Source: Acidobacteriaceae bacterium
GTDB taxonomy: Bacteria; Acidobacteriota; Terriglobia; Terriglobales; Acidobacteriaceae
NCBI GenBank assembly: GCA_003160215.1
Contig: PLQW01000126.1
Location: 1 to 35,002, forward strand
Direction: 5' to 3'
Length of the DNA: 35,002 bases
The notes below the pieces were generated by a model. It saw only the letters and a program-made list of their open reading frames with translations, ran no database searches and had not been told where the DNA came from. The position numbers and the translations under genes are program-made. Below are positions 1 to 35,002 of the stretch, piece after piece (the first letter of the stretch is position 1; each line of letters opens with the position of its first letter).

Positions 1-1261
1 TGAACCATTGCTCGGTGGCGCGAAAGATCACCGGGTGGTGGCAGCGCCAGCAGTGCGGATAGGAGTGTTCGATTTTTTCGAGACCCAGCAACACACCCCG
101 GCTCTTTAGCAGATCCACGATCAGGGGATTGGCCTTGAAGACCTGCTGGTTCTTGTACTCCGGCAACCCGTCGCGCAGGATGCCTCCTTCGTCCACGTCG
201 CAATGCAAATCAAGGCCGTACTTAACGCCGGTGACGAAGTCGTCCGCGCCGTGCGCGGGCGCGGTGTGGACGGCGCCTGTTCCGGTGTCCATGGTGACGT
301 AGTCGCCCAGCACGCCGAGGACGGTCCGCTCCAAGAACGGATGAGCGAAGGTCGCGTACTCCAGCTTCGCGCCAGGGAACGAGGCCATTTCCTTCGCCTC
401 GCCAAGATTGCATTTCTCGATCGCCTGCTGTGCCAGATCTCTGGCCACGATGTAGATCCATTCGCCAGTATCGAGCGCGACATATTCCGCTTCGGGGGCG
501 AAGGTCACCGCCATCGAGGCAGGCAGGGTCCACGGGGTGGTTGTCCAGATGATGGTCGCGACATTCTTCTTGCCGGCCAGCGCGGCGTCAATCTTTGCGG
601 GATCGCTGGTCAGCGGATACCGCACCCAGATACTGGGGCTGGTGTGCATCTCGTATTCGACTTCCGCCTCGGCCAACGCAGTCTTGTCGTAAACGCACCA
701 GTACACCGACTTCAGGCCCTTGTACACCAGCCCCTGCTGATAGCACGAGTAGAACGTCTCAATGACGACGCTCTCGTAGCTCGGGTCCATCGTCGAGTAA
801 GGCTTGTCCCAGCGACCAAAGACGCCGATTCGCTTGAACTGCGAACGCTGCAAATCGAGATATTTCTGCGCGTACTTACGGCACTCCTCGCGCACCGCCA
901 GCGGGTCCATGTCGAGCTTCTTGCGCCCCAGCAGATCGTCCACTTTGATCTCGATAGGAAGTCCATGGCAGTCCCATCCGGGCACGTACGGCGCGTCGAA
1001 ACCGCTCATGCTGCGCGACTTCACTACGAAGTCTTTCAGCGTCTTGTTGAGCGCCGTACCCAGGTGAATGGGACCGTTGGCATAAGGTGGTCCGTCGTGC
1101 ATCACGTAAATGGGCTGCCCCTTATGCGCCTCGCGGATGCGGTCGTAAATCCGCATTTTCTCCCACCGGTCGAGCATTATGGGCTCGTTCCGGGGCAGGT
1201 TGGCCCTCATGGAAAAGTCGGTCTTGGGCAGATTCAGCGTGGATTTCAGATCGAGCGGCAC
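1..1261 (-). CDS. ileS: Isoleucyl-tRNA synthetase, N-terminal part (runs off window)
   Basis: Charges tRNA-Ile with isoleucine in the cytoplasm. Reading the minus strand from a GTG at 1261 gives about 420 residues that start with [20 protein letters not shown]. The class I signature [15 protein letters not shown], which contains the HIGH-type motif, follows at about residue 50. Further on come WDCHGLPIE and the editing-domain stretch [13 protein letters not shown] with [12 protein letters not shown], all typical of IleS. The gene is open to the window edge, so the C-terminal half with the KMSKS loop is not visible. The GTG start is preceded by GGGAGATATAGGGA and lies about 60 bases downstream of a good promoter. 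It is separated from the metalloprotease gene upstream by 314 bases and probably has its own transcript. Confidence 0.95.
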
Positions 1262-1575
1262 TCCCTATATCTCCCGCCAGCTGGTTACTGGATTGCAAAA
1301 GGATACGCAAGCTATCTGTTCATTATAGGGAGCGGGTAAATTCGCGTCTATCAGCGGCTTGCATTGTGGCTCGCCTGTAGTCGCGAGATTCGTCACAAGT
1401 AAAGTGGGCACAGTAAACAATGGTGGGTTACGCCTTAGCAATTTGGGACGTAATCCAAGCGACACACATGCGCAGGCAGACCCTAAGAACCGAGAAGAGC
1501 AAGAGGACGAAGACGAGCATCGGCGGCTCGGATAGAGTGGCGCCTCAGTGCCGCAACGGCATGGCGGCGGTCAGT
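1262..1575. other. Intergenic region upstream of ileS
   Basis: This 314-base gap between ileS and the SprT-like gene contains the ileS promoter near 1322-1350. I see no convincing gene, RNA or repeat in the rest; short open frames on both strands lack any recognisable protein character. Confidence 0.6.
1322..1350 (-). promoter_or_regulatory. Sigma-70-type promoter for ileS
   Basis: On the minus strand a perfect TATAAT (1327-1322) is preceded, after exactly 17 bases, by TAGACG (1350-1345), which matches 4 of 6 positions of TTGACA. The predicted start would leave a leader of about 55 bases before the ileS GTG. No T-box-like leader is apparent in so short a space. Confidence 0.6.
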
Positions 1576-2262
1576 TCAGAGCCGCTTCAGAAACGCCTTG
1601 GCGCGCTCTGACTCCGGGAAGAGCTTTTCTTCGGCGCGAAACTCCGGCCCATGGACGCAGCGGCGGCTGCCGCGCAGCTTTACGGGATGCTTCAGATGGA
1701 GCATTTCGTGATAGACGATGTACTCGACGGCGTAACGCGGCGCGCGCTGGTGGTCGAAGGCACGGCTGACCACGATGGCGTTGTGCGCAGGATCGTAATG
1801 GGCAAGGCTTCTGCGGGCGTGAGATTGGCTCCATGTCATCCGAGGCCGAGCCAGTAAACCGTGAAAGAAGCGCTGGTTGAGTTCTTCGAAGATCTGGTCC
1901 AGGTCATAGACCTCTCCTTGTGCGGACTCGATCCGTTTTCGCCCCCGCAGTTGCCGCACCAGCTGCGCCTTAGCGCTAATGTCGTGGCTGAGCACGTAGC
2001 GGCGATAGCGCGTCGAGTGCAGGGCTGCGATGGGCTTGCGATAGATTTTGGCCAGCAGGATGTGAGCGATCGCCTCCAGAACGGTGGTGGGCGCGCCCTC
2101 CAGCAGGTCGGAGATCCGTGCGTGCACTATGGTCTCGCGCACCCGAATCGTGCTGTTCACATTGGCGAAAGGATAGAACTCGATACGAAACTCCGGCAGC
2201 GGCGCACGTGGCCGTAGCTCGCGGTAGGTTCTCTGAAAAATCTCCTGAAGATTTGGGAACAA
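1576..2262 (-). CDS. SprT-like zinc metalloprotease
   Basis: Predicted zinc-dependent protease of the SprT/WLM-like superfamily, 228 residues. The zinc site is YHEMLHLKHP (HExxH) near residue 184, followed about 20 residues later by VHGPEF, whose histidine suits the third ligand. The central part, LDQIFEELNQRFFHG.L..PRMTWS, is the usual SprT N-terminal layout, in which a small helical domain precedes the active site. There is no signal peptide, so it is probably cytoplasmic. The start appears to be a TTG at 2262 without a clear Shine-Dalgarno; no ATG occurs nearby in frame. It follows the exported-protein gene after about 40 bases and is probably the last gene of the uvrA-led transcript. Relatives such as SprT/Spartan handle DNA-protein crosslinks; linking that to the uvrA neighbour is inference. 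Confidence 0.8.
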   Translation of the reverse strand: MFPNLQEIFQRTYRELRPRAPLPEFRIEFYPFANVNSTIRVRETIVHARISDLLEGAPTTVLEAIAHILLAKIYRKPIAALHSTRYRRYVLSHDISAKAQLVRQLRGRKRIESAQGEVYDLDQIFEELNQRFFHGLLARPRMTWSQSHARRSLAHYDPAHNAIVVSRAFDHQRAPRYAVEYIVYHEMLHLKHPVKLRGSRRCVHGPEFRAEEKLFPESERAKAFLKRL

Positions 2263-2301
2263 AGTGTTACTAACGTAGCACGGAGTTCGCAGCGCGCAAG
2301 A

Positions 2302-2865
2302 CTAGTCGGGCCGCTCCGAATAGATCTTGTTCAGTTTCTTTTCCTTGGCCAGTTCATTCTGCTCCTGAAGCTCCTTGCGCGTTGTATCGGTGCTGTCGCT
2401 TACGGCATCGCGAGCGTTGGCCAGTACGAAGGAGTATTGCTCCAACTCTTCCGGAGGAGACTGGTCTTTCAGGCCACGCAACTTGAGGGCCCATTCGCTG
2501 TCGGCCTCAATCAGCAAGCTCAAGCCCTTGCGCATATCGGTCTTGTGCGAGGCATACATGTCCACGTTATCGTCGATTTCATCCATCAGTGAAGAAAAAT
2601 CTTGCAGCAGATCGTGTATCTGCATGGGGCGGTCTTTCGCGCTCTTCGGGTTGGCCCGTAATTGATCGATCGACGCCATGCGCGCGCGTGCAAAGTTGAT
2701 CATCAACTCCAGGCGCTTGTCAGGATAGTCCGCGGCCTCGCGCATCTGGTCAATTTCCTTGTCGTTGAGCGGATCCCGATCACGGGTTTGGGTCAGTCCG
2801 GATTGGGCAAGAGAACAAACTAGGAACATGAGCCCGACGAGCCACTGGGTCCTACGCTGCATCAC
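2302..2865 (-). CDS. Exported helical protein of unknown function
   Basis: 187-residue protein with a Sec signal peptide: basic MMQRRTQ, hydrophobic WLVGLMFLVCSLA, then a likely cleavage site before QSGLTQ or just after it. The mature part is highly charged and predicted helical (MREAADYPDKRLELMINFAR, a DLLQDFSSLMDEIDDN segment and a basic C-terminus, KELQEQNELAKEKKLNKIY). No enzyme motif is visible. Its ATG overlaps the stop of the gene before it by 4 bases (ATGA), which indicates translational coupling. Together with the neighbour it looks like a pair of periplasmic helical proteins. I do not recognise the family. Confidence 0.8.
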   Translation of the reverse strand: MMQRRTQWLVGLMFLVCSLAQSGLTQTRDRDPLNDKEIDQMREAADYPDKRLELMINFARARMASIDQLRANPKSAKDRPMQIHDLLQDFSSLMDEIDDNVDMYASHKTDMRKGLSLLIEADSEWALKLRGLKDQSPPEELEQYSFVLANARDAVSDSTDTTRKELQEQNELAKEKKLNKIYSERPD

Positions 2866-3314
2866 GGTCTCCCCTTCGGTTCGGCTTGTGGCCCGAACAT
2901 TCTGGCCAGCAGGTCAGAGCGGATTTGTTCGAGGTCCTCCACCGCTTTCTCTAGCGGAGGGCGGTCCTCCACAGCCAGTGTTGCAGCAATATCCTTCATA
3001 CGTTTGGCGAGCTTGCGCAAGTCAATCTCGGTTTGCTTCAGATGTTTCCCTGAAGAGGACGCCGCGTCGGCTGCATTACGGCCATACTCCATAACTTCAC
3101 CAACTTCGCGCTGGGCCTTTTCGACATCGCCGTTGGTGAACAGAGCATTGGCGTCTTCCAGTAAGCGATGAGCGTATTCGAGGCAGAGCTTGGCTTGTTC
3201 GCCGCCGCGGGCGGCAGCGGCGCGGGCCTTCAAGGCAGGCAGGGATTCGTCTGCTGCCAGCGCCATGCTGGTGAGCAGGAAAACGATCGCTGTGCTTCGT
3301 AAAAGTGGCCGCAT
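2862..3314 (-). CDS. Exported small helical protein of unknown function
   Basis: 150-residue protein with a clear signal peptide (MRPLLRSTAIVFLLTSMALA, probable cleavage after ALA). The rest is alanine- and glutamate-rich and predicted to form helical hairpins reminiscent of a degenerate TPR or four-helix unit (LCLEYAHRLLEDANALFTNG, AQREVGEVMEYGRNAADAA). It ends with a helical segment and a polar tail. It starts one base after the stop of the TPR gene and its own stop overlaps the next start, so the three exported proteins are almost certainly made together. Function unknown; a periplasmic scaffold or binding role would be inference. Confidence 0.8.
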   Translation of the reverse strand: MRPLLRSTAIVFLLTSMALAADESLPALKARAAAARGGEQAKLCLEYAHRLLEDANALFTNGDVEKAQREVGEVMEYGRNAADAASSSGKHLKQTEIDLRKLAKRMKDIAATLAVEDRPPLEKAVEDLEQIRSDLLARMFGPQAEPKGRP

Positions 3315-3315
3315 A

Positions 3316-4677
3316 CTACTTCTTCATTTGATACTTCTCTGCGTGTCGTGGGTCAAGCGCTATCAGCCGGTGACGGGCCTGCCATTCCTGGTCAGAAAGC
3401 TTGCCCGCGTCTGCCGCCAGGAAACGTTGATAATATTCCACCGCCTGCTTCACCGCCTTCAAGTTGTCAAAACAGGTGGCCCGCAGGAAGTAGCTGGCCG
3501 GCGACTCGGGCAGGAACTTGGCGCGGTAGTCGAGCGACTTCAATGCCAGCTCATAATTCTTGTTTTCCGAGGCCACCACGGCGAGGTTTCCATAGGCGTC
3601 CGCCAGGTCGGGCTTAAGTTTGACGGCAACCAGCAATTCCTGCTGCGCCTCGGGATACTTCCTTTCGTGCATCAGCAACGAACCGAGCGCGTAGTGCGCC
3701 TCGGCGTCCTGGGGCATTTTCTGGACCGCGACCCGAAATTGTTGCTCCGCTTCGCTGTCCTTGCCGGCCTGCACGTAGAGCGTACCGAGTTCCAGCGCGG
3801 CGTGAGGCTCCCCGGGATCGGCCTTTAGTCCTTGCTGCAGTTCCACGGCGGCGTCGGCGCTCTTGCCCTCGGCCGCCAGGACGCGTCCCAGTTGGACGCG
3901 CGCGTTGTTATTCTGCGGATCGGCTGCCAGCAGCTTGTGCAGCGCGGCTTCGGCCTCGGCATACTTCTTTTGCTTCATCGATACGTTCGCCAAACCTGCA
4001 AGGGCTTCCGGCGACTTCGGATCGAGTTCCGCCGCCAACTGGAACTCGCGGGCTGCGGCGTCGAGTTCGTTCCGCTTCTCCAGTAAAATTCCGGCGGAGA
4101 GATGCGGCTGGGCAGCTTTGGGATTGAGCTTGGCTGCTTCCGCATAGGCGGCGAGCGCCTGCGGTAGATCGCTGTCCTCTTCGACGCGTCCCAGCGACTG
4201 CCATGCGCGCGCCAATCCCTGCTCAGGGTTTGCAGTGGGCTTCAGTTGGATTGCGGCTTTCAGATACTTTGCAGCTTCAACCTTGTCGCCTTGCCCAGCC
4301 AGCAATATGCCCAGGTTCAGATTGGATTCGAAGACCTCCGGCTTCGCCGCAACCGATTTACGATAGGCGTCGATCGCCTGCGTGCCGCGCTGGGTGGCGT
4401 TGTACACGTATCCCAGGTCAAACCATGCGCGATAATCGTTAGGCTTCGCGGTTATGGCCTTCTGCAACAGCGACTCCGCAGTGGTGAAATCGCGGTGCTG
4501 CATCGCCGTTTCCGCCTGATCCACTTCAGGCGAGCTACTGTCATCGGGGACCACCTCGGCAACGCGGTGGTGACGAACCGTCGGCTTGCTCTCCTGTGCG
4601 GCGACACTGACGGGAGTCGCGGCCACGGTCAGAGCCATGGAGAGAAGAACCGCCGCCGAGCGTCTATGGATGCTCAT
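3316..4677 (-). CDS. Exported TPR-repeat protein
   Basis: 453-residue protein with an N-terminal signal peptide ([20 protein letters not shown], cleavage near VSVAA) followed by about ten tetratricopeptide repeats. Repeats are recognisable from segments such as DYRAWFDLGYVYNATQRG, PEVFESNLNLGILLAGQG, AQPHLSAGILLEKRNE, PEALAGLANVSMKQKKY and AEAHYALGSLLMHERKY. TPR arrays mediate protein-protein contacts; the signal peptide places this one in the periplasm or outer envelope. Its ATG lies inside the last codons of uvrA (14-base overlap), an unusual coupling between a DNA-repair gene and an exported protein. No catalytic domain is visible. Confidence 0.88.
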   Translation of the reverse strand: MSIHRRSAAVLLSMALTVAATPVSVAAQESKPTVRHHRVAEVVPDDSSSPEVDQAETAMQHRDFTTAESLLQKAITAKPNDYRAWFDLGYVYNATQRGTQAIDAYRKSVAAKPEVFESNLNLGILLAGQGDKVEAAKYLKAAIQLKPTANPEQGLARAWQSLGRVEEDSDLPQALAAYAEAAKLNPKAAQPHLSAGILLEKRNELDAAAREFQLAAELDPKSPEALAGLANVSMKQKKYAEAEAALHKLLAADPQNNNARVQLGRVLAAEGKSADAAVELQQGLKADPGEPHAALELGTLYVQAGKDSEAEQQFRVAVQKMPQDAEAHYALGSLLMHERKYPEAQQELLVAVKLKPDLADAYGNLAVVASENKNYELALKSLDYRAKFLPESPASYFLRATCFDNLKAVKQAVEYYQRFLAADAGKLSDQEWQARHRLIALDPRHAEKYQMKK

Positions 4678-7582
4678 TCGATTGTGGGTTCCCGTTGGGC
4701 GGTAAGATGCGCGCCAGCCACTGGCCGGTGTAGGAATTCTCAGCCTTGGCGATGGTCTCCGGCGTTCCTACCGCCACAACTTCGCCACCGCGCGATCCGC
4801 CTTCCGGACCAAGGTCGATCACCCAGTCCGCCGTCTTGATGATGTCGAGGTTATGCTCGATGACCAGGATCGATCCGCCCGCCTCGATCAATCGGCGGAA
4901 GGCCGCCAGCAGCTTGCTGACGTCATCGAAGTGCAGGCCAGTGGTGGGTTCATCGAAGACGTACAGCATGCGTGGATGGCGCTTGTTGCGCTCGCTCTGC
5001 GGCCGGCCAATGTCACGCAGCTTGGGTTGAAGGTGCGCCGCCAGCTTCATGCGTTGCGCTTCGCCGCCGGAGAGTGTAGTCGCCGACTGGCCAAGGCGCA
5101 AATATCCCAGGCCAACTTCCTCCAGCACTCGCAGTTTTTCCACAATCTTGGGCACGCCCGAAAAGAAGTGTAGGGCTTCCTTGACGGTAAGGTTCAACAC
5201 TTCGTGGATATTCTTACCGTGATAGCGGACATCGAGAATTTCCGGCTTATAACGCGTGCCCTTGCATTCTTCGCAAACCAATTCGACATCCGCGAGGAAC
5301 TGCATTTCCACCGTGACCGTACCGTCGCCCTGGCACCCTTCGCAACGTCCACCGGGGATATTGAAGGAAAAATGTCCCGCCGCGTAACCATGCTTCTTGC
5401 TCTCCGGCAGGGAAGCGAAGAGTTCGCGGATAGCGTCAAATGCCTTGATGTACGTCACCGGATTTGACCGTGGAGTGCGGCCAATCGGCGATTGGTCCAC
5501 CAGCACGACCTCGTCGATCCACTCCACGCCTTCCACGCGATCCACTTCGGCCTGTGGTCCGCCGGTAACCTGGCCTGTCTGCGCAGCTATCGCGTTATAG
5601 AGCACATCGTGCACCAGCGTCGATTTCCCCGAGCCCGACACGCCCGTGATGCACACCATAATGCCCAGAGGGATGGAGACGTTCACCTTCTTCAAATTAT
5701 GCGCCCGCGCACCAATCAGCTTGATTTGCCCTCCCGTACCGGTGCGCCGCGACGATGGCATCGGTATGCGCAGCTCGTCGCTCAAGTAGCGTCCCGTGAG
5801 GGAAGCGGGATTGCGCACGATCTCATCGTAGGTTCCCGCCGCAATCACGTGCCCGCCGTTTTCGCCTGCCCCCGGACCGAGGTCAAGAATGCGATCCGCC
5901 GAGCGCATAATCTCGGCATCATGCTCCACCACCAGGATCGTATTTCCCAGGTCCCGCAGATCGTGCAGGATCTTGATCAGCCGGCTGGTGTCGCGGTGAT
6001 GCAACCCGATAGAGGGCTCGTCCAGTACGTAGAGCGTGCCAACCAGCCGCGAGCCCAGCGAGGTTGCCAACTGAATCCGTTGCGCCTCGCCGCCCGATAG
6101 CGTGGAAGACAGGCGATCGAGCGTCAGATATTCCAGGCCAACGTCGTTCAGATACCGCAGCCGGTCGTTGATTTCGTCCAGCAGCTTGCCAGCGATGTCC
6201 GCCTCCTGCCGCGTCAGCTCCAACTGCGAGAAGAAATGTGTGGCCTCTTCGACCGTCATCGCCGACACTTGACAGATGTCTTTGCCGCCGATCTTCACCT
6301 GCCGGGCTTCGCGTCGCAACCGCAGGCCTCCGCAATCGGAGCACAGCGAATAGCCGCGATACCGGCTGAGGAAGACCCGCACGTGCAGCTTGTACTTCTT
6401 GCGATCCAGGTGCTGGAAGAAGCCGCGCACACCCCAGAATTTGCCGTCACCATTGACGATGTAATTTTGCTGCTCGGCCGTAAGGTCCTGCCACGGCACG
6501 TCGTGGGGAATGCCTGCGGCGCGCGCGTAGCGGCGCATCTCCGTCGCCAGCGGCCGGTATTTCGGCTTGGTCCATGGCTCGATCGCGCCTTCGGCGAGAG
6601 TAAGCGTCTTGTTGGGGACCACCAGGTTTAGATCGAAATCGATGATGTTGCCAAAGCCCTGGCAGCGCGGACACGCGCCGAATGGGTTGTTGAACGAGAA
6701 CAGCCGTGGTTCCGGCTCTTCGTAACGAAGGTCGCACCGCTTGCATTCGAAGCGCTGTGAGAAGCGCAATCGCTGCGCAGCTTCGCCTTCAGGCAGAGCA
6801 GTCTCGAACAGCACTTCGCCAGCCTCGCGATAGCCCTGCTCCACCGCATCCACAATGCGCGCGCGCACCTCGGCCGAAACCGCGATGCGATCGATCAGCA
6901 CCAGCACCGGTTCGGCAAAATTGAGGTCGAGCAACGACTCGGGCGTAGAAAACTCAACCACTCGCCCGTTCTGATAAAGCCGGTTGTAGCCCCGCTTGCG
7001 CAACTCAAACAGGCGCTCTTTCAGCAAGGAGTCGTCCGCCGGCTTCGGCGCCTTCTTTTTCGTGGAGCGCCGGCCCTTCGATTTTTCAGGCTCGGCGGGC
7101 TCAGGCGGCGGCTGGACTGGGAAGAATGCCTGCACGCGTGTTCCTTCACCGAGAGCGAGAACCCGCTCCGCCACTTCGTCGACGGTGTCCTTCTTGACCT
7201 CCTGCCCGCAGTTCAGGCAGTAGGTGCGCCCCACGCGGGCATAGAGCAATCGTAGATAGTCGTAAATCTCGGTTGCCGTGGCAACCGTCGACCGAGGATT
7301 GCGCGTGGTGTTCTTCTGCCGGATGGCGACCGCGGGAGCGATGCCGTCGATGACATCGACGTCCGGCTTCTCGATGCGTTCCAGGAACTGCCGCGCGTAG
7401 GCCGAAAGCGACTCCACGTAGCGGCGCTGGCCTTCGGCGTAAACGGTGTCGAACGCCAGCGACGACTTGCCCGAACCCGAAACTCCCGTCACCACCGTCA
7501 TGGCGTTGTGCGGAATTTCGAAGTCGATGTTCTTCAGGTTGTGGACGCGCGCTCCGCGTACGACGATGCTCTCGTTCGACAT
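4664..7582 (-). CDS. uvrA: Excinuclease ABC subunit A
   Basis: Damage-recognition ATPase of nucleotide excision repair; it loads UvrB at distorted DNA. The 972 residues show both ABC modules: Walker [15 protein letters not shown] near residue 34, the first zinc finger (CKRC and CPRC) near 280-305, signature [12 protein letters not shown] near 500 and Walker [11 protein letters not shown]. The second half has [10 protein letters not shown], a zinc finger with CEGC and [17 protein letters not shown] and [11 protein letters not shown] lysine- and proline-rich insertion (about residues 155-185, with [14 protein letters not shown]) makes it slightly longer than usual. It is first in a tight minus-strand run. 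A TATAAT on the minus strand at 7685-7680 may be its -10 element, but no good -35 accompanies it and no LexA box was recognised. Confidence 0.97.
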
Positions 7583-7748
7583 GGACCCCAGGTTTTCGGC
7601 AGGGAAGAGTCCGTGGGAAGGGAGAATAATCCCGCGCCCACCCCACAGATGCGGTTAGAAAGGGCTGCCGAAACCTCTCATTATATCTGTTTGTAGGGTG
7701 CTACGTGCGATCACGGGAGGTAAGGTACTGGGCTAAAAGTGTGTTGCT

Positions 7749-7762
7749 CCCCGAAAGCGGGG
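7749..7762. terminator. Small GC hairpin after the exported Ntn-hydrolase-like gene
   Basis: CCCCG, loop AAAG, CGGGG. On the minus strand it lies about 30 bases after the stop at 7793 and is followed about ten bases later by ACTTTTAG, so it could be a weak terminator before uvrA. The stem is short and the T-run is poor. Confidence 0.35.
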
Positions 7763-7792
7763 TACTGAATGAGTGAGCGTCCCCATTATGTT

Positions 7793-8623
7793 TCATTTCT
7801 TGCTCTTGGATTTTGCTTGAGCGTGGTGCTTTATATCTGGACAGGCTCCTTGCTCAACCCATCTAGCGCCGGAGTCGTTGATTTGCAGAATAGCTATCGG
7901 CTGACCGATTCTTTTGGGTTTCCGGGATTCAAGTTGAATTGCTCCAACAAGAAGGCTGCGCAAGAAATCGACGTCGGGAAGATTTTCTACCTCAGGATGT
8001 TGACTGTCGTAGATCGGGACGTTTTCAGATGCTCCAATCCTTTGATAAACAGCTGGACTCCCGAAAGTACCAACGTCAACCACCTTATTGTCGATAGCCA
8101 TATTTCCAGAAGAATCTTCGGTGTATTGCACAATTGCTACAGTGAATGGAGGGCCGCCAGAAAAGATCACCTCGAAGTGAGCGGGCTGTCCCGATTGGTT
8201 CATGAGAGCATACGTTGCTGGTTCATGCGCTTTGATATGAGTCCAAGCACGCCGTACTTCAGGCAGGGCGGTTTTCTCAAAGGAGTTGGCTCGTTCGATA
8301 AGCGTTCCCTTTCCCTTGCAGGCGTGAGCAGCCAAGGGAACCAAGTCGTAATGAATGCTCTGAATATCCCGCACTCCGACAATAGAGAAGAAGCAAGTAT
8401 CGGTTCCCTGCATTATCTTGCAACCCTTCACGGAAGGTGGGGAACCTCCAGGTTTAAGCAAGAGTCCATCAGCAGCAACAACGACCCCATCCCCGGAGCA
8501 CGCGGTCAGGACAAGAGTGGCTCTGCAAGTGGAAGTCCCAGCGATAAGCAACAGGAAGAGCCAGAGTATATGCGAAGAAACGACACAGGCCCTCAGCGGT
8601 TCTGGCGAACGCGAACCGGCCAA
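7793..8623 (-). CDS. Exported proteasome/HslV-like Ntn-hydrolase (predicted)
   Basis: Not a family I can name, but it has a striking layout. A signal peptide with core ILWLFLLLIAGTST ends in CRA, and the next residue is threonine: TLVLTACSGDGVVVAADG. Counting that Thr as 1, Asp is at 17, and lysines at 31 and 34 sit in VKGCKI. Proteasome beta subunits and HslV use Thr1, Asp17 and Lys33. Later segments also fit the fold: FFSIVGVRD, FEVIFSGGPPFTVAIVQY, DVGTFGSPAVYQRI and a final helix-strand unit ending IAILQINDSGARWV. Signal peptidase cleavage would expose the nucleophile, which would make this a periplasmic or secreted amidohydrolase or peptidase. I prefer the TTG at 8623, which gives a signal peptide of normal length with GAGG upstream; a GTG at 8686 adds 21 residues. 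A long open frame on the other strand (7769-8788) is rejected as its shadow. Confidence 0.7.
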   Translation of the reverse strand: MAGSRSPEPLRACVVSSHILWLFLLLIAGTSTCRATLVLTACSGDGVVVAADGLLLKPGGSPPSVKGCKIMQGTDTCFFSIVGVRDIQSIHYDLVPLAAHACKGKGTLIERANSFEKTALPEVRRAWTHIKAHEPATYALMNQSGQPAHFEVIFSGGPPFTVAIVQYTEDSSGNMAIDNKVVDVGTFGSPAVYQRIGASENVPIYDSQHPEVENLPDVDFLRSLLVGAIQLESRKPKRIGQPIAILQINDSGARWVEQGACPDIKHHAQAKSKSKK

Positions 8624-8723
8624 CTCGTTGATGACCTCAGAACTACCGACATTGATGTCAGCTATGACGGGAAGGTCTGGTTTCACTTGTTTGGGCCGAA
8701 ATGCATTAATGAGTTACCACGAA

Positions 8724-8860
8724 TCACGTTAATAGTTCCGCAATCGACCAAACATGATCGGTCAGGCCCGATTCCATCGCGGGAGTGACGCGCAGTGTTT
8801 GGTGTACGCGACAGAAGTTGTAGAAGGCGATATACAGCGTAACAGCCGCCTTGAGATAGA
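8724..8860 (-). pseudogene. C-terminal remnant of a DDE transposase
   Basis: On the minus strand about 45 codons read YLKAAVTLYIAFYNFCRVHQ, then TLRVTPAMESGLTDHV and WSIAELLT with a stop at 8726-8724. The YNFxRxHxTLRxTPAM pattern is typical of the C-terminal end of a group of bacterial DDE transposases/integrases. No start or catalytic core is present: upstream the sequence runs into a CTCCGTG repeat. It lies between the exported hydrolase and the oxidase gene and marks an old insertion. Confidence 0.7.
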
Positions 8861-8868
8861 AGCCACGA

Positions 8869-8898
8869 CTCCGTGTCCTCCGTGTCTCCGTGGTGAAA
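8869..8898. repeat. CTCCGTG intergenic repeat, copy 1
   Basis: Tandem CTCCGTG-type units ending in CTCCGTGGTGAAA. The same element recurs at 13657, 15231 (inverted), 15433, 15974 (inverted), 16223, 21468 (inverted, diverged), 21597 and 21629. This copy sits at the junction between the transposase remnant and the 3' end of the oxidase gene. Confidence 0.85.
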
Positions 8899-8922
8899 TG
8901 ATTTTCGACGGAGCGGCAAGCC

Positions 8923-9675
8923 CTATCTCGCGAAGTAGAGCAGCGCGAAGATGTAAATCCACAACAGCCCCATGAAGTGCCAGTACCACGCGGTCACGTC
9001 GATCACGATGCGGCGTGTCTCCGGCGGGCGATGTAGCCCGGTCGTTACCCCGGCATAGAGCAGCGCGAGAATTCCTCCGATGAGGTGCACGGCGTGTACC
9101 CCAGTCAGCATGTAAAAGAACGAACTGCTGATCGTGGTGGCGAACGTGGTGTTGGTCAACCGCAGTTGGCGCCACGCATACCCCTGCCCGGCAAGAAAGC
9201 CGAAGCCGAGGACGATCGTCGTCCAGACCCAGGGGAGGGCACGGCTGGCGCTCACCCGAATGCCGGGCATGCCAACAATGGGCGCCAGCGCAACATCTTC
9301 CGCGGCGCGCTGCCGCGCAAACTCCAGGACAAAACTGCTCAGCAGGAGGACGAAAGTATTAAGCATCAGTATCTTGATGGGAAGCGTAAGTGGCACCCAG
9401 TTGCTGACGTAGTCGTTGCTCGCCGGGTCCCAGATCGCACCCGCCTTGCGCACCACGTAAGCCGTGGTGAAGGAGACGAAGAGCATGACCACCGAAGACA
9501 GCGCCAACATCAGTCCCAGGCGATAGCGGCGCAGGCGCTCGCCATAGCTGGGAGCGTTGTCGTCGCCCCCGCGGCCACCACCGCCTCCGCCGTCGCCGGG
9601 CCAGCCCGCAGTGGGGCCTCGGCCTCCCCCGCCTTGCGAGGTCCTCGGCACTCGAATGCTGATTTCGCGGCTCAC
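8923..9675 (-). CDS. Cytochrome c oxidase subunit III
   Basis: Heme-copper oxidase subunit III, an integral membrane protein that stabilises subunit I. Five transmembrane helices are visible: LGLMLALSSVVMLFVSFTTA, LMLNTFVLLLSSFVLEFARQ (with the conserved Glu), PWVWTTIVLGFGFLAGQGYA, FFYMLTGVHAVHLIGGILAL and WYWHFMGLLWIYIFALLYF. The GVHAxHxxGG and WHFMGLLWIYIF segments are family hallmarks. The five-helix form resembles the short subunits of caa3- and bo-type enzymes. The N-terminus is a glycine-rich cytoplasmic tail. I use GTG at 9675 because AGGGG lies about ten bases upstream; an open frame continues to 9780. No other oxidase subunit is adjacent, so the rest of the complex is encoded elsewhere. 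Confidence 0.9.
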   Translation of the reverse strand: MSREISIRVPRTSQGGGGRGPTAGWPGDGGGGGGRGGDDNAPSYGERLRRYRLGLMLALSSVVMLFVSFTTAYVVRKAGAIWDPASNDYVSNWVPLTLPIKILMLNTFVLLLSSFVLEFARQRAAEDVALAPIVGMPGIRVSASRALPWVWTTIVLGFGFLAGQGYAWRQLRLTNTTFATTISSSFFYMLTGVHAVHLIGGILALLYAGVTTGLHRPPETRRIVIDVTAWYWHFMGLLWIYIFALLYFAR

Positions 9676-9852
9676 GACTGCGATACCCCTGGGTCGCCTT
9701 CTGCCCAGCACTTGGTTTTTCGCAGCGCGCAGGCTAGACGGCAATTTGAGAACGCTGGCGTCGGAACGCGAGCCACCCACTTCTCGTCCGCGTCACAATG
9801 CCCTGTGACATTATGATGCACGCGGTCGCGACGGAACTCAACTGGTCATTAG

Positions 9853-9883
9853 AGGTATATTTTGGGGACAAGGTATATTTTGG
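9853..9883. repeat. Short direct repeat AGGTATATTTTGG
   Basis: Two identical 13-base copies (9853-9865 and 9871-9883) with an 18-base period, in the gap before the small anchored protein gene. Their AT-rich character stands out locally. They could be regulator half-sites, but the only support is the repetition. Confidence 0.6.
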
Positions 9884-9978
9884 CGGACAGCGATTCTGGC
9901 CGGCCGAAAGCTGGGGCGATCCCCGAACCTACAACTGGTTGCTGACTTACAATACGGCGGCGAATCGCCGTTCTGCAT

Positions 9979-10281
9979 ATGAAGCGCATTATCATCATCG
10001 TGGTTGTTTTAGCGGGTATTCTGTATCTGTCCGACTTTCTCTCAGTCCGCTTTCGCATACCGGCCCGCGACACCTTTGGCACCGTGACATTGCATACCTA
10101 CTACGTCGTCAAGTTGAAGAATGGAAGGACCGAGTACGACTACGCGGGCGACCACGACGTAAGTTGCTCGAACTCCGCGTTCCCGCAGTTCGGCGTGAAG
10201 CCGTGTTGGTATACCAGCCGGCACACCGAGGAACAGATCAACATCGACTCTGGCACTCCGAATAATCCGCATCTGTTTTGA
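9979..10281 (+). CDS. Small membrane-anchored protein of unknown function
   Basis: 100 residues. The N-terminus (MKRIIIIVVVLAGILYLSDF) is a signal anchor or uncleaved signal sequence. The exported part, with FGTVTLHTYYVVKLKNGRTE, YDYAGDHDVSCSNSAFPQFG and KPCWYTSRHTEEQI, is a compact beta-rich domain with two cysteines that could form a disulphide. No enzyme motif is seen. It is preceded by the AGGTATATTTTGG direct repeat and followed by a GCGAAAAGCG element. I do not recognise the family; codon use and composition support a real gene. Confidence 0.7.
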   Translation: MKRIIIIVVVLAGILYLSDFLSVRFRIPARDTFGTVTLHTYYVVKLKNGRTEYDYAGDHDVSCSNSAFPQFGVKPCWYTSRHTEEQINIDSGTPNNPHLF

Positions 10282-10283
10282 GG

Positions 10284-10376
10284 AGTCGCTTTTCGCTATT
10301 CGCTTCTCGCTCTTCGCTAAGGTGATGGCCCGGTCGACACGGACTGTCTTGCGAAGAGCAAAAAGCGAAAAGCGTC
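10284..10376. repeat. GCGAAAAGCG palindromic (MITE-like) element, copy 1
   Basis: The left arm carries repeated TTCGCT units (10286-10318). The core contains GGTGATGGCCC and ACGGACTGTCTTGCG. The right arm has GCGAAGAGC and ends AAAGCGAAAAGCGTC. The arms are inverted relative to each other. A homologous copy in the opposite orientation lies at 11009-11114, across the methyltransferase gene. Confidence 0.8.
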
Positions 10377-10420
10377 TGTTGAGATCGCCGACGGTCGATA
10401 GCTGAGAGCTCCAGAAAACT

Positions 10421-10996
10421 ATGGAAGAGAATGCCCGCATCGAATGGGACCGCCGTCACGCCGAGGGCCCTCACAGCCCGCTTACGCCCGATCCGTTCTT
10501 TGTCAGCGCTTACGAGCAGTTCGTCGCGCCAAACTTTAAGCATGTGGGGCGAGCTCTCGATGTCGCCGGCGGCATAGGCCGTCATGCGATTCATCTGGCC
10601 GAACGCGGTTGGCTGGTAACGCTAATGGATATCTCGGACGTGGCATTGAAACAGGCCAGGCGACACGCCGAGGAGCGGGACGTTCATATTCTTGCCGAGC
10701 AGATCGATTTGACGGAAGCCCAACTGCCCGCGTCAGCATTCGATCTGGTCCTGGTTTTCTTCTATCTCGAGCGCTCGCTGTTGCCACAGATCGCGGAAGC
10801 GCTCAGGCCCGGCGGAATTCTTATCTACAAGACTTACACGCGGGAACAGCTCAAGATGGTCGGCGGTCCGACACATCCTATGCACTTGCTGGAGCCGAAC
10901 GAATTGCAGGGCGCGTTTTCCCGGCTGCGGATACTGCACTATGTTGAGATGATCGAGGACAAGGCGGTTGCCGAGCTTGTGGCGCGGAAGGAATAG
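10421..10996 (+). CDS. SAM-dependent class I methyltransferase
   Basis: 191-residue Rossmann-fold methyltransferase. Motif I is ALDVAGGIGRHAIHLAERG near residue 47, with the acidic loop after the next strand in VTLMDISDVALKQAR. The later motifs are FDLVLVFFYLERSLLPQI and ALRPGGILIYKTYT. The size and the GGIGRHAxxLA pattern resemble TehB/UbiE-type small methyltransferases; the substrate cannot be read from the sequence. There is no signal or membrane segment, so it is cytoplasmic. The gene stands alone, bracketed by two inverted copies of the GCGAAAAGCG element, which suggests an old repeat-mediated insertion or inversion unit. Confidence 0.87.
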   Translation: MEENARIEWDRRHAEGPHSPLTPDPFFVSAYEQFVAPNFKHVGRALDVAGGIGRHAIHLAERGWLVTLMDISDVALKQARRHAEERDVHILAEQIDLTEAQLPASAFDLVLVFFYLERSLLPQIAEALRPGGILIYKTYTREQLKMVGGPTHPMHLLEPNELQGAFSRLRILHYVEMIEDKAVAELVARKE

Positions 10997-11008
10997 CTGT
11001 CGGCTGGC

Positions 11009-11114
11009 CGCTCTTCGCTGTTCGCTTTTCGCATTTGGCTTTTCGCTCTTCGCAAGACAGTCCGTGGCGACACCGTGCCATCTCCTCAGCGAATAGCGAG
11101 TGGCGAAAAGCGTC
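11009..11114. repeat. GCGAAAAGCG palindromic (MITE-like) element, copy 2 (inverted)
   Basis: The left arm is CTCTTCGCTGTTCGC to TTTTCGCTCTTCGC (11010-11053), the core is AAGACAGTCCGTGGCGACAC, and the right arm is AGCGAATAGCGAGTGGCG with AAAAGCGTC. Its reverse complement aligns with the element at 10284-10376 through the core, including ACGGACTGTCTTGCGAAGAG. Confidence 0.8.
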
Positions 11115-11156
11115 TTCCCACTTGCATCCTGATCGAGTCTGCTTCATCTTGTGTAC

Positions 11157-11642
11157 ATGCCCCGGCACGAGAAAATTCACGGTCACGAGGTAAAAAAAGA
11201 GGAGTTCGCCAACAACTGCTTCGGTTGCGGCCCTGCCAACGAAGCTGGATTGCGGCTGGAGTTTGTCCTCGATAAGGAACGCGGGCGCTTTGTGTGCCAA
11301 TTTCAACTGGCAGACCGCTTCGTCGGGCCGCCCGGCCATGCCCACGGCGGCATTATCGCCACCATCCTCGACGAGGCCATGGGCAAGGTCAACAAGCTTC
11401 GCAACGTCATTGCGCTCACTGGCCGGATGGAAATCGACTACCTCAGGCCAGTCCCGCTATCCACGCCGCTCCTCGTCGAAGGCTGGGAGCTGCGGGTCGA
11501 CGGCCGGGAACACATCCACGTCGCCGAGATTCGTAACGGCAATGGGGAAGTGCTGGCCAGCAGCATAGGGACGTTCATTGAGATCGATGCGCATCGCATG
11601 TTCGCCAAGTACCTGAAGAAGAAGCACAGCGACGCTACCTAG
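11157..11642 (+). CDS. PaaI-family hotdog thioesterase
   Basis: About 161 residues, a single hotdog-fold domain; the family hydrolyses acyl-CoA or acyl-carrier thioesters. The core signature is GHAHGGIIATILDEAMG near residue 60, where the helix start and the acidic residue form the active site. It is followed by the strands GRMEIDYLRPVPLSTPLLVE and HVAEIRNGNGEVLASSIGTF. The N-terminal CFGCGPANEAGLRLEF (Cys-x-x-Cys plus PxNExGL) is the usual lead-in of this subgroup. No strong ribosome-binding site is visible; GTG at 11151 and ATG at 11157 are both possible. The substrate is unknown. Confidence 0.87.
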   Translation: MPRHEKIHGHEVKKEEFANNCFGCGPANEAGLRLEFVLDKERGRFVCQFQLADRFVGPPGHAHGGIIATILDEAMGKVNKLRNVIALTGRMEIDYLRPVPLSTPLLVEGWELRVDGREHIHVAEIRNGNGEVLASSIGTFIEIDAHRMFAKYLKKKHSDAT

Positions 11643-11700
11643 CGCGGACGGCGCGCCACGCGGCTTTGAAGACTGCTGAAGAAAGTGACGTTCCGGTAGG

Positions 11701-11718
11701 GCGGATCTTCGGGTCCGC
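11701..11718 (+). terminator. UUCG-capped hairpin downstream of the thioesterase
   Basis: GCGGATC, loop TTCG, GGTCCGC form a 7-pair stem (one G-T pair) about 60 bases after the stop. No T-run follows, so it may be a transcript-end stabiliser rather than a classical terminator. A wider inverted pair, GCGCGGACG (11642) with CGTCCGCGC (11745), encloses it. Confidence 0.4.
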
Positions 11719-11797
11719 GTTCCATGGCACGGGGTTACGCGGCGCGTCCGCGCAGAGTAAAATAGAGGGTTCCGCAACTACAGGATTGCGCTGCTGC

Positions 11798-11872
11798 TTG
11801 GCAGTTAGCGGTTAGCATTTGGCCAAAGCTTCCCGACCAACACCAAATGCCAACTGCCAAGTGCTAAATGCC
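11798..11872. repeat. TTGGCAG/GCATTTGG inverted repeat upstream of pdxS
   Basis: Left arm TTGGCAGTTAGCGGTTAGC then ATTTGG; right arm CCAAATGCCAACTGCCAA, followed by a further GTGCTAAATGCC. GCATTTGG pairs with CCAAATGC and TTGGCAG with CTGCCAA, giving a long interrupted hairpin that ends about 10 bases before the pdxS ribosome-binding site. Confidence 0.75.
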
Positions 11873-11891
11873 GCGATCCGGGGAGAAATTT

Positions 11892-12830
11892 ATGTCAGAG
11901 AACAATGGCAACAACACCAGCCTGCGACTGAAGACCGGCTTGGCCGAGATGCTCAAGGGCGGCGTCATCATGGACGTGATGAGCGTCGAACAGGCCGAGG
12001 TGGCAGAGAAGGCCGGCGCAACCGCGGTCATGGCGCTGGAGCGCGTGCCCGCCATCATCCGCGCCGAGGGCGGTGTCTCGCGCATGGCCAATCCCAAGCT
12101 GATTCGCCAGATCATGGCCACAGTGTCGATCCCGGTAATGGCCAAGTGCCGCATCGGCCACTTCGCCGAGGCGCAGATTCTGCAGGAACTCGGGGTTGAC
12201 TATATCGACGAGTCGGAAGTGCTGACGCCAGCCGACGAAGAGCATCATGTGGACAAGCATGCGTTCAAGACCCCGTTCGTTTGCGGAGCGCGCAACTTGG
12301 GCGAAGCCTTGCGCCGCATTGCCGAAGGCGCCGCTATGATCCGTACCAAGGGCGAAGCTGGAACCGGGGATGTAGTCCATGCCGTCAAGCACATGCGGCA
12401 AATAGTTAAGGAAATGCGTCAACTTACGGTGATGAGCGAAGAAGAGCTTTTTGCCGCCGCCAAGAACCACCAGGCGCCGTACGAGTTGGTGCGCATAGTC
12501 GCCAAAGCAGGGAAGTTGCCGGTGCCGAATTTCTCCGCGGGCGGGATCGCCACTCCGGCCGACGCCTCGCTAATGATGCAACTCGGGGCCGAAGCGGTGT
12601 TCGTGGGTTCGGGCATCTTCATGAAGGGCGGAGCGACGCCACTCGACCTCAGCCTGAAGGTGGAGCGCGAGGAAGCCGAATCGCGCGCCCGCGCGATTGT
12701 GATCGCGACCACGCACTACGACGATGCCAAGGTGCTGGCCGAAGTCAGCGAGCAGATGACAGGTGCGATGAAGGGATTGGCCGTCGGCGCCATCGCGGAA
12801 AAGGATCTGCTACAGACCCGGGGATGGTAG
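11892..12830 (+). CDS. pdxS: Pyridoxal 5'-phosphate synthase, lyase subunit
   Basis: 312 residues. PdxS (Pdx1) condenses ribose 5-phosphate, glyceraldehyde 3-phosphate and ammonia into PLP as a dodecameric TIM barrel in the cytoplasm. The start is the ATG at 11892 with GGGGAGAAATTT directly upstream. Landmarks are [38 protein letters not shown], the catalytic lysine in [28 protein letters not shown], the phosphate loop [16 protein letters not shown] with the second active-site lysine, and [20 protein letters not shown]. The short extension before the conserved [10 protein letters not shown] is normal. The glutaminase partner pdxT follows about 200 bases later, with a repeat element between them. 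Confidence 0.97.
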
Positions 12831-12835
12831 AAAGG

Positions 12836-13028
12836 CCGCTTTTCGCCATTCGCTTTTCGCTTGTCATTGGAATCAAGGCGCGGCGTCGGCTGCGCCTTTC
12901 TGTTTGTGCGGAGCATCGAAAATAAAGGTTGCGAGTCATCTCCGTGGTCGCTCGTTAAGGGAAAGGCGCGCAGCGAAGAGCGCTCCTTTGCCTTTAGCGA
13001 AGAGCGAAAGGCGAACAGCGAATAGCGT
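12836..13028. repeat. GCGAAAAGCG-type inverted arms between pdxS and pdxT, copy 3
   Basis: Left arm GGCCGCTTTTCGCCATTCGC with TTTTCGC (12836-12865); right arm with AGCGAAGAGCG (twice), GCGAACAGCGAATAGCG (12974-13027). The inner sequence differs from copies 1 and 2. It occupies the whole gap between the two PLP synthase genes. Confidence 0.75.
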
Positions 13029-13032
13029 TCCT

Positions 13033-13605
13033 ATGAAAATCGGCGTTCTCGCATTGCAGGGCGATTTCGACGCGCATCGCCGCCGCCTGGAGGAACTGGG
13101 CGCGGAGGTTGTACTGGTGCGCAAGCCTGAGCAGTTCGACGAGATCGATGGGTTGGTCATTCCGGGGGGCGAATCGAGCACGTTCCTAAAGCTACTCGGC
13201 GATGAAACCTTCCGAAAATTGAGTGCCTTCGCGCATACCAAGCCGACTTTCGGCACCTGCGCCGGAGCGATCATGCTGGCCAAAGAGGTCGAGAACCCGC
13301 ATCAGCAGGGCCTCAATGCGATTGACATTACGATCCGCCGCAACGCCTACGGCCGCCAGATCGATTCCATAATTGTCGAAGCCGCCACCGCGCTCGGCGG
13401 CGATCCGCTGGAGATGGTCTTCATTCGGGCGCCGCGCATCGAAAAAGTTGGCGAGGGCGTAGAAGTCCTGGCGCAACGCGGCGACGATCCCGTGCTGGTG
13501 CGGAAGGGAACTGTGATGGCGGCAACTTTCCATCCGGAGCTTTCCGCCGACATGCGGGTACATGCTGAGTTTCTGAAGCTGGTGAAGAACGGAACGAAAT
13601 ACTGA
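13033..13605 (+). CDS. pdxT: Pyridoxal 5'-phosphate synthase, glutaminase subunit
   Basis: 190 residues. PdxT hydrolyses glutamine and channels ammonia to PdxS. The N-terminus MKIGVLALQGDFDAHRRRLE and IPGGESSTFLKLL are diagnostic. The nucleophile elbow is GTCAGAIMLA with the catalytic Cys, and the His-x-Glu of the triad is in ATFHPELSAD near the C-terminus. The ATG at 13033 matches the family N-terminus; an open frame extends upstream to 12904 but only through the repeat arm. A Shine-Dalgarno sequence is not obvious. Co-occurrence with pdxS supports the DXP-independent PLP route. Confidence 0.97.
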   Translation: MKIGVLALQGDFDAHRRRLEELGAEVVLVRKPEQFDEIDGLVIPGGESSTFLKLLGDETFRKLSAFAHTKPTFGTCAGAIMLAKEVENPHQQGLNAIDITIRRNAYGRQIDSIIVEAATALGGDPLEMVFIRAPRIEKVGEGVEVLAQRGDDPVLVRKGTVMAATFHPELSADMRVHAEFLKLVKNGTKY

Positions 13606-13656
13606 TTAATCCCCAAACCGGCGCCGTCTGGGCACGCTTCCTTTTTTCTTGTGTAT

Positions 13657-13690
13657 TCCTCCGTGCTCTCCGTGTCCTCCGTGGTGAAAA
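13657..13690. repeat. CTCCGTG intergenic repeat, copy 2
   Basis: TCCTCCGTGCTCTCCGTG followed by TCCTCCGTGGTGAAAA, in the gap between pdxT and proS. Same orientation as the copies at 8869, 15433 and 16223. Confidence 0.85.
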
Positions 13691-13759
13691 ACAATCTACC
13701 TGTCATAATCTAAGACGAAGCATTTACATCGACAGACAGGAACGAAACCACTCATCTCT

Positions 13760-15202
13760 ATGGCCGAATCTCCCATCACTGCTCGCACACAGGATTTTGC
13801 TACCTGGTATCAGGACGTCGTTCTGCAAGGCGACATGGCCGAGCCCGCCGAAATCGTCAAGGGCTGCATGGTCATCAAGGCCAACGGCTACGCTGTCTGG
13901 GAGCTGATCCAGCGCGAACTCGACGACCGCTTCAAAGCCACGGGCCACCAGAACATGTATTTCCCGTTGCTGATCCCGCAAAGCTTTTTGCACAAGGAAG
14001 CCGAGCACGTCGAGGGTTTTTCGCCCGAGTTGGCGGTAGTCACGATGGCCGGCGGCAAGCAACTCGAAGAGCCGTACGTCATTCGCCCTACATCGGAGAC
14101 GATCATCGGCCACTTCTTTGCCAAGTGGATCAAGAGCTGGCGCGACCTGCCGGTACTGGTGAACCAGTGGGCCAACATCATTCGCTGGGAGCTGCGCACG
14201 CGCATGTTTCTGCGCACCACGGAATTTCTCTGGCAGGAGGGTCACACCGCGCATTCCAGCCATGACGAAGCTGTGCAAGAGGTGCTTCGCATGCTGGATG
14301 TGTACGCTGAAGTTGCCGAGGATGTGATGGCCATGCCGGTAATCAAGGGCTTGAAGACGCAATCGGAAAAGTTTGCCGGAGCGCTGCAAAGCTATTGCAT
14401 CGAAGCCATGATGCAGAACGGTTTCGCGCTGCAGGCCGGCACCAGCCACGACCTGGGACAGAATTTCGGCAAAGCCTTCAACGTGCAATTTCAGAGCAAG
14501 GAAGGGCAACTCGATTACGTCTGGCAAACCAGTTGGGGGGTCAGCACGCGGCTGATCGGCGGGCTCATCATGAGCCACTCCGATGACAAGGGCCTGGTGC
14601 TCCCACCGAAGCTCGCGCCGATCAAGGCCGTGCTAGTCCCGATTTACCGCAAAGATGAAGAGAGGGAAAAGGTGCTCGAAGCGTCGCACCGAATCGCGAA
14701 AGACCTGGGCGCGAAATTGGATGACCGCGAAGGACAGTCGCCCGGCGCAAAGTTCTTCCACTGGGAGCGGCGTGGTGTGCCGGTTGTTCTCGAACTGGGG
14801 CCGCGCGACCTGGCGTCCGGCAGCATCGTGTTGAAACGGCGTGACACCGGAGCCAAGGAACCAATGCCGCAGTCCGAAGTCGCCGCCAAGTTGCCAGCCG
14901 TGCTGGTGGAGATGCAGCAGAACATGTACGACGCGGCCAAACAACGTCTGAAGTCCAACACGGTGCTGGCGAACTCCATTGAAGAGGTGGAGTCGATTCT
15001 CAAGGATGTGACCGCCGAAAAGGGCGGGGGCAAGTTTGTGATGGCGCATCTGAAGGACGATCCGCGATGCGATGCCCGCATCAAGGAGTTCAAGGCCACG
15101 ATCCGCTGCATTCCTCTGGTGGATGAATACGACGGAGCAGGGAAGTGCATCGTCACCGGCGAGCCGGTGGATCGGCGCGTGGTGGTCGCGAAAGCGTATT
15201 AA
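13760..15202 (+). CDS. proS: Prolyl-tRNA synthetase, short (archaeal/eukaryote-like) type
   Basis: 480 residues; charges tRNA-Pro. Class II motifs are clear: motif 1 region [19 protein letters not shown] ending NMYFPLLIP, the proline-binding [15 protein letters not shown], motif 2 [17 protein letters not shown] and motif 3 [20 protein letters not shown]. The anticodon-binding domain follows ([11 protein letters not shown] onward). The INS editing domain found between motifs 2 and 3 in the long bacterial form is absent, and the C-terminus ends in the zinc-domain-like tail RRVVVAKAY, typical of the short type 3 enzyme. The ATG at 13760 has only a weak upstream AGGA. Deacylation of mis-charged tRNA would need a separate factor, not seen here. 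Confidence 0.96.
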
Positions 15203-15230
15203 CGACACGAGACACAATTGGGAATTTTCT

Positions 15231-15260
15231 TACCACGGAGCACACGGAGTTCACGGAGAA
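15231..15260. repeat. CACGGAG intergenic repeat, copy 3 (inverted)
   Basis: TACCACGGAGCACACGGAG followed by TTCACGGAGAA. Opposite orientation to the copy at 15433-15469; the two face each other across about 170 bases in the proS-glutathione peroxidase gap. I see nothing else in that gap. Confidence 0.85.
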
Positions 15261-15432
15261 ATTCATTTGATCACGGAAACGCCAAGGCAAAGAGGGAATC
15301 ATCTGCAAGGCGGACTTCTGTGATCCCTCACACGATGCAGGAAAACGAAGAATTTCGCGCCACAACAGATCAATGGTAATGTCCGATTCTCTTTTTGACA
15401 GTTGTCTCTCTGACTCTGTAGTTTTCTTTGGG

Positions 15433-15469
15433 CTTCTCCGTGCTCTCCGTGTCCTCCGTGGTAAGAAAT
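15433..15469. repeat. CTCCGTG intergenic repeat, copy 4
   Basis: CTTCTCCGTGCTCTCCGTG followed by TCCTCCGTGGTAAGAAA. It is the inverse partner of copy 3 and ends 8 bases before the AAGGAG ribosome-binding site of the peroxidase gene. Confidence 0.85.
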
Positions 15470-15491
15470 AACGTCCAAGGAGACATTTGCA

Positions 15492-15971
15492 ATGGGCCTG
15501 TACGACCTTTCCGCGAAGCTGAACAATGGCCGCAACAAGAACCTCAGCGATTACAAGGGCAAGGTCCTGCTGATCGTCAACACCGCGAGCAAATGCGGGT
15601 TCACGCCGCAATATGAAGGGCTGCAATCGCTCTATGCCAAGTACAAAGACCGCGGCCTGGAGGTGCTTGGCTTCCCCTGCGACCAGTTCGGCCATCAGGA
15701 GCCCGGCTCTGATGACGAGATCAAATCGTTCTGCCAGGTCAATTACGGCGTGGACTTTCCATTGTTCTCGAAGATCGAGGTCAACGGGGACGACGCACAT
15801 CCGGTCTTCAAGTTCCTGAAGAGCGAGAAGAGCGGCTTGCTCGGCGACAGCATCAAGTGGAACTTCACCAAGTTCCTGGTAGACAAGAAGGGCAACGTCG
15901 TGGAGCGTTTCGCCCCAACCACGCCGCCGACGGCAGTCGAACCGCAAATCGAAAAGCTGCTCGGTGGATAG
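15492..15971 (+). CDS. Glutathione peroxidase family thiol peroxidase
   Basis: 159 residues; reduces hydroperoxides with electrons from glutathione or, more often in bacteria, thioredoxin. The peroxidatic cysteine lies in [18 protein letters not shown], followed by [14 protein letters not shown] and the conserved Trp-Asn region [13 protein letters not shown], which together give the Cys-Gln-Trp-Asn catalytic set. The second Cys in FPCDQFG suits the resolving cysteine of thioredoxin-dependent members. The start ATG is set by AAGGAG nine bases upstream. No signal peptide, so cytoplasmic. Confidence 0.95.
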
Positions 15972-15973
15972 GG

Positions 15974-16004
15974 TTTCACCACGGAGGCACGGAGGACACG
16001 GAGG
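15974..16004. repeat. CACGGAG intergenic repeat, copy 5 (inverted)
   Basis: TTTCACCACGGAGGCACGG followed by AGGACACGGAGG. It lies just after the peroxidase gene; its final GGAGG sits 9 bases before the ATG of the next small gene and can act as its Shine-Dalgarno. It faces copy 6 at 16223. Confidence 0.85.
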
Positions 16005-16013
16005 TTTTTCCTT

Positions 16014-16202
16014 ATGGCCAACACAGAAAAAACGGTCACGTTGGGCCGAGTGCTCCTATCCAACCTCGTGTTGCCGTTTGTGGCAGCGTATCTTTACTGG
16101 CGGGGTACGCCTCTTAGCATCGTGATTGAATCCTGTCTCATTACTTTTGCGGTCCTCAATGTTTGGTTCCTCGTCGCGTTCTGGATCTGGGGGAAAAAAT
16201 AG
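16014..16202 (+). CDS. Small two-helix membrane protein
   Basis: 62 residues with two predicted membrane helices (VLLSNLVLPFVAAYLYW and IESCLITFAVLNVWFLVAFW) joined by a short loop RGTPLS, and a C-terminal IWGKK. It starts at the ATG after GGAGG that belongs to the neighbouring repeat, and the gene is framed by repeats on both sides. No homologous family is recognised. Small hydrophobic proteins are easy to over-predict, but the topology is clean and the start is well placed. Confidence 0.55.
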   Translation: MANTEKTVTLGRVLLSNLVLPFVAAYLYWRGTPLSIVIESCLITFAVLNVWFLVAFWIWGKK

Positions 16203-16222
16203 CTTCTAATTCCTTCGAAGAA

Positions 16223-16254
16223 CCTCTCCGTGCTCTCCGTGCCTCCGTGGTGAA
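16223..16254. repeat. CTCCGTG intergenic repeat, copy 6
   Basis: CCTCTCCGTGCTCTCCGTG followed by CCTCCGTGGTGAA. Inverse partner of copy 5 across the small membrane protein gene; a TATACT that could be a -10 for miaB follows at 16274-16279. Confidence 0.8.
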
Positions 16255-16299
16255 TACTCCTTGCATTTCCCGCTATACTGGTGATTACTGAGGATGCTT

Positions 16300-17628
16300 G
16301 TGAGTTCGCCGCAAAAGACGTTTTACATCGAGACCTTCGGCTGCCAGATGAATTTCCACGACTCCGAAAAAGTCGTGGGCACGCTCATCTCGGAGGGCTA
16401 CGCCCAAGTGCAGCGCGAAGAGGACGCCGACCTGATCGTCTACAACACCTGCTCCATCCGCGACAAGGCGGAGCAGAAGGTCTTTCATCGCCTGGCCGAT
16501 TTCAAGAAGCTCCACAAGGAAGGGAAGCGCTTCGCCGTTCTTGGCTGCGTCGCCCAGCAGGAGGGCGAGAAGATCTTCGAACGCGCACCCTATGTTTCTC
16601 TCGTCGCCGGGTCAGCTTCGTACCGCAACTTGCCGGCCATGCTGATTCAGATCGAGGCCGGGGCCGATCGCGTCACGGGTCTCGACGATCGCCAAACCGA
16701 CCAGACTTTCGAGACCGAATTCACCGCCCGCACCAACCCGCACCGTGGATACATCACCATCATTGAGGGCTGCGATAAGTTCTGCGCCTATTGCGTGGTT
16801 CCGTACACTCGCGGCAAGGAGCGCAGCCGCACTTCGCGGTCGGTCCTTGACGAAGCCAGGCGCATGGCCGAGGCCGGCTACACCGACATTCAACTGCTCG
16901 GGCAAAACGTGAACTCTTACCGCGATCCTGCTGGGAAGAAGAGTTTTGCTGAGTTGTTGTCGGCTGTCGGGGAACTGCCGGGCATCCGCCGGGTCCGCTT
17001 CACCACCTCGCATCCACGAGACTTTACCAAGGACATCATCGACGCGATTGATGCCGTTCCGACACTCTGCGACCACGTGCATCTGCCTGTCCAGAGCGGA
17101 TCGTCGCGCGTACTGGAGTCCATGTTTCGCGATTATTCCCGCGAGGAATACCTGGAGCGAATCGCCTGGATGAAGTCCACCCGCAACAAGGAAATCAGTA
17201 TTACCACGGACGTGATCGTCGGGTTCCCTGGCGAGACCGAAGCCGAATTTCGCGAGACCCTGAGCTTGCTCGACGAAGTCGGTTACGATGGCGTTTTTTC
17301 CTTCAAGTACTCGTCCCGGCCGAACACTCCTGCGCTGCAGTACGCCGATTCCATTCCCGATGGCGAGAAATCGCGCCGCTTACAGGTTTTACAGGAGCAC
17401 CAGCGTGAATTGCAGAGGTCTAGCTATCGCAGGCATTTAGGGCAGATTATTGAAGTTATGGTGGAAGGCAATAACCCGTCCCGTGGGCAGATCACTGGGC
17501 GCACCTCGCAGAACAAGACGCTCAACTTCGTGGTCAACAATAAGCCGGCGCCAGGCATCGGAGAATATGTCCGAGTGAAAGTTACGCAGACGTTCCCCAA
17601 CAGCCTATTGGGCGAGATGGCCGTCTAA
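16300..17628 (+). CDS. miaB: tRNA-2-methylthio-N6-isopentenyladenosine synthase
   Basis: About 442 residues. A radical-SAM methylthiotransferase that converts i6A37 to ms2i6A37 in tRNAs reading UNN codons. The three N-terminal cluster cysteines are in ETFGCQMNFHDSE, VYNTCSIRDKAEQK and AVLGCVAQQEG; the radical-SAM cysteines are in IIEGCDKFCAYCVVPYTRG. HLPVQSGSSRVLE and DVIVGFPGETEAEF are conserved barrel segments, and a TRAM RNA-binding domain closes the protein (QTFPNSLLGE). The GTG at 16300 has GAGG six bases upstream and is preferred over the ATG at 16294, which overlaps that GAGG; both give the same protein apart from two residues. Confidence 0.97.
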   Translation: MSSPQKTFYIETFGCQMNFHDSEKVVGTLISEGYAQVQREEDADLIVYNTCSIRDKAEQKVFHRLADFKKLHKEGKRFAVLGCVAQQEGEKIFERAPYVSLVAGSASYRNLPAMLIQIEAGADRVTGLDDRQTDQTFETEFTARTNPHRGYITIIEGCDKFCAYCVVPYTRGKERSRTSRSVLDEARRMAEAGYTDIQLLGQNVNSYRDPAGKKSFAELLSAVGELPGIRRVRFTTSHPRDFTKDIIDAIDAVPTLCDHVHLPVQSGSSRVLESMFRDYSREEYLERIAWMKSTRNKEISITTDVIVGFPGETEAEFRETLSLLDEVGYDGVFSFKYSSRPNTPALQYADSIPDGEKSRRLQVLQEHQRELQRSSYRRHLGQIIEVMVEGNNPSRGQITGRTSQNKTLNFVVNNKPAPGIGEYVRVKVTQTFPNSLLGEMAV

Positions 17629-17697
17629 GAATCCAGAAAGTGTTTGCGTTTCGTACGCAATGCGGAGTATGAAGAGGCAGGAACCTGGGAGGGAACC

Positions 17698-18186
17698 ATG
17701 ATGGAAGTCGAAATGAAGATTCGCGGGCTGATGATGGATCCCGTGACCAACATGCCCATCGTGATCCTGAAGGACCAGGGGAGCGACACGGTCCTGCCGA
17801 TCTGGGTGGGCGTGTATGAGGCCAATGCCATCGCCCTCGAAATTGAGAAGGTCACAACTCCGCGCCCCATGACCCATGACTTGCTGAAGAACCTGCTCGT
17901 CGGGCTGGAGACTACGGTCCAAAAGGTAGTCGTGACTGAGTTGCGCGATGACACCTTCTTCGCCGTCATCTGGCTGGAGCGCGAAGGGCAGGCCATCAGC
18001 ATTGACTCCCGTCCCTCCGACGCGCTGGCGCTGGCGCTGCGCATGGACTGCCCAATCTTCGTCGAGGATGAGGTGCTCAAGTCCAGCAAGCAGGCAAACG
18101 CGGCGAGCGACCGCGTCAACAGTGACGAACTTCGCAAATGGCTTGAGAACCTCGGCGAAGACGACCTGGGCCGCTACAAGATGTAG
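17698..18186 (+). CDS. Bifunctional nuclease family protein (DUF151)
   Basis: 162 residues with one BFN/DUF151 domain. The family, named after plant and thermophile proteins with RNase and DNase activity, is widespread in Acidobacteria and Actinobacteria. Characteristic stretches are MEVEMKIRGLMMDPVTNMPI, ILKDQGSDTVLPIWVGVYEA, ALEIEKVTTPRPMTHDLL and ISIDSRPSDALALALRMDC. The C-terminal helices SSKQANAASDRVNSDELRKW are polar. GGAGGG lies 4 bases before the ATG at 17698 and seven before the second ATG at 17701, so either could be used; the open frame upstream to 17644 is not needed. The next gene begins two bases after its stop. Confidence 0.92.
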   Translation: MMEVEMKIRGLMMDPVTNMPIVILKDQGSDTVLPIWVGVYEANAIALEIEKVTTPRPMTHDLLKNLLVGLETTVQKVVVTELRDDTFFAVIWLEREGQAISIDSRPSDALALALRMDCPIFVEDEVLKSSKQANAASDRVNSDELRKWLENLGEDDLGRYKM

Positions 18187-18188
18187 CC

Positions 18189-18503
18189 ATGCCCGACGCC
18201 GCTGAGCAACTGCAACGGATTTATCTCGCCGGTTTTGAACTGCAAACCTTCGAGCGCTATCCCAATTCCATCGGTGTGTTTCGCGACGGCTGCATCGCGC
18301 TGCTGAGGGCCACGCCAGTTGGCCTGCAGATGATCGGTGCTCCGGGATGGCGGATGGGGGAGGTGCTGGGCGTGCTCGTGGAAAAGGACGGCCGCCAGGT
18401 CTTCCAGGCAAAGTCCGAGATCGTCGAAGCCACGCCGGAGAGGCTGGAGGCACTGCGGGGGTTCGGGGAGGATCTGGATCAGTTGCTTACCGCGACGGCG
18501 TGA
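18189..18503 (+). CDS. Small cytoplasmic protein of unknown function
   Basis: 104 residues, coupled to the DUF151 gene (two-base gap). It reads as a small alpha/beta domain: LQRIYLAGFELQTFERYPN, IGVFRDGCIALLRATPVGLQ, MGEVLGVLVEKDGRQVFQAK and a helical C-terminus ATPERLEALRGFGEDLDQLL. There is no signal peptide, membrane segment or catalytic motif that I can name. The shared transcript suggests a function related to the nuclease-like protein, but this is only context. Confidence 0.7.
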   Translation: MPDAAEQLQRIYLAGFELQTFERYPNSIGVFRDGCIALLRATPVGLQMIGAPGWRMGEVLGVLVEKDGRQVFQAKSEIVEATPERLEALRGFGEDLDQLLTATA

Positions 18504-18542
18504 GGGGCCGTTCGAAGAGCCTCAGAGCTTGCGGTTGTCAAG

Positions 18543-18570
18543 GCTTAACATAATATCTGTTATCGGACAT
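18543..18570. other. dif: dif-like XerC/XerD recombination site
   Basis: An 11-6-11 layout: GCTTAACATAA, central TATCTG, TTATCGGACAT. Read on the other strand, the second half is TTATGTTAAGC, which matches the XerD half-site consensus TTATGTTAAAT at 9 of 11 positions; the XerC half ATGTCCGATAA keeps the inner ATAA. The spacing is exactly that of chromosomal dif. It could be the replication-terminus resolution site or a Xer target used by a mobile element. Confidence 0.55.
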
Positions 18571-18678
18571 TACGCCAGAGTCGAATGCGACCCGTGAGCG
18601 CAACCCCCGTCCAGTGCGGCTTCCCTCGACTTCAACCATCAGCTCAGGAGTTTGTAAAGCGAAGACCCTTCCTGCGGT

Positions 18679-18945
18679 TTAGGCGCCCGGCGCGTCGCCT
18701 CCAAACAGGCCGTGTAAGCGGGTGATCTCGAACAAATCGTGGATTCGCTCGTTCAGATTGATGAACTCCAGCTCGCAGCCGCTTTTTCTCGCCGAAGCCC
18801 AGACGCTGATGAAGGTGCCGATGCCCACGCTGTCCACTGGCTAACGTTGGCCAGGTCCACAAGGATCGGCTTGCCCTCAGGAATGAGCGCACGGAGAGTG
18901 TGGTTACCTTCGTTCTGCGGAATGCATTTTCTCCTCGGCCCCACA
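18679..18945 (-). pseudogene. Frameshifted STAS-domain copy
   Basis: Strongly similar to the intact STAS gene at 19328-19663 over about 220 bases. It reads TLRALIPEGKPILVDLANVS, then loses one base near 18840 (15 bases between two CCAC landmarks where the intact copy has 16), after which VDSVGIGTFISVWASA through ITRLHGLFGGDAPGA continues in another frame to the stop at 18681-18679. The first 40 or so codons of the intact gene are not recognisable upstream of ALIPEG. A duplicated, decaying copy is the simplest reading. Confidence 0.75.
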
Positions 18946-19040
18946 TATACCCGCAAAATAGAATGAGAAGGCTGGAGTCAGTCTCCCGCGCCGCGAATGC
19001 CCGTCTTCGTTGTGCAGCGGTGACCGTGAACGGCTAAGTT

Positions 19041-19071
19041 CCCACCCTAGCCAAAAGAAGGCCAGGATGGG
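19041..19071. repeat. Imperfect hairpin CCCACCCTAGCC/GGCCAGGATGGG
   Basis: Arms of 12 bases around the loop AAAAGAA, pairing at about 10 of 12 positions. It lies between the two STAS copies. It may be a transcript-end structure or one more dispersed repeat; only one copy was noticed here. Confidence 0.5.
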
Positions 19072-19133
19072 GCACCCATGGCACCCGATAAGTGCTTTGT
19101 TCGGAATACCTTGCGTGTATCTGCTTTAGATAG

Positions 19134-19227
19134 AATATTTTGGCGGGAATCGCGCAAGATATTGAGCGGCAAAGACTTACGGCTGCGCCTAAGTTACGTG
19201 TTATGAATATTTTGCGGGCAAAATATT
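19134..19227. repeat. Two AATATTTTG palindromes between the STAS copies
   Basis: Second unit (19206-19227): AATATTTTGC, GG, GCAAAATATT, a perfect 10-base inverted repeat. First unit (19134-19163): AATATTTTGGCG, GGAAT, CGCGCAAGATATT, an inverted repeat with one T-G pair and one bulge. The shared AATATTTTG and CAA(A/G)ATATT arms suggest duplicated operators or remnants of a small element. The 381-base gap 18947-19327 holds nothing else except the hairpin at 19041. Confidence 0.65.
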
Positions 19228-19327
19228 GAAAACAAAGATGCAGAAATGCCGGGGGAGGGGGGTACTTATTAGGTGCTTCTTGCGTGTTCCACCCTGCCAA
19301 CTGAGAACGGGTTCTCACGCACGTTGT

Positions 19328-19663
19328 TTAGGCGCCGGGGGCGTCGCCTCCAAACAGGCCGTGCAAGCGGGTGATCTCGAACAAGTCATGGATCCTGTCG
19401 TTCAGATTGATGAATTTCAGCTCGCAGCCGCTCCTTCGCGCAGAAGCCCAGACGCTGACGAAGGTGCCGATGCCGACACTATCCACGACGCTCACCTTAG
19501 TTAGGTCCACGAAGATCGGCTTGCCCTCAGGAAAGAGAGCGCGCACTGCCACTGAGAACATGGCCCAGGAGTCAATCACCACCTTGCCCGTGCAGTGCAC
19601 GATGGTCGCCCCGGGTTGTCTCTCGGTCTCCAACTGCAAAACCGGGGTCTCATCCTCGGACAC
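19328..19663 (-). CDS. STAS-domain anti-sigma factor antagonist
   Basis: 111 residues, a single STAS domain of the SpoIIAA/RsbV type. These proteins bind anti-sigma kinases in partner-switching cascades and are turned off by phosphorylation of a Ser or Thr. The phosphoacceptor site is VVDSVGIGTF (Asp-Ser) near residue 61, preceded by the strands ATIVHCTGKVVIDSW and KPIFVDLTKV and followed by GCELKFINLNDRIHDLFEIT. The GTG start is backed by GGAGGG eight bases upstream. A decayed second copy lies downstream. No kinase or sigma gene is adjacent, so the partner is encoded elsewhere. Confidence 0.9.
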   Translation of the reverse strand: MSEDETPVLQLETERQPGATIVHCTGKVVIDSWAMFSVAVRALFPEGKPIFVDLTKVSVVDSVGIGTFVSVWASARRSGCELKFINLNDRIHDLFEITRLHGLFGGDAPGA

Positions 19664-19705
19664 AGAGTAAGCCCTCCAAAGTACGACAAAGTGTACACCC
19701 GCAGC

Positions 19706-20590
19706 CTAGCTGCACAGCACTACCTTGGGATGGAACAGCGTCCCGGCGACTCGGCTGGCGATGCAGATCAGCTCCGACTGTCCGGCGAAGACCTTTACGA
19801 AGCGCGAACGGGACATTTCCGGCAGGTTCACGGTCCGGCCGTGGCGAATCTTGGCAATATCCTCGTCGGTGGCTGTGACCGACGGAATCTCCGGTAGGAC
19901 CCGTCGCGGATGTACCAGGAGCTCCTCGATACGGCCTTGGCTGGCAGCTTCGCCGATTTCGTCCAATGTATGGCTCTCCTCGATGGCGAACTCGGCAACC
20001 GCCGTCCGGCGGAGGCTCGCGAGGTGGGCCCCGATGCCCAGCTTTTGCCCCAGTTCGTGGGCCAGGCTGCGGACATAGGTGCCCGACGAAACCCGGCAGC
20101 GGAAATCGACCAGGTCGCCGTTCAGGCCCAGGACCGTAAATTCCTTCACTTCCACCTCGACCGGCTGAAGCTCGACTTCCTGCTTCTTGCGGGCCAGCTT
20201 GTAGGCCGGAACTCCCTTGATCTTCTTGGCGGAAAACGAGGGTGGAGTCTGCTGGATGAACCCGACAAAGCCCTGCACCACAGCGTGAATTCCTTCAAGT
20301 GTTACATTAACATCCTGCGCTGATCCGAAAGGGTCGCCGTCGCAATCGTAGGTGTCGGTGGCGACACCCAGCCGGATTGTTCCCTGGTAGGCCTTTTCCG
20401 AGGACGTATAGAACTGGGACAGCCGTGTCATCCGCCCGAGCACCAGAGGAAGCACGCCGGTCGCCATGGGGTCAAGGGTTCCCAGGTGGCCAATGGAGCG
20501 TTCGCCCAAAATGCGCCGTGATTTCGCCACCACATCGTGCGAAGTCCATCCCGCAGGTTTATCCACCACGATCACACCATTGAGCGGCAT
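19706..20590 (-). CDS. truB: tRNA pseudouridine-55 synthase
   Basis: 294 residues. TruB isomerises U55 in the T-loop of tRNAs. The start at ATG 20590 gives the expected N-terminus MPLNGVIVVDKPAGWTSHDV. The catalytic Asp is in IGHLGTLDPMATGVLPLVLG. Further family stretches are YQGTIRLGVATDTYDCDGD, QQTPPSFSAKKIKGVPAYKL and VSSGTYVRSLAHELGQKLG, and a C-terminal PUA-like region ends the protein. AGAAGG abuts the ATG; the open frame further upstream (to 20749) overlaps the rhomboid start region and is not needed. Divergent from the rhomboid gene across about 120 bases. Confidence 0.96.
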   Translation of the reverse strand: MPLNGVIVVDKPAGWTSHDVVAKSRRILGERSIGHLGTLDPMATGVLPLVLGRMTRLSQFYTSSEKAYQGTIRLGVATDTYDCDGDPFGSAQDVNVTLEGIHAVVQGFVGFIQQTPPSFSAKKIKGVPAYKLARKKQEVELQPVEVEVKEFTVLGLNGDLVDFRCRVSSGTYVRSLAHELGQKLGIGAHLASLRRTAVAEFAIEESHTLDEIGEAASQGRIEELLVHPRRVLPEIPSVTATDEDIAKIRHGRTVNLPEMSRSRFVKVFAGQSELICIASRVAGTLFHPKVVLCS

Positions 20591-20711
20591 CCTTCTGCTA
20601 TCGTGTAGGTTCAACGGTGGTTTGGTCAAATCGCCGGCGAGAATCGGCTGCCGCAAGGAATTTGAAGGGAATTCAGTTCCCTGCCGTGCGGTGCCGAGCG
20701 ACCCACTTCCT

Positions 20712-21461
20712 ATGATCCCGCTGAAAGACGACGCGCCCCGGGTTGGCACTCCGTACGTAACTTATGTGCTGCTGGCGCTGAACACCGTGGCATTCCTTCT
20801 GTCTCTGAACTGGCAGTTGCGTCCGCCAGAGCCTAGTCCAGAGGTCCTTACCTTGCTAGGCGTTGTGCCCGCACGGTTAACGGTCGTGCTTTTCAACCAT
20901 GGATACGTGCCGTGGGACCTCATCTCGGGTCTCGGCACGCGCTACGTCTCAACTACGGAGGCCATCCTGCCATTCCTCACCTCGATGTTCTTGCACGGCG
21001 GATGGCTGCACCTCATCTTCAACATGTGGGCGCTGTGGATCTTCGGCGACAACGTGGAAGACTATCTCGGGCATTCGCTCTACCTGTCGCTTTACCTCGT
21101 CTGCGGAATTGCAGCGGCATTGCTGCATACACTGTTTAACATTGGCTCGACAGTGCCAAGCGTCGGAGCCAGCGGAGCGATTGCTGGGGTCATGGGAGCG
21201 TACTTCCTGCTGTTTCCGCGGGCGCGCGTGCTGACCCTGGTGCCGTTCTTCTTCGTCTTCTTCATGTGGTTGCCGGCGTGGATTGTGCTCGGCTACTGGT
21301 TTGTCGCGCAGTTCCTTAGCGGAGCCGCCACCTCGATTGCGGCACACAGCGGCAACTCCACTGGAATTGCCTTCTGGGCCCACGTTGGAGGCTTTCTGGC
21401 AGGAATGCTGCTGATCAAGGTCCTCCCTGCCCGGACCCGGCGATATCACTACGGGCTGTAA
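20712..21461 (+). CDS. Rhomboid family intramembrane serine protease
   Basis: 249 residues, polytopic inner-membrane protease that cuts transmembrane substrates. Hallmarks are MFLHGGWLHLIFNMWALWIF with the conserved HxxxN, the active-site serine in VGASGAIAGVMGAYFLLFP (GxSG), and the catalytic histidine in FWAHVGGFLAGMLLIKVLP. Six or seven membrane helices are evident, starting with YVTYVLLALNTVAFLLSL. A periplasmic loop between helices 1 and 2 carries GLGTRYVSTTEAI. The ATG at 20712 is chosen because it gives the typical short polar N-terminus before helix 1; an upstream in-frame extension reads through the truB promoter region. Confidence 0.94.
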   Translation: MIPLKDDAPRVGTPYVTYVLLALNTVAFLLSLNWQLRPPEPSPEVLTLLGVVPARLTVVLFNHGYVPWDLISGLGTRYVSTTEAILPFLTSMFLHGGWLHLIFNMWALWIFGDNVEDYLGHSLYLSLYLVCGIAAALLHTLFNIGSTVPSVGASGAIAGVMGAYFLLFPRARVLTLVPFFFVFFMWLPAWIVLGYWFVAQFLSGAATSIAAHSGNSTGIAFWAHVGGFLAGMLLIKVLPARTRRYHYGL

Positions 21462-21467
21462 AGAAAT

Positions 21468-21652
21468 TCACCGCAGAGACACAGAGGCACGGAGAAAACA
21501 AAGGAATCAACTCGACAAACAGGATTCACACAAATGGATTTTGCTTCCCCAAAGTGCCGAGTCTCAAACCTGCCTGCGTATTCAGTCCCCATTAAATTTC
21601 TCCGTGTTTCTGTGGTAAGGCTTGATAATTCTCCGTGATCTCCGTGGTGAAG
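21468..21652. repeat. CTCCGTG/CACGGAG repeats, copies 7-9
   Basis: Copy 7 (21468-21500, inverted, diverged): ATTCACCGCAGAGACACAG then AGGCACGGAG. Copies 8 and 9: TTTCTCCGTGTTTCTGTGG (21597-21620) and TTCTCCGTGATCTCCGTGG (21629-21652). The first faces the other two across about 100 bases. They fill the convergent gap between the rhomboid and SDR genes; nothing else is seen there. Confidence 0.75.
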
Positions 21653-21661
21653 TACCCACTG

Positions 21662-22483
21662 CTACAGCGCCCCGCCGGTCGGCGTCAGAACTAACTCCGA
21701 CAGATTCGCGTTGGGCGGAAGAAGCACGGCGTAGAGCACGGCCTGGGCGACGCTCTCCACGTCAACCATACGTTCGCGCGGAGCGTCGGGCCAGAATTGC
21801 TGCCACAAATCGGTGTCGGTTGCGCCCGGCATCAGCGCGACCACGCGAATGCCGCGGGGAATCAGTTCATCGCGCAGGGACAAGGTGAAGCCCAGTGCGC
21901 CGTGCTTGGAGGCGTTGTAAGCGGCGAAATCGGGAAAAACAGTCCTGGCCGCGACCGAAAGGTTGTTGATGATGGTAGCGCCGGCCTGCATAAGAGGCAG
22001 CGCGGCGCGCGTGCAAAGAAACAAGCCCGTGAGGTTGGTATCGATCGCGTCCCGCCAGATTGCAAGACTGGTTTGCTCGATGGAGACTGCCGGTTGAGCG
22101 ATTCCTGCATTGTTCACCAGCACATCGATCTTGCCGAAGCGCCGTTTCACTATCGCGAAAAGCGATGCGACTGAATCTGGATCGCGCACGTCGCAAACCT
22201 CGGCGACGATTTGAGCATCATTGTCGTCATGCGCGAGTGATTTTCTCGGGAGCAACCGCCTGAGTTCCGCCGCGCTCTTGGCGAGCTTGGGACCATCGCG
22301 ACCGGTAATCACCACGCTGCAACCTTCGGCGGCAAGCGTGCTCGCGACGGCATAGCCGATCCCCCGGCTGCCGCCAGTGACAACGGCTACCTCGCCCAGC
22401 AGTCGAGGACTGGTCGGCTGCGATGCCGGGACCCTGGCGCTGGATTTCGCCTTACTGTTCGACTGCGGCTTCTTCGCAGCCAT
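21662..22483 (-). CDS. Short-chain dehydrogenase/reductase (possible pterin reductase)
   Basis: 273-residue classical SDR. The cofactor loop is VVTGGSRGIGYAVASTLAA, then DVLVNNAGIAQP (NNAG) and the catalytic Ser and Tyr-x-x-x-Lys in NNLSVAARTVFPDFAAYNAS followed by KHG. An Ala/Lys-rich leader of about 28 residues (AAKKPQSNSKAKSSARVP) precedes the fold and is unusual. It is the last gene of the PTPS-PTPS-folE run, three bases after folE. In animals the enzyme after GTP cyclohydrolase and PTPS is sepiapterin reductase, also an SDR, so a pterin side-chain reductase is an attractive inference; SDR sequence alone does not fix the substrate. Confidence 0.9.
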   Translation of the reverse strand: MAAKKPQSNSKAKSSARVPASQPTSPRLLGEVAVVTGGSRGIGYAVASTLAAEGCSVVITGRDGPKLAKSAAELRRLLPRKSLAHDDNDAQIVAEVCDVRDPDSVASLFAIVKRRFGKIDVLVNNAGIAQPAVSIEQTSLAIWRDAIDTNLTGLFLCTRAALPLMQAGATIINNLSVAARTVFPDFAAYNASKHGALGFTLSLRDELIPRGIRVVALMPGATDTDLWQQFWPDAPRERMVDVESVAQAVLYAVLLPPNANLSELVLTPTGGAL

Positions 22484-22486
22484 GGA

Positions 22487-23104
22487 TTAGATTCCGTTGC
22501 CGTTCTTGGCGTGGATGAGCGACAGAAACTCCTGGCGCGTTTGTTGCGCCCGGAAGGCCCCGAGCATGGACGAGGTGACGGTGGCCGAATGTTGCTTCTC
22601 GACCCCGCGCATCATCATGCAGAGGTGGCGAGCTTCGATAACCACTCCGACGCCCAAGGGCTGAATCGCCTTCTGAATCGTCTCCGCAATTTGCACGGTC
22701 AGACGCTCCTGCACTTGGAGCCGCCGGGCGAACACTTCCACCAGGCGCGGAACCTTGCTCAGGCCGATCACCTTGCCCTTGGGGATGTAGGCCACGTGCA
22801 CCTTGCCGAAGAATGGCAGCACGTGGTGCTCGCAAAGGCTGAACATTTCAATGTCCTTCACGATCACCATTTCGTCGTAATCCACGCTGAAGAGCGCTGC
22901 CTTCAGAATCTGTTCCGGGTCTTCGCCATAGCCTTTGGTAAAGTACTGCAGAGCTTGGGCGAAGCGCTCCGGCGTCTTCAGCAGCCCCTCGCGATCTGGT
23001 TGTTCGCCCAGCCGGACCAGCATCTCGCGCGCAAGCTCTTCGAAACTGGCGCTGGTCAGGGTAGGCGTTTCGGTCAAGTCTCTCATCATGCTCCCAGGGT
23101 TCAT
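22487..23104 (-). CDS. folE: GTP cyclohydrolase I
   Basis: 205 residues. Converts GTP to 7,8-dihydroneopterin triphosphate, the first step of folate and biopterin synthesis. Zinc ligands are in [19 protein letters not shown] and [11 protein letters not shown]; the catalytic region [20 protein letters not shown] and the C-terminal [17 protein letters not shown] are diagnostic. The ATG at 23104 overlaps the stop of the upstream PTPS gene by four bases (ATGA); two further ATGs five and six codons in follow GGGAG, so initiation could be slightly internal. It is third in a four-gene pterin operon. Confidence 0.97.
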
Positions 23105-23523
23105 ACCCGCAATTCCGCTCCGCCTGCGTATTCGAAGCTATTCATCATGGTTTCTTCGAGTCGCACCTTTTCAAGATGAGCGGCCGTAAAGCTTTGTTTC
23201 AAAATGTTGAAAATGACCTCGCTAAGATTCTCTGTTGTCGGTACTAATCCATCGAACTCAGAGCGATAGTTGAGATTTTCATGATCGAAGCGTTCAAGAA
23301 CCTCACTCTGTACAGAGCGATCAAGATCCGAAAGGTTACAAATCATTCCGGTCGCGGGATCAACCTGTCCGCTCACCGTGACCTCGAGTGCGTAGTTGTG
23401 CCCGTGGCCGTGCGGGTTATTGCACTTGCCATAAGTCGCCTGGTTCTCCGGCTCGGAAAGCCCATCGCAATGTAAACGGTGCGATGCCGAAAACAGATAC
23501 CGCCGAGTCAGGTGGACTTTCAT
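23101..23523 (-). CDS. 6-pyruvoyl-tetrahydropterin synthase homologue A
   Basis: 140 residues. Zinc histidines are in [10 protein letters not shown] and [15 protein letters not shown]; the catalytic Cys is in [13 protein letters not shown], the Asp-His pair in RFDHENLN and the substrate-binding Glu in [13 protein letters not shown]. The context GKCNNPxGHGHNY with [13 protein letters not shown] is closer to animal PTPS (GKCNNPNGHGHNY, DP.TGMV.NL.DL) than to the shorter CxxxHGH form of E. coli QueD. PTPS makes 6-pyruvoyl-tetrahydropterin from the FolE product. It overlaps homologue B and folE by four bases at each end. A QueD role in queuosine synthesis remains possible for one of the two paralogues. 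Confidence 0.9.
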
Positions 23524-23930
23524 GCTTCCCCGTAGAAATCGACGAAGAGATCGGGCAACTCGTAGACACGCACCCGATGCAGTTTTGCAACATGCAACTT
23601 GCCTTGCAAGCGGTTCCAGATGGCAATGGCAAGGTTCTCCGTCGTAGGAATTTGTTGCGAGAACTCCGGCACTTCCTTGTTCAAGTGGCGATGATCAAGC
23701 GCGTCGATCACTTCACGGTTCAGGATTTCCTTTAGCTCTTTCAGGTCCACCACAAAACCCGTCTTAGGATCGATAGCGCCCTTCACCGTGACTTCGAGCG
23801 TGTAGTTGTGGCCGTGGCCATTCAGGTTGGCACACTTGCCGAAGATGCGCTGGTTTTCTTCCGCCGAGAACTCGGGGTTATGGTAATAGTGCGACGCGGA
23901 AAACTCACACTTGCGGGTTAGATAGACCAT
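23520..23930 (-). CDS. 6-pyruvoyl-tetrahydropterin synthase homologue B
   Basis: 136 residues, first gene of the pterin operon and a diverged paralogue of its neighbour. Zinc and catalytic residues are complete: CEFSASHYYHNP, IFGKCANLNGHGHNYTLEVT, ALDHRHLNKEVP and VRVYELPDLFVDFYGE. The stretch after the metal site, IDPKTGFVVDLKELKEIL, and PTTENLAIAIWNRL match animal PTPS closely. Two PTPS paralogues side by side are uncommon; they may form hetero-oligomers or serve different pathways (biopterin versus queuosine). No promoter was identified in the 288-base gap upstream. Confidence 0.9.
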   Translation of the reverse strand: MVYLTRKCEFSASHYYHNPEFSAEENQRIFGKCANLNGHGHNYTLEVTVKGAIDPKTGFVVDLKELKEILNREVIDALDHRHLNKEVPEFSQQIPTTENLAIAIWNRLQGKLHVAKLHRVRVYELPDLFVDFYGEA

Positions 23931-24013
23931 GTTCTTCTAGGACCGAACTCGTTTCGCAGCCGCCATCGCAACCTCTGCCGTCCCTACGGGACTCGACCTT
24001 ATTTCCCACGCTA

Positions 24014-24100
24014 CCCAGCACTCCGCCTTCGGCTCCGTGCTGGGCTAAACTGAGCCGCGCCTACTTCCACTCCAGTTCGCGCAAAAGCGGCGCGAACTGG
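24014..24100. terminator. Two strong hairpins between the glycosyltransferase and PTPS genes
   Basis: Hairpin 1: CCCAGCAC (24014-24021) pairs with GTGCTGGG (24037-24044) and encloses CCG/CGG. Hairpin 2: CCAGTTCGCGC (24072-24082), loop AAAAGCG, GCGCGAACTGG (24090-24100), an 11-base perfect stem. On the minus strand they lie after the glycosyltransferase stop and before the pterin operon. No T-run follows, so rho-independent termination is uncertain; they may be dispersed palindromic repeats. The rest of 23931-24218 shows nothing more. Confidence 0.5.
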
Positions 24101-24218
24101 GGACCCCGGCTACGGCGCTGGATCCTCGTCAGTCGGAATCTACTCCCATATCACACTTGGTTCGCACACAGACTCTTAATGTTCTCTGAAAAATACCTGC
24201 GACATGCGGAAAGTCGAA

Positions 24219-25313
24219 CTACTTATTTCCAGCGGCGACTCCCGCTTCGTCCGCTGGTTGAACGTCCCGCATACCGGAATACTCGCGTCCCTTCCAGCGA
24301 ACCGCCCCCTTCTTAAGACAGATGCTGGAGTTGAGCAAAAGTACCGCGAAAAGCGGCAATCCGAAGAACGCCAGCATATTTGACAGCCAGTCAAAATGCG
24401 CAAGGCGAATGCGCTTCCCGAAGAGGTAAAGCCATTGCGCCGTCACTGCGGCAGCGATTACACCTGCGAGCTTCTCATCCTGCAGTCCCGCAAATACGGC
24501 GAACGCCGCAGCCACCACCACCACCGCAAACTCAATGGCACGCCGCCACGCCAGACCCCGCGCATTGGGAAACAGCAGCGCCAGGTTCTTCGTCCAGCCC
24601 TCCCACATCTGGGGAAAGCTGCGGTACATTCTGGTGCTGACTGCGTCGGACATGCCAAAGCGTAGAGCGAATCCCGCCTGCTTCAGCCGTTTGGCGAGTT
24701 CAACATCCTCGAGAAGTGTAGTGGCGACGGCGGCGTGGCCACCCATCGCATCGTAGGCTTCCCGGCGAATGAGCAAGTATTGTCCGTTGGCGGCCGCCAC
24801 CGGCGACTTCGGATCGCACACGTCCTTCGGCGGATAAGTTGTCGCCAGTTCGGCAAAGATGACGGGCATCAGCGCACGCTCAGCGAATCCGCGCACTTCC
24901 TGCTTGGGCGAATAGGAGAGCATGTCCGCGCTATTCCCTTTCGCCTCCTGCAAGCCGCGGGCGATCGAGTCCGGCGAGTGTCTGGTGTCCGCATCGGTAA
25001 AGAGCAGCCACTTCCCTTTTGCCGCCTTAGCGCCGGTCCAGGCCGCGCTGCATTTGCCGTTCCAACCGGGCGGCAATTCATCGGCGTCGATCAGCTTCAC
25101 CGGAAAGCTTTCGGCGATGGCGCGCGTGCCGTCGGTCGAGTGGTCGTCCACCACAATGACCTCGTAGGCAGGCCCCGCCTGGCCAACCAGCGACCGCAAG
25201 CAATCGGCCAGACAGCCTTCTTCGTTTCGCGCAGGAACAATGACGGACACTTCGGGAATGCCATCCACTTCTGGAGAGGCGGAACTGCTGCCGTTTTGCA
25301 GCTGAGAAGTCAC
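24219..25313 (-). CDS. Family 2 glycosyltransferase, membrane-associated
   Basis: 364 residues. The N-terminal GT-A domain shows VSVIVPARNEEGCLADCLRS, EVIVVDDHSTDGTRAI, the metal-binding LLFTDADTRHSPDS and the acceptor-side LLEDVELAKRLKQAGF. Three or four C-terminal membrane helices (FAVVVVAAAFAVFAGL, VIAAAVTAQWLYLFG, MLAFFGLPLFAVLLL) follow. The organisation resembles HpnB-type glycosyltransferases of hopanoid or carotenoid loci, but no such genes are adjacent and the acceptor is unknown. Start is GTG at 25313 with GGAAGGG upstream; a TATAAT on the minus strand (25337-25332) overlaps the start codon of the divergent TlpA gene. Confidence 0.9.
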   Translation of the reverse strand: MTSQLQNGSSSASPEVDGIPEVSVIVPARNEEGCLADCLRSLVGQAGPAYEVIVVDDHSTDGTRAIAESFPVKLIDADELPPGWNGKCSAAWTGAKAAKGKWLLFTDADTRHSPDSIARGLQEAKGNSADMLSYSPKQEVRGFAERALMPVIFAELATTYPPKDVCDPKSPVAAANGQYLLIRREAYDAMGGHAAVATTLLEDVELAKRLKQAGFALRFGMSDAVSTRMYRSFPQMWEGWTKNLALLFPNARGLAWRRAIEFAVVVVAAAFAVFAGLQDEKLAGVIAAAVTAQWLYLFGKRIRLAHFDWLSNMLAFFGLPLFAVLLLNSSICLKKGAVRWKGREYSGMRDVQPADEAGVAAGNK

Positions 25314-25336
25314 GAGTTTGGCCCTTCCATTATTAT

Positions 25337-25831
25337 ATGAGGGTGAAGCGTTCTTTCTCGTCTAGCGTCCTCGTCTGCCTGATATTGCTCGCTGCGTGCA
25401 ACAGCGGCGCGCATCCGCCGCGCATCGGCAGCGCCGCCCCAGAGTTCACCATCACCGATTCCCAGCGCACGGTTGCGCTAGACCAATTTCGTGGCAAGCC
25501 CGTGGTGCTCAATTTCTGGGCAACCTGGTGCCCGCCGTGCATTGAGGAGATGCCTTCACTGGTGCAATTGCAGAAGCAGCTTGGCGACAAGGTCACCATT
25601 ATCGCCGTCAGCGAGGACGAAGACGACAGCGCATACAAACAGTTCGTCCGCGACCACAACGTCGATCTGCTCACGGTCCGCGACACCCGGCAGAAAACCA
25701 ACGGGCTGTATGGCACGACGGGGTTTCCTGAAACCTTCGTGATCGATCGCAGTGGCAAGATCGTCCGCAAGTTCATCGGCCCGCAAGAGTGGACCAGCCC
25801 GGAGATTGTGGATTATTTGAAGAAGATGTAG
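25337..25831 (+). CDS. TlpA-like thioredoxin-fold lipoprotein
   Basis: 164 residues. The N-terminus SVLVCLILLAACNSG is a lipoprotein signal peptide with lipobox LAAC, so the protein is anchored at the outer face of a membrane. The redoxin domain carries VVLNFWATWCPPCIEEMPSL with the CPPC active site, TIIAVSEDEDDSAYKQFV and the cis-proline loop TTGFPETFVIDRSGKIV. TlpA/ResA proteins reduce periplasmic disulphides, for example in cytochrome c or oxidase copper-site maturation. It is divergent from the glycosyltransferase with only 23 bases between the starts, so promoters must overlap coding sequence. Confidence 0.93.
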   Translation: MRVKRSFSSSVLVCLILLAACNSGAHPPRIGSAAPEFTITDSQRTVALDQFRGKPVVLNFWATWCPPCIEEMPSLVQLQKQLGDKVTIIAVSEDEDDSAYKQFVRDHNVDLLTVRDTRQKTNGLYGTTGFPETFVIDRSGKIVRKFIGPQEWTSPEIVDYLKKM

Positions 25832-25888
25832 GAACATGTAGGAACGATCCCGCTTGCGTGCCTTCATAAACTGCCATAAAATGACACG

Positions 25889-26146
25889 ATGCCGATGACT
25901 TCTTTGAATATCTCGCTACCCGAGACTCTGAAAACCTACGTGGAAGGCCAGGTTGCCTCAGGAGACTGGGGCACTCCGAGTGAATACATCCGTGAGTTGA
26001 TCCGGCAGGATAAAGAGCGGCGCTTGGCCACTCTGGAGCAGTCGTTGCTTGCCGCTGCGAAGGGGCAAACGATTGAAATACCACTCGCCGAGATTCGCAA
26101 GAAGGGACTGGTCACGGCCCTGCGCAATCGTGCACAGCGCTATTGA
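25889..26146 (+). CDS. ParD-like type II antitoxin
   Basis: 85 residues. The N-terminal ribbon-helix-helix domain is TSLNISLPETLKTYVEGQVA with GDWGTPSEYIRELIRQDKER, characteristic of ParD/CC2985-type antitoxins; the C-terminal part, GQTIEIPLAEIRKKGLV, is the toxin-binding segment. RHH antitoxins also bind their own promoter, so autoregulation is expected. The stop overlaps the toxin start (TTGA). A second in-frame ATG lies two codons in. Confidence 0.9.
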   Translation: MPMTSLNISLPETLKTYVEGQVASGDWGTPSEYIRELIRQDKERRLATLEQSLLAAAKGQTIEIPLAEIRKKGLVTALRNRAQRY

Positions 26147-26463
26147 GAACGCCTCGAATTACATTTAGCGATTTGGCAGTCGCAGATGTCCTACAGCAAT
26201 CTGGCTGGTATCAGGCGCAGGCGGACTGGAAACTGGCACAGCGATGGGAGAGGGCGGTGACGTCCACGCTGCTGCGCATCGCCAGAGTGCCACGTGCCGG
26301 AATACCTTGCAGGTTCAAGGCAGATAAACTGCGTGGCACGCGTCGGTTGCCTATCACGGGATTTCCAATGCACCTGGTCTTCTACCAGTTCCGGGAGGAT
26401 GAGGTTCGCGTCTTGCGAGTCGTCCACGGTGCCCGGGATCTTGAGGCCCTGTTTTCCGACTGA
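26143..26463 (+). CDS. ParE/RelE-family toxin
   Basis: 106 residues with the RelE/ParE fold: FSDLAVADVLQQSGWYQAQA, LAQRWERAVTSTLLRIAR, GTRRLPITGFPMHLVFYQF and VRVLRVVHGARDLEALF. The last two segments are the usual central strands and C-terminal strand-helix (hxRVxHGxRD). ParE members poison DNA gyrase and RelE members cleave mRNA; the ParD partner favours ParE. It starts at a TTG that overlaps the antitoxin stop by four bases, which ties its translation to that of the antitoxin. Convergent with the copper ATPase, 13 bases apart. Confidence 0.88.
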   Translation: MRTPRITFSDLAVADVLQQSGWYQAQADWKLAQRWERAVTSTLLRIARVPRAGIPCRFKADKLRGTRRLPITGFPMHLVFYQFREDEVRVLRVVHGARDLEALFSD

Positions 26464-26476
26464 CTCCAACCGCCGC

Positions 26477-29362
26477 TCACAGCTTCACCCGCCTCAGCCT
26501 CAGCGCATTGCTAATCACCGACACCGAGCTGAAGCTCATGGCCGCTGCTGCGAAGATTGGGCTCAGCAGAATCCCGAACTTGGGATACAGAATGCCCGCC
26601 GCGATCGGCACGCCCAGCGAGTTATAGATAAACGCGAAGAACAGGTTTTCGCGAATGTTGCGCATGACGGCGCGGCTCAGGCGGCGGGCGCGCACCAGCG
26701 CTGCCAGGTCGCCCTTCAGTAGCGTGATGCCGGCGCTCTCCATCGCAACGTCTGTGCCCGTGCCCATGGCGATGCCAACCTGCGCCTGCGCCAGCGCGGG
26801 TGCGTCGTTGATGCCGTCGCCCGCCATCGCGACCACTCTTCCCTGCTCTTGCAGCTTCTTCACCGCGTCGGCCTTGTGGCTGGGCAGCACTCCGGCTTCA
26901 AAGTCGCTGATACCGAGCTGCCTCGCGACCGCCTCTGCCGTGGTTTGACTGTCGCCGGTAAGCATTACCACCCGCAGGCCTTCCTTTCGCAGATCGCGGA
27001 TCGCTTGCGCCGCTTCGGGCTTCACCGGATCGGCAATGCCCAGCAGCCCCGCGATGCGGCCATCCACGGCAACGAGAACCACCGTGTGGCCATCGTGGCG
27101 CATGGCTTCAGCTTTCGGCTTCAGCTCCTCGGCATCGACTCCCAGCTCGTGCAGCAGGGCCTCATTTCCCGCCGCAACTTCATGCCCTCCGACTCTGCCC
27201 ACCACGCCGCGTCCAGTAAGCGATCGGAATTGGTCGCTCGGCATCAAATGCAGCCGGTTGGCTTGAGCAGCCTCGACGATGGCCGCTGCCAGCGGGTGTT
27301 CGCTTCCCTGCTCCAGGCTGGCCACCAGCCGTACGACGCGATCTTCGGTCTCGCCGCCGACGGCTACCACGGACATCAGCTCCGGTTTGCCCTGCGTGAG
27401 CGTGCCGGTCTTGTCGAGTGCCAGGGTGTCAACTTTCTGGAGCGTCTCCAGCGCCTCCGCGTTCTTGATGAGAATGCCGGCCCGCGCGCCCCGGCCCGTC
27501 CCCACCATAATCGCCATCGGTGTCGCCAGGCCCAAGGCGCACGGACAAGCGATGATCAGCACCGCAACGGCATTAACGATGGCATTGGCCAGCCGCGGCT
27601 CCGGGCCAATCACGAGCCACGCGATGAACGTGATCACGGCCGCCGCCAGCACGGCGGGAACGAACCAAGCCGCAACCTTGTCCGCCAGCCGCTGGATTGG
27701 AGCGCGGCTGCGTTGCGCGTTGCTCACCATCTGCACAATTTGCGCCAGCAAGGTTTCGCTGCCCACGCGCTCGGCGCGCATCAGCAACCATCCAGTGCCG
27801 TTCACGGTGGCGCCGACAACCTTGTCTCCGGAGCGCTTCTCAACCGGCATGGCTTCGCCCGTCACCATGGACTCGTCCACCGAGCTGAGCCCGTCGAGTA
27901 CGCTGCCGTCCACCGGAATCTTCTCGCCCGGGCGCACCCGCAGCTTGTCGCCGACCGTTACTTGCTCCAGAGGGACGTCGTATTCGCTGCCATCGTCGCG
28001 CATGATGCGCGCCAGCTTGGGCGAGAGGTCGAGCAGTGCGCGGATGGCGCTGCTGGTGCGGCTGCGGGCACGCAGTTCCAAGACCTGACCCAGCAGCACG
28101 AGGGCAATGATCGCCGCTGCCGCCTCGAAGTACACTTCGGGCTGGCCATGCATGCCTCGCATGGAGGGCGGGAAGATACCCGGCGCAGCGGTGGCCATCG
28201 CGCTGTAGATGTAGGCCACGCCGACGCCCATCGCAATCAGGGTGAACATGTTCGGGCTGCGGAACTTGACGGACGCCCAGCCGCGCACGAAGAACGGCCA
28301 GCCGCACCACAGCACGATTGGCGTTGCCAGCGCAAACTCAATCCACGTGCCTACATGCGGCGTGAAGGTATGCGCCATCGGGCCCATGCGCAGCATCGCG
28401 TAGGCAACCAGGGGAACGCCGAGCAGCACGCTGGTCCAGAAGCGCCGCGTCATGTCGCGTAATTCGGGATTCTCTTCCTGCGCGCTCGTTACCGTCTTCG
28501 GTTCCAGCGCCATGCCGCAGATCGGACACGCACCGGGCCCATCACGAACGATCTCCGGATGCATTGGGCAAGTCCACTGCATCCTGGTCGCGGCCACGGG
28601 GATGTCGGGCTCCAGTGCTATCCCGCACTTGGGACAGGCTCCGGGTCGCGATTGACGTACCTCGGGATCCATGGGACACACGTATGTTGTTCCCGACTGA
28701 ACGGGTGCAGTCTTGCTCTGCCCCATTGCATCCGCGGCAGCGATTTTGGGACTCGCACTTTGCGCAACATACTTCTCAGGGTCAGCTTTGAACTTCTCGC
28801 CGCATCCTCGGCTGCAGAAATAATAGGTCTTGCCTTGGTGCACCGCAGTAGACGTAGCTTTAGCGGGATCGACACTCATCCCGCAGACTACATCCTTCTC
28901 CAGCTTGCGGGCGCCGCCGATCGGCACCGGGGCGCCACCGATTTGAACCATCGCGCCCATGCCGCCGGCCTTGTAGTTAGGGGAGAGATATTTCTCCGGA
29001 TAATCCTTGAATTTCTCCGCGCAGCCGCGCGAGCAGAAGTGATAGAGCCTGCCCTCGTACTCCACCGAAGCGGCGGCCTTCGCGCCATCGACATCCATCC
29101 CGCAAACCGGATCTTTGTCGAGCTTCCTGGCTACGCCGGCCGGCGCCGGAGCGTTGCTCGGAGCTTCCTGAACGGCCGAAAGATATTTCGCCGGCGACGA
29201 CACAAACTTGTGCATGCAAGCCGGCGAGCAGAAATAGTAGGTCTGCCCCTCGTACTGCGCCTTACCACGAGCTTCGACCGGATTCACCGCCATCCCACAG
29301 ACAGGATCGATTACCGAGATATCGATGATCCGGTTCTCCAGGGTTTCCTCGGGTTCGTTCAT
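26477..29362 (-). CDS. copA: Copper-translocating P1B-type ATPase with YHS and CPM-type metal-binding modules
   Basis: About 961 residues; exports Cu(I) across the cytoplasmic membrane. From the ATG at 29362, preceded by GGAGAGGGAGGGA, come three YHS domains (about residues 18-60, 83-126, 154-197; each DPVCGM or VVCGM with a later YYFCS or YHFCS pair) and two heavy-metal-binding modules ([17 protein letters not shown] near 225-250 and [19 protein letters not shown] near 260-290). The ATPase core has [38 protein letters not shown] and [13 protein letters not shown]. Last-helix residues YNSLG and [15 protein letters not shown] fit the Cu(I) group. The usual GMTCxxC HMA domains are absent. TGAATGCGGATTCA, a small palindrome at 29422-29435, lies upstream and could bind a regulator. 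An open frame continues to 29464 but the strong ribosome-binding site fixes the start. Confidence 0.95.
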
Positions 29363-29543
29363 TCCCTCCCTCTCCTGATGGGCGTGCTCGCCCTGTTCAT
29401 TGACGCAGCCATGCTCTATATTGAATGCGGATTCAGTGCGGAGGCCGAGACTCCTCTCTGGCACCTATTCTAGATGCTGAGGAAGTTTGCCAGTTCCGCG
29501 TGTCCTTATCATTATCATTGCACGTTTGCGCGAGGGTAGCTCG

Positions 29544-29771
29544 ATGACCGCAGTGGAAGTTTTGTTTCGCTATGGAATGCCGCCGGGCGAGATGGAAATG
29601 GGCGCGCTGGGACAAGTAAGCGATGTCTACGGTATTCGCCGGGTGCGCTTCAACCAGCCTGACCGGACCATCCGGGTGGAATACGACGCCACCCGCCTGA
29701 ACGAATCGACGGTAGAGAATCTGCTGCGCAGCGCCGGCTTCGATATTCGCGAAAAGCTGGCGCTGGTGTAA
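29544..29771 (+). CDS. HMA-like ferredoxin-fold protein lacking CxxC
   Basis: 75 residues read from the ATG at 29544, which has GAGGG seven bases upstream. The pattern TAVEVLFRYGMPPGEMEMGA, VYGIRRVRFNQPDRTIRVEY, DATRLNESTVENLLRSAGFD is the beta-alpha-beta-beta-alpha-beta layout of heavy-metal-associated domains. Where such domains carry GMTCxxC, this one has a methionine-bearing loop MPPGEMEM. It is divergent from the copper ATPase, which itself lacks HMA domains, so it may be a chaperone or regulatory partner. Metal binding through methionines is inference. A strong terminator follows. Confidence 0.75.
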   Translation: MTAVEVLFRYGMPPGEMEMGALGQVSDVYGIRRVRFNQPDRTIRVEYDATRLNESTVENLLRSAGFDIREKLALV

Positions 29772-29803
29772 CGTACGGCGGCGCCAGAAAAAACTGAAAA
29801 TAC

Positions 29804-29841
29804 AAAAGGCGAAGTGCTGGTTACTGAGCACTTCGCCTTTT
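29804..29841 (+). terminator. Rho-independent terminator after the HMA-like gene
   Basis: AAAAGGCGAAGTGCT, loop GGTTACTG, AGCACTTCGCCTTTT: a perfect 15-base stem with an A-run on one side and a T-run on the other. It is 32 bases after the stop and would work in both directions. Confidence 0.9.
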
Positions 29842-30220
29842 ACTGTCTTACCCGGGTGTGCGTACATCGACGGAAGCCTAACCATCCCGTCGGCGTCTGC
29901 ACACCGCAGTCGAAATTTCTTAGGGGGAAACCAAAATAGAAAGGGCCGCTCAGTGAAAAGGAAGTCTGGCCGAAATTCCCTTCCGAGCGGCCCCCTTATT
30001 GCGCCACTTCGTCTGGCATTGGATAGAGCACTCCGTGTGCCAAAGTGGGTCCCTGACAAATAAAGGACTTATGGTGTTCCCAAAGTGGGACACTCTGTAG
30101 AACTTTCTCGGCACTGAGAAAATTTTACTAAGGCACTAAGGTGCTGGCACCCGTTTTTGCCTGAAGGAATGTAGGGGCAGTCCGGCTTCTGCTCGGTGGG
30201 GAAAGTACCGTGCTTCCACT

Positions 30221-30246
30221 CCCAGGTCTCGAAAGCGAGACCTGGG
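30221..30246. repeat. Perfect 11-base hairpin CCCAGGTCTCG
   Basis: CCCAGGTCTCG, AAAG, CGAGACCTGGG. It lies downstream (minus strand) of the unknown gene at 30329. No T-run; it may be a dispersed palindromic repeat rather than a terminator. Confidence 0.6.
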
Positions 30247-30328
30247 GCAACTGGCGGGAAACAGCAAGGCACCGTCGGATTTTGACGTCCCAACTCCTCC
30301 CAGTGGGTGGAGATTACTGCTTTCACGA

Positions 30329-31249
30329 CTAACGCGGTGGTGGCTGGTTTATGCCCCCTGATTCTCTACGCTTGGCCCAAGCCAGGTATGAATTAATCAG
30401 GTCATATAGGCCGCAGCGTTCAAGTTGAGCCTTAATCCCACCAGAACCCTCCCAATCCCCTGTCGGGATCGGAGGACCATACACACCGGCATCTATGATT
30501 CTATTGATCTCTTGTTCGAGTTCCTCGCAGGACGATTTTTTCGGGGACGGCGGGGCCTTGTAAAACGCAAGGGCAGAGACGGATGTGCCGCTGTCCACAG
30601 TCAGAGTCCGTTTAACTCGGTCGCTTGTAATCCCCGGGGGATATACAGGAGTTTTGACTTCTGTGACCACCCCTCCGACCCTCTCGAAGCGGATGTCGTA
30701 CGTTACCGGGGGGTACAAGAGCACCCATTGGTCGAAATCGACGTCGGTTGGCGAAGTTGGCGAAAGGGCCGTGATCGTCTCGGTGCTGCTCGTGGTGTCA
30801 ACGTAACCCTCCTTGTTGGCATATAGCGACAACGTACCATCCGGATCCCCCGAGACGGTCGCGAAGGTGTCATCGAACAAGATTCCTGTCGTTTCATTGA
30901 AAGAATCGATAGTCGCGCCGTAGCTGGGAGGGCCGTTGGAGCCGCCGACGGGCACATACACGACCAGCACGTCTATGGGGTCCTTTCCGACATGCACCAG
31001 AGGCGGCGAATTGTAGACGGTGGAGCTTTTCCCGGAGTAATTCACGAATGCGAAATTGAAGGTTGGGCCGCCTGGGCTGATTGCAGGCAGGGTTCGCGGC
31101 AGTGGTCCAGCGCTGAAAGTGCCGCCTGTCGGGTCGCCAGCCAGAAACGACTGGATCAGGGTAAAGCCGCCCGGGCCGGAATTGAGCCTGGGCTGACGTT
31201 GATGAGGGCCTGCCGCGAAATAAACGTAGTTGTACGTCACTTGAGGCAT
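30329..31249 (-). CDS. Protein of unknown function beside tRNA-Arg
   Basis: 306 residues with no signal peptide or membrane segment. The first two-thirds are Gly/Pro/Thr/Ser-rich and beta-like (GPGGFTLIQSFLAGDPTGG, FNFAFVNYSGKSSTVYN, KDPIDVLVVYVPVGGSNG, DPDGTLSLYANKEGYVD). The last quarter is a separate helical segment with two cysteines (KKSSCEELEQEINRIIDAG, GGIKAQLERCGLYDLINSYL). No family is recognised. The ATG at 31249 lacks a clear ribosome-binding site. It sits just outside the tRNA junction of the integrated element, on the chromosomal side as judged from integrase orientation, so it is probably not part of the element. Confidence 0.65.
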   Translation of the reverse strand: MPQVTYNYVYFAAGPHQRQPRLNSGPGGFTLIQSFLAGDPTGGTFSAGPLPRTLPAISPGGPTFNFAFVNYSGKSSTVYNSPPLVHVGKDPIDVLVVYVPVGGSNGPPSYGATIDSFNETTGILFDDTFATVSGDPDGTLSLYANKEGYVDTTSSTETITALSPTSPTDVDFDQWVLLYPPVTYDIRFERVGGVVTEVKTPVYPPGITSDRVKRTLTVDSGTSVSALAFYKAPPSPKKSSCEELEQEINRIIDAGVYGPPIPTGDWEGSGGIKAQLERCGLYDLINSYLAWAKRRESGGINQPPPR

Positions 31250-31344
31250 GGTGGGATAATGGGGGTCTCGCCGGGCAAGTCAAGTAAATTTGCGTGCAGG
31301 GGCATGAGGTCTCTCGGTAATCGCGAACATTGTCGGCGGTTTGG

Positions 31345-31350
31345 TATAAT
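31345..31350 (+). promoter_or_regulatory. -10 element of the tRNA-Arg promoter
   Basis: TATAAT lies 20 bases before the first tRNA base, a fitting distance for a stable-RNA promoter. I could not assign a good -35 at 16-18 bases. Confidence 0.6.
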
Positions 31351-31370
31351 TTGCTGACTGTTCACCGTGC

Positions 31371-31447
31371 GCGCCCTTAGCTCAGCTGGATAGAGCGTCT
31401 GGCTACGAACCAGAAGGCCGGGAGTTCGAATCTCTCAGGGCGCACCA
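31371..31447 (+). tRNA. tRNA-Arg (anticodon ACG)
   Basis: Full cloverleaf: acceptor GCGCCCT with AGGGCGC, D-arm AGCTCAGCTGGATAGAGC, anticodon stem TCTGG/CCAGA around loop CTACGAA, T-arm GGGAGTTCGAATCTCTC with one G-T pair, discriminator A and encoded CCA. The ACG anticodon (inosine-modified) reads CGU, CGC and CGA. The 3' half is a common integration target, and an integrase gene fragment lies 143 bases downstream. Confidence 0.97.
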
Positions 31448-31485
31448 TAAACTTCTTGCAAATGCAATTGCTTAGAGCGCGGCCA

Positions 31486-31509
31486 GAAAACGCGGGCGCG
31501 TTTTCTTTT
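31486..31509 (+). terminator. Rho-independent terminator after tRNA-Arg
   Basis: GAAAACGC, loop GGGC, GCGTTTTC, followed by TTTTG: an 8-base perfect stem with T-run, 38 bases after the tRNA. Just beyond it TGTCCGTGTTT occurs twice (about 31516-31537), possible arm-type integrase sites. Confidence 0.75.
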
Positions 31510-31590
31510 GCCGAATGTCCGTGTTTTGTCCGTGTTTCCACTACACCCAACATTTCGACCCTCAGTTCCGGGCCGCTGATTTGGCGGTGA

Positions 31591-31953
31591 TTACGTTTGG
31601 CCGCTCCTGCTTTCGAGCGTGTTTAGGTAGTCTTGCGTCCGTTGCATTGCGCTCCTCAGGTCATCCTCGCTCACGATGTTATACCTGTCAAAGATCGAGC
31701 GAGTCTTGTGCCCGCTGATACTCATAGCCACTTTTTCCGGTACACCTGCGCGGACCATGTTCCTCACCGCTGTTCTTCGGAAATCGTGGAAGAGCCTCCC
31801 CACATAGCCCGCTGAGTCTGTGCCGCAGCATTCGCACTTGTGGCCGTTCGTAGGCTGTCCACATCGACGACAAGTCAACTGGCCAAGGCCGGCCGCGACA
31901 CAGGCACTTTGCCAATCCAACCTGATGTGCCTTCGCAAATCCTTACTGTTCAA
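31591..31953 (-). pseudogene. Tyrosine recombinase (integrase), C-terminal fragment
   Basis: 120 residues of what should be a protein of about 350. The catalytic C-terminal half is present: [20 protein letters not shown] contains the HxxR pair, [20 protein letters not shown] contains the third motif His and the Tyr nucleophile. A zinc-ribbon-like pair CRRCGQ and CECC (about residues 28-43) precedes the HxxR. A stop codon lies immediately before the TTG start, and the next gene ends only 87 bases upstream, so the arm-binding and core-binding domains and the first catalytic Arg are missing. Probably inactive; it marks the tRNA-proximal end of the element. Confidence 0.85.
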
Positions 31954-32040
31954 TCAGCTACCTGTGCCTGTCCGCCGTTTGTACGCCTATTTATGCCCCT
32001 ATTCCCTCGCATTTTGCAGGCACCGCACTGACGCAGCGGA

Positions 32041-32763
32041 CTACCAATCCGCCGCGTCCCGCTCGATTTTTTCCGGATTGCTGTCCGATCGGGGCGGCAG
32101 CGTTGGCATCGTCATCGTCGCCGCCAGTTGCTCAAGTGCCGGAACACCCGCTAAGCGTGTTGCGGCATACTCGGTAGCCGTCCATGCTCGGTACTCTTCG
32201 TAGAATCGCCGCTGCACGTGCGGGTAATCGTTAGGCGAAGGATTCACTATCGCTTGCCACTCCCCGACGCGACGTATTGTGTCCCGAATGCGCTGAGGGA
32301 GCTCCGGCTTTGGGACTCTCCCTCGATTGCCCACGAAATCCCGCTCTTCGTAAACGCCTTCAGGGTTGCGGACAACATGCCGCCGAACGTAGCTCTGCAG
32401 CGCATCCCATGCGGCCCGGCATTCCGCCTCTTCCGCCTCCCCGTCTGTCACCACTCCTGCCCTGTCAAATAAGTCCGCGATGGTGAGCACGGGAGGAAAA
32501 CCGTTCTTTCCACGAATCTCCCGCCGGCACCTGGTAAGCGCACACGCAATGGCGTCGTCAGGCAGTTCGGCCAAGTCCTCGACAAACAAATTCAACGCTG
32601 GCGCTGACAACTCCGCCCCCATTGCCTCAACCGTTGCCGTCACCATCTCCGCGATCCGGTCCCTCCGTGCTGCCGAATCGTTCTTGATTTCTCTGCTTGA
32701 CTGCGTTGAGCGCAGCACGATTCCGCTGCGTCCGTGCGCTTCCTGTGTTTGTTCCGGGGCCAT
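32041..32763 (-). CDS. Phage replication protein, helicase-loader-like
   Basis: 240 residues from the ATG at 32763, which has AGGAAGGA about 10 bases upstream. The central part AIACALTRCRREIRGKNGFP with PVLTIADLFDRAG resembles phage replication initiation or helicase-loader proteins, in which a helical domain ending in a 'fPP...adl' element precedes a variable region. An acidic stretch (GEAEEAECRAAWDALQSYV) and a helical C-terminus (DYPHVQRRFYEEYRAWTATE) follow. It overlaps the DUF1376 gene by 137 bases in another frame; an internal ATG at 32646 would reduce this to 20 bases. Function by context and weak motif only. Confidence 0.6.
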   Translation of the reverse strand: MAPEQTQEAHGRSGIVLRSTQSSREIKNDSAARRDRIAEMVTATVEAMGAELSAPALNLFVEDLAELPDDAIACALTRCRREIRGKNGFPPVLTIADLFDRAGVVTDGEAEEAECRAAWDALQSYVRRHVVRNPEGVYEERDFVGNRGRVPKPELPQRIRDTIRRVGEWQAIVNPSPNDYPHVQRRFYEEYRAWTATEYAATRLAGVPALEQLAATMTMPTLPPRSDSNPEKIERDAADW

Positions 32764-33544
32764 AAGCTGTGTTCCTTCCTGGTTTTGGATTGGGATTGTC
32801 TTGCTCTTTGCTGAGCCATCCAACGATGAATCGCTTGATGCCGCTCTTCGTTTTTCTGCGAGTCGGGTTGGCGTCTAGCCATGCCCGCATGTTGCGGAGT
32901 TGCTGCATTACCTGCACGGCCGGGAAGAGAGAACTCCACTCGCTCAACAGTTGTTGAGAGATTGGGAACTGAGAGCCGTCATTCAGGGGCAATGCGATAA
33001 CCGGAGGGGCTGGCGTGGAGCCGCATGGCTCCGCGCACGACGCCTGCTCTGCTACTGCTCCTGCTCTTGCTCCTGCTACTGCTATCTGGCAATTGCTTAG
33101 CACTTGCTCGGTAATCGGAAGCACTTGCTTAGCCTCTGCTTCCGAGGATGCCGCCCTGGAGCATCCGCGGCGCGCTCCGGCAATGGCCTTGACAGCCCTC
33201 TCCGCATCCTTCGTGGTGCGCTCGCGGTCCATGCGCGGGTTAATTAGGGTGCCAGGAGATGCTTCAACGAAACACGCGCGCAACGCCGGCCAGCAGTCCC
33301 GCAATATCTGCTTCGGACACGCGCAGACCTCCGCCAAAGCGTCCAAGTCGTCTGGGATGAATCCCTCGGCCCAGCATTCATCGAGCAGCTCGCGGTACAG
33401 GCCGCGCTCGATGTACGTCATACGCTGAACCTTCCGGTTTGCCCGGTAGTCTCGCCAGTGCCAGCGGTAATAGGGCAACGCCTCAAAGGGATTCAATGGT
33501 CCCTCCGCTCGCGGCAGATCGACGGTTCGTGGGGATCTTCCCAT
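32627..33544 (-). CDS. DUF1376 (YdaU-like) phage replication protein
   Basis: About 305 residues. The N-terminal ALPYYRWHWRDYRANRKVQR with MTYIERGLYRELLDECWAEG and FIPDDLDALAEV is the DUF1376 pattern found in prophage replication modules next to helicase loaders. The middle is an Ala-rich low-complexity linker containing a codon-repeat run (AVAGARAGAVAEQ). The C-terminal part has RRKTKSGIKRFIVGWLSKEQ and a polar tail. ATG at 33544 has GGAGG three bases upstream; an open frame continues to 33685. Its 3' end overlaps the next gene heavily. Confidence 0.75.
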   Translation of the reverse strand: MGRSPRTVDLPRAEGPLNPFEALPYYRWHWRDYRANRKVQRMTYIERGLYRELLDECWAEGFIPDDLDALAEVCACPKQILRDCWPALRACFVEASPGTLINPRMDRERTTKDAERAVKAIAGARRGCSRAASSEAEAKQVLPITEQVLSNCQIAVAGARAGAVAEQASCAEPCGSTPAPPVIALPLNDGSQFPISQQLLSEWSSLFPAVQVMQQLRNMRAWLDANPTRRKTKSGIKRFIVGWLSKEQDNPNPKPGRNTAYGPGTNTGSARTQRNRAALNAVKQRNQERFGSTEGPDRGDGDGNG

Positions 33545-33729
33545 TTGCCTCCGCACAATGGACAGTGACAATCGTTTGCCAACAGCGCACCTCTCTCCCC
33601 TCTCGGCCCTGAGCAAGGGCCCGGTGGCAATCGGGCTGGCCCCTCCGTGCTCGTTGCGACGTCCCGCCGTAAGGTTGCGATCCACGACGTTGCGGGCGCT
33701 GCCTCAGGAGAGCCGCTCGGCTGCCTCAA
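33493..33729 (-). CDS. Possible small cysteine-containing phage protein
   Basis: 78 codons ending LLANDCHCPLCGGKWEDPHE with PSICRERRDH. The CPLCGG...C pattern could be half of a zinc ribbon. The first 45 residues are Pro/Ser/Arg-rich and unconvincing, and the 3' end overlaps the DUF1376 start by 52 bases. Kept only because of the cysteine pattern and the position at the head of the replication module. Confidence 0.25.
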   Translation of the reverse strand: MRQPSGSPEAAPATSWIATLRRDVATSTEGPARLPPGPCSGPRGERGALLANDCHCPLCGGKWEDPHEPSICRERRDH

Positions 33730-33754
33730 ATTTGCGAAGCTGAAATGAGAGAAA

Positions 33755-33835
33755 TGCGGTAAGCTGAGAGCGAGCGAATCAAAGCTGCTTACCGCAGCTC
33801 CCGAAGCCCAGACGATCCGACGCCTGGGCTTTTTT
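33755..33835 (+). ncRNA. Candidate small RNA with terminator
   Basis: Plus strand: TGCGGTAAGC (33755-33764) pairs perfectly with GCTTACCGCA (33787-33796) around a 22-base loop. Eight bases later AAGCCCAG (33804-33811) pairs with CTGGGCTT (33824-33831) and runs into TTTTTT. No plus-strand gene precedes this terminator, so a short structured transcript is the simplest reading. No promoter was recognised. Confidence 0.4.
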
Positions 33836-33876
33836 CTTCGCGAACGAATTATCTATGAGGGATTGCGGAGCACTGC

Positions 33877-33890
33877 GGAAAAGTAACTAA
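33877..33890. repeat. GGAAAAGTAACTAA iteron, copy A
   Basis: Short copy of the 14-base motif that also begins the 67-bp repeats at 33920 and 34915. It lies 45 bases before copy B in the same orientation. Confidence 0.75.
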
Positions 33891-33919
33891 AGGCTAGTGC
33901 AACAGCACACGTCTTCGCT

Positions 33920-33986
33920 GTGGAAAAGTAACTAAAAATCCCAAGAAACCCGCTAAATTAGCGGGGTCCGCTTCAGCCCGCGTGAC
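33920..33986. repeat. 67-bp direct repeat, copy B
   Basis: Begins GTGGAAAAGTAACTAA, contains CCCAAGAAACCC, the perfect palindrome CCCGCTAAATTAGCGGG and CTTCAGCCCGCGTGAC. Aligns without gaps to 34915-34981, with roughly four in five bases identical. The two copies bracket the repeat-protein locus. Confidence 0.85.
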
Positions 33987-34007
33987 CAAACCAAAACCAG
34001 GAAAATT

Positions 34008-34622
34008 TCACGCGGAGTGAGAAACGTGATTGACAGCAACCTTTGCTCTACTCGAACTTCCGGGTTTATTCACCCATCTCCGAACTCTTGTGACGAGCGC
34101 TGTCGCTGCGTTACTTTTGACCATCACGTCGGAGCTCAGAGCAGCAGCCCAGGTCCCGCCATCTGGCCCCTCAATAATCTGAGCTTTGTCCAAAATCTTC
34201 GCTAACTCCCGATTGCTCATCGAACCGTCACGAGAAAGGAGGATGTCTCCAATGATTCGCCAGTTGAGGGGTCTATCCCACCAGTCGACGGGCCGCCGGC
34301 GGGGCGCCTGCAGCGCCTCATTGCGTTCCTTCCAGCGCTTTTTCGACAGTGTGCTTAGGGTGGCGCGCCGTTCCGGCGTCCAAGCGCCTTTCACGCCTTC
34401 AATAATCCGCTGACGCACTTCGGGGTCGGCCCAACTGCGTTTCCTGGCCTCACTCCAGCGCTGCCGCCTATTGGGATCAGTCCATAAGCGTTTCGAGTTC
34501 TCACTTCTCTTTCGGCGCACTTCAGGATTGGCTAAAGTGCGTTTCAAGGCTTCAGTTCTGCGTTGCCGCACTTCAGGATTGGCTAAAGCATGCCTGATGC
34601 CCAAGCTCCTGCGCTGGCGCAC
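34008..34622 (-). CDS. Basic 17-residue-repeat protein (NUMOD3-like) with C-terminal HTH-like domain
   Basis: 204 residues. The N-terminal half is a tandem array with a 17-residue period: LANPEVRQRRTEALKRT, LANPEVRRKRSENSKRL, WTDPNRRQRWSEARKRS, WADPEVRQRIIEGVKGA, then a shorter WTPERRATLSTLSKKR. Such basic xDPExRxxxSEAxKR units recall the NUMOD3 DNA-binding modules of homing endonucleases. The second half (LNWRIIGDILLSRDGSMSNR, ELAKILDKAQ, NAATALVTRVRRWV) looks like a winged-helix or HTH domain. No nuclease motif is visible. The array continues upstream in another frame (34623-34755), so this frame is probably the 3' part of a longer gene broken by a one-base insertion. Confidence 0.6.
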   Translation of the reverse strand: MRQRRSLGIRHALANPEVRQRRTEALKRTLANPEVRRKRSENSKRLWTDPNRRQRWSEARKRSWADPEVRQRIIEGVKGAWTPERRATLSTLSKKRWKERNEALQAPRRRPVDWWDRPLNWRIIGDILLSRDGSMSNRELAKILDKAQIIEGPDGGTWAAALSSDVMVKSNAATALVTRVRRWVNKPGSSSRAKVAVNHVSHSA

Positions 34623-34755
34623 CTCGGGGTCCTCCCAAGTGTGTTTCGTGGCATCACTCTTGCGGTCGACGAGCTTCAGGTTTGGCTAAAGCACGCTTGA
34701 TGGCCTCACCCCTGAGCTGGCGCATTTCACCCGAATTACCTGGGCGCTTGTTCAC
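34623..34755 (-). pseudogene. Frameshifted 5' part of the 17-residue-repeat gene
   Basis: From a GTG at 34755 with AAAGGC upstream the frame reads VNKRPGNSGEMRQLRGEAIK, then RALAKPEARR, and stops at a TGA soon after. One base skipped near 34697-34700 (CGTCGACCGC read as CGTCGCCGC) gives LAKPEARRRKSDATKHT and WEDPEVRQRRSLGIRHA, two more perfect 17-residue units that lead in frame into the downstream gene. The break lies exactly inside a repeat unit. A sequencing error or a programmed +1 shift cannot be excluded. Confidence 0.6.
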
Positions 34756-34914
34756 GGATTTGCCTTTGCCGGATTGAACCAACGAGCTTGAGGGCTGCAT
34801 GGCAGCGCACTTGCTTGTACGGCTTCGCCGGGTACAACGCAGGTGTGGCCTTTACCGTAATCGGCCTCCGCGTTTTACTGCTGCGGGATCTTTCCTTCTC
34901 TTGGCCAGGCCCCG

Positions 34915-34981
34915 GTGGAAAAGTAACTAATAGCCCCAAGAAACCCACTAAATTCGCGGGTTTCACTTCAGCCCGCGTAAC
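34915..34981. repeat. 67-bp direct repeat, copy C
   Basis: GTGGAAAAGTAACTAA, then CCCCAAGAAACCC, CCCACTAAATTCGCGGG (the palindrome is degraded here) and CTTCAGCCCGCGTAAC. Same length and orientation as copy B. The 34756-35002 stretch contains no convincing gene besides this repeat. Confidence 0.85.
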
Positions 34982-35002
34982 TTGATTTTGGCATTCTGAA
35001 GT

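Follow-up and report, generated by a model that had tools for sequence, protein, structure and literature searches.

The window analyzed here, a 35,002-nucleotide stretch of contig PLQW01000126.1 from an Acidobacteriaceae bacterium, carries a gene whose product is probably an exported proteasome-like Ntn hydrolase of a new subfamily. In this subfamily, removal of the signal peptide is predicted to free Thr1. Computational analysis established the fold, the conservation of the active site, the placement of the signal sequence and the pattern of cysteines in this subfamily. The newness of the subfamily relative to the 22 proteasome-like families described earlier (PMC8665760) was judged from the text of that paper only, and the subfamily may overlap with one of the 22. 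In the literature searched, no proteasome-like protein was described as exported, and Thr1 was made by removal of Met or of a propeptide. If the conclusion is true, this acidobacterial subfamily uses the export step to create its active site, which shifts the enzyme family to the periplasm or the cell's surroundings and gives a straightforward way to probe the capabilities of proteasome-like subunits in the absence of ATP and unfoldases.

Gene structure and genomic context

The sequence-only reading had proposed a Sec signal peptide ending in CRA, followed by a mature chain starting with Thr, and translation of the minus strand bore this out. A predicted signal peptide with the end ...LLLIAGTSTCRA leads straight into the mature chain, which begins TLVLTACSGDGVVVAAD; the N-terminus of this chain reads T1-L-V-L-T-A-C-S-G-D-G-V-V-V-A-A-D17, so that Asp is located at exactly position 17, as claimed, with lysines at 31 and 34. 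The start codon of the gene is uncertain, being TTG at 8623, which gives 7793..8623, or alternatively GTG at 8686; the frame is also open to 8713. The features of the gene are listed in the table.

Table. Predicted features of the gene encoding the exported proteasome-like protein (positions in the window)
Feature	Position	Strand	Evidence
Gene for exported proteasome-like protein	7793..8623	-	Open frame and translation, codon-position pattern, family conservation
Sec signal peptide (predicted; length 35 residues from TTG 8623), end ...LLLIAGTSTCRA	8519..8623	-	Hydropathy, family equivalents, -3/-1 rule
Mature enzyme (predicted; 241 residues) with a proteasome-beta-like Ntn fold	7796..8518	-	AlphaFold2, Foldseek, VIA-align
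Thr1 codon, predicted nucleophile	8516..8518	-	Invariant (n=15); aligned to Thr1 of BPH and HslV
Asp17 codon	8468..8470	-	41/41 members
Cys33 codon, family-specific, adjoins catalytic Lys	8420..8422	-	40/41 members; absent in HslV/BPH controls
Lys34 codon, equivalent to proteasome Lys33	8417..8419	-	41/41 members; aligned to HslV Lys33 region
Gly48 codon, equivalent to oxyanion-hole Gly47	8375..8377	-	Invariant (n=15); 36/41 members
Cys226 codon, C-terminal Cys, predicted disulfide partner of Cys33	7841..7843	-	39/41 members; co-occurs with Cys33

A long open frame of 339 codons is located antisense to this gene (7769-8788, plus strand), and it is also open in the paralogue encoded in the same genome (L006), which is 53% identical to the window protein. 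Differences between the two paralogues at codon positions 1, 2 and 3 of the minus frame numbered 114, 70 and 175, a pattern which marks the minus frame, and not the antisense one, as coding. The plus-strand frame, which had no Pfam match, was therefore rejected as a true gene and is probably a side effect of the coding sequence on the opposite strand.

The gene is flanked by the gene for cytochrome oxidase subunit III (cox3) upstream and by uvrA downstream, and not by hslU. Conserved neighbors were sought at 21 family loci, and none were found except in a few close relatives. Because there is no conserved neighborhood, no partner gene, in particular no unfoldase, is suggested, and a conserved operon partner was rejected.

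Conservation of the active site

The only invariant columns in an alignment of 15 members were Thr1, Asp17, Lys34 (equivalent to Lys33 of the proteasome) and Gly48 (equivalent to Gly47). When the alignment was extended to 41 members, Asp17 and the Lys were each found in all 41 and the Gly47 equivalent in 36, and column 1 was Thr in 40 (with one gap). The mature starts were placed by their distance to Asp17, at the Thr nearest 16 residues before it, and a tally of chains that start with Thr is therefore not independent of this placement. A measure that is independent of start placement is the fixed spacing, with the nucleophile exactly at D-16 in 50 of 56 ORFs. The sequence-only reading had asked whether homologues keep the Thr, the Asp and a Lys, and they do; both of the lysines pointed out in the window protein, Lys31 and Lys34, are present, and it is Lys34, not Lys31, that is the conserved catalytic one. 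The equivalent of Ser129, after a conserved Gly, was variable among the 41 members rather than kept, indicating that the auxiliary residues differ.

Profile searches also related the family to proteasome-like proteins. The best match of the 15-row profile was the bacterial proteasome homologue BPH (5ovu, E 1.6e-4); a profile match to HslV (E 2.3e-4) was obtained as well, with Thr1 aligned to Thr1 in both cases, and a comparison with acidobacterial HslV by hhalign gave E 1.1e-5 and a probability of 82%. The window protein had no match to PF00227 (Proteasome subunit), and 12 of the 41 members matched it only weakly (best E 2.8e-4); the distant member L010 scored 12.6 bits, below the curated gathering cut-off of 22.4. 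The family is not named in the Pfam and NCBIfam libraries searched, and since its members fall below the cut-offs of both, they are probably annotated as hypothetical everywhere. In the broad sense in which proteasome-like families have been grouped (PMC8665760), membership is indicated by the fold, by Thr1/Ser1-Asp17-Lys33-Gly47 and by sequence relationship, all of which were found in this family.

Predicted fold

Structure prediction agreed with the Ntn alpha-beta-beta-alpha fold that had been proposed for the protein. The AlphaFold2 models of two members, the mature chain of the window protein (pLDDT 89.2, pTM 0.87) and L010 with the 41-row alignment (pLDDT 91.8, pTM 0.88), both displayed the Ntn sandwich of the proteasome and HslV. 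With the window model, the best Foldseek match was a proteasome subunit (E 7.7e-9), and Anbu was among the matches. In VIA-align, the window model gave Z 17.8 and an rmsd of 2.8 over 170 aligned residues, with model residues 1-225 placed on beta subunit residues 1-190, and the L010 model gave Z 19.4 and an rmsd of 2.5 over 173 residues; in both models the match to proteasome beta subunits starts at residue 1 and spans nearly the full length. Each model has a short helix H1 (residues 59-67 in the window model and 58-65 in L010) and a long H2, and ring contacts may therefore differ from those of the proteasome.

The same fold could also serve another chemistry. The exported protein might be a transferase or ligase of the connectase kind, or an amidase acting on small amides, with cell-wall or acyl-amide substrates, which kept the Thr1 chemistry and whose substrates are not general proteins. 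We regard this as a genuine possibility, though not as the likely explanation. Connectase, itself a homologue of the proteasome, is a monomer with ligase activity (PMC8665760), the conserved catalytic residues are compatible with transferase, ligase or amidase chemistry, the short H1 leaves room for different ring contacts, and no neighbor gene points to a substrate. Nothing in the data speaks positively for transfer activity, however, and neither model displays the two-helix insertion that connectase has between S3 and S4, there being no helices between residues 21 and 42 of the window model or in that region of L010.

Predicted export signal and proposed exposure of Thr1

Signal peptides were called by hydropathy and the -3/-1 rule. 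The hydrophobic core of the signal peptide in the window protein has a mean hydropathy of 3.17 over 10 residues, and a strong hydrophobic stretch just before Thr1 was detected in 48 of 56 non-redundant family ORFs versus none of 20 HslV/BPH controls. When the -3/-1 signal-peptidase rule was slid along 52 members, it was satisfied at Thr1 in 41 (79%) and at other offsets in at most 38%. The residue at -1 was Ala in 33 of the 52, Gly in 15 and Gln in 3, so that Thr or Ser was preceded by one of these in 51, whereas Thr1 or Ser1 of the controls was preceded by Met or by sequences ending Arg-Ser, Arg-Gly or His-Ser. The location of Thr1 directly behind a signal peptide is thus a trait of the family and not a peculiarity of one gene.

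Roughly one member in three carries Gly or Gln rather than Ala at -1. In several of the Gly-Thr members (L016, RAGAQ|VEAG|T; L086, L084, L085; L077), a plausible signal-peptidase site is located a few residues earlier, which suggests that in these members the signal peptide is followed by a short propeptide that would be removed at Gly|Thr. In the three members with Gln at -1, signal peptidase might leave one extra residue.

Alternatively, the hydrophobic N-terminus might stay uncut as a membrane anchor or serve as a lipoprotein signal, in which case Thr1 would never be free and the protein would be a catalytically dead periplasmic domain. The uncertain start codon and a Cys that both the window protein and its paralogue have at position -3 are in keeping with this, but the residues before that Cys (TST and PNV) form no lipobox by the usual consensus, and a Cys at -3 is not found family-wide; a lipoprotein was rejected for want of a lipobox. 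An anchor is likewise improbable, given the Ala, Gly or Gln before Thr/Ser in 51 of 52 members and the peak of the -3/-1 rule at Thr1, and conservation of Asp17, Lys and Gly47 is not expected without Thr1 chemistry. An unrelated secreted protein that resembles the N-terminus of HslV by chance is refuted by the computed fold and the family conservation, since, although the window protein as a single query had no Pfam, NCBIfam or PDB sequence match, the family as a whole keeps Thr1/Asp17/Lys/Gly47, its profile matches BPH and HslV, and the models align from residue 1 with Z of 17.8-19.4.

The observation of the sequence-only reading, a proteasome-type active site after a signal peptide, was therefore confirmed, and its interpretation as an exported Ntn enzyme with Thr1 behind the signal peptide was supported. 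Two outcomes that had been named beforehand as speaking against it, a fold other than Ntn and a lack of conservation of Thr, Asp and Lys, were both looked for, and neither was found.

Cysteines and predicted disulfides

The Cys just before the catalytic Lys was present in 40 of the 41 aligned members and the C-terminal Cys in 39, and both were absent from the HslV and BPH controls. Across the family and the controls, the Cys before Lys co-occurred with the C-terminal Cys (45:0 vs 6:25) and with the signal sequence (47:1 vs 4:24), counts that are inflated by shared descent, as the tree gives only one well-supported independent pair. A small number of relatives lack a signal sequence; among them, L014 (M-T), L035 and L070 are also without the Cys beside Lys. 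A second pair of cysteines was jointly present or jointly absent in 38 of 41 members, and the number of cysteines was even in 40 of 47 mature chains; the window protein has five, an odd number. This pattern fits that expected for disulfides formed in an oxidizing compartment outside the cytoplasm.

Proposed maturation and activity

From these features we infer cleavage by signal peptidase, a disulfide bond and hydrolase activity of the exported protein. The preprotein would cross the inner membrane via the Sec route, and signal peptidase I would cut after CRA, the same step freeing the alpha-amino group of Thr1. Thr1 would then be the catalytic nucleophile, activated by Lys34 and Asp17, with Gly48 forming the oxyanion hole. 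Folding would take place outside the cytoplasm, where a Cys33-Cys226 disulfide probably ties the strand of the catalytic Lys to the C-terminus, and the enzyme, in the periplasm or in the extracellular space, would hydrolyze amide bonds, those of peptides or others, presumably with no ATP-driven unfoldase involved.

A more speculative and rather unlikely extension is that the subunits assemble outside the cytoplasm into an ATP-independent, disulfide-stabilized proteasome-like particle, whose active sites would be switched on by signal peptidase or, in the Gly-Thr members, by removal of the signal peptide followed by self-cleavage of the propeptide. Against the main reading, an active exported hydrolase, stand findings on related proteins. 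Single proteasome subunits were reported to be inactive outside the assembled complex (PMC8665760). In vitro, neither BPH nor Anbu gave measurable activity, even though BPH binds epoxomicin (PMC5777263), and because of this inactivity of BPH, activity of the exported family is not to be assumed.

Comparison with known proteasome-like and Ntn proteins

The family is similar to HslV (MEROPS T1 family) in its fold, in Thr1/Asp17/Lys33/Gly47 and in a first strand ending A-[AG]-D. The HslV controls, however, have neither the signal sequence nor the Cys beside Lys that the exported gene has, and HslV is encoded by a separate gene and forms a separate clade. BPH (the bacterial or betaproteobacteria proteasome homologue), the top profile match, also has no known unfoldase partner (PMC5777263). 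BPH exposes Thr1 or Ser1 via removal of Met in the cytosol, and outside Betaproteobacteria it has Ser1 (PMC5777263), a pattern matched by most of the BPH-like controls found in this study. The acidobacterial BPH start with M-S or M-T and form a separate clade with a support of 100, whereas Thr1 of the exported family follows a signal sequence. Beta subunits of the 20S proteasome and Anbu share the near full-length structural match from residue 1 (Z 17-19), but beta subunits uncover Thr1 through loss of a propeptide, with no export, and differ from the models in the short H1 and long H2 seen here.

Fuchs, Alva and Lupas (2021) described 22 new proteasome-like families, which are sparse orphan genes without conserved context, and stated that propeptides are confined to the beta subunits of the proteasome and to HslV (PMC8665760). 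The exported family has the same fold and catalytic set as these families, and its genes are likewise sparse orphans without conserved context. The text of that paper makes no mention of secretion, export, periplasm, signal peptides or Acidobacteria (PMC8665760).

Penicillin G acylase and PvdQ are examples of periplasmic Ntn hydrolases, and they demonstrate that a nucleophile at the N-terminus can function outside the cytoplasm (PMC5474475). These enzymes belong to other Ntn families, and unlike in the family studied here, their nucleophile is freed by an autocatalytic cut between the alpha and beta parts. Some Gram-negative penicillin V acylases expose Cys1 through removal of the signal peptide, which would give the proposed maturation route a precedent in another Ntn family.

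Distribution and family members

About 50 divergent relatives were collected from Acidobacteriota genomes. A search with the single protein found relatives in 5 of 100 near-relative genomes, and a six-row profile at E 1e-3 found them in 12 of 396 genomes across the phylum. The 15-row profile at E 1e-5 matched in 44 of 399 genomes of the class to which the window belongs and in 11 of 193 of another class; in a third class, at E 1e-3, 34 of 162 genomes matched, most of the weak matches resembling HslV or BPH. Scanning of genome contigs with a three-member alignment gave only five Acidobacteriota loci. The distribution of the gene within these Acidobacteriota searches is patchy. No match to the family was found in the phage, plasmid and viral collections searched, and structure matches in BFVD were weaker than those in the PDB, and on these grounds a phage or plasmid origin was rejected.

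The genome from which the window derives has two intact copies of the family, and an ordinary HslV is encoded separately in it. A further gene (L100:1435-2334, G000:C149) encodes another proteasome homologue, 299 residues long, with Met-Thr and a PF00227 match (E 4e-8), which is neither HslV nor a member of the exported family; added to HslV and the exported copies, it brings the proteasome-like genes of this genome to at least four. The same genome contains a C-terminal remnant, PEGVGPPMSILKIDKLGRQKWISPGQC (L021, G000:C270:1005-1112), which looks like the decayed relic of a third gene for a member of the exported family.

Some members diverge from the common layout. Long C-terminal extensions are present in L069, L073 and L076 (also in L072 and L097), and these extra regions had no Pfam match; the tail motif SDFRR is common to L069 and L076. 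In the divergent member L097:1360-2676, Ser replaces Thr1 right after the signal sequence, and Arg-Lys is located in place of Cys-Lys.
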